Numbered from the stretch's first letter, positions 1 through 46,765 are shown. The stretch: 46,765 nucleotides of DNA from Candidatus Aenigmatarchaeota archaeon (GCA_020832825.1 JAJHRL010000003.1:1-46765), one strand, 5' to 3'. A program made the numbers and translations. The notes: generated by a model not told the origin, from the sequence alone.

Positions 1-89
1 TTGGTATAGATAGGTTAACGATGATTTTGACAAATGTTCAATCGATAAGAGAGGTTATCGCATTTCCAACTTTGAGACCAGAGAAATAA
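1..89 (+). CDS. lysS: Lysyl-tRNA synthetase, class II, C-terminal fragment
   Basis: This is the end of a gene that begins before the window; the frame starts at base 3. The readable residues run GIDRLTMILTN, then SIREVIAFP and finally TLRPEK before TAA. This is the motif 3 region and C-terminus of class II lysyl-tRNA synthetases (GIDRxxMLxT...IRDVxxFPxxRP). The RP-rich ending separates LysRS from AspRS/AsnRS, which end differently after the same GIDRL motif. The enzyme charges tRNA-Lys with lysine in the cytoplasm. Many archaea use the unrelated class I LysRS, so a class II enzyme is informative. Only 28 residues are visible. Confidence 0.82.
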   Translation, partial: GIDRLTMILTNVQSIREVIAFPTLRPEK

Positions 90-148
90 GCTTAGTAGTA
101 CTGTAGTATTAATAGTAAAAAAAAAAATATAAAAATATAAAATAAACA

Positions 149-574
149 ATGACAAGCATAGATTTTATAAAAAACGATAAAGTAGTTGAATTAATTTTGA
201 TTGTAGTGATTGGAACCTCGCTCCTTGGGTTGTTCTTTTCTGCACAAAAAGTGAAAAATATGAGAGATATTAAAGAAATCTTCTTAAATAAAACATCTGT
301 GGTTTTAAGTATACAACCTGAATCTTTTTGTGGACCTTCATTTATGACAATAGTTGTTAAGAATGATGGACATAACGCAAGTGGACCTATAAAAGTAACT
401 GTTTCTGACCCAGAAGAAAGGGTGTCTTCAACATGCGTAATATCAAATATAGATCCCTTAAATATTGAAAGTTGTTCGATACAGAGAGGAGTAAGCCTAA
501 TGAAACCAGGATTTTATAAAATAACAGTATCTTCAGAAAAATCAAATGCAAGCGGAAAAATTTACTGTCCTTAA
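149..574 (+). CDS. Membrane-anchored exported protein, unknown function
   Basis: The 141-residue protein has a short cytoplasmic N-terminus and one hydrophobic segment at about residues 13-31 (VELILIVVIGTSLLGLFF). A predicted extracellular beta-rich domain of about 100 residues follows, with several N-x-S/T sequons and four cysteines that could form two disulfides. No catalytic motif is visible. A run of A/T with TATA-like elements (aaaatataaaaatataaaata) lies just before the ATG. It sits between lysS and cdc6 on the same strand, which says little about function. The exported domain may be a small Ig-like or CARDB-like fold; that is a guess from composition. Confidence 0.6.
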   Translation: MTSIDFIKNDKVVELILIVVIGTSLLGLFFSAQKVKNMRDIKEIFLNKTSVVLSIQPESFCGPSFMTIVVKNDGHNASGPIKVTVSDPEERVSSTCVISNIDPLNIESCSIQRGVSLMKPGFYKITVSSEKSNASGKIYCP

Positions 575-618
575 AAAATTAAAAACATCGGTTAATTAAT
601 GGCTAAAGAAATAAAATT

Positions 619-1623
619 ATGAGTGTTTTCAAAAGAGAGGAGGTTTTGTATCCGGAGTATTTGCCATTGAATTTACCACATAGAGAAGGACAAATAAGGC
701 TAATCTCTGAGAATCTTTCTTTGCTATTGAAAAACAGCAAGCCTATGAACATTTTCATTTATGGTCCACCAGGAGTTGGAAAGACTGCAGTTGCAAAATT
801 CATCTTGAGAGAATTTGAGCAATATTCAGGAATAAAAAACATTTACATAAATTGTTGGCAATACAACACTTCTTTTGCTATTCTTTCTGAAATCGGAATT
901 TCTATTGGTGCTTTTGTTTCCAGAAGAGGATGGGCAAAAGATGAAATATTCAGTAGAATTGTTCAAACAATGGAAAACAACAGATTAAATTTGATTGTAG
1001 TTTTGGATGAGGTTGATCAATTGGTAAAAAATGATTCAAGTGTTCTCTACGATTTGTTAAGAATAGAAAACTACACAAAACAAAAGATTGGTTTAATTTT
1101 CATTTCGAACGATAAGTATGTCTTCAGAAATGTTGAAGAGAGAATAAGAAGTAGTTTAAATTTGGAAGAAATAGAATTTAAACCTTACACTTTTCTAGAA
1201 ATGAAAGATATTGTTGAAGAAAGGATGAAAGAGGCCTTTGTTGCTTATGAAGATGGAGTTTCTGCTTTGATAGCTGCAAGAGCCGCTGAAAAAGGTGATG
1301 TTAGAATCGCTTTAGAAATTTTATTAAAAGCTGGAAGAATAGCAAAAGATAAGTTAAGGGTTGAAGACGTAAAAAAAGTGATAAAAGAAGAGATTAATCC
1401 AAAAGCTCAAGAAATAATGAAAGTTTTGAGTGAAGAAGAAAAAAGAATTATTGAGATATTGGATAGACCAAAAACAACTAAAGAGATTTTCGAGGAACTA
1501 AAGAAAAGTAGCAACATTAGCAGAGCGGAATTCTATAGAATTTTGAACGAAATGATTAAAAAAGGCTTAATTAAAATTCTCGGAAAAAAGAATCGTCTTT
1601 CAGTTTTACATAAAGTTTTATAA
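619..1623 (+). CDS. cdc6: Orc1/Cdc6-type replication initiator ATPase
   Basis: AAA+ initiator that binds origins and loads the MCM helicase. Visible: Walker A GPPGVGKTAVAKFIL at about residues 49-63, Walker B with LDEVDQL near 132-138, sensor 1 with FISND near 162, followed by the initiator-type helix VEERIRSSL, and a lid region with GDVRIALEILLKAG. The last 80 residues form a winged helix (TTKEIFEEL...RAEFYRILNEMIKKGLI). At 334 residues it is a little shorter than the usual 380-410. It is the only cdc6 in the window. Archaeal origins often lie beside this gene, so the AT-rich gene-free stretch after the next tRNA (1818-2136) is a natural place to look. Confidence 0.95.
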   Translation: MSVFKREEVLYPEYLPLNLPHREGQIRLISENLSLLLKNSKPMNIFIYGPPGVGKTAVAKFILREFEQYSGIKNIYINCWQYNTSFAILSEIGISIGAFVSRRGWAKDEIFSRIVQTMENNRLNLIVVLDEVDQLVKNDSSVLYDLLRIENYTKQKIGLIFISNDKYVFRNVEERIRSSLNLEEIEFKPYTFLEMKDIVEERMKEAFVAYEDGVSALIAARAAEKGDVRIALEILLKAGRIAKDKLRVEDVKKVIKEEINPKAQEIMKVLSEEEKRIIEILDRPKTTKEIFEELKKSSNISRAEFYRILNEMIKKGLIKILGKKNRLSVLHKVL

Positions 1624-1636
1624 CCTTGCTGAACTC

Positions 1637-1647
1637 AATAAATATTA
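1637..1647 (+). promoter_or_regulatory. TATA-like box for the initiator tRNA
   Basis: The stretch aataaatatta lies about 25 bases before G1668, where the long leader/trailer stem of the tRNA precursor begins. This spacing matches archaeal TATA-to-start distances and implies a leader of about 17 bases that includes the 5' half of the inverted repeat. Confidence 0.4.
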
Positions 1648-1667
1648 AAGCGGGAATATAGTATATA

Positions 1668-1817
1668 GGATAGCGGGACTAGAAAGCGGGGTAGGGCAGC
1701 CTGGAGTGCCCGCCGACATCGAGGCGGAGGGCTCATAACCCGGAGGTCGTTGGTTCAAATCCAAAGAGGGTAAGCCAAGCTTACCCTCGGGAAACCCCCG
1801 CTATCATCCCGCTATCC
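1668..1817 (+). repeat. Inverted repeat enclosing the initiator tRNA
   Basis: GGATAGCGGGA at 1668-1678 is the exact reverse complement of TCCCGCTATCC at 1807-1817, so the precursor can form an 11-bp stem outside the acceptor stem. The arms are near copies of the tRNA acceptor strands (AGCGGGG at 1685-1691, CCCCGCT at 1796-1802), and a third 5'-type copy AGCGGGA lies at 1649-1655. The inner loops are CTAGAA and about three bases (TCA). The outer arms could pair with the acceptor strands in alternative folds. Confidence 0.75.
1685..1803 (+). tRNA. Initiator tRNA-Met(CAT) with two non-canonical introns
   Basis: After removing two introns the gene folds as an archaeal initiator tRNA: acceptor AGCGGGG/CCCCGCT with A1-U72, D stem GGGC/GCCC, anticodon stem CCGGG/CCCGG with loop CTCATAA (anticodon 1734-1736), variable AGGTC, T stem GTTGG/CCAAC, discriminator A. 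Intron 1 (1716-1729, 14 nt) lies between tRNA positions 29 and 30; its BHB is perfect, with central helix CCGC/GCGG and three-base bulges CGA and AGG. Intron 2 (1765-1794, 30 nt) lies between 64 and 65; it has a 10-bp hairpin GAGGGTAAGC/GCTTACCCTC, bulges AAA and AAC, and a four-pair central helix with one A-A mismatch. A scanner that expects only a 37/38 intron would probably miss this gene. Confidence 0.9.
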
Positions 1818-2136
1818 TAATCTTATAGCTTTTTCCCATTCTGAATCTTCTGAATCCTCAGTAGTAAGTGTAAAATTCTGACTGTTTACGGATTTTACAC
1901 CATCTGTATATCTTATTCTTTGAAAAATTCTTTCAAAAACTCCTTTCTAATTTCGAATGATCGAAAATTCTTTTAAAGAAGTAGTATATCATAAGTTCTT
2001 AGTTCTTAATCTCAAAACTATTAGTAATTTTCTAACATCATTCCATTTCACTTTAATGTCTCAACTAGCTTATTACTAAGCCAATACTCGTTTAATTTTC
2101 CGATGAAGTTTAATTTTTCAATTTTCAAAATCACAA
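1818..2136. other. Gene-free AT-rich stretch, possible origin region
   Basis: No credible ORF or RNA gene is visible in these 319 bases. They contain a 9-bp inverted repeat gtgtaaaat/attttacac (1868-1876 and 1892-1900) and a tight inverted repeat tttcga-atga-tcgaaa (1951-1966). The stretch lies just beyond cdc6 and the initiator tRNA and before a plus-strand operon, so it must at least hold that operon's promoter. I do not see a classic origin recognition box, so an origin here is only a possibility. Confidence 0.3.
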
Positions 2137-2991
2137 ATGCCAGCAAATTTACCAAGAGAATGGTACATTCTAGAAGAAGAATTTAGAAACGAGAAGAATT
2201 TAGAGAAAAAGATAGAACTTCTTAAGGAATTAATAGCTCTTACTCCGAAGCATAAAGGAACGGAAAATTTGCTAGCAGAGTTAAGAAGAAGATTATCTAG
2301 ACTAGAGGATATACTCGAGAAGAAAAGCAAGAGAGTCGGTAAAAAAATAAAGCTCATAGAAAAATGTGGAGATATTTTGGTTTCTATCCTTGGTTTTACT
2401 CAAGTCGGTAAAAGCACATTGCTAAAACTGTTAACGAATGCTAACGTAGAAATTGATGATAAACCATATACAACAAAAGAGCCGGCAACAGGAGTTTGTT
2501 TTTATAAAGGTGTCTATATTCAATTCGTAGAAATTCCTTCATTTTTCCTTAAAAAACATTTGAGTATTTGCCATTCTTCTGACTTACTTCTTTTATTGAT
2601 AAGAAATGAAGAAGAGTTAAGAGAACTTGAAAAGATTCTTGATGAAAACAAGCTGAAGAACAAACCAAATATTGTTGTTAAAAGAGTTGGCGGTAGCATT
2701 TTCTTCGAAAACACAGAAGTAAATGAAAACTTCTGTAAACTCCTGGATAGCATCTTGAAGCAGACAAAAGTTATTAGAGTATTCATGAAACCTCCTGACA
2801 AAGAGGTTGAAAGAAGAGCAGTTGTTCTTAAAGAAGGTGCAACGATAAAAGAGCTTATAGAAAAATTAAATACATCTTGGCTAAAAACTTTCAAGTTTGC
2901 AAGAATTTTTGACAAAACAAAATTCTCTGGTAGAAGAGTTGGTTTAGACTATCAGCTAAAGGATGAAGATATTGTAGAACTACATTTTTAA
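2137..2991 (+). CDS. Degenerate Drg/Obg-like GTPase with C-terminal TGS domain
   Basis: The 284-residue protein is laid out like archaeal Drg GTPases: a helical N-terminus with LKELIALTPKHKGTENLLAELRRRL (compare the Drg TPKNKATE helix), a P-loop GFTQVGKSTLLKLLTNA near residues 87-103, a G2-like YTTKEPATG, and a TGS domain over the last 70 residues ending DYQLKDEDIVELHF. The core is reduced: DLPG is replaced by VEIPSF, no NKxD motif is visible, and the length is well below the usual ~365. It may still bind nucleotide but probably does not hydrolyse GTP normally. It leads a same-strand run with the CBS and rhomboid genes. A full YchF-type GTPase with TGS lies elsewhere in the window. Confidence 0.72.
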   Translation: MPANLPREWYILEEEFRNEKNLEKKIELLKELIALTPKHKGTENLLAELRRRLSRLEDILEKKSKRVGKKIKLIEKCGDILVSILGFTQVGKSTLLKLLTNANVEIDDKPYTTKEPATGVCFYKGVYIQFVEIPSFFLKKHLSICHSSDLLLLLIRNEEELRELEKILDENKLKNKPNIVVKRVGGSIFFENTEVNENFCKLLDSILKQTKVIRVFMKPPDKEVERRAVVLKEGATIKELIEKLNTSWLKTFKFARIFDKTKFSGRRVGLDYQLKDEDIVELHF

Positions 2992-3012
2992 TTTGGAACT
3001 CAAATAACTGAA

Positions 3013-4095
3013 ATGAGAGTTGGAGAAGTGATGACAAAAAATATTTATACATTGAGTAAAAACGATACAGTAGCTAAAGCAATTTCATTGATGATTGAAA
3101 AGAGATTTCATCAGATTCCGATAGTGGAGAAGAAATATGAAGGGATGGTCTTTTTGAAAGATTTAATAAAATGTAGGTCAGATCCAACAAAGACCAAACT
3201 CGAGAATTTCATAACCACCACGCCTATATTGAAAGAAAGTATGGATATTTTAGAGGCTACGAAAGTGCTTATAGGTTCTGGTTTAAGAGCGCTGCCTGTT
3301 GTTGAAGACAAGAATATTGTTGGAATATTGAGTGAGACGGATGTAATTTTAAGAATAAAGAGGAAAGAGTTAAGAAATGTTAAAGCAAGCGAAGTAATGA
3401 GCAAGGTAATTGTTGCATCTGAAAATGAAAGATTAAGAACAATTTTAAGGATTATGGAAAAAAATAGAATAAGTTCTGTCCCTCTTGTGGACTGGAAAGA
3501 AGAACTTTCTGGATGTATAAATCTTTTTTCAATTGCAAGATTTCTTTGCAAAAAGAAGGAAAGAATAGAATCGCTGAGATCAGCAAAAGAAAGGGAAAAT
3601 ATCTTGGATAATCCTGCAAAGAATTTTTCCTTTATGCCAAATACTGCAGCAGAGGATACTACACTCGAAGAAATCGTAAAACTTTTGCAAAATGGGGAGG
3701 AAGTCGTTATAACAGAAAAAAATAAGCCAAGAGGAATCATAAAAGCTAGAGATGTGTTAGAAAGACTAAGCTTTAAGGAGAGGGTTCCTGTACTGATATC
3801 AGGAATGGAAGAAGGAAGAGAGAAAATTGTGGAATTTTTTGAAAGGACATCTGAAAAATGGAAGAAGCTTGATGTTCAGCAAGTAGTTATTCAAGTGGAG
3901 AAACTAGGAGCAAGGGAAAAATACTTTGGTAGAATAAAAGCTTACACACGAGGCGAAATTTTAATAGCTTCTTCACAAGCTTTTGATCTTAATACTCTGG
4001 TAAGAGAGTTAAGAGAAAAAATAGAAAGAGAAATAATAAAGAGGAGAGAAATAAGAAGGGATAAGAAAAAAATGATTAAGATAATGGGTGAATAG
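3013..4095 (+). CDS. Four-CBS-domain protein with C-terminal HPF-like domain
   Basis: Four CBS repeats make two Bateman modules: about residues 5-52 (VMTKNIYTLSKNDTVAKAI), 62-112 (GLRALPVVEDKNIVGILSETDV), 127-178 (VMSKVIVASENERLRTILRI) and 205-250. Such modules usually sense adenine nucleotides or SAM. The last ~100 residues (VVIQVEKLGAREKYFGRIKA...LREKIEREI) resemble the beta-alpha-beta fold of the HPF/YfiA ribosome hibernation family; this is pattern recognition, not an alignment. The C-terminal tail is very basic, as in an RNA-binding protein. A nucleotide-sensing ribosome silencer is a reasonable hypothesis. The stop codon directly abuts the rhomboid ATG, so the two are probably cotranscribed. 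Confidence 0.75.
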   Translation: MRVGEVMTKNIYTLSKNDTVAKAISLMIEKRFHQIPIVEKKYEGMVFLKDLIKCRSDPTKTKLENFITTTPILKESMDILEATKVLIGSGLRALPVVEDKNIVGILSETDVILRIKRKELRNVKASEVMSKVIVASENERLRTILRIMEKNRISSVPLVDWKEELSGCINLFSIARFLCKKKERIESLRSAKERENILDNPAKNFSFMPNTAAEDTTLEEIVKLLQNGEEVVITEKNKPRGIIKARDVLERLSFKERVPVLISGMEEGREKIVEFFERTSEKWKKLDVQQVVIQVEKLGAREKYFGRIKAYTRGEILIASSQAFDLNTLVRELREKIEREIIKRREIRRDKKKMIKIMGE

Positions 4096-4653
4096 ATGAG
4101 TATAACACTTTTTTTGATTTTCTTAATGCTCTTTACTTTTGCTATTCAAGATTCTTTTAACTTACTGCCCTACTTTTCTTTTATTCCACATTATGCAATT
4201 GTGCAACCATGGAGATTCGTAACCTCAATATTTTTGCATGCAAATTTTCCACATTTATTTTATAATATCCTCGCGCTCTTCTTCTTTGGACATTACCTTG
4301 AGAGAATCATTAGCAAAAAATCTTTTCTATTGATTTTCTTCCTCTCCGGAATTTTTGGCAACCTACTATTTTTCCTAACAACATCCAATGCTTTATCGCT
4401 TGCCGTTGGAGCGTCTGGAGCTATTTATGGAATAGTAGGTGCATTAGCAGCGTTAAGACCTTTTGCGATTGTATATGTTTACTTCACCCCCGTACCCTTA
4501 ATTACCATGGCTTTTATCTGGGCTTTCCTTTCTTTTTTAGGAATTTTTGTTCCAAGCAACATAGCACATGCTGCACACTTTTCTGGCTTAGTAACAGGAT
4601 ATGTTTTAGGACGCTACATAGGAGAAAGAGGAAGAAAGTTTAAGAGGGGATAA
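4096..4653 (+). CDS. Rhomboid family intramembrane serine protease
   Basis: This 185-residue polytopic membrane protein cleaves transmembrane segments of other proteins within the bilayer. Visible: WRFVTSIFLHANFPHLFYNILALFFFG (loop 1 and helix 2 with the conserved HxxxHxxxN), catalytic serine in GASGAIYG near residue 102, and the catalytic histidine in the last helix (AHAAHFSGLVTGYVLG). About six hydrophobic segments are present, the minimal rhomboid core. The ATG follows the CBS gene's TAG without a gap. Substrates cannot be told from the sequence. Confidence 0.92.
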   Translation: MSITLFLIFLMLFTFAIQDSFNLLPYFSFIPHYAIVQPWRFVTSIFLHANFPHLFYNILALFFFGHYLERIISKKSFLLIFFLSGIFGNLLFFLTTSNALSLAVGASGAIYGIVGALAALRPFAIVYVYFTPVPLITMAFIWAFLSFLGIFVPSNIAHAAHFSGLVTGYVLGRYIGERGRKFKRG

Positions 4654-4670
4654 AAAACATAGTTGGTTGC

Positions 4671-4964
4671 TTAAGATTTTTGTATTTCCTCCTTGGATAT
4701 TTCTCCTTCCTGCGGTGCTGAGGCAACTATGTGCTTCGTTATAACTACATCACCAATCGCTTGGACTACAGAATAAGGAATTATGACCCTCTTTGCTCCT
4801 AAAAGCTTTCCCATCTCGCTGCTTGTATCTGTTTCCACAACTATGGACTTTAATCTAAATGTGCTCAGATCTATCTCCAGATCTCTGAGCTTACCAAGAT
4901 AATATCCTTTGTTTGTAAATACGTCTCTTTCTATCGCTTCTGTAACTTCTTTGACACTCACCAT
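4671..4964 (-). CDS. PRC-barrel domain protein
   Basis: This 97-residue protein is a single PRC-barrel: NKGYYLGKLRDLEIDLSTFRLKSIVVE followed by the characteristic VIIPYSVVQAIGDVVIT. It has no membrane segment. Archaeal PRC-barrel proteins of this size occur in RNA metabolism and, in haloarchaea, as FtsZ-associated division factors (CdpA/CdpB); nothing here decides between these. A GGAGG sequence precedes the ATG by a few bases. It is transcribed alone, converging on the rhomboid gene, with its promoter in the same gap as the tRNA-Ser promoter. Confidence 0.85.
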   Translation of the reverse strand: MVSVKEVTEAIERDVFTNKGYYLGKLRDLEIDLSTFRLKSIVVETDTSSEMGKLLGAKRVIIPYSVVQAIGDVVITKHIVASAPQEGEISKEEIQKS

Positions 4965-5031
4965 CCTCTCGCCTCCAATATTAGTATATTAATTTAGAGT
5001 ATTTAAAACCTGTAATTAAAATGAAATTAGT

Positions 5032-5132
5032 GCTGGGGTCGCCTAACCTGGTAGGGCACCAGCCTGCTATAGTTCGACTATGGAAAGCTGGTGGGGTTTA
5101 TCCCCTTGCGGGTTCAAATCCCGCCCCCAGCG
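5032..5132 (+). tRNA. tRNA-Ser(GCT) with a canonical 37/38 intron
   Basis: Acceptor GCTGGGG/CCCCAGC, discriminator G, anticodon stem CCAGC/GCTGG with anticodon GCT at 5066-5068, a long variable arm GGGG-TTTA-CCCC typical of serine tRNAs, and T arm GCGGG-TTCAAAT-CCCGC. The 16-base intron (5070-5085) lies between positions 37 and 38, with bulges TAT and AAA and a somewhat relaxed central helix. A TATA-like tatttaaaa lies at 5000-5008. The ORF-track start at 5091 for the next gene falls inside this tRNA and is not real. Confidence 0.95.
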
Positions 5133-5141
5133 AGGGGAAAA

Positions 5142-5762
5142 ATGAAAACTCTTCAACTAGAGGAAGCATTAAGAAGTAGGAAATTCTCTTTTTTATCTCC
5201 ATCTCTTCTTATAGCAAAGGAATTGGGTTTGAAGTATGTAATTGTTGAAAAAAATTCAATAACTGGTCCTGCTATCGGCCTTTCAATAGTTGTAGATAAA
5301 TTAACAAAAAACTTGCCAATAAAATCGATGATGGATTTATGTTGCGGTACTGGTGCATTAGCTAAAATTGCATACAGAAATGGCGTTGAGAAGATCGTAT
5401 GCATAGATAAAAATATCAATGCAGCTAAAAGAAATCTGAACGGAAAGAACATAAGAATAATAAAAGCCGACATTCTTCGGTTTAAAATCAATGAATTCTT
5501 CGATTTGATAGTTTTAGATGCTCCAAGAGGAATACTACCAAAACTTTTTAAAAGATTTGAAGAGTTTCTCCGCCATTCCAACATTTTCATTCTTTGGCAT
5601 GGTAGTTGTGAGGAAGAAGAATGGAACAAAAGTGTTAGAGAAATTCTTCGAGGCGTTTCCAACACTGTTTATTCTTTTTCAGTTTATGGAGAAGAAATAT
5701 CCGCAGCTTCTTCAACAAAGAAAGGAGTAAGATGGTTGAAAAAATTTTATAGAAAGTGGTAA
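5142..5762 (+). CDS. SAM-dependent methyltransferase, substrate unknown
   Basis: I place the start at ATG 5142, because the upstream GTG at 5091 lies inside tRNA-Ser and GAGGGG at 5132-5137 gives a ribosome binding site. The 206-residue protein has a Rossmann-type core: motif I MDLCCGTGALAKIAYRNG near residue 64, an acidic VCIDKNINAAKRNL (motif II), KADIL, and motif IV LDAPRG instead of the NPPY of base methyltransferases. A helical N-terminal section of about 60 residues precedes the core. DxPRG-like motifs occur in tRNA and protein methyltransferases, but I cannot name the substrate. The stop nearly abuts mbf1, so the two are probably cotranscribed. Confidence 0.75.
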   Translation: MKTLQLEEALRSRKFSFLSPSLLIAKELGLKYVIVEKNSITGPAIGLSIVVDKLTKNLPIKSMMDLCCGTGALAKIAYRNGVEKIVCIDKNINAAKRNLNGKNIRIIKADILRFKINEFFDLIVLDAPRGILPKLFKRFEEFLRHSNIFILWHGSCEEEEWNKSVREILRGVSNTVYSFSVYGEEISAASSTKKGVRWLKKFYRKW

Positions 5763-5763
5763 G

Positions 5764-6213
5764 ATGGAGTGTGAAATTTGTGGAGAGAAAGCGAAAAGAA
5801 TTTTCGTTGTTGAAATAGAAGGAGTTAGAGTTAGAGCTTGTGAAAAATGCTCAAAAAGCGGAAACATTTTAACTATCATTGAAGAAAAGAATGAGGAAAG
5901 AAAAGAAAAGAAGTTGTATAGAGAAATGACAGATGAATATCTACTCGTTGAAAACTACGGAAAAATTATAAGCGAGGCAAGGAAAAAGGCTGGACTTAGT
6001 ATAAGAGAAATAGCTGAGAAAATTGGGGAAAAGGAAAGTTTAGTTAAAAAAATTGAGAAAGAGGAAATAAGACCATCAGAAGAACTTGTTAATAAACTTG
6101 AGAGAATTTTGAAAGTAAATCTTAGAGAGAAGATAAAAGAAGAAAGGGAAAGCAGGAAGAAGGAGACTGGAAAAAAACTAAGAATAGCTGATGTTGTAAT
6201 TATAAGAGACTAG
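5764..6213 (+). CDS. mbf1: Multiprotein bridging factor 1 (MBF1) homologue
   Basis: Archaeal MBF1 layout: an N-terminal zinc ribbon (CEICGE near residues 3-8 and CEKC near 26-29), a linker, and a C-terminal HTH_3 domain (ENYGKIISEARKKAGLSIREIAEKIGEKESLVKKIEK) followed by a basic tail. At 149 residues it has the normal length. MBF1 is linked to transcription coactivation and, in archaea, to ribosome association. It starts two bases after the methyltransferase stop and converges on rpoL with a 4-base overlap of coding ends. Confidence 0.92.
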   Translation: MECEICGEKAKRIFVVEIEGVRVRACEKCSKSGNILTIIEEKNEERKEKKLYREMTDEYLLVENYGKIISEARKKAGLSIREIAEKIGEKESLVKKIEKEEIRPSEELVNKLERILKVNLREKIKEERESRKKETGKKLRIADVVIIRD

Positions 6214-6482
6214 AGAGCCTTCTTAAATTTTTCTCTAAATTCTTTTGTAATCTCTATTAGTTCCTCTGCCGCTTTTTTTAATGCATCCTTGACTGTCCCT
6301 TCTTTAACTTTTACCCATATTTTCGGTTCGCTGAGGTAAGGATGTTCTCTGAAGGAGGCTGCCTCAGTAACGTTCTTATTTTCCCAAAGCTGTTCTTCTA
6401 GGGCACTAGTTAGTGTGAACGTCTCCTCTTTTACTTCTATCAAGGCGCTCTTTGCATCGCCTTTAAGTTTAATTATTCTCAT
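6210..6482 (-). CDS. rpoL: DNA-directed RNA polymerase subunit L (Rpo11)
   Basis: This 90-residue protein matches the small alpha-like subunit L (Rpb11 homologue), which pairs with subunit D to start polymerase assembly. Visible: the short N-terminal strand section (RIIKLKGDAKSALIEV), LTSALEEQLWENKNVTEAAS (the L/N-rich helix that contacts D), FREHPYLSEPKIWVKV (compare the family's HPLxxxPxlxV) and a C-terminal amphipathic helix. The usual tyrosine before the HP motif is replaced by SF. It is transcribed alone and ends inside the stop region of mbf1. Confidence 0.85.
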   Translation of the reverse strand: MRIIKLKGDAKSALIEVKEETFTLTSALEEQLWENKNVTEAASFREHPYLSEPKIWVKVKEGTVKDALKKAAEELIEITKEFREKFKKAL

Positions 6483-6519
6483 GCGTTCTATTTTACCTTC
6501 GCTATTTATAAAACTTCAA

Positions 6520-7752
6520 CTATGGGTATGAAATTCTTAGCACAACTTTATATGGTTCATACATATCGTAGTTCTGAATATCTAGGTATGTAAGCGTGTA
6601 CGCACTTGTTGGCTGTGGAAAGTAAGGCCTTCTGTTTGATACACTCAAAATTAAAGAAAGTAAAGCAAGTTTTTGGTCGTGAGTCGTTTTATTCTCTCTA
6701 TCAAAATCCGCTATCCACGCTATTTTAGATGTATTTAACACTGCTACAGGAACTTTGGAAGTCGGTAAACCTTCGTAGAGAAATATTCTGTCCTCTTTCC
6801 CATCTATTAAAGTAACGTTATTACTGCCTCGAAAATCAGTAAAATTATAAATCTTCTTGAAGGAAACTGCAAAGCTTGAATTCGATAAAATATAGGAAAG
6901 GAAAAAATTGTAGTCATAAAGAGAGAAGCTCTCTCTTTCTGAAACAGAAACTATTGTTGTTGAAGTTTTAAAATAAACTTTCTTTGAAGCATAATCTATT
7001 TCAAAAGGTACAACATAGTTTCTAAAGGTGAAATTGCCGATGTAATTCCCTGTTGTAGTGTTTAGAGAAGTCGCATTAACGATAAGCGGAATATTGTAGA
7101 AAAATTTATAGGGATAATAAATGTCACTAGAAGCTGCAGAAGGTATGTTTATGTAAACATCACTGGTAACCTGTTGAGGAGAAATTTCTATACCAAAAAT
7201 TTCTTTCGTTGCACTATCTATTACAGAAGGGAAATCAGAAATTTCAATGAGACCTTTTCCTTTTGAAATGTAGTTTAAAACATTGCTCTTGTAGTCTGTC
7301 AGGTTAATGTAATTACAAATGAGCAGTAGATCTGAATATTCTGGAATGCTTGTTAAATTAACTGGAATGAAAAAAATGTTAATTACTCTTTTGTTAACAA
7401 CAAGAGAACCATACCATTCTGAAAATCTTTTTATCTTCTCTTCGCTACAATTAGCTGCAACTATTATAGCTTTCTTAAGAGTTTCTTCTGGGAAAACATC
7501 TACAATTAAAGACTGATTAGCAATGGTAGTTTTACTTAAGAATTCTTTTAAGGATACTTCAAAAAAGGAAGCATTATACAGCTTTTTGCTAAAATCGAGT
7601 GCAACTAGTATATCCCTTCCAAGTATAGCTAATGTTGCTTTTTCCCAATTATCTTGGGAAACTATAGGTTTAAAAATAAAATAAAAAGATGCAAACAAAA
7701 TGAGCAAAGCAGAAAGAACTTCAAGTGTGCTTATCTGAGCTAGTAAAGCCAT
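6520..7752 (-). CDS. Anchored extracellular protein, last gene of the pilus operon
   Basis: This 410-residue protein has one N-terminal membrane segment (LEVLSALLILFASFYFIF) and a long outer region with many N-x-S/T sequons. A segment around residues 95-200 (AIIVAANCSEEKIKRF...YSDLLLICNYINLTDYKSNVLNYISKGKGLIEISDF) alternates strands and helices and looks like a glutamine-amidotransferase-like or DUF4350-like Rossmann domain. I see no catalytic triad, so it may be structural. The ATG overlaps the upstream pilin-like gene by 13 bases, so the two are translationally coupled. The function is unknown; a role on the pilus surface or in assembly is inferred from position. Confidence 0.6.
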   Translation of the reverse strand: MALLAQISTLEVLSALLILFASFYFIFKPIVSQDNWEKATLAILGRDILVALDFSKKLYNASFFEVSLKEFLSKTTIANQSLIVDVFPEETLKKAIIVAANCSEEKIKRFSEWYGSLVVNKRVINIFFIPVNLTSIPEYSDLLLICNYINLTDYKSNVLNYISKGKGLIEISDFPSVIDSATKEIFGIEISPQQVTSDVYINIPSAASSDIYYPYKFFYNIPLIVNATSLNTTTGNYIGNFTFRNYVVPFEIDYASKKVYFKTSTTIVSVSERESFSLYDYNFFLSYILSNSSFAVSFKKIYNFTDFRGSNNVTLIDGKEDRIFLYEGLPTSKVPVAVLNTSKIAWIADFDRENKTTHDQKLALLSLILSVSNRRPYFPQPTSAYTLTYLDIQNYDMYEPYKVVLRISYP

Positions 7753-8213
7753 ACAACCAGCTCTCCATAACTTCCATTATCAAAACTTACAATCCTAGAA
7801 AACTTTATCCCAGTATCTGCCCCTCGATAACAGCTCGCTATTAACTTCCCTTCTAAGTAAACAAATAGATTTATTTCATTTTTTAAGTCAAGCATTTTTT
7901 TAAACTTCTGATAATCTGAATTACAAATTGTAATTGCACTATTCACTTTAAGAAGCGAAAGAACGTTGGTTTTGTTTAAAGTTTCATTCATTAGTCCTAT
8001 CCTTTTGATTTCCCCTTCGTACCAATTAGCAGGACTGCCAACGTCATTCACAAGAAGTTCAGAAACTTGATACGCTTCTGAAAGTAAAAACATTCTTTTA
8101 ATTTCAGTAAGATAGGTAGAATAGTAAGTAAGCAGTTGATAAATGAGAAATAGTACTGCTGAAACGAAAATAGAAATGGCTGCAAATTGTTCAAAACCGA
8201 CTTGCGTCTTCAT
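7740..8213 (-). CDS. Pilin-like protein of the Tad-like operon
   Basis: This 157-residue protein begins MKTQVGFEQFAAISIFVSAVLFLI: a short charged N-terminus, a Q-x-G-x-E motif and a hydrophobic helix. This resembles archaeal class III signal peptides (typically Q-x-S-x-E), which are cut by a PibD/EppA-type prepilin peptidase. The rest is a small extracellular domain with two cysteines. Its start is preceded by AGGTG at suitable spacing, and it lies two bases after the TadC-like gene. A minor pilin or pseudopilin is the most likely role. No prepilin peptidase gene is in the window. Confidence 0.62.
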   Translation of the reverse strand: MKTQVGFEQFAAISIFVSAVLFLIYQLLTYYSTYLTEIKRMFLLSEAYQVSELLVNDVGSPANWYEGEIKRIGLMNETLNKTNVLSLLKVNSAITICNSDYQKFKKMLDLKNEINLFVYLEGKLIASCYRGADTGIKFSRIVSFDNGSYGELVVWLY

Positions 8214-8215
8214 TC

Positions 8216-9133
8216 TTAAACACCTATTAGACCTATTCTTGCTAAAAGCAAGTAAGATGCCATTATTATGCTTGCTAATATTAAGCAGTGTTTCAAACCA
8301 GCTCTGATAGAGCCTTCTGAAATCTGACCTGCCGCTAATCCAACAAAAATCGCTTGTATTAAAGAGAGGAAGAAGAAAATAGAAAAATAGTAAGGACTTC
8401 TGGATTTAAATCCAAAAACAGATTGTGTTAAAAGAGAGAAAAAATCGCATACGTTACATACAGCACCACTACAAGTAAGGCAAGGATCAAATAAACCCAT
8501 ACTGGTTCCTATTCCGATAAAATGTGGACTAGCAAAAATAGGTAGTAGGACTTTAGTTATCATTACTACTACTCCTAAGAAAATGAAGGAAATAACGTAC
8601 ATCATGAGAGTATACTGATTTAGTATTGATTTCCTCTCTTTTTCCATTTGTTGCAACATTTCTAACGATTCTGAAAGAGTGGTGAGAACTGCTAGCGTAT
8701 TTCCCCCTGAGATATAAGCTTCTCTCAATATTCTAAATGCTGTAGAAATCCTCTTATTCTTTCTCATCCTTTCAACAAACTTATCGAGCGCTTTATGGAT
8801 AGGAATATTCCAGCTTAATTGATTAGCAAGAAGTTTTATTTCGCTGCTTAAGCTTCCATAGTCATTTTTGCTAACAATTCTGATAGCTTGAGGTAGTGTC
8901 ACTCCGCTTCCTAGCGTTTCAGTTAAGTCACGCAAAAAAACTGGAAGTTTCTCCTCCATTTCCTTCCACTTTCTATAGTGTACGTATTCGAAAAACGCAA
9001 AGGTTGAGAAAGAAGCGAATATTGAGATGATAAGAAGATTTGCCAAAATTCCAACATCTTTTGAAAAATATCCGAGCAGAATTAGGATAGTAGAAACAAG
9101 GATAACCAATATTTTCACGTTTCTCTCATTCAT
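8216..9133 (-). CDS. TadC/GspF-type pilus assembly membrane protein
   Basis: This 305-residue T2SSF-family protein has two N-terminal membrane helices, then a cytoplasmic helical bundle with the family signature (LPVFLRDLTETLGSGVTLPQAIRI...AFRILREAYISGGNTLAVLTTLSESLEML), then about three C-terminal membrane helices. It anchors the assembly ATPase in the membrane. A four-cysteine loop (PCLTCSGAVCNVC) between membrane segments is unusual and may form disulfides or bind metal on the outer face. It is one of two T2SSF proteins in tandem, like TadB and TadC or the duplicated halves of archaeal PilC/FlaJ. Confidence 0.85.
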   Translation of the reverse strand: MNERNVKILVILVSTILILLGYFSKDVGILANLLIISIFASFSTFAFFEYVHYRKWKEMEEKLPVFLRDLTETLGSGVTLPQAIRIVSKNDYGSLSSEIKLLANQLSWNIPIHKALDKFVERMRKNKRISTAFRILREAYISGGNTLAVLTTLSESLEMLQQMEKERKSILNQYTLMMYVISFIFLGVVVMITKVLLPIFASPHFIGIGTSMGLFDPCLTCSGAVCNVCDFFSLLTQSVFGFKSRSPYYFSIFFFLSLIQAIFVGLAAGQISEGSIRAGLKHCLILASIIMASYLLLARIGLIGV

Positions 9134-9160
9134 AAGCTATATTTTTTGGCATAATTAAAT

Positions 9161-10030
9161 TTATTCCCAGAAAGGCTGAGCCCTTCGAACCATGAAGAGA
9201 AATAGAAGGGAAACTGCAGGTAAGAAAACAAAAATCATGAAGAGCTGTAGAGGTAAAATGTTTTGAAGGGTTCCAAGCGTTGAAACTATTGATGTCAAAA
9301 CAACAAAGAAAATGGTTCCAAGTATGACAGAGACTAAGTAGATTTCGGTATAGATTGTCATGCTGTGTGAAAACTCAGAAAGCTTTCTCTTGTAGTCTAA
9401 GAAAAAATCTGCAGTCTTCTCTTTGACAAAAATATAGACATTTCCACCACTTCTTATCGTCGATAAAATACCATATAAAAATTCCCTAAACTTTCTTGAT
9501 GGTGTTCTAGCTATTGCCCTTTCCAAAGCTGATAAAACATCTAGTCCGTAAAACTCGATATCATAAACAATCTTCCTAAACTCATCAACAACTGCATTTT
9601 TCTCACTAAATTCTGTAAAAGTATGAAATGCTTTATGTAAAGGTAAGCCAGAGCCAAGTATTGAGGAAAGATGGAGGGTAGAAAAGGGTAAAAAAGTGTC
9701 TATCTCCTTTTCTCTTTGCATAACAAGAGATTTGGGATACCTTATATAGATAAAGAAAACAAGAAGGGGTAACAAAGTGGCTAAAGTTACTGAAGTTAAG
9801 TAACCGAACAAGAAAGAGGCAGAAGCTAAAGATATAGAAAACGCCAGTATTGGCAATATGATTATAAACGTTAGCAAGGAAGCAAAAAACGCGTTAGCTA
9901 GGTATTCTTGAGAGGAAATTTTCAGGTTAGCTTTTTTTAAATCTTCTCTTAGCTCAGGAAAATACGGCTCTGCTTTTTTTGCCAAATCTCCAAAAAGTCT
10001 AAATGCATAGGTGGATATCATCCTACCCAC
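9161..10030 (-). CDS. TadB/GspF-type pilus assembly membrane protein
   Basis: The 289 residues contain paired membrane helices at about 48-95, a cytoplasmic T2SSF bundle (FLPFSTLHLSSILGSGLPLHKAFHTF...FREFLYGILSTIRSGGNVYIFVKEKTADF) and two C-terminal membrane helices. It overlaps the ATPase gene upstream by 8 bases, indicating tight coupling. Together with the following TadC-like protein it should form the inner-membrane platform of the pilus machine. It begins MGRMISTYAFRLFGDLAKKAEPYFPELREDL, as in other archaeal TadB/FlaJ-like proteins. Confidence 0.85.
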   Translation of the reverse strand: MGRMISTYAFRLFGDLAKKAEPYFPELREDLKKANLKISSQEYLANAFFASLLTFIIILPILAFSISLASASFLFGYLTSVTLATLLPLLVFFIYIRYPKSLVMQREKEIDTFLPFSTLHLSSILGSGLPLHKAFHTFTEFSEKNAVVDEFRKIVYDIEFYGLDVLSALERAIARTPSRKFREFLYGILSTIRSGGNVYIFVKEKTADFFLDYKRKLSEFSHSMTIYTEIYLVSVILGTIFFVVLTSIVSTLGTLQNILPLQLFMIFVFLPAVSLLFLFMVRRAQPFWE

Positions 10031-11732
10031 TTTCTATTAGAGCCAAGACCCTATTTGGTGTTGAGTAATATGCAGAAAGAATGGCGTAAACTTCCTTAAA
10101 GTCTGTAATATTCTTTTCTTTCATCCATTTTAAAATGGCCACTCTTCTTTGAAATTCATCTAGAATTTCCTTCTCACTTAATCCGAAAGATTGTGAAATT
10201 CTTTTCAAAACTACACTTCTTTCCCCAATTTCAAACGTATCGTTAAATGGATTCCATTTAAATACATAATTAACAATTGGGTTCCTTTCCTCTTTAGGAA
10301 ATTCGATCATCTCTACCACTTCGGTTATTCTCCTTACAGATTTTTGTTTGTATTTAATTCTTTGTAAAAACACTATAATGTCCAAACTTCCAATGAGAGA
10401 ATGTGGAAGAGAAATAGGTGGTGATGTTAATCTATCTACTAGTTTACTAAGATTTTCTGCGTGAATAGTTGCAAGAGATGGATGTCCTGTAGCCATTTGT
10501 TGGAATAAAACATATGCCTCTTGACCTCTTACCTCTCCCAAAATAAGATAGTCTGGCCTTTGTCTTAAGCTTTCTTTAAGTAGTTGAAAGAGATCAATCT
10601 CGCCTTCTTTCCCTGTAGAAATTGGTGTTCGTGCTACATGAGAAACCCAGTGCGGATGTGGTAAAATTATTTCCGCTGTATCTTCGATAGAAACTATCTT
10701 TTTTTCGGGCCTTATGAACAAGGACAGAACGTTTAAGAGGGTTGTCTTCCCGCTCGCTGTACCCCCTGCCACTAGTATGCTTCTTCCGTAATCAACAACT
10801 AACCAAAGATATGCTAATATTCTCTCATCAGCTGTACCATAGTTAATTAAATGGATTGGAGTTAGTGGCTCTTCTGAAAATTTCCTTATTGTAAAGTTAC
10901 TTCCTCTTCTTGCTATATCTGTTGCTAGTGTTGCTTGCAGTCTTGAGCCATCTGGCAGAGTACCGCTAACCAAGGGTTGGGAAATCGACACACTCTTTCC
11001 TGCAAGCTGCGCCAATTTTATAACAAAAGAATCCAGCTCATCCGGATCGCTGAAAACTATGTTTGTTGGAATAGAGCCAATTCGAGGATCCCTATGAAAA
11101 ACAAAAACAGGTATGTCTAATCCGTCACAGCTTATATCCTCGATATTAGGATCTTTCATTAATGGCTCGATTCTACCTAAGCCAAGAAAATCTCTCTCTA
11201 TGTAATACCTCACAACTTCAATTTCCTCTGCTGTAAGTTTAAATTTAAAGTATCTAATGATATCCTCAATTTGTTTTTTCAGGTATTCCTTAGCTCTCAT
11301 TAGATTCAACTTAGATAGGTCAACATCCAGCCTCTGCTCTAATAGCTCTTTTATCCTTTTAATCGTTTCCTTCATTTTATCATTTAGTTTTGGTTCAACC
11401 AGTTCGTAGAAGTAGGTTTGTCTCCTTCGATCCCAATATATTTTAGCAAATGCAAATATTTTCTCGCCTTCCTTTGGACTTCTAGGAATCAAAGGATAGG
11501 AAAGAGAAACTTCTTCTGGCTGAGGTTGAGGTGAAGGTGGTATTATCCTGAGTTGTCTTGGAATGGCTATGCCTTCGATTTCTTTCTTCTCTTTATCTTC
11601 CTTTTCTTCACTCATGATTGAAACGACGGGTTGTAGAGGAGGTAGTTGTGTTTCTAACTTTTCTTCTGATCTGCTTGAAATTTTCTTCCACCCTTCTGTC
11701 GCTTTCTTAAAAATTTTCCTAGCTAATCTCAT
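10023..11732 (-). CDS. Tad/type IV pilus assembly ATPase (CpaF/TadA-like)
   Basis: This 569-residue secretion ATPase has an N-terminal ~85-residue low-complexity, proline-rich section, then the VirB11/CpaF-type domain with the family motif DPNIEDISCDG, Walker A GGTASGKTTLLNVLSLF near residue 320, the Asp box SIEDTAEI, Walker B RPDYLILGEVRGQEA and the His box GHPSLATIHAEN. All key motifs are intact. It powers pilin polymerisation from the cytoplasmic face. It abuts one pilin-like gene upstream and overlaps the TadB-like gene downstream. Only one ATPase is present, so a separate retraction motor is not encoded here. Confidence 0.93.
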   Translation of the reverse strand: MRLARKIFKKATEGWKKISSRSEEKLETQLPPLQPVVSIMSEEKEDKEKKEIEGIAIPRQLRIIPPSPQPQPEEVSLSYPLIPRSPKEGEKIFAFAKIYWDRRRQTYFYELVEPKLNDKMKETIKRIKELLEQRLDVDLSKLNLMRAKEYLKKQIEDIIRYFKFKLTAEEIEVVRYYIERDFLGLGRIEPLMKDPNIEDISCDGLDIPVFVFHRDPRIGSIPTNIVFSDPDELDSFVIKLAQLAGKSVSISQPLVSGTLPDGSRLQATLATDIARRGSNFTIRKFSEEPLTPIHLINYGTADERILAYLWLVVDYGRSILVAGGTASGKTTLLNVLSLFIRPEKKIVSIEDTAEIILPHPHWVSHVARTPISTGKEGEIDLFQLLKESLRQRPDYLILGEVRGQEAYVLFQQMATGHPSLATIHAENLSKLVDRLTSPPISLPHSLIGSLDIIVFLQRIKYKQKSVRRITEVVEMIEFPKEERNPIVNYVFKWNPFNDTFEIGERSVVLKRISQSFGLSEKEILDEFQRRVAILKWMKEKNITDFKEVYAILSAYYSTPNRVLALIESG

Positions 11733-12191
11733 TTAACCCCCTATTTTGAATTTGACTTCAGTTTTATTAAAGAAAATGGGAAGTGGGGATGCTCCTGTTA
11801 GGTTATAAAGTGAAGAAGACATCCCTGTCGAATAGAAGCCAAGAAATTCTGCCGTGTAATTCAGATTGTGTACCGATGAAGAGCTCTGTTTTTGAGTTGG
11901 TGTGCTTCTGATGTAGATCATATCACTTGCTGCAACTACTTCATGAAAATTATCAAAAACTTTGTAAGGTATCCAATATGTTGCATTAGAATAGTTACAG
12001 TATTTGCAATTTGCATAGGTAGTTATGAGAGAACCAGAAATGTAAGAAGTAAATAACTCGCGAAAAGAAGAGAGAAGTCTGTCTTGGGAAGAATAAGAAA
12101 AGTAGAAAATATAACTTGAAACGAGCGAAAAAATAGAAAGAGAAATTAAAAGGAGGAGCACAAACTGAATAACTTGAGTTTGCGACTTCAT
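11733..12191 (-). CDS. Pilin-like anchored protein
   Basis: This 152-residue protein begins MKSQTQVIQFVLLLLISLSIFSLV, a short charged N-terminus and one hydrophobic helix, reminiscent of class III prepilin signals although the E of the motif is missing. The outer part is rich in S, Y and N with several sequons (NYSNATYW, YNLTG) and a C-x2-C pair (CKYC). It overlaps the upstream pilin by 4 bases and directly abuts the ATPase. It is probably a minor pilin; the lack of the conserved E leaves processing uncertain. Confidence 0.58.
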   Translation of the reverse strand: MKSQTQVIQFVLLLLISLSIFSLVSSYIFYFSYSSQDRLLSSFRELFTSYISGSLITTYANCKYCNYSNATYWIPYKVFDNFHEVVAASDMIYIRSTPTQKQSSSSVHNLNYTAEFLGFYSTGMSSSLYNLTGASPLPIFFNKTEVKFKIGG

Positions 12192-12817
12192 GATATTTCT
12201 ATTTTTAATTTTATAATTGTGCTATTTAACATTCTTTCCGTGCTAATTCTACTTATTCGAATTGTCTTTCCTGTCCTTCTTATAACTCCTATCGGAGAAA
12301 ATAATTGTAGTGAATAAATTTCACCAGCTATAGAAGTTAGATTCCGAAGAAAAAGAAAGTAAGTTATGTTAAAACCGTCATAAAGAGGAGTTCCAGAAAG
12401 GCAGATAACAGAGAAAGAATCTTTTCCCGCAATACCTCCCGATGGCGGGCAACTCGCACCCGGAGTTAATGAAATTGGTTGTTGCGTATTGATATTCGTT
12501 ACCCTTGAAAAAAAAGAAAAGACAATAGAATTGTTGAGAGGAGAGGGATCATCAAAAGGGTGAATTTCCCACACGCCTTGAGCATCCAAAGTTAAAACTT
12601 CTGTAGAGCCTGTAGCTGCAACAGACTCTATTTTTCTCGGTAAAGAAGATGGATTATAATAATTGAAAAAACTGATTACCCTTTCAAGTGTTGATTTATC
12701 TTGAGATTTCTGTAAGAGAGGTAAACCATACATGTAAGCTGCAGAAATTAAACCGATAGAAATGGCTATTATCATAACAACAGAAACTATCTCTGAGATT
12801 GCCTTTATCTTAATCAC
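12188..12817 (-). CDS. Archaeal pilin/archaellin-like protein
   Basis: The N-terminus MIKIKAISEIVSVVMIIAISIGLISAAYMYG matches the archaeal pilin N-terminal domain (the A-x-S-E-I-x-x-V-x-M-I-x-x-x motif): short basic leader, SE-I, then the hydrophobic polymerisation helix. It is probably cut after KA or nearby by a class III peptidase. The outer 170 residues have a C-x9-C pair (SCPPSGGIAGKDSFSVIC) and sequons. At 209 residues this is the best candidate for the major subunit of the filament. It is the second gene of the operon. Confidence 0.72.
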   Translation of the reverse strand: MIKIKAISEIVSVVMIIAISIGLISAAYMYGLPLLQKSQDKSTLERVISFFNYYNPSSLPRKIESVAATGSTEVLTLDAQGVWEIHPFDDPSPLNNSIVFSFFSRVTNINTQQPISLTPGASCPPSGGIAGKDSFSVICLSGTPLYDGFNITYFLFLRNLTSIAGEIYSLQLFSPIGVIRRTGKTIRISRISTERMLNSTIIKLKIEIS

Positions 12818-12821
12818 CTAT

Positions 12822-13295
12822 TCACTGCGTAGTTTTAAGAGGAAAAGGAGGTTTAGGTGGTGGTAAAGGCCTTGCCAGCTTTCTTGAAATCTCCTCTAGT
12901 AAAGATATTAATGTCTCATTGTTTTCCAGTATTTTGTTGTTAATTTCTGTAAGTTTCTCGATTTTTTCTATAAGTGGTTTACTCTCAAGCTGAGGTTTTG
13001 CCTCTTCTTCCCCTGCACTCTTTATAAGTTCTATAAGCTCGTCGAGCTTCTTTACCAACTCCTCTAGTTTTAATGGAAGTTTAGAAAGCTCTATTCTCAA
13101 AGCATCATTAGCTTTTATTAAAGCATCTACAATCTCCTGATTCATTCTAATAATCTGGATAATCTCCTTGTAAAGCTCTCTCTCATTTATAGAAGCTTTT
13201 TTCTCTAATTCCTCGATTCTTTTCTCCAATCTCCTCAATGGAGTCACAGGAATTAATTCAAACTCTTCTTGCTTTTTTTCAACCTCAGTCTCCAT
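12822..13295 (-). CDS. Coiled-coil protein, first gene of the pilus operon
   Basis: This 157-residue soluble protein is almost entirely charged heptad-like helix (LEKRIEELEKKASINERELYKEII...LEELVKKLDELIELI) with a proline-rich end (RPLPPPKPPFPLK). It has no membrane segment or catalytic motif. It is separated from the pilin gene by 4 bases and preceded by a TATA-like box, so it opens the operon. A cytoplasmic scaffold or regulator of the pilus base is possible, comparable in position only to FlaC/D/E-type accessory proteins. A similar but shorter coiled-coil protein with a basic/proline-rich end is encoded at 37087-37332. Confidence 0.6.
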   Translation of the reverse strand: METEVEKKQEEFELIPVTPLRRLEKRIEELEKKASINERELYKEIIQIIRMNQEIVDALIKANDALRIELSKLPLKLEELVKKLDELIELIKSAGEEEAKPQLESKPLIEKIEKLTEINNKILENNETLISLLEEISRKLARPLPPPKPPFPLKTTQ

Positions 13296-13312
13296 ACTCT
13301 TAATTGATTTGA

Positions 13313-13323
13313 ATTATTTAAAT
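13313..13323 (-). promoter_or_regulatory. TATA-like box of the pilus operon
   Basis: On the minus strand the sequence reads ATTTAAATAAT, centred about 23 bases before the ATG of the coiled-coil gene. This distance puts the transcript start at or very near the start codon. Confidence 0.5.
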
Positions 13324-13356
13324 GTTCTTCTCTCTAATTTCTAACCCCGTAACCTC

Positions 13357-13378
13357 AAAAAAGAAAAAAGGAAAAAGA
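13357..13378 (-). terminator. T-rich terminator after the thermosome gene
   Basis: Directly after the thermosome TAG the minus strand reads AGTCTTTTTCCTTTTTTCTTTTTT, a pyrimidine tract of the type that stops archaeal RNA polymerase. It also separates the thermosome from the pilus operon downstream. Confidence 0.6.
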
Positions 13379-15034
13379 CTAGTATTCTTCACTTGGCGTC
13401 TCCGTCTTCTTTCCTTTCTCTTTTTCTTCTTTTCCTATTCTGCTCGCAGCTATAACATCATCTATCCTTAATATCATCTCTGCAGCCTCTGCAGCACTTT
13501 TTATTGCCTGGGATTTCACTTTAAGAGGTTCTATTATTCCTGCTTCCAATGCATCAACAATCTTTCCTGAAAAAACATCTATTCCATAATTTATTTTGCC
13601 TTGCTCATGAGCCGCTCTCAACTCGACAAGAATATCTATAGGATCTAAACCAGCATTCTCTGCCAGCGTCCTTGGAACTATTTCTAAAGCGTTCGCAAAT
13701 TCCTGAATGGCTAACTGCTCTCTTCCTGAGAACTTTTCTGCAAATTCTCTTATCCTTCTTGCTAACTCTGCTTCAATCGCTCCTGCACCCGGAACTATTT
13801 TACCACTTTCCAGAGCCGATACTAATGCTCCTATTCCATCTTCAACATTTCTGTCAATTTCATCAACCACATGCTCTGTGCTCCCTCTTACAAGAATTGT
13901 TACTGCTTTTGGATTCTTGCATCCCATAACAAAGGTCATTGCTTCTCCTGCAATCTTTCTTTCTTCAACCAACTCAGCATAACCTAAGTCTTTTTCTGTT
14001 AGATCATCTAGATTGCTAACTATTCTTGCTCCTGTAGCCTTTGCTAAAGCTTCTAAATCAGAACGCTTTATTCTTCTGCAAGCAGCTATTCCTTTCTTTG
14101 CTAAGTAATGCTGGGCCAAATCATCAATTCCTTTCTCACAAAATACAACATTGGCTCCAACTGCAGCTATTTTATTTACCATCTCTCTTAACATTTTCTG
14201 TTCCTGCTCTAAGAAGGCTTGTAACTGTTCTGGTGATGTTATCCTGATTTGAGCATCTGTTTCTGTTTTTTCTATTTCAAGTGGACAATCTAGTAAAGCT
14301 ATCTTCGCATTCTTAATTGTCTTTGGCATTTGTGGATGAACTATTTCTTTGTCAACAATTATTCCTCTTACTAACTGCGTTTCTTCGACAGAAGCCCCAT
14401 GTTTTTTAACCCTTTTTATATTGTCTTTATCAATCTTTAACTTACCATTTTTCACTTCTGCCACAGTTCTAACAGCTTCTATAATTAGCTCTGCAATCTT
14501 TGGTGCAGCCTCTTTTCCCGATTTTCCGGACATAGAAGTAACAACTATTTTTTTCAAAGTTTCTGTATCATCAATCTTAATTGGAATAGCTAGTTCATCT
14601 AAAACTCTCAGTGCTTCTTCCTTGGCCAATTGATAACCTTTAGTTATCACTGTAGGATGAATTTCTTGATCTAAAAGCGTTTCCGCTCTTTTCAAAAGCT
14701 CTCCTGCAAGAATTACTGCCGTTGTTGTTCCATCTCCAACTTCCTCATTTTGTGTTTTAGCCACTTCTACCATCATTTTTGCTGCTGGATGTTCGACTTC
14801 CATTTCTTCTAGAATTGTTACTCCGTCGTTTGTTATCGTTATGTCGCCTATTGAATCTACTAGCATTTTATCCATTCCTTTTGGTCCTAGTGTTGTCCTA
14901 ACTATGTCAGCTACTGCCTTAGCTGCCGCTATGTTAGCCTTCTGAGCATCTCTTCCTGTTGATCTAACTGTACCCTCTGGCAATATTAATACTGGTTGTC
15001 CTCCTATTTGAGCCAAGTAAGCTTGTTGAGGCAT
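13379..15034 (-). CDS. thsA: Thermosome subunit (group II chaperonin)
   Basis: This 551-residue subunit of the double-ring ATP-driven folding machine has all the landmarks: [26 protein letters not shown] near the N-terminus, the ATP site [15 protein letters not shown] at about residues 92-106, the built-in lid region ([16 protein letters not shown]), [12 protein letters not shown] near 405 and [16 protein letters not shown] in the C-terminal equatorial domain. The tail ends in charged residues ([10 protein letters not shown]) rather than a GGM repeat. GGGTGATAAAATG marks the start. It is divergent from the OB-fold gene, with a near-palindrome between them. The copy number in the genome cannot be seen. 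Confidence 0.97.
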
Positions 15035-15086
15035 TTTATCACCCTAGATAAGCGTAAGCGAGTTTTAAACACTATTATTATTATCC

Positions 15087-15109
15087 CTTAAAAACTTTAA
15101 AAGTTTAAG
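15087..15109. promoter_or_regulatory. Imperfect palindrome between thermosome and OB-fold/PCNA genes
   Basis: cttaaaaactttaaaagtttaag is a near-perfect dyad (CTTAAA...TTTAAG around ACTTT/AAAGT) in the 88-base divergent gap. It holds TATA-like elements for both directions, so it could be a shared promoter or an operator, for example of a heat-shock repressor. No protein is assigned. Confidence 0.4.
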
Positions 15110-15122
15110 CCCAATCATTCAC

Positions 15123-15407
15123 ATGGACTTCTATAAAATGAGGAAAGTAGGATCTATAGGAAAAGAGGATACTAAGTTTTCTTTAGTAGGTAGGATTAAA
15201 GAAGTAGAAAATAATCGCTTTATTCTTGAAGATGAAACTGGTGAAATAAGTATTATCAGTAATTTTAAAGTCAAAGCTGGTGAGCTAGTAAGAGTTTTCT
15301 GTAGGAAAATTGATGACGAGATAATTGCGGACTTCATTCAGAGTATGGAAGGTTTGGACTGGGAACTATGGAAAAAGGTAGAAAGTTTATATTTAAAGCT
15401 CTTATAA
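15123..15407 (+). CDS. Small OB-fold protein upstream of PCNA
   Basis: This 94-residue protein is a single predicted OB fold: KFSLVGRIKEVENNRFILEDETGEISIISNFKVKAGELVRVFCRKIDDEIIADFIQSM, the strand pattern seen in RPA14, Stn1 and tRNA-binding OB domains, followed by one C-terminal helix with conserved-looking tryptophans (LDWELWKKV). It probably binds single-stranded DNA or a replication protein, because it lies 19 bases before PCNA on the same strand. I cannot assign it to a named subunit. The ATG at 15123 gives a start near the divergent promoter. Confidence 0.6.
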   Translation: MDFYKMRKVGSIGKEDTKFSLVGRIKEVENNRFILEDETGEISIISNFKVKAGELVRVFCRKIDDEIIADFIQSMEGLDWELWKKVESLYLKLL

Positions 15408-15426
15408 CTAGATTTATGGTGAGAAA

Positions 15427-16170
15427 ATGAAAGCAACTATTGCCGAACCTGAGGTGTTAATAACAACAATTGCAACAGCCGCAGAAATAATTGACGAAGG
15501 TATACTAAAATTTGGAAAAGAGGGAATTAGTCTAACAGCAGCTGATAGAGCAATGGTTGCTGTTATAGATTTGCTGATATCAAAAGATGCATTTGAAGAG
15601 TACAATGTAGAAGAGGAGAAGGAAATAGGATTGAATATGACAAACTTTCTCTCCCTTCTAAAAAGAGCTAGAGGCTCGGAGAAAATTAGCCTAGAGTTAG
15701 TGGAAAACAAAATGCTTCTTACAATTCACAATGGAGTTAAAAGAAGATTTGTTGTTCCTTTATTACAGTTAACAAGAGAAGAAATACCTCCTATAGAACA
15801 GCTAGAATTTAAGGTAGTTGCAACGTTAAAGCCTGATGTTTTGGAAGATGCTATTAAGGATGCAAGCGTAATAACTGACGCTATAACCTTTCAAGCCACT
15901 AAAGAATATTTTAAAATATCGGCAGAAGGAGATGTTAGTCAAACAGAAATTGAATTGAGAGAAGGAGATGAAGGTCTCATAGATCTACAAGTCAAAGAGG
16001 AAAGTAAAGCAAAATATCCCCTCGACTACCTTGAAAAAATACTAAAGGCTGCGAAAATTGCAGATGAAGTAACATTAAAGTTTGCACAAGATTACCCAAT
16101 GAGACTCGATTTTAAGTATGAAGGTAAGGCAAGGATATCTATGGTTGTGGCGCCACGAGTTAGCGAGTAA
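15427..16170 (+). CDS. pcn: DNA polymerase sliding clamp (PCNA)
   Basis: This 247-residue protein has normal clamp length and folds as two similar halves: MKATIAEPEVLITTIATAAEIIDEG..., the connector loop region around residues 115-130 (LQLTREEIPPIEQLEF), and the C-terminal MRLDFKYEGKARISMVVAPRVSE, close to the usual LAPRVE ending. It forms a ring around DNA that tethers polymerase, FEN1, ligase and RNase HII. A GGTGAG site lies a few bases before the ATG. It follows the OB-fold gene and may also have its own TATA-like box inside the end of that gene (tttatatttaaa). Confidence 0.96.
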   Translation: MKATIAEPEVLITTIATAAEIIDEGILKFGKEGISLTAADRAMVAVIDLLISKDAFEEYNVEEEKEIGLNMTNFLSLLKRARGSEKISLELVENKMLLTIHNGVKRRFVVPLLQLTREEIPPIEQLEFKVVATLKPDVLEDAIKDASVITDAITFQATKEYFKISAEGDVSQTEIELREGDEGLIDLQVKEESKAKYPLDYLEKILKAAKIADEVTLKFAQDYPMRLDFKYEGKARISMVVAPRVSE

Positions 16171-16173
16171 AGA

Positions 16174-16287
16174 TTATTGTTGCTGTTTGAACCTACAAAT
16201 AGCAATGTGCTTGAGAAAACCTATGTAAATAGGTTTTCCGCAGTATGGACAAACCCCCTCGGGTTCCGGTAATTTTTCTTTAGTCAT
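16174..16287 (-). CDS. Tiny zinc-finger protein (37 aa)
   Basis: This ORF is too short for the track. It reads MTKEKLPEPEGVCPYCGKPI..., then FLKHIAIC, with C-x2-C, H and C placed as in a small C2HC zinc finger. The start at 16287 follows a strong GGTGGGGG site; an in-frame ATG at 16308 would add seven residues (MSGGGCI). It lies between the ends of pcn and the HIT gene, directly downstream of HIT and on the same strand, so it may be the second gene of that transcript. The regular metal-ligand spacing argues against chance. Confidence 0.65.
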   Translation of the reverse strand: MTKEKLPEPEGVCPYCGKPIYIGFLKHIAICRFKQQQ

Positions 16288-16320
16288 TATACAACCCCCA
16301 CCGCTCATACCAATTTTACA

Positions 16321-16806
16321 TTAGGCAATCTGCCAATCTCTTTTAAGCCAAAAAATTTCTTCCTCGCTTCTATCTCTGCTTTCTTTTGCGGTTTCTGTTT
16401 TTTGCACAACTTCTCCTTCCATACTATTTCTAATTGTCTCTGCAAGCCTCTCCAATTCCTCTTTTTTTACTTCTACAGGCTTGTTTTCTATTAGTGGAAT
16501 TTCGTTCTCAAAATAAGGATAAATTCTTAGATGCAAATGCTCAACGTGAGAAGGTAAATATGCAATAGCTATGGCTTTCGGAGAAAGAGCCCTCATTATG
16601 GCTCGTGCGATTTTTATGCAAGTAAGGAAGAGTCTTCCTGATAAATCCTCGTCTTCATCAAGGCTTTTAACATGTTTCTTAGGAATAACAAGCGTCATTC
16701 CTTTACTTCTAGGATAGATGTCTAGAAAAGCAACAAAATTTTCATCTTCATAAACTATCTTGCTTGAGATTTCTTTTCTAGCTATTTTACAAAAATGACA
16801 TTCCAT
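16321..16806 (-). CDS. HIT family nucleotide hydrolase/transferase
   Basis: This 161-residue protein has the HIT layout: an N-terminal CHFCK metal-binding pair, IVYEDENFVAFLDIYPRSKGMTLVIPKKHVKSL, and the nucleotide-binding histidine triad as HVEHLHLRIYP (normally HxHxH with hydrophobics between, so one residue is inserted or shifted). HIT enzymes split phosphoramidate or dinucleotide substrates such as AMP-lysine or Ap4A. A charged C-terminal extension of about 50 residues is family-untypical. It is divergent from the L3 operon. Confidence 0.88.
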   Translation of the reverse strand: MECHFCKIARKEISSKIVYEDENFVAFLDIYPRSKGMTLVIPKKHVKSLDEDEDLSGRLFLTCIKIARAIMRALSPKAIAIAYLPSHVEHLHLRIYPYFENEIPLIENKPVEVKKEELERLAETIRNSMEGEVVQKTETAKESRDRSEEEIFWLKRDWQIA

Positions 16807-16858
16807 AATCTGGTTTTAAACTTTGAGTTTAAGAATATTGTTGACTTAAATTTAAAGG

Positions 16859-16895
16859 TATAAATTAAAGCATAGAAATAAAAATCATCGGTGAT
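16859..16895 (+). promoter_or_regulatory. Promoter and ribosome binding site of the L3 operon
   Basis: tataaatta at 16859-16867 is a good TATA box, and ggtgat at 16890-16895 ends three bases before the L3 ATG. The expected start of transcription is about 16885-16890, so the leader is only about ten bases but still carries the binding site. Confidence 0.55.
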
Positions 16896-16898
16896 CAA

Positions 16899-17876
16899 AT
16901 GCCGGACATAAAAAAACCACGAGAGGGAAGCCTCGCGTTTTACCCTAGGAAGAGAGCTGCAAGAATCTATCCAAACATAGATACTTATCCTTCTTTAGAT
17001 AAAACCATTCCCCTTGCCTTTGCTGCCTATAAGGTTGGAATGGGGCATGTAATTGCTTTAGATAACAGGAAAACTTCACCAACTTATGGACTTCAAATTT
17101 CAATCCCTGTAACCGTTCTAGAGGCGCCTCCTCTCAAAGTTATTGGTGTTAGAATATACCAAAAAACGATAAAAGGTTTGAAGGCCTTAACAGAAGTATA
17201 CGCCAAAGAATTACCCAAGGAGCTAGAGAGAAAAGTAAAAATTAATTCTAACTATTCTGATGGAAAAATTGAAGAAATGAAAAAATTGGTTGATAAGATT
17301 TCGAATGTAAGACTGATAGTTGCAACACAACCGAAAAAAGCTGGAATTGGAAAGAAAAAACCGGAAGTTTTTGAAATTGAAATTGGGGGGAAAGATGCAA
17401 AAGAAAAAATCGAGTATGCGCTAAGCCTTTTAGGAAAGGAGATCTCTGTAAGCGAGATTTTTAAAGAAGGGGAAATAGTCGACGTTATAGCTGTTACAAA
17501 GGGTAAGGGAACTCAGGGTCCTGTAAAAAGATTTGGTGTTAAAATTCAAGGAAGAAAGGCAAAAGAAAAGAGAAGACATGTAGGAAGCTTAGGCCAAGAA
17601 AGACCAGGCAAAGTCAGGTGGACTGTTCCTATGGCAGGTCAAATGGGTTTTCAAACGAGAACAGAGTTAAACAAGAGAATCGTTAAACTTGGTAATGGAA
17701 ATGAGATAAATCCAAAAGGAGGATTTAAAAGGTATGGAATTATAAAGTCTTCTTTCATTCTTATAGAAGGTTCTGTGCCAGGAAGTAAAAAAAGATTAAT
17801 TATGATAAGAAAAGCAATTAGATCTAAAGAGCCGCCTGTACTACCTTATGAGGTGAAAAGGATAGAGGTGGGATAA
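16899..17876 (+). CDS. rpl3: Large subunit ribosomal protein L3 (uL3)
   Basis: This 325-residue archaeal/eukaryal-type L3 has REGSLAFYPRKRA at the N-terminus, AYKVGMGHV, VIAVTKGKGTQGPVKRFGVKIQGRK in the middle and RVGSLGQERPGKVRWTVPMAGQMGFQTRTELN-like sequence (here HVGSL...) that reaches toward the peptidyl transferase centre. It is an early assembly protein of the 50S subunit and part of the GTPase/peptidyl-transferase neighbourhood. It opens the L3-L4-L23-L2 operon, with the next ATG two bases after its stop. Confidence 0.97.
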   Translation: MPDIKKPREGSLAFYPRKRAARIYPNIDTYPSLDKTIPLAFAAYKVGMGHVIALDNRKTSPTYGLQISIPVTVLEAPPLKVIGVRIYQKTIKGLKALTEVYAKELPKELERKVKINSNYSDGKIEEMKKLVDKISNVRLIVATQPKKAGIGKKKPEVFEIEIGGKDAKEKIEYALSLLGKEISVSEIFKEGEIVDVIAVTKGKGTQGPVKRFGVKIQGRKAKEKRRHVGSLGQERPGKVRWTVPMAGQMGFQTRTELNKRIVKLGNGNEINPKGGFKRYGIIKSSFILIEGSVPGSKKRLIMIRKAIRSKEPPVLPYEVKRIEVG

Positions 17877-17877
17877 A

Positions 17878-18684
17878 ATGGTTAGTGTTTTTGGAATAGA
17901 TGGGAGGGAAATTGAAAAAATTGAACTACCAAAAGTGTTTAATCAACCTGTAAGAGAAGATTTGATACTAAGAGCTTTTCTGGCTATTCAAAGCCATAAA
18001 AGACAGCCTTACGGGCCAAATGAGCTCTCTGGAATGAGAACTTCTGCCCATTATCATGGGAAGAGACGCTCTAGGTATACAATGATGAACAGAGAAATAG
18101 CAAGACATCAAAGATTACACAGCAAAACTGTTCCTTTCCTATTTTGGCAAGCAAGAGTTGCTCCTCAAACTAAAGGAGGTAGGCCAGGACATCCGCCCAA
18201 GCCAGAAAAAGATTGGTATCAAAAAATTAACAAGAAAGAAAGGATAAAAGCAATAATTTCTGCAATAGCTGCTACGTCTCTGAAAGAATTCGTAAAAGCC
18301 AGAGGACATAATGTAGATGAGATAAAAGAATTACCAATAGTCGTTGATGATAAACTTGAAGAAATCAAAAAAACCAAGGAAATTGTGGAATTTTTAGAGA
18401 AAATTGGATTGAAAAAAGAATTAGAAAGAGTTAAAAAGAAGAAAGTTAGAGCAGGCAAGGGAAAAATGAGAGGTAGAAAATACAAGAAAAAAGTTGGAAT
18501 TTTGTTTGTGGTTAACGAAGATAGAGGAATAGGTAAGGCTGTTAGAAATTTACCAGGATGCGAAGTGGTACTAGCTAAGGATTTATCTGTTGAACAACTA
18601 GCTCCTGGTGGCAAACCTGGTAGATTGACGATTTTCACAAAATCGGCAATTTTAAAACTGGGTGAAAAATATGGATCCTTTTAA
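17878..18684 (+). CDS. rpl4: Large subunit ribosomal protein L4 (uL4)
   Basis: This 268-residue archaeal L4 (L1e family) has [20 protein letters not shown] at the N-terminus, the long tunnel-lining loop ([22 protein letters not shown]...[17 protein letters not shown]), and C-terminal [34 protein letters not shown]. It stabilises 23S rRNA and lines the exit tunnel. Its last 14 bases overlap the start of L23, so translation of the two is coupled. Confidence 0.97.
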
Positions 18685-18931
18685 AGTTCTTCTATATCCA
18701 CTGATAACAGAAAAGACTGTTGGAATGATTGAAAGAGAAAACAAAATAGTTTTTATCGTAGATAGAAGAGCGAACAAACAACAAATAAAGGAAGCATTTG
18801 AAAAACTTTTCGGAGTTAAAGTTGAAAAAGTGAATACCTTAATAACAAGAGATGGAAAGAAAAAAGCGTTTATAAAATTGAAGAAAGAATTTAAGGCAAG
18901 TGATGTAGCTGTTAAATTGGGGATATTGTAG
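18671..18931 (+). CDS. rpl23: Large subunit ribosomal protein L23 (uL23)
   Basis: This 86-residue L23 has [47 protein letters not shown] near the N-terminus and [25 protein letters not shown] at the end. It sits at the exit of the peptide tunnel, where SRP and nascent-chain factors dock. I choose ATG 18671 rather than the track's GTG 18662, because GGGTGA at 18660-18665 is correctly spaced for the ATG and would overlap the GTG. It lies inside the end of rpl4. Confidence 0.95.
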
Positions 18932-18939
18932 GTGGTTGA

Positions 18940-19635
18940 ATGGGAAAGCGTATAATTGCTAGAGCGAGAGGGAAAGGAGGACCAAGATATAGAGCTCCTT
19001 CTCATCGATACTTAGGTAAAGTTGAGTATTACGATGGTGTGGGCGAAGGAGTGATTAAAGATATTCTTCATGATCCTGGTAGATCAGCACTGGTAATGCT
19101 AGTAAAAATTGGAGGAAGAGAAATTTTGCAAATCGCACCAGAAGGAGCTTATGTTGGGCAGGTAATAAAGTACGATGGGGAAATAGCCCCTGGAAATGTT
19201 GTTGAACTAGGAAAAATTCCAGAAGGAACAAAAATTTTTGGAATCGAAAGCTATCCTGGTTCTGGACCAAAATATTGTAGAGCCGCTGGAAGCTTTGGTA
19301 TTGTTATAGGGAAAAGTGGGAATAAGGTCGTAGTTCAATTTTCCTCAGGAAAACAAAAAGTATTAGATGCGAGATGTAGAGCAACCATAGGAATTCCTTC
19401 TAATGCAGGTAGAATCGAAAAACCCTGGGTAAAGGCTGGAAAGAAATATATCGCATTACATGCAAGAGGGAAGCTATTTCCTAGGACAGCAGCCGTAGTA
19501 ATGAATCCTGTAGATCATCCATGGGGTGGTAAAAGAAAGAGGCCGAGACCATCAAAGTTTGTTAGTAGAAATGCTCCTCCAGGAGCGAAAGTTGGGAGTA
19601 TTTCACCAAAGCCGAAGAAAAAAGCAGAAGCTTAG
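18940..19635 (+). CDS. rpl2: Large subunit ribosomal protein L2 (uL2)
   Basis: This 231-residue archaeal L2 starts MGKRIIARARGKGGPRYRAPSHRY and includes KDILHDPGRSALV, GNVVELGKIPEGT, SGKQKVLDARCRATIGIPSN and the peptidyl-transferase-proximal MNPVDHPWGGKRKRPRPSK with the essential histidine loop. It is required for peptidyl transfer and subunit joining. In most archaea S19, L22 and S3 follow; here the operon ends and a phosphoesterase gene runs toward it with a 4-base overlap. Confidence 0.97.
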   Translation: MGKRIIARARGKGGPRYRAPSHRYLGKVEYYDGVGEGVIKDILHDPGRSALVMLVKIGGREILQIAPEGAYVGQVIKYDGEIAPGNVVELGKIPEGTKIFGIESYPGSGPKYCRAAGSFGIVIGKSGNKVVVQFSSGKQKVLDARCRATIGIPSNAGRIEKPWVKAGKKYIALHARGKLFPRTAAVVMNPVDHPWGGKRKRPRPSKFVSRNAPPGAKVGSISPKPKKKAEA

Positions 19636-20345
19636 ACAAACTTCTGTAGTCCTGGTTTTATTTTTTCTGTATCAATTATCACGAGATTTTTATTAGCCGG
19701 AAAAGCTACGTTGTAAACAGGAACTGTATCAATCCAGGCAAACCTTTTCCCCAGATGGGCGTGACCATGAATGACTAGATTTGGTCTAGTTTCCAAAATA
19801 ACTTTTTCCATCTCAAGACTTCCAAGATTGGAGTAGAAAAGAGGATTTTCTCCTTCTAGAGTTTTATAAGTTGGAGCATAATGTGTAAGGAGAATTTTGA
19901 AACCTTTATAGCTTTTCAGACAAGACCTAGCTTTTTCCACTCTCGCTTTATAAATCTGAGTTATGTTTGGAAGATGAGTCTTTTGCCATCTAGTTGGTTC
20001 ATCCAAGCTTCCTGTTGTGCCAAAAATTAACACGCTTTTTTCTTCTATCTTAAGCTCTATAGATTGATCATCTAAAAATCTTATACCAACCTCTTTCTTA
20101 ATTCTTTCACGATATTCTTCAAATTCGGTGTTTCCGAACACAGCAACAATCGGAACAAAAAATTTTCCAAAAAAAGAGTTGTATATTTTTCTATATTCTT
20201 CTACCTCCTTCTCAAGAGTATCCCTTTCAACCATATCTCCAGCTAGCAATATTAAATCGACTTTCTCACTAAAAGATTCTAAAGATTTTATAAATTCCTG
20301 GTAAAAAATTGGGGAGTGAATATCCGAACAAGCTAAAATTCTCAT
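19632..20345 (-). CDS. Calcineurin-like metallophosphoesterase
   Basis: This 237-residue enzyme has a two-metal phosphoesterase site: D-x-H in ACSDIH, GDMVER, a GNTE variant of GNHE near residue 72 (His replaced by Thr), H in LLTHYAP and GHAH. The substitution in the GNH motif removes the residue that usually protonates the leaving group, so activity may be altered. Substrates of this family range from cyclic nucleotides to phosphoproteins and RNA ends. It is transcribed alone and converges on rpl2. Confidence 0.88.
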   Translation of the reverse strand: MRILACSDIHSPIFYQEFIKSLESFSEKVDLILLAGDMVERDTLEKEVEEYRKIYNSFFGKFFVPIVAVFGNTEFEEYRERIKKEVGIRFLDDQSIELKIEEKSVLIFGTTGSLDEPTRWQKTHLPNITQIYKARVEKARSCLKSYKGFKILLTHYAPTYKTLEGENPLFYSNLGSLEMEKVILETRPNLVIHGHAHLGKRFAWIDTVPVYNVAFPANKNLVIIDTEKIKPGLQKFV

Positions 20346-20371
20346 ATTTTAGTTTTAAAAGCATTATTAAA

Positions 20372-20590
20372 TTACAACAAATTCATAAGGATTGTCCATG
20401 TCACAAACCATAAACCAAAGTATCCAAGTGCTGTTTCTCTTACGAATTCTTCAAACTTAAAGAGTTTTCCAAAAGCAAGATAACAGGAGAAATAAACGGT
20501 AAGGGAAATAGAAAAGGAAAGAAGGAAATTGGAAGAAAAGAAAGAAATTACACCAGAAAAAATTCCTAAAAGGAAAATTAACGTAAGCAA
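20372..20590 (-). CDS. Small membrane protein, unknown
   Basis: This 72-residue protein has about three hydrophobic helices (LTLIFLLGIFSGVISFF, LLSFSISLTVYFSCYLAF, ALGYFGLWFVTWTILMNLL). The track start is TTG at 20590. In frame just upstream are AAA ATT AAG AAA ATA, which would give a KIKKI-type basic N-terminus if a non-standard ATT or ATA were used, and a GGAGG lies before them. The aromatic last helix (GYFGLWFVTWTIL) recalls small archaeal EMC6-like proteins, but I would not insist on this. It follows rnhB by seven bases and is probably cotranscribed. Confidence 0.5.
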   Translation of the reverse strand: MLTLIFLLGIFSGVISFFSSNFLLSFSISLTVYFSCYLAFGKLFKFEEFVRETALGYFGLWFVTWTILMNLL

Positions 20591-20597
20591 TATTTTC

Positions 20598-21353
20598 TTA
20601 ATTTTCCTCCCCCCTTATAATTTTCTTTACAATAAAATCTTTTATCTTTTTTTGCCACGAATCCTGCTTTAATACCTCTCTAAAAACCCAACTTTTAATC
20701 TTTTTATTTTCCTCTAAAAGTTTTCTTGCTATATCCTCAACTGTTTCCCAATGGATCCGCAAATAGGGAGGGGGAGCTTCCTCTGTTTGTAAAATCTTTT
20801 CAATAAAAACTCTCGTTCTTTCATCGTGAGAGTATCCAACTCCAAAATCGAAGTTTACTTTTCTTTTGATTTTTTCTATCTCCCGATCCCTTTCGACCTT
20901 AGCTATTATAGAAGCTGCAGAAACTATCGGTACGCTTTCGTCTAAATAATTTTTTACAACCAATCTTACACTTTTACCTCTCGGTAAAAATTCCCTTATC
21001 ATTCTCTCGAACTTCTCACAGTTTTGCTCTATAGAATCAACGTATACCTTCTCGGCTTTAAGAATGCTAATAATATCTGCAATCTTCATAGCTTCTAGCT
21101 TATCAAGGTTTATTCCTTTAGCTTTAAACGAGGAAATTTTACAAGCAGAAACTTTGATTACTACGATTTCCTTCACCATTCTTTCTAATTCTTTTGCTAA
21201 TTCCTCTCTTTTTTCGGGAGTTAACTCTTTTGAATCCCTGATTCCCATTTTCTTAAGCTTCTTTGAGTCCTTGCTTTCGATGGAAACACCAGCTAGAACC
21301 ATTGGTCCAATTACTGCTCCTCTTCCAGCTTCATCTATACCAGCAATAATCAT
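20598..21353 (-). CDS. rnhB: Ribonuclease HII
   Basis: This enzyme cuts the RNA strand of RNA/DNA hybrids and removes single misincorporated ribonucleotides. Visible: IAGIDEAGRGAVIGPMVLAGV with the D-E pair at residues 7-8, the third Asp in KVYVDSIEQN, and SAASIIAKVERDREIEKI with the fourth metal ligand; the GRG motif that recognises the 2'-OH is intact. At 251 residues it has a C-terminal extension of about 35 basic residues (SWVFREVLKQDSWQKKIKDF) beyond the core, which does not look like a clear PIP box. It precedes a small membrane-protein gene. Confidence 0.95.
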   Translation of the reverse strand: MIIAGIDEAGRGAVIGPMVLAGVSIESKDSKKLKKMGIRDSKELTPEKREELAKELERMVKEIVVIKVSACKISSFKAKGINLDKLEAMKIADIISILKAEKVYVDSIEQNCEKFERMIREFLPRGKSVRLVVKNYLDESVPIVSAASIIAKVERDREIEKIKRKVNFDFGVGYSHDERTRVFIEKILQTEEAPPPYLRIHWETVEDIARKLLEENKKIKSWVFREVLKQDSWQKKIKDFIVKKIIRGEEN

Positions 21354-21422
21354 TCTAACACCTCACCTTTTTTCCATTATTTCTTTTATTTTCGCTCTTT
21401 ATTGCTATTAACTATAAAAAAT

Positions 21423-21854
21423 ATGAAGCTTGAAGATATTGAAGAGATGATAAGAGAAGGTAGGAATGTAGAGGAAATATTGAGTGCTGTAAATTGGAAG
21501 GAGTTTGAAGAGAAAGTAGAAGAAATCTTCCAAAGACATAACTTTAGAACAATGAAAAACTTTAGAATTAAAACCTCAAAAAGATTTGAAATCGATATAA
21601 TAGCTGAGAAGGGAAATTTGCTTTTCGTAGTAGATTGCAAGCAGTGGAGAAAAGGAAGATATAAACTATCTGCATTAAGAAAAGCGGCTGAGAAACAAAT
21701 AGAAAGGGCTGAAGCTATCAAACAGTCTCTTATCGGTCTAAATAAAAGAGTTATTCCCGTTCTCCTCACACTTTACGATGAGGGAATTTACAACTTTCAA
21801 GGAGTTTTCATAGTACCTCTTTTCAAGCTTAATAGTTTTTTGCTAGAGTTTTAA
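21423..21854 (+). CDS. Mrr-like PD-(D/E)XK nuclease
   Basis: I use ATG 21423 rather than the track's TTG at 21402. The 143-residue protein has an N-terminal helical part (LEDIEEMIREGRNVEEILSAV), then a restriction-endonuclease-like core: WKEFEEKVEEIFQRHNF, FEIDIIAEKGNLLFVVDCKQWRKG (D-x-n-D-C-K, the PD-(D/E)XK pattern with Asp at the third ligand) and an R/K-rich helix. Such stand-alone Mrr/RecB-like nucleases occur in archaeal repair loci and in type IV restriction. No methyltransferase or restriction partner is nearby; the neighbour is TBP. Confidence 0.72.
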   Translation: MKLEDIEEMIREGRNVEEILSAVNWKEFEEKVEEIFQRHNFRTMKNFRIKTSKRFEIDIIAEKGNLLFVVDCKQWRKGRYKLSALRKAAEKQIERAEAIKQSLIGLNKRVIPVLLTLYDEGIYNFQGVFIVPLFKLNSFLLEF

Positions 21855-21912
21855 TAGCAATTAAAGATAAAAAGATAAAAACGTGCAAAACAACATTCGT
21901 ATGGTGAAAAAA

Positions 21913-22461
21913 ATGACAGACTTCGATATTAAAGTGGAAAACATTGTAGCATCTATTTCTCTCGGAGTTAAGGTTCCTCTAAACAAGTTACTCGACGAAA
22001 ACACAGAATATGAACCTGAGCAGTTTCCCGGTGTTGTTTATAGAATGGATGAACCAAGAGCAGCAGCACTTATTTTTAGTTCAGGAAAGATAGTATGCAC
22101 GGGAACCAGGAGCATGCAAGAATTAAAAAAGGCAATTCGACTAATTTTCAGGAAGCTTAGAAAGGCTGGCGTGAAAATTCCTCCAAATTATAAGGTAGAA
22201 ATTCAGAACATAGTAGCATCAGCGAAGTTTGAAGAAGGAATTAACCTGGATAAAATCGCATTTGAGCTAGAAAACACAGAATATGAACCGGAGCAGTTTC
22301 CCGGTGTTGTTTATAGAATGGATGAACCAAAGGTTGCCTTTCTCTTTTTTAGTTCAGGAAAGATAGTATGCACGGGGACTAGAAAGGTTGAAGAAATTAA
22401 GAAAGCGATAGAAAGAGTGTATAAGAAACTGAAAGAAATTAAAGCCTTCGAAAAATTGTAG
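21913..22461 (+). CDS. tbp: TATA-binding protein (TBP)
   Basis: This basal transcription factor binds and bends the TATA box as a saddle made of two direct repeats. Repeat 1 covers about residues 4-90 and repeat 2 about 95-182, each with IENIVAS-type strands, YEPEQFPGVVYRMDEP and FSSGKIVCTGTR. I choose ATG 21913 because GGTGA at 21903-21907 precedes it; ATG 21901 is also possible. A 20-residue block (ENTEYEPEQFPG to MDEP) is identical in both repeats, and the DNA is nearly identical too, which is unusual and suggests recent conversion between the halves. A T-rich terminator follows. Confidence 0.97.
   Translation: MTDFDIKVENIVASISLGVKVPLNKLLDENTEYEPEQFPGVVYRMDEPRAAALIFSSGKIVCTGTRSMQELKKAIRLIFRKLRKAGVKIPPNYKVEIQNIVASAKFEEGINLDKIAFELENTEYEPEQFPGVVYRMDEPKVAFLFFSSGKIVCTGTRKVEEIKKAIERVYKKLKEIKAFEKL
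21997..22376 (+). repeat. Near-identical direct repeats inside tbp
   Basis: Bases 21997-22057 and 22270-22330 (61 bases) differ at one position, and 22073-22103 and 22346-22376 (31 bases) are identical. Both pairs have the same 273-base offset, exactly 91 codons, so they lie in register with the two TBP repeats. Confidence 0.9.
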
Positions 22462-22478
22462 CTTTTTTCTTCTTTTTT
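22462..22478 (+). terminator. T-rich terminator after tbp
   Basis: cttttttcttcttttttt-like tract immediately after the TAG of tbp. It resembles the oligo-T stops of archaeal transcription and separates tbp from the mcm promoter. Confidence 0.5.
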
Positions 22479-22502
22479 AAATCTTCATACTTTCATGAAA
22501 AA

Positions 22503-22512
22503 CTTTAAATAA
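22503..22512 (+). promoter_or_regulatory. TATA box of mcm
   Basis: ctttaaataa is centred about 24 bases before the mcm ATG. No GGTGA-like site lies between, so the transcript is probably leaderless. Confidence 0.5.
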
Positions 22513-22530
22513 GTTTCTTTAAATTTCAAC

Positions 22531-24540
22531 ATGGAGAAAGAAAAGCTAGTGGAAAAATTTTTAACATTTCTGGAAGACTACTATAAAGATAAAATTTTAG
22601 TAGCGTTGAATGAGGGGAGAAATTCTATAGAAATAGACTTTCATGAACTAGAGAAGTATGACATTGAAATTGCTGATTATCTACTTGAAAATCCGGATGA
22701 ACTATTAACTGTTGTTGAAAGCTCTTTAGGCGAATTAGATCCTCTTCTCAGCGATAAAAGATTTCACTTGAGATTTTTTAATCTTCCTGAGGATAGGAAC
22801 GTTAGAATAAGAAATTTAAGAGCAGAACATATTGGTAAGTTAATAGTTGTTGATGGAATTGTTAAAAGAGCAAGTGAGGTTCGGCCAGAAGTTTACGAAA
22901 TAACTTTTCAATGTCCCTCCTGCAACGAGCTAATCGTAGTTAAACAAGAAGCTAGAAGCTTGAAAGGTCCGGATGCTTGTCCTAATTGTGGAAACAAGAA
23001 GGGATTTAAACAAGTTAGTGAGAAGTTTTATGATACGAGATGGATTGTAATAGAAGAGCCATTCGAAATAACGAGTGGGGAAAGACCTTCAGATTTAATA
23101 GTTTACTTAAAAGAGGATCTAGTTACCCCTAAAATGCAGTTTAAAACCGACCCTGGAAATAGAATAAAAGTTACTGGTATACTAAGGCAATTGCCAAGAA
23201 AAGTAAAAGGTGGCATTTCGAAGCAAATGGAAATATATTTAGATGCTATTCATGTAGAGAGCGTAGAAACAGAGTGGGAAGAAATAGAAATTACAGAAGA
23301 AGATGAAAAGAAAATAATCGAGCTTGCTAAAGATCCTCAGATTTATGATAAACTTGTCGCTTCCATAGCACCAACCATTTATGGACTGGAGGATATTAAA
23401 TTGGCTATTGCTCTACAACTTTTTGGAGGAGAAGAACATATTCAGAAAGATAAATCTAGAGTAAGAGGAGAAATTCATATCCTACTAATAGGAGATCCAT
23501 CAACAGCTAAGAGCCAGCTGATGAAGGTTGCATCTACTTTAATCCCTCGAGCGAGATATGTTAGTGGAAAAGGAATAACAGGTGTTGGCATAACAGCTAC
23601 TGTAGTAAGAGATGAAGAGCTTTTTGGCGGTTGGGTATTAGAAGCTGGTGCTTTAGTGCTCTGCAATAAATCTCTACTCGCAATAGACGAATTCGAAAAG
23701 ATAGAAAAACAAGACATGATAGCTATGCATGAAGCAATGGAAATGGGACAAATATCTATAGCCAAAGCAAATATAGTTGCCACACTGCCTGCAAAAACAT
23801 CAATCCTGGCTGGTGGAAATCCAAAATTCGGAAGATTTGATCCTTATCTACCTATTAAAGAGCAAATTGAGGTTCCTGAAACAATTTTGAGCAGGTTTGA
23901 TTTGAAATTTGCAATAAGAGACATACCTAATCCAGAAACTGACGAAAAAATTGTATCTCACATCCTACAAGCGCGACATTTCGGAGGAGAAGCAGCACAA
24001 CCTCCTATTCCACCTGAACTTTTTAGAAAGTATGTAGCATATGCCAGAAAGAATTGTCATCCCAAATTAACTCCTGAAGCAGCGGAAGAGATCAAAAAAT
24101 TCTTTCTTAATCTAAGAAGTAAGTATGTAGAAGGTTCTCCAGTTTCCATAACTTTCAGACAATATGAAGCCTTAGTAAGATTGGCTGAAGCTTCAGCAAG
24201 AGTTCAATTGAGAAACGAAGTAAGTAGGGAAGATGCACTAAGAGCTATAAGATTAATGAGCGTTTCACTAAGACAACTTGGCTTTGAACCACAAATTGGT
24301 ACTATAGATATTGATAGAGTAGAAGGTGCAAGAGCCACCGCAATGCAGAGGAGTAAAATAAGAACTGTAATTTCATTGATAGAGGAGTTAGAGAAGACTT
24401 ACGGCAAGGAAATTCCTTTTGATGAAATAGTGAAAAAGGCGAAATCGAGCGGAATTGAAGATATAGAAGAGATTTTGAGGAAAATGCAGCAAGAAGGCGT
24501 CATATATTCTCCTAGACCAGGATTTATAAGCAGAGTATAA
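22531..24540 (+). CDS. mcm: Replicative DNA helicase MCM
   Basis: This 669-residue hexameric helicase has an N-terminal domain A, a zinc finger with CPSC near residue 128 and CPNC about 25 later, and an OB-fold region. The AAA+ domain has Walker A GDPSTAKSQLMK near 321, the pre-sensor and helix-2 insert region (GVGITATVVRDEELFGGWVLEAGAL), Walker B LLAIDEFEKI near 386, sensor 1 AGGNPKFGRFDPY and arginine finger ILSRFDLKF. A C-terminal winged helix ends YSPRPGFISRV. Length and motifs are complete and no intein is present. The cdc6 initiator is 21 kb away. Confidence 0.97.
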   Translation: MEKEKLVEKFLTFLEDYYKDKILVALNEGRNSIEIDFHELEKYDIEIADYLLENPDELLTVVESSLGELDPLLSDKRFHLRFFNLPEDRNVRIRNLRAEHIGKLIVVDGIVKRASEVRPEVYEITFQCPSCNELIVVKQEARSLKGPDACPNCGNKKGFKQVSEKFYDTRWIVIEEPFEITSGERPSDLIVYLKEDLVTPKMQFKTDPGNRIKVTGILRQLPRKVKGGISKQMEIYLDAIHVESVETEWEEIEITEEDEKKIIELAKDPQIYDKLVASIAPTIYGLEDIKLAIALQLFGGEEHIQKDKSRVRGEIHILLIGDPSTAKSQLMKVASTLIPRARYVSGKGITGVGITATVVRDEELFGGWVLEAGALVLCNKSLLAIDEFEKIEKQDMIAMHEAMEMGQISIAKANIVATLPAKTSILAGGNPKFGRFDPYLPIKEQIEVPETILSRFDLKFAIRDIPNPETDEKIVSHILQARHFGGEAAQPPIPPELFRKYVAYARKNCHPKLTPEAAEEIKKFFLNLRSKYVEGSPVSITFRQYEALVRLAEASARVQLRNEVSREDALRAIRLMSVSLRQLGFEPQIGTIDIDRVEGARATAMQRSKIRTVISLIEELEKTYGKEIPFDEIVKKAKSSGIEDIEEILRKMQQEGVIYSPRPGFISRV

Positions 24541-24598
24541 TTTTTGAATATCTTGAGATTTTTTAATGCAAAAGTTTAAAACATGTTTAGTGAGAAGT

Positions 24599-25759
24599 AT
24601 GCAAAAAACGGTCTTAGTTTTAATATTGATAATAGCTCTACTTTTGCCAGTGATAGCTCTAGCACAGCAAAGATCTTTAGAAAGAAGAGAAACTACTGCA
24701 ACTGCTACGCCTTTTGAGTTCAACGAGACAGAAATAGAAGCAAGATTAAGAAAGGAAGAGGGAAAAGTTTGGGAGATTTTAGAAGAAAAATTCATAAAAA
24801 TCAAAAACTGCTCAAGGGATGAAGACTGTTTACACATCTTTTGCCCTGCAGTTATTGGTGGGGATACTCCAATGTGTGTGGAAGGAAGATGTGTTTGTGG
24901 TCCTGGTCGATTTCCAAAATATCCTATTAACGCAACTAAAATTACCATTTGTAGAGAAGTAAGAGAGAAGATGAAAGAATTTGTAGAGAAGATGAAAGAA
25001 GAGAAAAACCAATCAAGAATGGAAGAACTTCTCAACCAACTGGTAGAATTAAGAGAAAGGAATAAAGAATGTTTCCCACGACCAGCAAGAATTGTTCCAT
25101 TTATTGCTTTAGAATCGGCAGTAAAGAAAGCACAAGGTGTAGACGAATTCTTAGAAGGGATGAAAAATTTAAGGGAAGAACTACTCAATAATATAACATC
25201 TCAAAACTTAACAGGAAGAGAACTTGCACAAGTGATTAAAGAATACAACGAAAAAAGAAAGGAACTTGTTAAAGAATTTGTTCAAAAGATTCATGAAATA
25301 AACATGGAAAGAATGGAAGAAATTAAAGAAGTTGTAGTTGCAAGACATGTAAAGTGGGAAAACGAAACATTATTCAATGTAACAAGAATTGTAGTAACAG
25401 TAAATGGTAAAAACATTACAATAGAACCTGGAGATTATGTAACAATAAGCGTAGAGGGTGTTGTTGTTAAGTCAATAATTCCACTAAAAGTTAAAAACAA
25501 TACAATAGAAGATGCAGATACGAATCAAACAATTAGAGAAACTCCAGACAGAATTAGAGCCAGGATAAGAGAACAAATAAGAGAAATGAAATTAGAAAGA
25601 AAGGAAAATAAGCCAGTTTACATAGTAGCTGCAGCAAAACGAGGAAGGTTACTAGGAATTATTCCAGTAAATGTTAGTGTAAACTATGAGATATCAGCAA
25701 CTGATGGCAGTACAATAAAAGTAAATAGACCTTGGTGGAGCTTTCTTGTTATTGGCTAA
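24599..25759 (+). CDS. Secreted cysteine-rich protein, unknown function
   Basis: I start at ATG 24599, giving a clear Sec signal peptide MQKTVLVLILIIALLLPVIALAQQ; the track's ATG 24566 would add 11 residues before it, and a TATA-like tttaaaac lies between. The 386-residue protein has a six-cysteine block near residues 70-105 (NCSRDEDCLHIFCPAV...MCVEGRCVCGPG) that looks like a compact disulfide knot, a charged helical middle, several N-x-S/T sequons and a beta-rich C-terminal part. No enzyme motif is visible. It is probably a cell-surface or secreted structural protein. Confidence 0.65.
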   Translation: MQKTVLVLILIIALLLPVIALAQQRSLERRETTATATPFEFNETEIEARLRKEEGKVWEILEEKFIKIKNCSRDEDCLHIFCPAVIGGDTPMCVEGRCVCGPGRFPKYPINATKITICREVREKMKEFVEKMKEEKNQSRMEELLNQLVELRERNKECFPRPARIVPFIALESAVKKAQGVDEFLEGMKNLREELLNNITSQNLTGRELAQVIKEYNEKRKELVKEFVQKIHEINMERMEEIKEVVVARHVKWENETLFNVTRIVVTVNGKNITIEPGDYVTISVEGVVVKSIIPLKVKNNTIEDADTNQTIRETPDRIRARIREQIREMKLERKENKPVYIVAAAKRGRLLGIIPVNVSVNYEISATDGSTIKVNRPWWSFLVIG

Positions 25760-25785
25760 TTCTTTCTTTTTCTTTTTTATTTTTT
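25760..25785 (+). terminator. T-rich terminator after the secreted protein gene
   Basis: ttctttctttttcttttttatttttt follows the TAA directly. It has no stem and fits the oligo-T type of archaeal stop, ahead of gatD. Confidence 0.55.
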
Positions 25786-25802
25786 GAAACAAGAATAATT
25801 TA

Positions 25803-27119
25803 ATGGACATTTATGAGATTTTAAAGAACAAAGGTATTTCTATTGGAGACAAAATAAGAGTAGATTCTATAGAAGGAATTTTGATGCCAAGAACAGAGTT
25901 TGTAGAGAACGATGTTATTGTTCTCAAAATGAATAATGGCTATAATATAGGAATAAAATTTAGAGACGATTTGAAAATTGAATTGATAGAGAAAAAGAAG
26001 GAACAAAAATTAGAGAAACAAAAGCATAAAGAATTCGATCCAAGTAAACCTACTGTTTCAATTTTAGCGTGCGGGGGAACAATAGCAAGTAAAGTTGAAT
26101 ATAAAACTGGAGCTGTTTTCCCATCATTTTCTCCAGAGGAATTAATAGAAGCTTTTCCTGAAATAGGAGAAATAGCAAACATAAAAGTAAGAAAACTTTT
26201 TGATTTGTTTAGCGAAGATATGCAACCTGAACACTGGAAAATTATCGCTCAAGAAGTTGCTAAAGAAATTGAAAGTGGAGTTGATGGTGTTGTTTTAATG
26301 CACGGAACTGATACAATGCATTATACAAGCGCAGCTTTAAGTTTTATGTTACAAGACTTGCCAGTACCAGTAGTTTTAGTAGGCGCCCAAAGAAGCAGTG
26401 ACAGGGGAAGTAGTGACAATAGAGTAAATTTAGTTTCTGCTATTTTGTTTGCTGCTAAAGGAGAAATAGCAGAAGTTGTTGTTTGCATGCATGAAAGTTC
26501 AAATGATGATTATTGCGCTGTTCATAGAGGTACTAAAGTTAGAAAAATGCATACTAGTAGAAGAGATGCATTTAAGTCAATAAACATTTCTCCTCTAGCA
26601 AGGGTCAATTACTTTGAAAGAAGAATAGAGTATCTCACAGCAAACTTTAAGAAAAGAGACAAAAGTAGAAAGTTAAAGCTTGATACTAATATTAATCCAA
26701 ATGTTGGAGTTTTTTATTTTCATCCTGGGTCAAAACCAGAATTTTTGAGAGAAATGAGCAAATTTTATGAAGGTATAGTCATAGCTGCTACTGGTTTAGG
26801 TCATATTGGAATAAATCCAGGAAATGACAAATTAGCAAAGAATTTTCTACCTGTAATAAAAGAGTTAATAGAAAAAGGCATTCCAATTGTTTTTGCTCCT
26901 CAAACAATTTATGGAAGATTGAATTTGAATGTCTATTCTACAGGAAGAATTTTAGAAAAAGCTGGTGTTATAGGAAGTCTTTGCGATTGGACAATTGAAA
27001 CAGCATTAGTAAAATTAATGTTTGTCTTGGGACATACGAAAGATATGAACGAAATAAAAAAGATGATGCTTACAAATATTGCAGGAGAAATAAATGAGAG
27101 AATTGAGTATGAATTATAA
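25803..27119 (+). CDS. gatD: Glutamyl-tRNA(Gln) amidotransferase subunit D
   Basis: This 438-residue asparaginase-like subunit frees ammonia from glutamine or asparagine for GatE. An N-terminal ~85-residue SH3-like domain (KIRVDSIEGILMPRTEFVENDVIVLKMNNGYNIGI) is followed by the asparaginase domain: first catalytic Thr in LACGGTIASKVEY, second Thr in LMHGTDTMHYTSAALSFML, and the dimer-interface PVVLVGAQRSSDRGSSDNRVNL. All the catalytic motifs are intact. It overlaps gatE by 11 bases when gatE starts at 27109. With GatE it makes Gln-tRNA(Gln) from Glu-tRNA(Gln); no GlnRS is seen here. Confidence 0.96.
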   Translation: MDIYEILKNKGISIGDKIRVDSIEGILMPRTEFVENDVIVLKMNNGYNIGIKFRDDLKIELIEKKKEQKLEKQKHKEFDPSKPTVSILACGGTIASKVEYKTGAVFPSFSPEELIEAFPEIGEIANIKVRKLFDLFSEDMQPEHWKIIAQEVAKEIESGVDGVVLMHGTDTMHYTSAALSFMLQDLPVPVVLVGAQRSSDRGSSDNRVNLVSAILFAAKGEIAEVVVCMHESSNDDYCAVHRGTKVRKMHTSRRDAFKSINISPLARVNYFERRIEYLTANFKKRDKSRKLKLDTNINPNVGVFYFHPGSKPEFLREMSKFYEGIVIAATGLGHIGINPGNDKLAKNFLPVIKELIEKGIPIVFAPQTIYGRLNLNVYSTGRILEKAGVIGSLCDWTIETALVKLMFVLGHTKDMNEIKKMMLTNIAGEINERIEYEL

Positions 27120-28542
27120 AGAGTTAGGATTGAAAGTTGGCTTAGAAATTCATTTCCAGTTAGATGTAGACAAAAAACTTTTCTGCGATTGTTCTTCTAG
27201 CATGAAAGAAAAAGAACCAATAGCAATTGTTAAAAGAAAATTGCATCCAGTTGCTAGCGAGTTGGGAGAAGTGGATGTTGCTGCTCAATTTGAATATTTG
27301 AGAAATAGAACTTTCTTTTACGAAGTTTTTAAAAATGAAAGTTGTCTTGTTGAATTAGATGAAGAACCTCCACACAATCCAAATGAAGAGGCTTTAAAAG
27401 TTGCACTACAAATTGCAAAGTTATTTAATTGTAGAATACCAGAACAAATTTTTGTGATGAGAAAAACTGTTATTGATGGGAGCAACACTTCTGGTTTTCA
27501 AAGAACAATGATAATAGGATTTGATGGTTATTTTGAATTTAAAGGAAAGAAAATTCCAATAACTCAAATTTGCTTGGAGGAAGATGCGGCTGCGATAGAC
27601 AGAGAAGAAAATGGAAATGTTTATTACAAACTAAATAGACTTGGAATTCCTTTAGTAGAGATTGATACTGGAGTTATAGAAGGTTTTGAGCCAAAAGAAA
27701 TAGAAGAAATAGCTTACCAAATTTTCTTGATAGCATCCTCTACAAGAAAGATTAGAAAACAAATCGGAGCAATAAGGCAAGATGTTAATGTTTCTATAAG
27801 CGGTGGTGAAAGAGTTGAAATAAAGGGAGTGCAGAAACTTAGTTTGATATCAAAAGTTATAGAAAAAGAAGTTGAGAGACAACTCGAATTGATAAAAAAA
27901 GGTGAAAAAGTCCAAAAAGAAACTAGGGCAGCAAAGGAAGACGGTACAACAGAATTCATGAGACCTTTACCAGGAGCAGAAAGAATGTATCCTGAAACAG
28001 ACATAAAACCAATAAAAACTGAAGATATTTTGAAGAATTTAGAAATACCTGAGCTACTCAACAAACGAATAGAAAGATATGAAAAAGAGTACAAACTATC
28101 AAAAAGTTTGATAGAAAGTTTGTTGAAAACAGATTACTTTTTCTTTTTTGAAGATTTAGCAAGAAAATTTCCAAAAATTGAACCAACTGTTATTGCAAGT
28201 GTTCTTTCTTCAACCTTAAAAGAAATTGAAAGAAAAGAGAAAGTAGAAATTAAACTAAAAGAAGAACGATTAATTGAATTTTTTGATGCATTAAACAGAG
28301 GGTTTGTGTTCAAGGAAGCTGCATACGACATACTGAAAAAGATGAATGAGGGTAAATCTGTTGAAGAGGCAGTAAAAGAACTTGGATTAATTCCATTAAC
28401 AAAAGAAGAAATTCTAAAAATAATTGAAGAAACAAGAAAAGAAGTTGCTGATAAAAAGAAGTTGATTGGAGTAGTGCTTTCTAAAGTAAGAGGAAGAGCA
28501 AATATTTCGGAAGTTATAAAGATGATAGAAAAGTTAAGTTAA
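27109..28542 (+). CDS. gatE: Glutamyl-tRNA(Gln) amidotransferase subunit E, apparently lacking the GAD insertion
   Basis: I start at MNYKELGLKVGLEIHFQLD (27109), the usual GatE beginning, rather than at 27094. The 477-residue protein has the kinase-like core (SNTSGFQRTMIIGFDG, CLEEDAAAI, RLGIPLVEIDTG, VRKQIG-type RQDVNVSI) and the C-terminal YqeY-like tail (KELGLIPLTKEEILKIIEE...GRANISEVIKMIEKL). Archaeal GatE normally has about 620 residues because an AspRS-like GAD domain is inserted between the core and the RPLPxxxRMYPETD motif. Here EIKGVQKLSLISKVIEKEVERQ leads through a ~25-residue link to FMRPLPGAERMYPETD. It is therefore GatB-sized, but its neighbour GatD marks it as GatE. Confidence 0.93.
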   Translation: MNYKELGLKVGLEIHFQLDVDKKLFCDCSSSMKEKEPIAIVKRKLHPVASELGEVDVAAQFEYLRNRTFFYEVFKNESCLVELDEEPPHNPNEEALKVALQIAKLFNCRIPEQIFVMRKTVIDGSNTSGFQRTMIIGFDGYFEFKGKKIPITQICLEEDAAAIDREENGNVYYKLNRLGIPLVEIDTGVIEGFEPKEIEEIAYQIFLIASSTRKIRKQIGAIRQDVNVSISGGERVEIKGVQKLSLISKVIEKEVERQLELIKKGEKVQKETRAAKEDGTTEFMRPLPGAERMYPETDIKPIKTEDILKNLEIPELLNKRIERYEKEYKLSKSLIESLLKTDYFFFFEDLARKFPKIEPTVIASVLSSTLKEIERKEKVEIKLKEERLIEFFDALNRGFVFKEAAYDILKKMNEGKSVEEAVKELGLIPLTKEEILKIIEETRKEVADKKKLIGVVLSKVRGRANISEVIKMIEKLS

Positions 28543-28983
28543 AATTTCAACTATATCAGCTGAATTCTTCAAGCTAGAAGAAAATCCTGGCTCAGCACCA
28601 AAAACTATAACCTTTTTACCATATTCCTTTGCTTTTTGTATTAATGGTAAGAAATCCGCATCTCTTGTTGCTAAAGCAATTATTTGAATATCTTTTGTTA
28701 GAATTGCCTCCATAGCTTCAACTGCCAAAGTCACATCTACATCGTTTCCCTCATCTTCTTTTGTTGCCAATACTACTTTTGGTTCAAATCCTTCGTTTAT
28801 AATTGCCTCTATCAGCTTTTCTGGTGCAAATTGATTGATGAAAACTTTTGCTATTACAATTCTACCATACCTAGAAACTCTTTTTTTGAGCTCTTTTAGG
28901 TTTATGGAGAATTCTTTTCTAAGCATGTTAGGTCCATCTACAAAGAGTGCTATGTTTTCTGGTTCATACCTACTTCTTATCAT
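28534..28983 (-). CDS. NYN domain ribonuclease-like protein (LabA/TIGR00288 type)
   Basis: This 149-residue protein has a PIN-like NYN fold: NIALFVDGPNML with the first Asp, acidic EGNDVDVTLAVEAM in the middle, and ATRDADFLPLIQKAKEYGKKVIVFG with the last metal ligand. The acidic cluster fits a Mg-dependent RNase. It covers only the NYN core with no added RNA-binding domain. Its coding end overlaps that of gatE by 9 bases (convergent), and its start overlaps the upstream anchored-protein gene by 4 bases, so it is the second gene of that transcript. Confidence 0.9.
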   Translation of the reverse strand: MIRSRYEPENIALFVDGPNMLRKEFSINLKELKKRVSRYGRIVIAKVFINQFAPEKLIEAIINEGFEPKVVLATKEDEGNDVDVTLAVEAMEAILTKDIQIIALATRDADFLPLIQKAKEYGKKVIVFGAEPGFSSSLKNSADIVEILT

Positions 28984-29624
28984 TTTTCACACCAATAGTT
29001 TACTCTAGCTACTCCTTTTAATAGTGTTCGATTGGAAATTAGAATCTCTCCACTAAAATCTAATAGTTGAACTTTAGCACATGGAGGAAAGTTAATAACT
29101 GTTGAAATTTGTCCGTTTAAGAGTTTCTCCAATTTTCCTTTAAAGTTTTCGATCACCATGGACTGTATGAAGATAGGAGCGGAAAAGTAATTAACAATTG
29201 CTTTAAATGTTGTTTTCTCTCCTGTTTGGTAAAGCACGTTGTTAATCTTTAGAGAGTAAGTATGAGCCTCTACCGATATATTCTTCCCCTCCATTTTCAC
29301 TTCACCTTTAGAAACTTGAGCCTCTACTTTGCAATCTAAAGAAGGTAGTTGAATGAGGAGTTTTCCTATTGCTATAGGAGTTACGCAAAGCCCGTCAATA
29401 ACAAGAGTGCCGTTGAGCAAACGAAGGATCTGCTTCTCTTTCATATCTTCATCTAGATAAAGGTTAAAGTTGACTGGTTTCTGAGAAGAAAAAAGAGTTG
29501 AGAAAAAACCGGTCACGGATGGAAAAGATGGTAGCTTTACAAAGGGGGATTCTAGGGGCTTCAAACGAAGAAAAACAGCAAGGAGTAGTAAGAGAAAGAT
29601 AAATAATAGAATCTTCCATTTCAT
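28980..29624 (-). CDS. Membrane-anchored exported protein, unknown
   Basis: This 214-residue protein starts MKWKILLFIFLLLLLAVFL, a signal anchor or uncleaved signal. The rest is an outer beta-rich domain (VNFNLYLDEDM, KVEAQVSKGEVKMEGKNISVEAHTYSLKINN, TTFKAIVNYFSAP) that resembles LEA/WHy-type or late Ig-like beta sandwiches in strand rhythm only. Three scattered cysteines and sequons fit export. It overlaps the NYN gene by four bases. I do not recognise the family. Confidence 0.6.
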   Translation of the reverse strand: MKWKILLFIFLLLLLAVFLRLKPLESPFVKLPSFPSVTGFFSTLFSSQKPVNFNLYLDEDMKEKQILRLLNGTLVIDGLCVTPIAIGKLLIQLPSLDCKVEAQVSKGEVKMEGKNISVEAHTYSLKINNVLYQTGEKTTFKAIVNYFSAPIFIQSMVIENFKGKLEKLLNGQISTVINFPPCAKVQLLDFSGEILISNRTLLKGVARVNYWCEK

Positions 29625-29680
29625 AACTTTATTTTGTAAAAAAACTATTTATATTTACATTACTATCAGTAAATGAAAGT

Positions 29681-30865
29681 ATGAGAGTTCCTCTCTTTCA
29701 ACTTCAATACGACATTTTTAACATTTTTTGGTTAGTAATCTTCTTCTTTATGATGTTTTTTTATCCGCGTCTGCTTTTATACCAACTCTTGGGCAGGTTT
29801 TTCAAAACTTCCCAACTTTTAGATGAATTAAATGAGAAGAGTAGAAAAAAGCTTTTGGATAGAATTGGAGGAGGTAAGGAAGAAGAAAGTAAAATTAAAA
29901 CTTTCCTCGACTTCTTCGTCATAACACCTGTCTCCTTAGATCCTTTTGGAATAATAAAGAAACTGGAACATCTAATCAATCAAGAAGAATTTAAATTCAG
30001 ATACTTTGCGGATAAAGTGGCAAAGAATCTAAATGAAGAGGAAAAATGGAATTTTATCTCGGCACTTTCAGCCCAAATAGCATTACACCAACTTTCGAAA
30101 ACCGTAAAACATTATATCAAGTTGATAGAAAAGACAAAAAGTTATCAATTAGGATTGCTCATTCAAATACAATTGCCTCTAATAGAGAGATATTCTAAAT
30201 CTCTCTACAAAGCTATCGAAGCCTTTAGTGCTGGTCAACCAATTGGAGACTCAGTAGGAGCACTTGTTGCTGCTTTAATGATGAGTAATAGATCAAGGGA
30301 AATTGATGACGTCGTATATACTTTAGAAAGAATTAATGGAAAAAAAGTAATAGTCGTTAAAGCCAAAGGACCTGGAGCTAGAATAGGTAAGATTGGAAGA
30401 GTTGTTGAAAAATTGGTTAAAATCTTCAAAGTTGAAAAAATCATAACAGTAGATGCTGCAGTTAAGTTGGAAAGTGAAAAAACGGGAGAAATAGCTGAAG
30501 GTGTGGGAGTTGCTATAGGCGGTATTGGAGTAGAAAAAGCAATAATAGAAGAAATTGCAACGAAGAGAGGGGTAACGTTAGATAGCTATGTAATAAAAAT
30601 GAGTCAAGAAGAAGCATTCTATCCTATGAAGGAAGAAATATTAAACGCTGCATTTGAGGTGAAGAAAAAAATAGAAGAAAACATTAGAGAAAGCAAAGAA
30701 AATGTAATAATGGTTGTTGGAGTAGGAAATACATGCGGTATTCCTAACAACAACAAGTTAGAGAAAGTTATTGAGAAGATCAAAAAAGCTTCAGAAGAGA
30801 TAAAACAATGGGAAGAAAGAGAAAGAGCCAAAGAGAAGGAAGTATGGAGTTTTGCAATGTATTAA
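29681..30865 (+). CDS. DUF1512 family protein
   Basis: This 394-residue protein matches my memory of the archaeal DUF1512 family: an N-terminal membrane helix (IFNIFWLVIFFFMMFFYPRLLLYQLL), a soluble helical part with DFFVITPVSLDPFGIIKKLEHLI, then SAGQPIGDSVGALVAALMM and a C-terminal domain with repeated glycine-rich strands (KGPGARIGKIGRVVEKL, EGVGVAIGGIGVEKAII, MVVGVGNTCGIPNN). The function is unknown in all archaea as far as I know. A TATA-like tatttata at 29646-29653 precedes the ATG by about 30 bases. It is followed by the PAC2 gene with its own promoter. Confidence 0.82.
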   Translation: MRVPLFQLQYDIFNIFWLVIFFFMMFFYPRLLLYQLLGRFFKTSQLLDELNEKSRKKLLDRIGGGKEEESKIKTFLDFFVITPVSLDPFGIIKKLEHLINQEEFKFRYFADKVAKNLNEEEKWNFISALSAQIALHQLSKTVKHYIKLIEKTKSYQLGLLIQIQLPLIERYSKSLYKAIEAFSAGQPIGDSVGALVAALMMSNRSREIDDVVYTLERINGKKVIVVKAKGPGARIGKIGRVVEKLVKIFKVEKIITVDAAVKLESEKTGEIAEGVGVAIGGIGVEKAIIEEIATKRGVTLDSYVIKMSQEEAFYPMKEEILNAAFEVKKKIEENIRESKENVIMVVGVGNTCGIPNNNKLEKVIEKIKKASEEIKQWEERERAKEKEVWSFAMY

Positions 30866-30868
30866 AGC

Positions 30869-30877
30869 TATAAATAT
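30869..30877 (+). promoter_or_regulatory. TATA box of the PAC2 gene
   Basis: tataaatat is centred about 26 bases before the PAC2 ATG, with no ribosome binding site between, so the message is probably leaderless. Confidence 0.5.
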
Positions 30878-30898
30878 GTAAGACAAAATCTTAATTAT

Positions 30899-31684
30899 AT
30901 GACAACTAAGATTATAGTTTTTGAAAAACCAAAACTAAAGGATCCAATCTTTATAGAAGGATTACCTGGAGTTGGAAATGTAGGAAGAGTCGCTGCCGGC
31001 TATCTTGTGGAGGAATTAAAAGCTAAAAAGTTCGCTGAGCTTATTTCTTCACATTTCATGCCCATTGCTGTTATTCCAAGAGGCTCTCAAGTTGAGATGA
31101 TTAAAGCAGAATTTTTTTATTGGAAGGCAAAGAACAAGAATCAAAATGATTTAATAATAATGATTGGAGATAGCCAAAGTGCAGATCCGGAAGGACATTA
31201 TGAAATAGTGGAAGAAGTTTTAAGATTTTTAAAACAGCTCGGCGTTAAAGAAATATTCGCACTAGGCGGACTCAACATTGGCATACCAACAGAAAGACCA
31301 AAAGTGGTGGGGGCAGTTAACGATGTTTCTCTCGAAAAGAAATACCAAAAATACAATATAGTTTTTGACACAAGCCAAAGAGTTGGGAGCATAGTAGGTG
31401 CAGCCGGTCTTTTTGTCGCCCTTGCGAAATATTACGACATCCCTGCAACCTGTTTATTGGGAGAAACATCAGGAATGCCCTTTCTACCCGATCCAAAAAG
31501 CGCAGAGGCTGTTCTCAAGGTGCTCTCTGATATTCTTAACTTAAAGATTGACACCACTAAGCTTGAGAAAAGAATAAAAGAAATGAAAGAATTCATGAGA
31601 AGAGTAGAGGCTATGCAATCGCAACTCTTGCGCTCTCATCTACCACCAACGGAGAAGAAAGAAGAGCTTAGCTACATTGGTTAG
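30899..31684 (+). CDS. PAC2 family protein (proteasome assembly chaperone-like)
   Basis: This 261-residue protein has the PAC2 signature FIEGLPGVGNVGRVAAGYLVEELKAKKFAEL, a central LIIMIGDSQSADPEGHYEIVEEVLRFLKQLGVKEIFALGGLNIG, and VGAAGLFVALAKYYDIPATCLLGETSG, in the phosphorylase-like fold shared with eukaryotic PAC2/Pba2. A C-terminal charged helix follows. Archaeal members (PbaB group) help proteasome assembly or act as chaperones. Its coding end overlaps the small ORF on the other strand by 17 bases. Confidence 0.9.
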   Translation: MTTKIIVFEKPKLKDPIFIEGLPGVGNVGRVAAGYLVEELKAKKFAELISSHFMPIAVIPRGSQVEMIKAEFFYWKAKNKNQNDLIIMIGDSQSADPEGHYEIVEEVLRFLKQLGVKEIFALGGLNIGIPTERPKVVGAVNDVSLEKKYQKYNIVFDTSQRVGSIVGAAGLFVALAKYYDIPATCLLGETSGMPFLPDPKSAEAVLKVLSDILNLKIDTTKLEKRIKEMKEFMRRVEAMQSQLLRSHLPPTEKKEELSYIG

Positions 31685-31820
31685 TCTTCTTCATTTCTTC
31701 TAACTCTTTCTTGAATCTCTCAATAACTCTTGGTAAATCTTTGTCTTCGACTCTAAAAATTTTTGCCGCCTCTTTTAGAATTCTGTATTTCTTTTTCAAT
31801 TCTTCAAATTCGTCTCTCAT
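31668..31820 (-). CDS. Small coiled-coil protein coupled to alaS
   Basis: The track gives 31850, but ATG 31820 forms an ATGA overlap with the alaS stop, so I read 50 residues. The section ILKEAAKIFRVEDKDLPRVIERFKKELEEMKK repeats the pattern of the last AlaRS helix (ILKEVAEKLGVEEEKVVEASKKLFEEWKK). It may be a duplicated piece of the AlaRS linker now translated separately, or a remnant of the C-terminal part that AlaRS has lost. The reading frame and composition look coding. Confidence 0.55.
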   Translation of the reverse strand: MRDEFEELKKKYRILKEAAKIFRVEDKDLPRVIERFKKELEEMKKTNQCS

Positions 31821-34165
31821 TTTCTCAACCTTTTCCTTTCTTTCTTCCATTCCTCAAACAATTTTTTACTCGCTTCAACAACCTTTTCTTCTTCAACACC
31901 AAGTTTTTCAGCTACTTCCTTCAATATTCTCTCTTTTTCCTTCAAATAATTCAAAGCAATTTCCCCGCTACAAAATTCTATTCTAACAACACCATCTTGA
32001 ATTCTCTTTGACCTAATTATTTTTATGAATCCTACTTCCCCTGTTGAATCGCAATGCGTGCCTCCGCATGCCTCATGATCTATTTCATTTATAGATACTA
32101 TTCTCAACATTCTTTCTGAAACAGCTCCTCCTTGATATATTCCAAATCCGTATTTTTGTTCGGCTTCTTGTCTTGACAAAATCTCAGTTTTAACTATTAA
32201 GTCTCTTTCAACAATTTGATTAGCCAAACTTTCAATTTTTTCCAATTCTTCTTCACTTAAAGCATCATAGTGAGTTATATCTAGCCTTGCTTTATCTATA
32301 CCTTTGAAGGCAGAATGCTGAAATACATGTTTACCTAAGATTAACCTAGCTGCCGCGTTAAGTATGTGGGTTGCCGTATGATGTTTCTTTAAAATTTCCC
32401 TTCTTTTTCTATCAACTACACAGTGAACAATTTTGCCTTCTTCAATAGGTTCTTCCAATTTATGTAAAATCACTTTTCTGATTTTTTTCACGTCTAAGAC
32501 CTTAATTCCATTAATTTCACCAACGTCATGGAGCTGACCACCAGACTCTGGATAAAAAGCAGTTTTATCAAGCGCGACCCAATTGCCTTCAAACACTTTT
32601 AAAACTTTAGCGTTAAATTCAAAAACTTCTGGTTTTTGATAGTATAATATCTCAGTTGGTGGTAAACTGCTTACATCAAACTTTAATTCATGTTCTTTTA
32701 ACTTTCCTCCCTTATGTCTTTCTGTAACCTTGCTATAAAATTTTGGAGGAATGTTTATCCTTAAGCCTGCTTCAACGAGAAGTTCGGGATTTATTCCATA
32801 GGAATCATAAAGCGTAATCAATTCCTCTTCGCTTGGGGTTCTATTCTCTTTGAGTAAAATTTCAACTATCTTCTTCATTTTTTCCCTAGATTTTTTATAT
32901 CTTTCCATCTCGATTTTGATAGCTTTCTCTACATACTCTCTGCTCTCTTCAAGTTTTGGAAAAAGTTTTTTTAGATAATCAACATGCCAATTCATTATGT
33001 CTAAAACATTAATATCCCATTTGAATCTATCTATAAGGCTTAGTGCTCTTCTCAAAATAACTCTCAAGTTATAACCACCGCCAACATTGCTTATTACTGC
33101 GCCATCCGATAAAGCAAAAAGCAATGCCCTCGAATGATCTACTATAGAATAAAGAGCTTGTAATGGTTCAATATTTTTTTCTAACTCTTCTAATGATATA
33201 CCAAGCCGAGTTGCTATTTTTTTCTTAGCGGAAATCATATCCTCTATTTCATCTACATTTATCCTTCCAGAAATTTTAGCATACTTGAGAAAAAGGTTCT
33301 CATCATAATTTATTCCAATCACTTTCTTCAATTTCTCGATTATCGGTTTAAAAACTACATCATAGCTTGTGGGAGTTCCGTGTGTTATCCATGTTAGTCT
33401 TTCTAAACCTGCACCCATGTCTATTACTTTAACTTCCATTTCCCTGTACTTTTCAGGAGTCCCCTCAAATTGAGTAAAAACAGTATTTCCGAGCTCAAGA
33501 CCTCTTACATGATACTCCAGAGACGGACCAAATGCGACTGGACTAAGCCAAATATCTTCAATAAAAACTATTTCTTCTTTTGGTATTCCAAGAATTTTTG
33601 TTAAAAACTCAAAATCTAATTCAATAGCTTCATTTTTCCAATATCCGCTTTTCCCGTCGAAAAGAGATGTTTGCTGAACCATCAAAAATGAGGTATAAGA
33701 TCTACCATTTACTCCAACATTTTGTATGTCGTTAAATCTAAGGCATGGTTGAAGCATAATAGTTGGATTTGCGGGAGCTTCAAAATTCAAGTTACCATTC
33801 TCATCAATCCTATAAAAATTTACAATTCCTGCATCTGTAAAATAGAGAGAGGGCCACCACCTACATAATATTGGATAGGCATTCAAGAAAGTATGACCTC
33901 TCTTAACAAAAAAGTCTTTTATACGTTCCCAAGCCTCAAAATACTCCATTCTCTTTTTCGTTGGCGGATCACCAATAAAATCGTAAGATCTACAGGATGA
34001 GTCATTACAAGTTTCTTGATTAGTTAGACTCCAAAAATATTTTCCACAATTTTTGCACTGCTTTCTTTCAAACCCTTCTCTTTCAAACAATTCAACTTTC
34101 CAGTATTTCTCTGGCTCTTTTTGGAAGATTCTCAATATCTCAAGCTTATTGGTCATATTCCTCAT
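31817..34165 (-). CDS. alaS: Alanyl-tRNA synthetase, archaeal type, lacking the C-terminal domain
   Basis: This 782-residue AlaRS has an N-terminal archaeal zinc-binding part (CKNCGKYFWSLTNQETC), class II catalytic core (FTDAGIVNFYRI, FNDIQNVG, DMGAGLERLTW), and the editing domain with HHTATHILN and CGGTHCDSTGE metal ligands, all intact. It ends at FEEWKKERKRLRK, the start of the linker that normally leads into the ~120-150 residue C-Ala dimerisation/tRNA-elbow domain (archaeal enzymes have about 900 residues). The enzyme should still charge and edit but may be monomeric. Its stop overlaps the small coiled-coil ORF. Confidence 0.95.
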   Translation of the reverse strand: MRNMTNKLEILRIFQKEPEKYWKVELFEREGFERKQCKNCGKYFWSLTNQETCNDSSCRSYDFIGDPPTKKRMEYFEAWERIKDFFVKRGHTFLNAYPILCRWWPSLYFTDAGIVNFYRIDENGNLNFEAPANPTIMLQPCLRFNDIQNVGVNGRSYTSFLMVQQTSLFDGKSGYWKNEAIELDFEFLTKILGIPKEEIVFIEDIWLSPVAFGPSLEYHVRGLELGNTVFTQFEGTPEKYREMEVKVIDMGAGLERLTWITHGTPTSYDVVFKPIIEKLKKVIGINYDENLFLKYAKISGRINVDEIEDMISAKKKIATRLGISLEELEKNIEPLQALYSIVDHSRALLFALSDGAVISNVGGGYNLRVILRRALSLIDRFKWDINVLDIMNWHVDYLKKLFPKLEESREYVEKAIKIEMERYKKSREKMKKIVEILLKENRTPSEEELITLYDSYGINPELLVEAGLRINIPPKFYSKVTERHKGGKLKEHELKFDVSSLPPTEILYYQKPEVFEFNAKVLKVFEGNWVALDKTAFYPESGGQLHDVGEINGIKVLDVKKIRKVILHKLEEPIEEGKIVHCVVDRKRREILKKHHTATHILNAAARLILGKHVFQHSAFKGIDKARLDITHYDALSEEELEKIESLANQIVERDLIVKTEILSRQEAEQKYGFGIYQGGAVSERMLRIVSINEIDHEACGGTHCDSTGEVGFIKIIRSKRIQDGVVRIEFCSGEIALNYLKEKERILKEVAEKLGVEEEKVVEASKKLFEEWKKERKRLRK

Positions 34166-34226
34166 TTTTTTGTAGGGTTTTAAACTTTAGATTGAATTTT
34201 AAATGCTAATCCAAAAAATTAATATT

Positions 34227-34318
34227 GGGCTCGTAGCTTAGCCTGGTGGAGCACCCGCCTTATATGGCGATGCTCCTAGGAAAGCGGGGGGTCGTGGGTT
34301 CAAATCCCACCGAGCCCA
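34227..34318 (+). tRNA. tRNA-Ile(TAT) with a canonical 37/38 intron
   Basis: Acceptor GGGCTCG/CGAGCCC, discriminator A, D arm GCTT...GGAGC, anticodon stem CCCGC/GCGGG, T arm GTGGG-TTCAAAT-CCCAC. The 18-base intron (34265-34282) has a textbook BHB: central helix CTTA/TAGG and three-base bulges TAT and AAA, which place the cut after position 37. The anticodon is therefore TAT (34261-34263), reading AUA directly. A TATA-like ttttaaat lies about 26 bases before the 5' end. Confidence 0.92.
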
Positions 34319-34356
34319 CTACTTCATTCTTATTAGTATGGGAGATAAAAATAGAA

Positions 34357-35250
34357 ATGAACAGTGGGCAAACAAGCGAGGAGAAAAAGAGCTCTCCTAT
34401 AACTCTTCTAGTAATTATTGGCCTCGCTACTGTTTTCGTAGTACTTATTTTTGCTATGTTTACTCCTTCTTCCAAATCCTCCCGTCAAATTGCAAGTATA
34501 GTAGCAAAGTTCAATGGAAATACAACTTTGAAGTCAAACAGTTTTTTCAACTTAAATTTCACAATCGGTAACCCTTATGACATTTCACTAGAGAACGTAA
34601 GAATATGGGTAGAGGCTGCTCCTGAATTGTTTAGTTTCTCCTATAATCCTTTAAATGAAACTACTACTTTGAGAAGTTTTTCCTCAATTTTACCGAGAAA
34701 AAATGTAACTTACTTCTTGGCAAATGTTAAAGTTGAAAGAGTATATACGCAAATGAAGAACATTCCTGTAGTTCTGAAAATTTTATACACTTCAAAAATT
34801 TCAAAAAATTTCACTATAAATGTTGCTAGGAAAGAGGCTTTAAAGTGGTATGGTGGTGTTGAAAATTTGGGAATAAAAAGTTTAGGAAAAAACGAGAAAG
34901 CGCCTCTTGTTATTTCTTTCTTGTTTGATCCTAAAAGGTTTATTTTCGAAAAAGGAAAGAACGAAGTTGCTACATTTAAGATAGTTATCGAAGATGTAGG
35001 AGGTGGAAGATGCGTAAAAGATATGAAAATTAAAGGCAGCAGCAATGCAAATTTAGTATGTAAATATGAAAACAATAAGCTTGTAGGTTCTTTCGAGTTT
35101 TTAGCAAAACCATCGAAAAAGATAGAGATACCATGCAACTATACATTTTCATATCTAGAAAACAGAAATTTTGACAGTGTGCCTTCCTCTCTTGAAGTAA
35201 GTTGCGAATATTTAGAAACCAAAACCTTTTTATTCACGATAGCTCCTTAA
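34357..35250 (+). CDS. Membrane-anchored exported protein, unknown
   Basis: The track start at 34246 lies inside tRNA-Ile; ATG 34357 (MNSGQTSEEKKSSP) is the likely start, giving 297 residues. A charged N-terminus is followed by one membrane helix (ITLLVIIGLATVFVVLIFAMF) and an outer region with two beta-sandwich-like sections (FNLNFTIGNPYDISLENVRIWVEA and VATFKIVIEDVGGGRCVKDMKIKG) of the CARDB/COG1361 style, many sequons and four cysteines. It is probably a surface protein. Confidence 0.62.
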   Translation: MNSGQTSEEKKSSPITLLVIIGLATVFVVLIFAMFTPSSKSSRQIASIVAKFNGNTTLKSNSFFNLNFTIGNPYDISLENVRIWVEAAPELFSFSYNPLNETTTLRSFSSILPRKNVTYFLANVKVERVYTQMKNIPVVLKILYTSKISKNFTINVARKEALKWYGGVENLGIKSLGKNEKAPLVISFLFDPKRFIFEKGKNEVATFKIVIEDVGGGRCVKDMKIKGSSNANLVCKYENNKLVGSFEFLAKPSKKIEIPCNYTFSYLENRNFDSVPSSLEVSCEYLETKTFLFTIAP

Positions 35251-35257
35251 TCAAACT

Positions 35258-36427
35258 TCACGCTCTATGAACAATCTCAATTACATCCCCATCTTTAAGC
35301 TCATACTCAGATGAAAGCCTCATCTTAGTTCTAGCATCAATGCCACAAATAAATTTTTCCCCAATTTCTGTATGTATAGAAAATGCAAGCTCTTTAAGTG
35401 TTGTTCCTTTTCTAACTAATAAAGCATCAGGTAAAATATTTCCTTTCGTATCAGAGAGCCTATCTTTATTGGCAACAGGATAGACAACTATGTAACCTAG
35501 CACTTCGAAAACTGTAAAGTTTAATGCTTTTTGAATCCCTGTTGATCCAAACTTTTTGAGTACATTTTCCTTTATTAATTCCAACGCTTTTTGTTGCTCA
35601 TAGGTTAGGTTGCCTTTAATGACAAAATTTTCGCTTCCTGGAAAGTAGTCTATTAATCCTTTAGCAGCAGCTAGTCTTAAAGCAATCTCAGCCTCAGCAC
35701 TAGCTGGGATTATGTTTTTGTACCTATCCTTTAGTCTCTCGTAGTTTTTTTGTGCACTTTCCAAGTCTACCTTATTCGCAACAATAATTATAGGCTTTGA
35801 AATTTCCCTCAGACACCTAGCAAAATCTTCTAGATTTTCTATTCCACAAATCTCTAGAGCTCTTTCTATCTCTTTCCTTTCCACTTCCAACCCACTTAGT
35901 TGCTTCATTAGAATGGTAATTAATTCCTCTTTGGAGAGATTTTTCAACCTTGATTTATATTTTTCAATTCCCCTCTCTATAATACTTCTAAACCACGCAT
36001 TTATCTCATTCTCAACAAATTCTATATCCTTCTCAACATCATAGTTTTCAGTCGGTTTTCCTTCTTCATCCGTCAAACCAGAAAAGTCTACAACATGAAT
36101 TAAAGCCTTCGTTTTTCTTGCCTCATCTAAAAACCTTAAACCTAATCCTTTTCCTTCATGTGCTCCAGGAACTATTCCTGGCAGATCCCATAATTCTATT
36201 GGAATAAATCTTATACCATTTATACAAGCTCCCTGTTTTGGGTTACACTTTACGTTGAACTCCTTACATACGCATTCTTTAGTTACATATGCTATAGCTA
36301 TATTTGGTTTAAGTGTAGTAAAAGGAACTGGTGATATTTTAACATCTTGTAGTGTTGCAGCCTTCAAAAAGGAGGATTTCCCCGCATTCGGTTTGCCAAC
36401 TAATCCAATTTCTATCATTTCCTTCAA
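35258..36427 (-). CDS. ychF: YchF-type GTP/ATP-binding protein with TGS domain
   Basis: This 389-residue Obg-family GTPase has G1 GLVGKPNAGKSSFLKAAT, G2 with PFTTLKPN, G3 WDLPGIVPGAHEGKGLG, G4 NKVD and a C-terminal TGS domain (DALLVRKGTTLKELAFSIH...DGDVIEIVHRA). It matches archaeal YchF-like proteins of MJ1332 type, including a cysteine-rich insertion after the switch region (CVCKEFNVKCNPKQGAC). It is associated with ribosomes. All G motifs are intact, unlike in the TGS protein at 2137-2991. Confidence 0.92.
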   Translation of the reverse strand: MKEMIEIGLVGKPNAGKSSFLKAATLQDVKISPVPFTTLKPNIAIAYVTKECVCKEFNVKCNPKQGACINGIRFIPIELWDLPGIVPGAHEGKGLGLRFLDEARKTKALIHVVDFSGLTDEEGKPTENYDVEKDIEFVENEINAWFRSIIERGIEKYKSRLKNLSKEELITILMKQLSGLEVERKEIERALEICGIENLEDFARCLREISKPIIIVANKVDLESAQKNYERLKDRYKNIIPASAEAEIALRLAAAKGLIDYFPGSENFVIKGNLTYEQQKALELIKENVLKKFGSTGIQKALNFTVFEVLGYIVVYPVANKDRLSDTKGNILPDALLVRKGTTLKELAFSIHTEIGEKFICGIDARTKMRLSSEYELKDGDVIEIVHRA

Positions 36428-36456
36428 TTAATTAAAAAAAAAAATAAAAATAAAGT

Positions 36457-37056
36457 TTAAAGGGGTAGTGATGTAGTTCTGAATGAACTGAAGAGTTGAA
36501 GTAGTGAAGAAAGTGAAACTGATCTAGAGATGTAAATTGCCAGTGTTAAGTAAAAGGTTGCACCAACTGCTAGCATGAGTAAGCTTACTGCTACCCAAAT
36601 TGTAACTATATCTAGCTTGAAACTTTCCTTTAAAACTCTAAACGCCCCAGCAAAAGCAATTGCGAAATAAAGGGTAAAAAGTAAAGCTCCTAGAGCTACT
36701 GCAACCTTTTCTTGCCATCTGAAGATTACCGAAATCAATAGCGAAGAGAAAGCTACTCCAAAGAAAGGATAGACGAAAGCTATTAAAGCACCTGTAAAAT
36801 CTCCTTTACCTCCAAGTGTTGTTAGAATGGTTTGGGTAAAGAAGGCAACCACTAAAGTTCCTATTATTCCTCCGGTAAGGACTAGAGGTATTAGCGAAAA
36901 ATTCTGTGAAGGTAATCCTAGAGCTAAACTAAGAAAAATCCAGTCAATTACTAGCATTACTAACGCCTCGTTTGCATTTTTTTCCTTCGCTACTTTCGCT
37001 AGCGTCTCATGCGGTGCTGTTAAAAGCTCTTTTAGGAGTCGAGCCGTTATTGGCAT
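36457..37056 (-). CDS. Yip1-domain membrane protein
   Basis: This 199-residue protein has a short cytoplasmic N-terminus (ARLLKELLTAPHETLAKVAKE, the usual archaeal Yip1 start) and five predicted membrane helices with GGKGDFTGALIAFVYPFFGVAF between the second and third, a Yip1 hallmark. The function in prokaryotes is unknown. It is followed at its 5' side by the coiled-coil gene on the same strand. Confidence 0.78.
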   Translation of the reverse strand: MPITARLLKELLTAPHETLAKVAKEKNANEALVMLVIDWIFLSLALGLPSQNFSLIPLVLTGGIIGTLVVAFFTQTILTTLGGKGDFTGALIAFVYPFFGVAFSSLLISVIFRWQEKVAVALGALLFTLYFAIAFAGAFRVLKESFKLDIVTIWVAVSLLMLAVGATFYLTLAIYISRSVSLSSLLQLFSSFRTTSLPL

Positions 37057-37086
37057 AATGGTTGTTAAATTTTATATTTAAATGCT

Positions 37087-37332
37087 TCAAGCTTCTTCTT
37101 TTGCCATTTGATAAATCTCTCTTACCATCTTCTCTATACTTGAGATTTTCTCCGCTAGCAACTCATATTGAAGTTTTAAAGCGTCTATCTTTGCCATCAA
37201 GATTTCCATTTCTGGTTTTTGTTTCTCTTGAGTTGGTGCTTCTACATTTTTTACTTGCTGCAGTTGTTGGATAGGCGGAAAAACGGGCTCTTCCTTCTTC
37301 TCCTTTCTAAACGGGTTTCTAATCTTAAACAT
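37087..37332 (-). CDS. Small coiled-coil protein
   Basis: This 81-residue protein has a basic N-terminus (MFKIRNPFRKEKKEEP), a P/Q-rich linker and a C-terminal helix with heptad spacing (ILMAKIDALKLQYELLAEKISSIEKMVREIYQMAKE). No membrane segment is present. A single charged helix with a basic tail suggests a membrane- or nucleic-acid-associated adaptor. It is on the same strand as, and between, the Yip1 gene and the tandem paralogues, so it may be part of one transcript. Confidence 0.55.
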   Translation of the reverse strand: MFKIRNPFRKEKKEEPVFPPIQQLQQVKNVEAPTQEKQKPEMEILMAKIDALKLQYELLAEKISSIEKMVREIYQMAKEEA

Positions 37333-37360
37333 TCTTGATTTTGCTTCTCTAACTTAAAAG

Positions 37361-37858
37361 CTATTCTAACTTAAGCAAAGATTTATAAGCTCGTAGAATC
37401 TTCTCGATCATCTCGCTACACATTTTTATATACTGTCTCCTTACTCTAAAGTAAAAAAAGAAATTGTAGAGCCAGAGAAGAGTTTTATAAAACGATGACT
37501 GTTGAAATGGTGTAATCAGCTTAAATTCAGTTTTAAGTTTACCTCCAATAAGGATAGTAAGCGTTCCATCTTTAGATGGATCTGTAGGTTGATTTCCGTC
37601 CATTACTATTTCAAAATAAATAGTGCTTCTTGCATCCATTCTTTTCTCAACAATTATTCTTGCATGAAATCCTCTTGGGTCAGAAGCTATACTCCACACA
37701 AATTCCCTTTCCTGATAATCTGCAGGATCGATCTCAATAGCTGCACGAAGAAGGCTATAAGCGGATTGATAAGCTTGGAATGGATTTGGTCCTTTATATA
37801 CAATTTTGACATGTCTCTCTGGAGCCAAACAATCGTCTTCTAAAATCCATACTGGCAT
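37361..37858 (-). CDS. Unknown protein, paralogue of the upstream neighbour
   Basis: This 165-residue protein has no recognised motif. It aligns along its full length with the next gene upstream: EDDCL near the N-terminus, KIVYKGPNPFQAYQSAYSLL, YQEREFVWS, a central basic section, DGTLTILIGGKLKTEF, and a helical C-terminus with aromatic pairs (LLWLYNFFFYFRVRRQY) and KMCSEMIEKIL. The fold looks like alternating strands followed by two helices, comparable to SRPBCC/START-like proteins, but this is not shown. It lies one base after its paralogue. Confidence 0.62.
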   Translation of the reverse strand: MPVWILEDDCLAPERHVKIVYKGPNPFQAYQSAYSLLRAAIEIDPADYQEREFVWSIASDPRGFHARIIVEKRMDARSTIYFEIVMDGNQPTDPSKDGTLTILIGGKLKTEFKLITPFQQSSFYKTLLWLYNFFFYFRVRRQYIKMCSEMIEKILRAYKSLLKLE

Positions 37859-37859
37859 A

Positions 37860-38408
37860 TTATCTCCTAGGTAGCGTATTTAGAAACTCTTTAATCGAGG
37901 AATGTAACTGCATCATGAGATTTGCACACTCTCGTTTATACTTCATTCTAGCTTCTTCATATATGAATTTATGATAAAACGTCCTAAAAAGTTCGTAAAG
38001 CAAACTTCTTTGCCAAAGTGTATCTTGTGGATACTCTGTTCTTAGCATACCCTCAATAGTAATAGAAAGATCTCCTTCCTTTCCTACTTCCTTACTTGGC
38101 CTTATTTTTCCTTTCATCGTTACACTTATTTGAATGTAGCTAAACCTATCCATATCTTTTATTACATCAAACCTTACAGAGAATTTTTCTTCCATTCCTT
38201 CTCTCATCCAACTAAAATCTCTTTCTATTATTTCGGTTTCCGGAACTTTGGTTATTTGAGATAGAATCTTTTTTGTTTGATAGTATGCTGCTTGAGGATT
38301 TGGACCGGAATATTCTAAAGTTATAAACTTCTTGCCTGGAAAAGGAGACCCAGGCACTTCCAAACAATCCTCATGAATTACCAACTTTGTTCTCGCAAAT
38401 ATTGGCAT
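37860..38408 (-). CDS. Unknown protein, paralogue of the downstream neighbour
   Basis: This 182-residue relative of 37361-37858 has matching blocks HEDCLEVPG, FITLEYSGPNPQAAYYQTKKIL, IIERDFSWMREGMEEKFSVRFDV, DLSITIEGMLRTEYPQDTLWQ, LLYELFRTFYHKFIYEEARMKYKRECANLMMQL. Both retain the E-D-C-L motif near the N-terminus, the G-P-N-P turn and the L-x-T/R-E section, which suggests a shared function and possibly a heterodimer. There is no membrane helix, but an aromatic-rich helix may touch a membrane. It is divergent from the 38520 ORF and the 590-residue gene. Confidence 0.62.
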   Translation of the reverse strand: MPIFARTKLVIHEDCLEVPGSPFPGKKFITLEYSGPNPQAAYYQTKKILSQITKVPETEIIERDFSWMREGMEEKFSVRFDVIKDMDRFSYIQISVTMKGKIRPSKEVGKEGDLSITIEGMLRTEYPQDTLWQRSLLYELFRTFYHKFIYEEARMKYKRECANLMMQLHSSIKEFLNTLPRR

Positions 38409-38519
38409 AAATATTTTTTGATGCTACATTAATATTATTTATGGAGCAACCACATTATACAACTCAAACAATTTTGGTAAATATTTTCCTCTGTTGTGTT
38501 TACTTTTTGAGGTGAAAAA

Positions 38520-38699
38520 ATGCAGAAAATTGTTGGATTTATGTTAATCTTGATTGGTCTTTCCATGATAATTTTTTTTCCATTTTTAGACAGATATCAA
38601 CCTGAAGAAATGGCCAAAACTGCTGCCTTAATTGGAGCAATACTAACTTTTGCTGGAATTTTTCTTCTCAAAAGTTAATATTCACAAATAAAAATTAGT
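38520..38699 (+). CDS. Small membrane protein, possibly frameshifted
   Basis: The ATG follows GGTGAAAAA. The open frame gives 59 residues: MQKIVGFMLILIGLSMIIFFPFLDRYQPEEMAKTAALIGA, then a hydrophilic tail NTNFCWNFSSQ ending at TAG 38697-38699. Deleting one A in gcaaat at 38638-38642 would instead continue as ILTFAGIFLLKS-stop, a natural second membrane helix ending at 38679. I therefore suspect a one-base assembly error or a real frameshift in a two-helix protein of about 52 residues. It lies just before the 590-residue gene. Confidence 0.5.
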
Positions 38700-38700
38700 T

Positions 38701-40473
38701 ATGATTGAGTATCCGCGTTATCCTGCAGATTTTCCTCCGAAGATGAGACCTGGGGAAGGAGTAAATTCAAATCCCAATGATCAAAATGAAACTTTGGTTT
38801 ATAGTGCTCCGTTAGGAGGATGTACTAAAGTTTACTACAGTCTGATGGTTTGGCTTGGAACATGGGGGTTTCAAACCTTCAAAGTTGAAGAGAGCATATT
38901 CGTTTCTCCAGTAAATAAGAATTACTATGAAATCGTGTTAGGAGAGAAAGAAAGACTGGCCCAGCAGATTAAAACTGGTTTAACAAGCATTGCTCAAGCT
39001 TATGCGGATCTTGAGCTAATTTTACATGATCTAAGAAAGTACAAAGAATATGTAAGGCTTTTCAACGAAATTGAAGAAGCAGAAAATATTTTAAAGAAAG
39101 AAAAAGATGAAAAGAAAATTGAAGAGGCGAAAAATAAGAAGATAAAGGCCTTACAAACATTAAGATCCATTTTCATAGATCAAGTTGACGTGCATACAGA
39201 TTTACCAAATGTTCCTATAGCCCTTCGCTCTATTGCTTCAAGATGGCCAACTATAATCTCAGATTTTATGAAGCTTGATAATGAAAGCAAACCAGAAGAA
39301 ATAAAATTAGATGTTTCCTATGCTGAAAAAGTTGTACTAGCTACAAAGAATAAGCTATTCTGGAGTTGGTTGGAAATGTTTAAGAATACGGTTAAACAGA
39401 GGTACGAAAGGTTAAAAGAGCTGGCTGTGGCAAGGGAAAACTCTGTAAGAGAATATAAAGAGATGCTAAAACCAATTGCAGCAAGATATAAGATGATAAA
39501 TGACATGCTTAGCTTTCCTGAAAAGAGGGGGAGAATGTATGTTCACGTTTTTAGACCAGAGGCTCAGGCTTTTTCTATAGATACTATGACTGTGTGGGCC
39601 TGGAAACCGTTTGCACCAGAGGAAAAATGGAAAGCGAGCAGGCAGCAATTTGACAAAGTACCTGCAAAACAAGCCGGTTTTACTGATGAGGAAATAGAGG
39701 AGATAAAAAAAATTCAAAAAGAGAAAGGTAAGAAGTATGTCGATGAGAATGGAATGGTAGAGGCTTTGCCAATAGAGCCTTCTATTGATGGTATTGTAAG
39801 AGAAATAGTGAGAAAAATAAATGAAGATTCGGAATATAAAAAGTTTGGAGTAAAAATTACTACGGAAGACCTTTTTGAAGCAAGAAAAAGACTTTTAGAG
39901 AGATACCGCAAACTACCTGAAGGATCTGGCGGTGTAATTTGGCCTTTTAGTCCGTATTTCGTATTTGTTGAGATTCCAATGAGAAGAACATGTCTGCTCC
40001 TGCCAGATGGTACCCAGCTTGAAAGTCTGGCTATAGAAAATTTAAGAACATATGTTAAGACTCAAAACATAATAATTGGGCACATTCTGGAGGTAATGGC
40101 AAGAGAGAAAATATTAGAGAATTACATAGGCCAACTACTAGGAGAATTTGGAATAGATAAGGAAGGGAAAGTGAAAAAAGTTGAAGAAATGTTAAAGGAG
40201 GAGTTTCCCTATATTTATGGAGAAGTTAAAAAAACAACGGAAACAAAAGAGAAAGAAAAGAAAGCTGGTGTGTTGGATTTTCTGAAGAAAATCATGGACT
40301 ATTTTGGAATTCAACTAACATTCTTAAGATCGTATGGACCTTACGAATTTAATGTAGCTTATCGATTAGCAAAACATTACTTTAAATTCTCTGGAGAAGT
40401 GTTTAAGCAAATCAAAAGTTTTCTTGACTCTTCTTTCCAAGTTCCAGGGGCCTCTGCGGAGGTTAAAATATGA
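38701..40473 (+). CDS. Large protein of unknown family (590 aa), cassette gene 1
   Basis: I do not recognise this family. The N-terminal ~80 residues carry tryptophan/aromatic-rich strands (GGCTKVYYSLMVWLGTWGFQTFKVEE); the middle is long charged helices (ILKKEKDEKKIEEAKNKKIKAL; YERLKELAVARENSVREYKEMLKPIAARYKMIN) that should form coiled coils, and a conserved-looking RMYVHVFRPEAQAFSIDTMTVWAWKPFAPEEKW and GVIWPFSPYFVFVEIPMRRTCLLLPDGT follow. The C-terminal part again has helices and a short hydrophobic section. No membrane helix, P-loop or nuclease motif is seen. Its last four bases (ATGA) overlap the next gene, so the two proteins are probably made together and may form a complex. Confidence 0.62.
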   Translation: MIEYPRYPADFPPKMRPGEGVNSNPNDQNETLVYSAPLGGCTKVYYSLMVWLGTWGFQTFKVEESIFVSPVNKNYYEIVLGEKERLAQQIKTGLTSIAQAYADLELILHDLRKYKEYVRLFNEIEEAENILKKEKDEKKIEEAKNKKIKALQTLRSIFIDQVDVHTDLPNVPIALRSIASRWPTIISDFMKLDNESKPEEIKLDVSYAEKVVLATKNKLFWSWLEMFKNTVKQRYERLKELAVARENSVREYKEMLKPIAARYKMINDMLSFPEKRGRMYVHVFRPEAQAFSIDTMTVWAWKPFAPEEKWKASRQQFDKVPAKQAGFTDEEIEEIKKIQKEKGKKYVDENGMVEALPIEPSIDGIVREIVRKINEDSEYKKFGVKITTEDLFEARKRLLERYRKLPEGSGGVIWPFSPYFVFVEIPMRRTCLLLPDGTQLESLAIENLRTYVKTQNIIIGHILEVMAREKILENYIGQLLGEFGIDKEGKVKKVEEMLKEEFPYIYGEVKKTTETKEKEKKAGVLDFLKKIMDYFGIQLTFLRSYGPYEFNVAYRLAKHYFKFSGEVFKQIKSFLDSSFQVPGASAEVKI

Positions 40474-42296
40474 GCTATAAAATTGGTGTTTCGAGCGGAT
40501 GGTGGAGTATTGCAAGAAGTGAGGAATTATTGGGTATAGCGAGTAAGATAGGTTCTGTTGCAACTTATGGTGTAAACTTCGTTCAAGTTGATTTTGAGAG
40601 CATAGCGGAGTTTCAAGAACCAGAGGTTATCAAAAAAATAAAGAGACTTGTGGATACTCTGCAAGTAGATTGGGGTATGCATGGGGAGATTGGAGAAATG
40701 ATGGCTCTTGAAAGCGCCCTTGAAGTTTTTTGGAAGCATAGTCATAGGAGGCTTCATCAATATTTAGATACAATCTATTTGAAATTCTGGATAGAAGGAG
40801 ATTATAGAGAATACATTCCAAAATACATCGTTTTTCATGCTTCTAATACATTGACAATAGCTATGATTGTTGAAAGATATAGATATGCTGGGCAAATGAC
40901 TGTAACACCATTTGGAGATGTTAATTGGATAGAATTCATCAATAGAAATAAAAAATTAAAGGAATGGGTTGAAAAAAGCAATTTGCTTTACTTTTTAATT
41001 GGAAAGGAGAGCGGTCTCGGTTTTGTATCTGTTGAAGACATAAAAAAGAAGATTTATGAAAAAATAGGAGAAGAGGTTATGAAAGAAGGCGAATCTCTTA
41101 AGGAAGAGTTAGAAAAGGAAGTAGAAACTCATAGGCATGCATGGGAGTTTTTCAGAGAGATTACAAAACTTAGGTTTGCAGAAGGCGCAATAACCTATGA
41201 AGACATAGCATATCTTATAGTAGCAAGATATCTTTTCGAGGAAAGGAATAATCCGAACGAGCCTCTATGGAATCTTTTCTTTCCTAACTATTCAACAGAA
41301 AATGGATGGGAAAAACTTGAAGAAGATTTGATGGGAAAGGAAGTAAAATTCTTAAATATTGAAAAGGGAGAGGTAAGATTACCTCCACAAATAGTAGCTT
41401 TAGTTGCAGCAAGATACATTCTTGGTCATTTCACAGAAAGAAATAAGGAAGAATTTATAGCAGAGGAGAAGAGACAGTTGGAAAGAATTCTACCAAAAGA
41501 CAAATTGAAAGAAATAGAGGAGAATTTCCTAAAGAAAACACCATTCGAGAAACTTGCAATATTAAACAATCTTATCTCAGAAAAAGTAGGAAAGGAGAAA
41601 AGAAAATTCATGATACTTTTTGAAAATCCTGAACTTAAAGCGGCTGGGGAAGAAGGATTACAAAGGCTTATCCACGCTGTTGACATCTACAAAATGGTTA
41701 AAGCTGCAGAAAAAATTGCTAAAGATGTGTACATAGGAATGGTTTTTGATCAGGAGCACTATTTGCACAATAACTTAGACCCAATGAACGAGATAAAAAG
41801 TCTTAAGAGCGAAGCAAGCGACTTAGGAAAGTTTCTTCTCGTTTTCCATGTCGGTGCTCCTAAACCTTATCATCCTGCTCATGAACCGATAGATATTGGT
41901 AGTGAGGCACAATTTTGGATTTACAAATATGCATACGAACTTAGAAAACTTGGATTTGGAGTGGGAGAAAATGAAGGAATTTTTATTTTTGAGAGAGGCG
42001 GAGCCAGAGGACAAACTCCAGCTCAATTTATAGGTCAATCGGCTGCTGCACTAAGAATTATTGTTGAATATCTAGAGAAAAACGTGGAACCAGAAAAGCT
42101 TCCACCAGAATTTTATGGTATTTCCCCGAAAGAGATACTTGCTGAAGAAAGACAGCTTGCTATTATTAGAGAGCATTTCTTCGATCCGCTAAAAGGTTTG
42201 TTGCAAGTTCCTGAGGAAGAATACACATTCTTAGGAAGTAAAGCCATAGAGAAAGGGAAAAGACCTGAAGAATGGAAGAAAGAAGAGATAAGATAA
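40470..42296 (+). CDS. Endonuclease IV-like/sugar isomerase-like TIM-barrel protein with a large insertion
   Basis: This 608-residue protein has the metal-site motifs of the AP endonuclease 2/xylose isomerase superfamily in order: H71 (WGMHGE), H123 (IVFHAS), E385 (ILFENPE), D427-x-x-H430 (VFDQEH), H460 (VFHVGA), H468/H471 (YHPAHEPIDIG, like the R-H-E-N-I-G of EndoIV) and E508 (FIFERGG). EndoIV has about 280 residues; here ~260 residues, mostly helical, are inserted between the second His and the first Glu. The EndoIV D-x-H pair is H-x-x-H instead. It may be a repair endonuclease or an isomerase/epimerase; the ligand set favours a metal-dependent enzyme. It overlaps the 590-residue gene by four bases. 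Confidence 0.75.
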   Translation: MSYKIGVSSGWWSIARSEELLGIASKIGSVATYGVNFVQVDFESIAEFQEPEVIKKIKRLVDTLQVDWGMHGEIGEMMALESALEVFWKHSHRRLHQYLDTIYLKFWIEGDYREYIPKYIVFHASNTLTIAMIVERYRYAGQMTVTPFGDVNWIEFINRNKKLKEWVEKSNLLYFLIGKESGLGFVSVEDIKKKIYEKIGEEVMKEGESLKEELEKEVETHRHAWEFFREITKLRFAEGAITYEDIAYLIVARYLFEERNNPNEPLWNLFFPNYSTENGWEKLEEDLMGKEVKFLNIEKGEVRLPPQIVALVAARYILGHFTERNKEEFIAEEKRQLERILPKDKLKEIEENFLKKTPFEKLAILNNLISEKVGKEKRKFMILFENPELKAAGEEGLQRLIHAVDIYKMVKAAEKIAKDVYIGMVFDQEHYLHNNLDPMNEIKSLKSEASDLGKFLLVFHVGAPKPYHPAHEPIDIGSEAQFWIYKYAYELRKLGFGVGENEGIFIFERGGARGQTPAQFIGQSAAALRIIVEYLEKNVEPEKLPPEFYGISPKEILAEERQLAIIREHFFDPLKGLLQVPEEEYTFLGSKAIEKGKRPEEWKKEEIR

Positions 42297-42324
42297 GCTT
42301 TAAAGTTTGAAAACATATTAAAAA

Positions 42325-43152
42325 ATGATTGAAAAGCTGGAAAAAGAATTAGAAAATGTTAAGCTTGTAAAGAAAGACGAAATAGAGGAAAGGAAAAATT
42401 TCTTAATCGAAAAAAGTGTGAAGCTAATGAATGAAGTTAGAAAAAAATTTGGAGAAATAGTTAAATCTGTTTTAATATTTGGCTCCGTTGCGAGAGGCGA
42501 CCTTAAGCCAACTTCAGATGCTGACGTATGGATAATACTCGATGATACTCTTTCAAAGACATCTGTAGATCTAGAAAGAGTGAAAGAAGAGATAGTAAGC
42601 ATGGCAGAAAGTCTGAAGGATTTACATGTACAAACTACATATCTAACTGAATTCTGGCAGTGGGTTAGGGCAGGTTCACCAGAATTGGTGAATTTCCTAA
42701 GATATGGCCTAGTTCTTTACGATACAGGATTTGTAAAACCTGTACAGCGCATGCTTCAACTTGGATTACTTCCTCCTAGTGAAGAAGTCATTAAATTAAA
42801 GCAAAAAACCTCGGAAATAAGACTAGAAAGGATAAAAGGAGATTTGAAAAACCTGGTTTTTGATTTGAGGTATTGCGCGAGCGATATGATACAAGCTGTT
42901 GTTATGTACTATTATAAAACTCAGCCGGATCCAAAAGACATTCCTAAGTATTTGGAAAAAATGATAGAAGAAGGTAAAATAGAGAAAGAGATCCTAGAAA
43001 AGTGGAAAGAGATTGATAAGCTATGGAAAGATGTAGACCATCAAATTGTCAAGGAAGTTGATGGAGAGTATGTTCAAAAAACTTTGAAATTAACACAAGA
43101 AATAGTTGAAAGAATGAAGAAATTGCTTCCTCAAGAAATATTGGAGGTGTAA
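42325..43152 (+). CDS. Nucleotidyltransferase with HEPN-like C-terminal region, copy 1
   Basis: This 275-residue protein has a Pol-beta-type nucleotidyltransferase domain (VLIFGSVARGDLKPTSDADVWIILDD, residues ~50-75, with G-S and D-x-D). The region where a third acid is expected reads HVQTTYLTEF, so that ligand is not obvious. The C-terminal half is helical (DLRYCASDMIQAVVMYY...KEIDKLWKDVDHQIV) like a HEPN domain, but the R of the R-x4-H motif is a tryptophan here. MNT and HEPN domains often form toxin-antitoxin pairs or tRNA/protein-modifying enzymes. It follows the TIM-barrel gene by 28 bases and its paralogue lies three bases downstream. Confidence 0.72.
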   Translation: MIEKLEKELENVKLVKKDEIEERKNFLIEKSVKLMNEVRKKFGEIVKSVLIFGSVARGDLKPTSDADVWIILDDTLSKTSVDLERVKEEIVSMAESLKDLHVQTTYLTEFWQWVRAGSPELVNFLRYGLVLYDTGFVKPVQRMLQLGLLPPSEEVIKLKQKTSEIRLERIKGDLKNLVFDLRYCASDMIQAVVMYYYKTQPDPKDIPKYLEKMIEEGKIEKEILEKWKEIDKLWKDVDHQIVKEVDGEYVQKTLKLTQEIVERMKKLLPQEILEV

Positions 43153-43155
43153 AAA

Positions 43156-44289
43156 GTGAATGAAAGAGAGAAAAGAATGCAAGAGGCAAGAGAGTTTGCA
43201 AAGAGGGCATTAGAAAAATATGGCAACCTGATAAAATCTATTGTCTTGATGGGCTCGCTTGCTAGAGGAGAATTTAAGCCAGAAAGTGATATAGACATAA
43301 TAGTAATATTAGATGATACGCTAGAAGAGTTAAGCGAACAAAAATTAGAAGCGATAGATGATGATTTGGAAAAAATAGCAAAAAGTATTTCAGATAGACT
43401 ATCAATTCAACCATCTTACACTTTAACTGAGTTTGTTGATTATGCAAAATCTGGTCATCCCATAGTTTACAATTTCATCAAAGAGGGGGAACCTCTTTTT
43501 GATTCTGGCTTCTTCATGCCATGGAAAAGACTACTTAAACTTGGAAAGATTCAGGGGACGAGGGAAGCAATAGAGAATTATATGGAAGATGCTCCAAAAA
43601 AGTTAGCTAGGGCAAAAACTGTAAAATTGTTAATGCTTGCCGAAGATTGCTATTACGCTATGGTAAACTCAACCCAAGCTGTTCTAATGTTCATGGGTTT
43701 GGAACCACCTGTACCAAGTAAGTTGTATGACGAAGTAATGGAATATCTCGTTAAGCCTGGTCTTTTAGAAGAAGAATATGCAAAATGGTTGAAAGAAATT
43801 GTTCAAATAAGAAAAGACATAGAACATAAAAAACTTTTGGATGTTAAAGGAGAATTTGTAGATCAATGGATTGAAAGAGCGGAAAAATATGTTGAAAAAA
43901 TGTTTAACTTGCTTAATGCGCTTGAGATAAGAAAGAAAGAGAAGATTCTTGAAAGAACGCATGAGGTTATGATTAAAGCTGCAGCAACGGCCATAAAAGC
44001 CTTACATAAGTTGCCAGAAAACATGCAAATAGATGAATTGGAAAAACATCTAGGAATTAGTATAAGAGATGCTTTTAAAAGAGACTTCATAGATTCAAAA
44101 AGAATTGAAGGATATTACTTTGACATTTGGAAAAGAATTGAAGAATTGAAGAAAGAAGTTATAGATGAAAAGAAATTGGAGAAGTTAAAAGGAAATGAAG
44201 TAGAGCAATTGAGAGAATATGTAAGAAAGCTTATTCATGAGCTCTCTAGAGCTTTGAAAGAAGAAAGGAAAAACATTGAACAAAGCTAA
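43156..44289 (+). CDS. Nucleotidyltransferase with HEPN-like region and extra C-terminal domain, copy 2
   Basis: A GTG start is supported by GGAGGTG at 43143-43149. The 377-residue protein aligns with copy 1: IVLMGSLARGEFKPESDIDIIVILDD near residues 34-60, SIQPSYTLTEF, then HPIVYNFIKEGEPLFDSGFFMPWKRLLKLGKI and a helical section with IRKDIEH, which keeps the HEPN R-x4-H motif that copy 1 has lost. A further ~110 charged helical residues (KILERTHEVMIKAAATAIKALHKL...LIHELSRALKEE) may be a second HEPN-like bundle. It is the last gene of the plus-strand cassette. Confidence 0.72.
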   Translation: MNEREKRMQEAREFAKRALEKYGNLIKSIVLMGSLARGEFKPESDIDIIVILDDTLEELSEQKLEAIDDDLEKIAKSISDRLSIQPSYTLTEFVDYAKSGHPIVYNFIKEGEPLFDSGFFMPWKRLLKLGKIQGTREAIENYMEDAPKKLARAKTVKLLMLAEDCYYAMVNSTQAVLMFMGLEPPVPSKLYDEVMEYLVKPGLLEEEYAKWLKEIVQIRKDIEHKKLLDVKGEFVDQWIERAEKYVEKMFNLLNALEIRKKEKILERTHEVMIKAAATAIKALHKLPENMQIDELEKHLGISIRDAFKRDFIDSKRIEGYYFDIWKRIEELKKEVIDEKKLEKLKGNEVEQLREYVRKLIHELSRALKEERKNIEQS

Positions 44290-44292
44290 TTA

Positions 44293-44463
44293 TTATTCCA
44301 TTATTAAATCAGTATGTTTACCGACTCCACTAAGCTGAATAGATATGGGGTTATATCCTTTCGTTTGTTTAAATGCATTAAGAATTCTATCACACTCTCC
44401 TTTGATAAACCTTCTTTCTTTTGAAGTAAATCGCTTGAGAACTCCTGCACTACTATTGCACAT
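44293..44463 (-). CDS. Doubtful small ORF between the cassette and the nucleotidyltransferase
   Basis: On the minus strand an open frame reads MCNSSAGVLKRFTSKERRFIKGECDRILNAFKQTKGYNPISIQLSGVG..., ending LIME-stop, 56 residues. The same frame stays open about 20 codons further upstream (CVSKITEVSEKEIIEI) without ATG, GTG or TTG, so it may be the remnant of a longer gene that has lost its start. Composition is more coding-like than the plus-strand ORF over the same bases. No family is recognised. Apart from this I see nothing in 44290-44544. Confidence 0.35.
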   Translation of the reverse strand: MCNSSAGVLKRFTSKERRFIKGECDRILNAFKQTKGYNPISIQLSGVGKHTDLIME

Positions 44464-44544
44464 TATTTCAATAATTTCTTTTTCACTAACCTCAGTTATT
44501 TTTGAAACACATGAAATTACTCTTTAAAAAACAATTCAACAAAA

Positions 44545-45360
44545 TTAAAATTTTGAGGATAAATTACTAGCTTCATGCTTTTCTGACCGAAAGATCTTTA
44601 AGGCCTTTTCATAACTTTTCATATCATTGATCGGTAGCCAAACATCTGGCGGAACAACTAGACTGTAAAGTTTTCCTTGAGAGGCAAGCCGAGGTATAAT
44701 AACATCTTCAAACTCAATTGGTTTTGGTAGAGTAATTTCTATCTCTTCTCTTATTAAATCAAGGACCTCTTTTTCAAACATATAGAGACCAATGTTAGTT
44801 AAGGTATCTACTAATGGTTTCTCAACGAAAGAAATAACCTTTCCCTCTCCATTCAATTTAGCAACACCGAATGGAAACTCTATTCCATTTACTAAAGTTA
44901 TCGTACCTAGTGAGCCATATTTATTAACAAAAGAAAGATGTTGAAGAAAGAGCTTTAATGGTAGTAGAGAATCGAACTTCAGATCATCTGGAAAAGAAAT
45001 TATAAACCTTTCCTTTTTTATTTTTCCTTGATCAAGTGCATATTTCAAAGCTTTTCCTTTTCCCCAATTCTCCGTTGTTGGATCAACCGAAATTTCCACG
45101 CTAAATCTCTTCTTATAACCCATTTTTTCCACATGCTCTTCTATTTGTTCATGCATATGACCAAGAACTAAAACAAAATTTTTAAATCCACATTTAGCAA
45201 AGAAATCTAACTCATTGTCTAATAGTGTCCATCCTTCCCTCAATTCGAGTAATGCTTTTGGTTTATCTATTTTTCCCATTCTTTTTGCGGAACCGCCAGC
45301 AAGAATAACAACTTGAGTTTTTTCTACCTCTTTCTTAAGATTTTCTAAAATCTCTACCAT
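44545..45360 (-). CDS. Sugar-nucleotide transferase (NTP_transferase family)
   Basis: This 271-residue protein is related to GlmU-, RmlA- and ManC-type enzymes that couple a sugar-1-phosphate to a nucleotide. Visible: the signature VVILAGGSAKRMGKIDKPKALLEL near residues 17-40, a second metal/sugar site region with FPDDLKFDS (compare the usual GD), GKVISFVEKP and NIGLYMFEKEVLDLI, and no left-handed helix repeats, so it is transferase only. The short D-D instead of G-D is a family variant. It could supply activated sugars for surface glycans, consistent with the many sequons in exported proteins here. Confidence 0.85.
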   Translation of the reverse strand: MVEILENLKKEVEKTQVVILAGGSAKRMGKIDKPKALLELREGWTLLDNELDFFAKCGFKNFVLVLGHMHEQIEEHVEKMGYKKRFSVEISVDPTTENWGKGKALKYALDQGKIKKERFIISFPDDLKFDSLLPLKLFLQHLSFVNKYGSLGTITLVNGIEFPFGVAKLNGEGKVISFVEKPLVDTLTNIGLYMFEKEVLDLIREEIEITLPKPIEFEDVIIPRLASQGKLYSLVVPPDVWLPINDMKSYEKALKIFRSEKHEASNLSSKF

Positions 45361-45398
45361 ATGAAATTTTAGAGAACATTTTTAAAGTTGCAGATAAT

Positions 45399-45498
45399 AG
45401 CCCTGGGAGGGATTTGAACCCTCAACCCCCCGCTAGCTTGCTATCATCAATCAAACTAGCGATACAAGGCGGGTGCTCTACCGTTGAGCTACCAGGGC
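45399..45498 (-). tRNA. tRNA-Thr(TGT) with a canonical 37/38 intron
   Basis: On the minus strand: acceptor GCCCTGG/CCAGGGC, discriminator T as usual for archaeal tRNA-Thr, D arm GCTCAACGGTAGAGC, anticodon stem CCCGC/GCGGG with anticodon TGT (plus-strand 45464-45466), T arm GAGGG-TTCAAAT-CCCTC. The 28-base intron (45435-45462) has a perfect central helix CTTG/CAAG and three-base bulges TAT and CTA, placing it after position 37; the helix inside the intron is weak. Confidence 0.94.
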
Positions 45499-45539
45499 AA
45501 TTTTTTCTTTTAGATTTTTACATTAAATCTTTAATTTGT

Positions 45540-46765
45540 TTAAGTAATCTCTATAATCTGAGCATAACCATCCGCACTTTTATCTCTTTCCAATTTATAT
45601 GCTTTTCCTGTAACTGCTTCTTGCAATCTTTCATCATGAGTTATAATAAAAACTTGATCCATAAATTCAGAAACATTCTCTCTCAAAACTTTTGCTAATT
45701 CTTCTACAGCCTTTTGGTCTAAGTTATGAGTTGGTTCATCTAGAATTAAAATTCTTAATTGAGGGGCCAAGGCCAAAGAAAAAGCAATTCTCAAAGCTAA
45801 ACAAGCTAAGCTTCTTTCCCCCCCAGAAGCTATTCCCTCTACATTTACCCATTTTCCGCTTCTTTCCTGCAATTGCAGAACATAGTCTCCTTCTTCAATT
45901 TTTAAGGCAAGAGAAACATAGTCGCCGTAAGGGTAAAGGTTTGACCATATGCTTGCCATGTAATGATTGACCGTTTCAACAAAATCCTCCCTAATTTTAA
46001 CTTGAGTCATTTCCAACGCCTGTTTAAGAACTTTTAAGTCAACCAAAATCTTATTTAACTTCTCAACTTGTGTTCTTTCTTTTTCCATGAACTCCAAATT
46101 TTTCTCTATCTCTTCTTTTCTCTTCGTTTCCCTTCTCACAATTTCTTCCATTCCCTTAATCTCAGTTGCAATCTCTCTTTCTACGCTAATTAATTCTACA
46201 AGCCTTTTTTCCATTTCATCCACATTCTTTCCTTCGAGCAACTTTGTTAATTCTGAAATTTTCCTCTCAATCTCTTCCTTCCTTCTTTCATATTCTTTCC
46301 TTCTTTCAATCAAATTCTCCAAATCTATAATCCTTTGCCTGATTGTTTCAAAATTAGATTTTTCCTCCAAAACCCTTCTTAATAATTCCTCTTTCTCCTT
46401 TATTTCATTCCTCAAACTTTCAATCTCTTTGATAACGCTTGCTTTGTTGTCTTCATTAATTTTTAAAGCACTCTTACTGAATTCTAGCTCTCTCAAAAGT
46501 CTCTCTTTGTCTCCAATTAAAACTTTCATCTTCTCGATTTCTTTTAACTTCGCTTTAATTTCTTCTATTTCCTTTCTCATTTCAGCTTCTTTTTTTATCA
46601 ATTTTTCTACCTCTTTTTTTCCCTCTTCTATTTCCTTCTGCTTTTTCTCTATAATCCTCTTCTTTTTATCTTCCGTTAGTCTTGTCTCACAAACAGGACA
46701 TTTGCTTTCTGCAGAAGAAAGTTGAAGTATTGCCTCTTCAGCCTTTTTAATTTCATTTCTTAGCA
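45540..46765 (-). CDS. rad50: DNA double-strand break repair ATPase Rad50, C-terminal part
   Basis: The gene continues past the window edge; the track start at 46601 is internal, since the frame stays open through KCPVCETRLTE, the zinc hook (C-x2-C, about 46690-46705), to the last base. Visible beyond the hook: the descending coiled coil (~200 residues), then the ABC signature ASGGERSLACLALRIAF, Walker B ILILDEPTHNLD and the H-loop FIITHDERL. Rad50 with Mre11 tethers and processes DNA ends. About 408 residues are present, which is roughly the second half. Mre11 is not in the window. Confidence 0.95.
   Translation of the reverse strand, partial: LRNEIKKAEEAILQLSSAESKCPVCETRLTEDKKKRIIEKKQKEIEEGKKEVEKLIKKEAEMRKEIEEIKAKLKEIEKMKVLIGDKERLLRELEFSKSALKINEDNKASVIKEIESLRNEIKEKEELLRRVLEEKSNFETIRQRIIDLENLIERRKEYERRKEEIERKISELTKLLEGKNVDEMEKRLVELISVEREIATEIKGMEEIVRRETKRKEEIEKNLEFMEKERTQVEKLNKILVDLKVLKQALEMTQVKIREDFVETVNHYMASIWSNLYPYGDYVSLALKIEEGDYVLQLQERSGKWVNVEGIASGGERSLACLALRIAFSLALAPQLRILILDEPTHNLDQKAVEELAKVLRENVSEFMDQVFIITHDERLQEAVTGKAYKLERDKSADGYAQIIEIT

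Follow-up and report, generated by a model that had tools for sequence, protein, structure and literature searches.

A giant xylose isomerase-like TIM-barrel protein with a large strand-4/5 insertion, part of a conserved gene module in Aenigmatarchaeota

We asked what kind of protein is encoded by a 608-residue open reading frame (ORF) of Candidatus Aenigmatarchaeota archaeon that an initial annotation had read as a giant endonuclease IV (EndoIV)-like protein with a helical insertion, and in what genomic setting it occurs. The window, i.e., the whole stretch of DNA that was analysed, is 46,765 nucleotides long (GCA_020832825.1, JAJHRL010000003.1:1-46765) and comes from a 703 kb genome that is 82.5% complete. 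The ORF begins with ATG, and its first 4 bases are shared with the upstream ORF (38701-40473). We designated the protein and its family F1, and the accompanying families F2 to F5. The features are as follows.

37087..37332, minus strand: F5, a short protein, present in 14 of 48 compared loci (locus comparison).
37361..37858, minus strand: F4b, a paralogue of F4a, divergent and conserved at the locus, with no credible Pfam match.
37860..38408, minus strand: F4a, a small protein, divergent and conserved at the locus, with no Pfam match.
38701..40473, plus strand: partner F2, 590 aa, with predicted long coiled-coil helices and a beta region.
40470..42296, plus strand: F1, the giant xylose isomerase-like (XI-like) TIM-barrel protein, 608 aa (ORF, relatives, fold, profile-profile alignment).
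40470..40850, plus strand: first half of the F1 barrel, residues 1-127, strands 1-4, ligands H71 and H123 (secondary structure, invariance).
40851..41603, plus strand: F1 helical insertion from strand 4 to strand 5, residues ~128-378 (conservation, model).
41604..42089, plus strand: second half of the F1 barrel, residues ~379-540, strands 5-8, ligands E385, D427, H430, H460, H471 and E508 (conservation, model, profile alignment).
42090..42293, plus strand: F1 C-terminal extension and tail, residues 541-608, conserved, ending in GKRPEEWKKEEIR.
42325..43152, plus strand: F3a, a minimal nucleotidyltransferase fused to HEPN, 275 aa (sequence motifs).
43156..44289, plus strand: F3b, a nucleotidyltransferase-HEPN-like protein, 377 aa (sequence motifs).

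As a single query, the window F1 protein returned nothing useful from Pfam, NCBIfam, PHROGs, PADLOC or the PDB. Because single-sequence searches were uninformative, family profiles were needed, and we aligned 60 relatives sharing about 22-50% identity with the window protein. PF01261 matched 31 of the 60 members (best E 8.9e-17) and did not match the window protein itself in Pfam; membership of this superfamily therefore rests on the family as a whole and on an alignment from which the insertion was excised.

The eight EndoIV-like metal ligands that had been proposed from the sequence are H71, H123, E385, D427, H430, H460, H471 and E508. Among the 60 aligned members, G34, H71, H123, G149, H320, E385, D427, G495 and E508 were invariant, and H430, H460 and H471 were conserved in at least 90%. 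An AlphaFold2 model computed with eight sequences as input formed a (beta/alpha)8 barrel (mean pLDDT 67.9, pTM 0.72) with strands at residues 3-8, 37-41, 67-71, 119-127, 381-385, 422-427, 456-461 and 503-507. The ligands lay at or near the C-terminal ends of these strands or in the loops directly after them and, as far as the model allows this to be judged, were not dispersed; structure prediction, which the initial annotation had suggested as a check, thus bore out the TIM barrel. Confidence was moderate overall, and some stretches of the insertion and tail scored low; the pLDDT was low over much of the C-terminal extension, whose tail is conserved and ends near EWKKEELR. In a Foldseek search of the model against the PDB, the top ranks were XI-like barrels, with D-tagatose 3-epimerases first and the viral AP endonuclease AsfvAP at rank 35. 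From the predicted strands and these matches, F1 has the eight-stranded beta/alpha barrel of the PF01261 superfamily. The best PDB match of the family profile by sequence was EndoIV (E 0.0045).

The spacing between H123 and E385 is 262 residues in F1 compared with 39-40 residues in EndoIV-size archaeal proteins, indicating a net insertion of ~220 residues. The helical insertion after the second ligand had been placed correctly in the initial annotation, and its size had been put a little too high at ~260 residues. The segment between the two strands (~128-378) also includes the native helix 4 (358-373) and the conserved residues Y248, W267 and G319-H320. Across the giant family, the second and third ligands are separated by 183-504 residues (median 286).

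The uncut F1 profile matched XI-like proteins only locally, in its first half. When residues 136-375 were cut from the alignment, the resulting profile aligned end to end with XI-like proteins (mixed set A6, which contains the archaeal proteins L182-L184) over 227 columns with E 1.6e-14, and all eight ligands were in register (F1/XI-like: H71/H65, H123/H105, E385/E147, D427-H430/D176-H179, H460/H204, H471/H215, E508/E244). The same insert-excised profile aligned with EndoIV-like proteins over 152 columns (E 3e-10). A profile of the insertion alone matched neither EndoIV nor XI-like profiles. The large helical insertion separating strand 4 from strand 5 is lineage-specific. Within it, H320 is present in all 60 members of the main family; we rejected it as a universal catalytic residue, as it is substituted in some outer relatives. 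A chance match of the ligands was ruled out by their invariance together with the insert-excised alignment. We consider the structural claim solid: F1 is almost certainly a TIM barrel of the XI-like kind that combines EndoIV-type ligands with a large insertion.

We then considered how widely this protein is distributed. F1 relatives were found in 141 of 156 Aenigmatarchaeota genomes, including 38 of the 39 with a completeness of 90% or more. F1, F2 and F3 were all absent from seven Aenigmatarchaeota genomes (G052, G026, G013, G098, G093, G001 and G064); of these absences only that in G013 (94% complete) is persuasive, because most of the seven genomes are incomplete and the three genes are adjacent. 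A wider search covered 392 genomes, 236 of them elsewhere in the domain. Giant forms also occurred in further archaeal families, including f49 (several single-contig genomes), in which the order F2-F1-F3 was present in all eight loci examined. In other archaea outside these families, matches fell mostly in ORFs of 240-400 aa. A distant giant form with the same insertion adjoined nucleotidyltransferase-HEPN genes in another phylum, in 9 of 10 genomes (L141, L142). Near F3 matches in further families we found proteins of 559-675 aa with PF01261 E values down to 5.7e-17 among those scanned; they carry the same strand-4/5 insertion, 190-303 residues separating the two ligands. In L187, L188 and L191 their genes are flanked by an F2-like gene and F3. 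Judging from their small genomes and from the literature on F3, the further families with giant barrels would belong to DPANN. Two distant relatives, in L186 and L189, no longer have the full ligand set, so some lineages may do without catalysis.

In a FastTree phylogeny of 72 sequences, many genome families were recovered, with f49, f21, f28 and f101 each forming a clade with support of 1.0, while f1, f2, f5 and f30 were split. As many families form clades and some do not, inheritance was probably mostly vertical, alongside some transfer or paralogy, or else family labels at odds with the true tree.

The initial annotation passed over what we regard as the main point at this locus, namely that the F1 family is phylum-wide and lies in a conserved operon. 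In the module, the coiled-coil partner F2 is followed by the giant barrel and then by one or two nucleotidyltransferase-HEPN genes. Of the 48 loci compared, 41 have F2 along with F1, 36 have nucleotidyltransferase-HEPN genes and 29 have the divergent F4 genes; these counts are minima, as contig ends cut some loci. F2 had no notable match in Pfam, NCBIfam or the PDB. Its model, of moderate confidence, consists of long coiled-coil helices with a beta region; its PDB fold matches were set aside as generic coiled coils, and a weak profile match to a FimD usher (E 0.004) was treated as chance. The active nucleotidyltransferase motif GSx2RG..SDxD was present in nearly all F3 sequences listed. F3a has an intact GSxxRG..SDxD, and W-K-D-x-D-H (WKDxDH) replaces its HEPN R-x4-H; F3b has both an intact nucleotidyltransferase motif and, within the HEPN R-x4-6-H pattern, an R-x4-H motif of the form RKxxEH (RKDIEH).

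Translation-related genes (ribosomal protein L35Ae, NFACT-R and CRS1/YhbY) were neighbours in some lineages. L35Ae was near the operon in 9 of the 48 loci, two of these nine having been checked against Pfam. Found at a minority of loci, these neighbours hint at a link with translation. A neighbour cluster grouped with window position 45540 was not used as evidence, as it mixes ABCE1 (L060) with a Rad50-like protein (window). A viral origin was dropped as the leading idea: neither the barrel nor F2 had notable PHROG matches, and F2 had no viral fold match at E<0.001.

F3 probably corresponds to the DPANN-specific MNT-HEPN family cls.004259 (NEQ050), a putative equation. Makarova et al. 2019 (PMC6393860) record this family in 36 of 67 genomes in a house-keeping context with its role unexplained, and the passages drawn on here mention no linked TIM barrel or coiled-coil partner. 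The initial annotation knew of no described member with the design of F1, and our literature searches likewise found neither such a member nor a paper describing the giant barrel family. The genomic module around F1 is conserved and so far undescribed.

We hypothesized that F1 acts as a metal-dependent phosphodiesterase within a complex with F2 and F3 that is linked to RNA or translation; this is the most likely function in our view, and we hold it tentatively. In favour of this reading we count the invariant ligands, the barrel model with its fold and profile matches, the phylum-wide presence of F1, the conserved F2-F1-F3 order and its recurrence in distant families, the joint absence of the three genes from some genomes, the intact nucleotidyltransferase motifs and, at some loci, the translation-related neighbours. 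Its substrate and chemistry are inferred, the latter by analogy with EndoIV and with CbiR, a cobamide remodeling phosphodiesterase through which the superfamily is known to include non-DNA phosphodiesterases (PMC7733943). Like EndoIV and CbiR, F1 would hydrolyse a phosphodiester or nucleotidyl-phosphate bond, with two or three divalent metals bound, and its insertion and C-terminal tail may form a substrate lid and a docking surface for F2. The three proteins could constitute one complex whose substrate is either RNA or a nucleotidylated target in the vicinity of translation. That F1 is paired with nucleotidyltransferases hints at RNA end processing or at a cycle of addition and removal: F3 would attach nucleotidyl groups or 3' residues, which the barrel would remove or trim. 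The role of such a module would be house-keeping rather than mobile defence. The occurrence of F1 beside the same partners in nearly all Aenigmatarchaeota and in other small-genome archaea suggests an unstudied core function. A bolder version, which we consider doubtful, is that the barrel, the coiled-coil protein and the nucleotidyltransferase-HEPN writer form an ancestral catalytic complex of DPANN-type archaea, performing an essential RNA- or translation-linked phosphodiester reaction without a known counterpart in other archaea. The diverse chemistry of the superfamily, the loss of the equivalent of EndoIV D229 and the ligand loss in L186 and L189 weigh against the phosphodiesterase assignment.

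That ligand loss, together with the coiled-coil partner, the large insertion and the conserved tail, would also fit a protein that is mainly a structural or regulatory scaffold, with a metal site serving folding or ligand sensing rather than turnover. We consider such a role unlikely, as ligands kept so strictly across 60 sequences of about 22-50% identity to the window protein point to catalysis within the main family.

A sugar or sugar-phosphate isomerase, epimerase or dehydratase is less likely still. D-Tagatose and D-allulose 3-epimerases, which have a single-metal site and about 290 aa, head the fold matches; however, H71, H123 and H471 are conserved in F1, unlike in this smaller set, which is without the extra metal histidines. 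The sugar nucleotidyltransferase-like gene downstream in the window (44545-45360) is in keeping with such an activity, but it does not belong to the families that recur at F1 loci, where the partners are nucleotidyltransferase-HEPN proteins.

We rank below this, as improbable, an enlarged EndoIV acting as a DNA-repair AP endonuclease, in which the insertion would add a DNA-binding or damage-specific surface. EndoIV has nine metal ligands (PMC13113976), and F1 has eight of the nine; the EndoIV match of the family profile and the AsfvAP fold match also speak for this assignment. The initial annotation had likened an HEPIDIG stretch to R-H-E-N-I-G; we correct this to the H-x-P-I motif that follows the D-x-H of EndoIV. 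The Asp of D-x-H, two residues before the loop His and equivalent to EndoIV D229, is not conserved in the Aenigmatarchaeota F1 family, although several of the 559-675 aa giant relatives retain it. In NCBIfam, the deoxyribonuclease IV models TIGR00587 and PRK01060 did not match the window protein, nor did EndoIV models match the giant relatives scanned. Elsewhere in the genome, a separate 274-aa EndoIV-like protein is closest to the deoxyribonuclease IV models, yet below their cut-offs. The loss of the ninth ligand, the lack of an EndoIV model match and this normal-size protein indicate that F1 is not a true endonuclease IV, and the label was dropped. Replacement of EndoIV by the giant protein was likewise rejected, as an EndoIV-size gene is present in this genome and in most relatives. 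In addition, the F1 profile resembled EndoIV no more closely than it did the mixed XI-like set, and the F1 gene lies among nucleotidyltransferase-HEPN genes and, at some loci, translation genes rather than repair genes.

More improbable again is an iron-dependent MNIO (DUF692, MbnB/TglH) oxidase that modifies a peptide or protein and requires F2. The ligands of TglH (H71, H107, E151, D184, H216, D229, H231 and E258) follow a near-identical order, and TglH needs a partner protein (PMC10880893). Its Asn187, however, stands at the position of H430 in the D-x-x-H of F1 (PMC10880893), so that F1 lacks the D-x-x-N of MNIO/DUF692 proteins. Moreover, DUF692 was not among the 25 commonest of the 77 families matched by the 60 F1 members.

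Finally, a toxin-antitoxin or antiviral defence module of the HEPN-MNT type in which the barrel would serve as an accessory nuclease, for which the minimal nucleotidyltransferase with HEPN, the R-x4-H of F3b and weak matches of the nucleotidyltransferase domain to PADLOC candidate systems could be cited, is the least probable and very unlikely, since the module is near-universal and syntenic across the phylum, unlike patchy, mobile defence islands, the F3 genes are fused rather than separate toxin and antitoxin, and Makarova et al. 2019 note a house-keeping context for a DPANN-specific MNT-HEPN family (PMC6393860).

Little is known of the biology that sets tiny, mostly symbiotic archaea apart, and few of their lineage-defining genes have testable predicted chemistry. 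F1 is near-universal in one phylum, has a recognisable metal site, a distinctive insertion and conserved partners, and recurs in distant archaeal lineages. It offers concrete residues for mutation and a defined complex for reconstitution, and it is the likely enzymatic partner of a nucleotidyltransferase-HEPN family earlier flagged as unexplained DPANN-specific dark matter.

Compared with known systems, F1 belongs to an XI-like superfamily that also holds isomerases, epimerases, dehydratases and related oxidases, and the D-tagatose and D-allulose 3-epimerases are the closest to its model by fold. With the MNIO/DUF692 oxidases MbnB and TglH it shares a similar multi-metal site in a TIM barrel; those enzymes need a partner protein, and we know of no insertion like that of F1 among them. 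CbiR and the archaeal XI-like proteins L182-L184 have the same ligand order within the same superfamily; unlike F1, they are ~265 aa long and have no insertion. The CbiR model NF041277 did not match the window F1 protein and matched its relative L142 weakly (26.4 bits, cut-off 105), and no cobamide genes were recognised among the recurrent neighbours of F1 loci. Like endonuclease IV (Nfo; PF01261), F1 has a TIM barrel with the ligands H-H-E-DxxH-H-H-E in order; unlike endonuclease IV, it carries the strand-4/5 insertion and a C-terminal extension and is without a conserved ninth ligand. F1 is a new form within a known superfamily.

Variants of the giant xylose isomerase (XI)-like barrel family were found at three loci of relatives:

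L051, 6980-8833, minus strand: family member with a glutaredoxin-matching stretch (Pfam)
L186, 8645-10510: distant relative, some metal ligands missing
L189, 12419-14383: distant relative, some metal ligands missing

In the L051 protein, an N-terminal stretch matches glutaredoxin (Pfam, E 3.4e-10) and is followed by the barrel. The relatives at L186 and L189, having lost some metal ligands, are possibly inactive versions. One genome carries an additional ORF within the operon:

L036, 2363-4774: 803-aa ORF between the barrel and nucleotidyltransferase genes

Beside the operon, the window contains two divergent neighbouring small genes, which are paralogues of each other:

37361-38408, minus strand: F4a and F4b

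This pair was kept at 29 of the 48 loci compared and had no credible match in Pfam; the N-terminal region of its relatives often carries an EDC or DDC motif. Elsewhere in the window were found:

5032-5132, 34227-34319 and 45399-45498: three tRNA matches (Rfam)
45540-46763, minus strand: partial ORF at the window edge, with Rad50-type ATPase matches below cut-offs

The tRNA matches span 92-101 bases and may contain introns; ARAGORN recovered only one of them, with no assignable anticodon.

In a single genus (L182, L183 and L184; genomes G036, G039 and G038, respectively), a second XI-like barrel gene of ordinary size (265 aa) lies directly downstream of the operon, and the L182 protein matched models of CbiR, the cobamide remodeling phosphodiesterase, and fructoselysine epimerase, both below cut-off.
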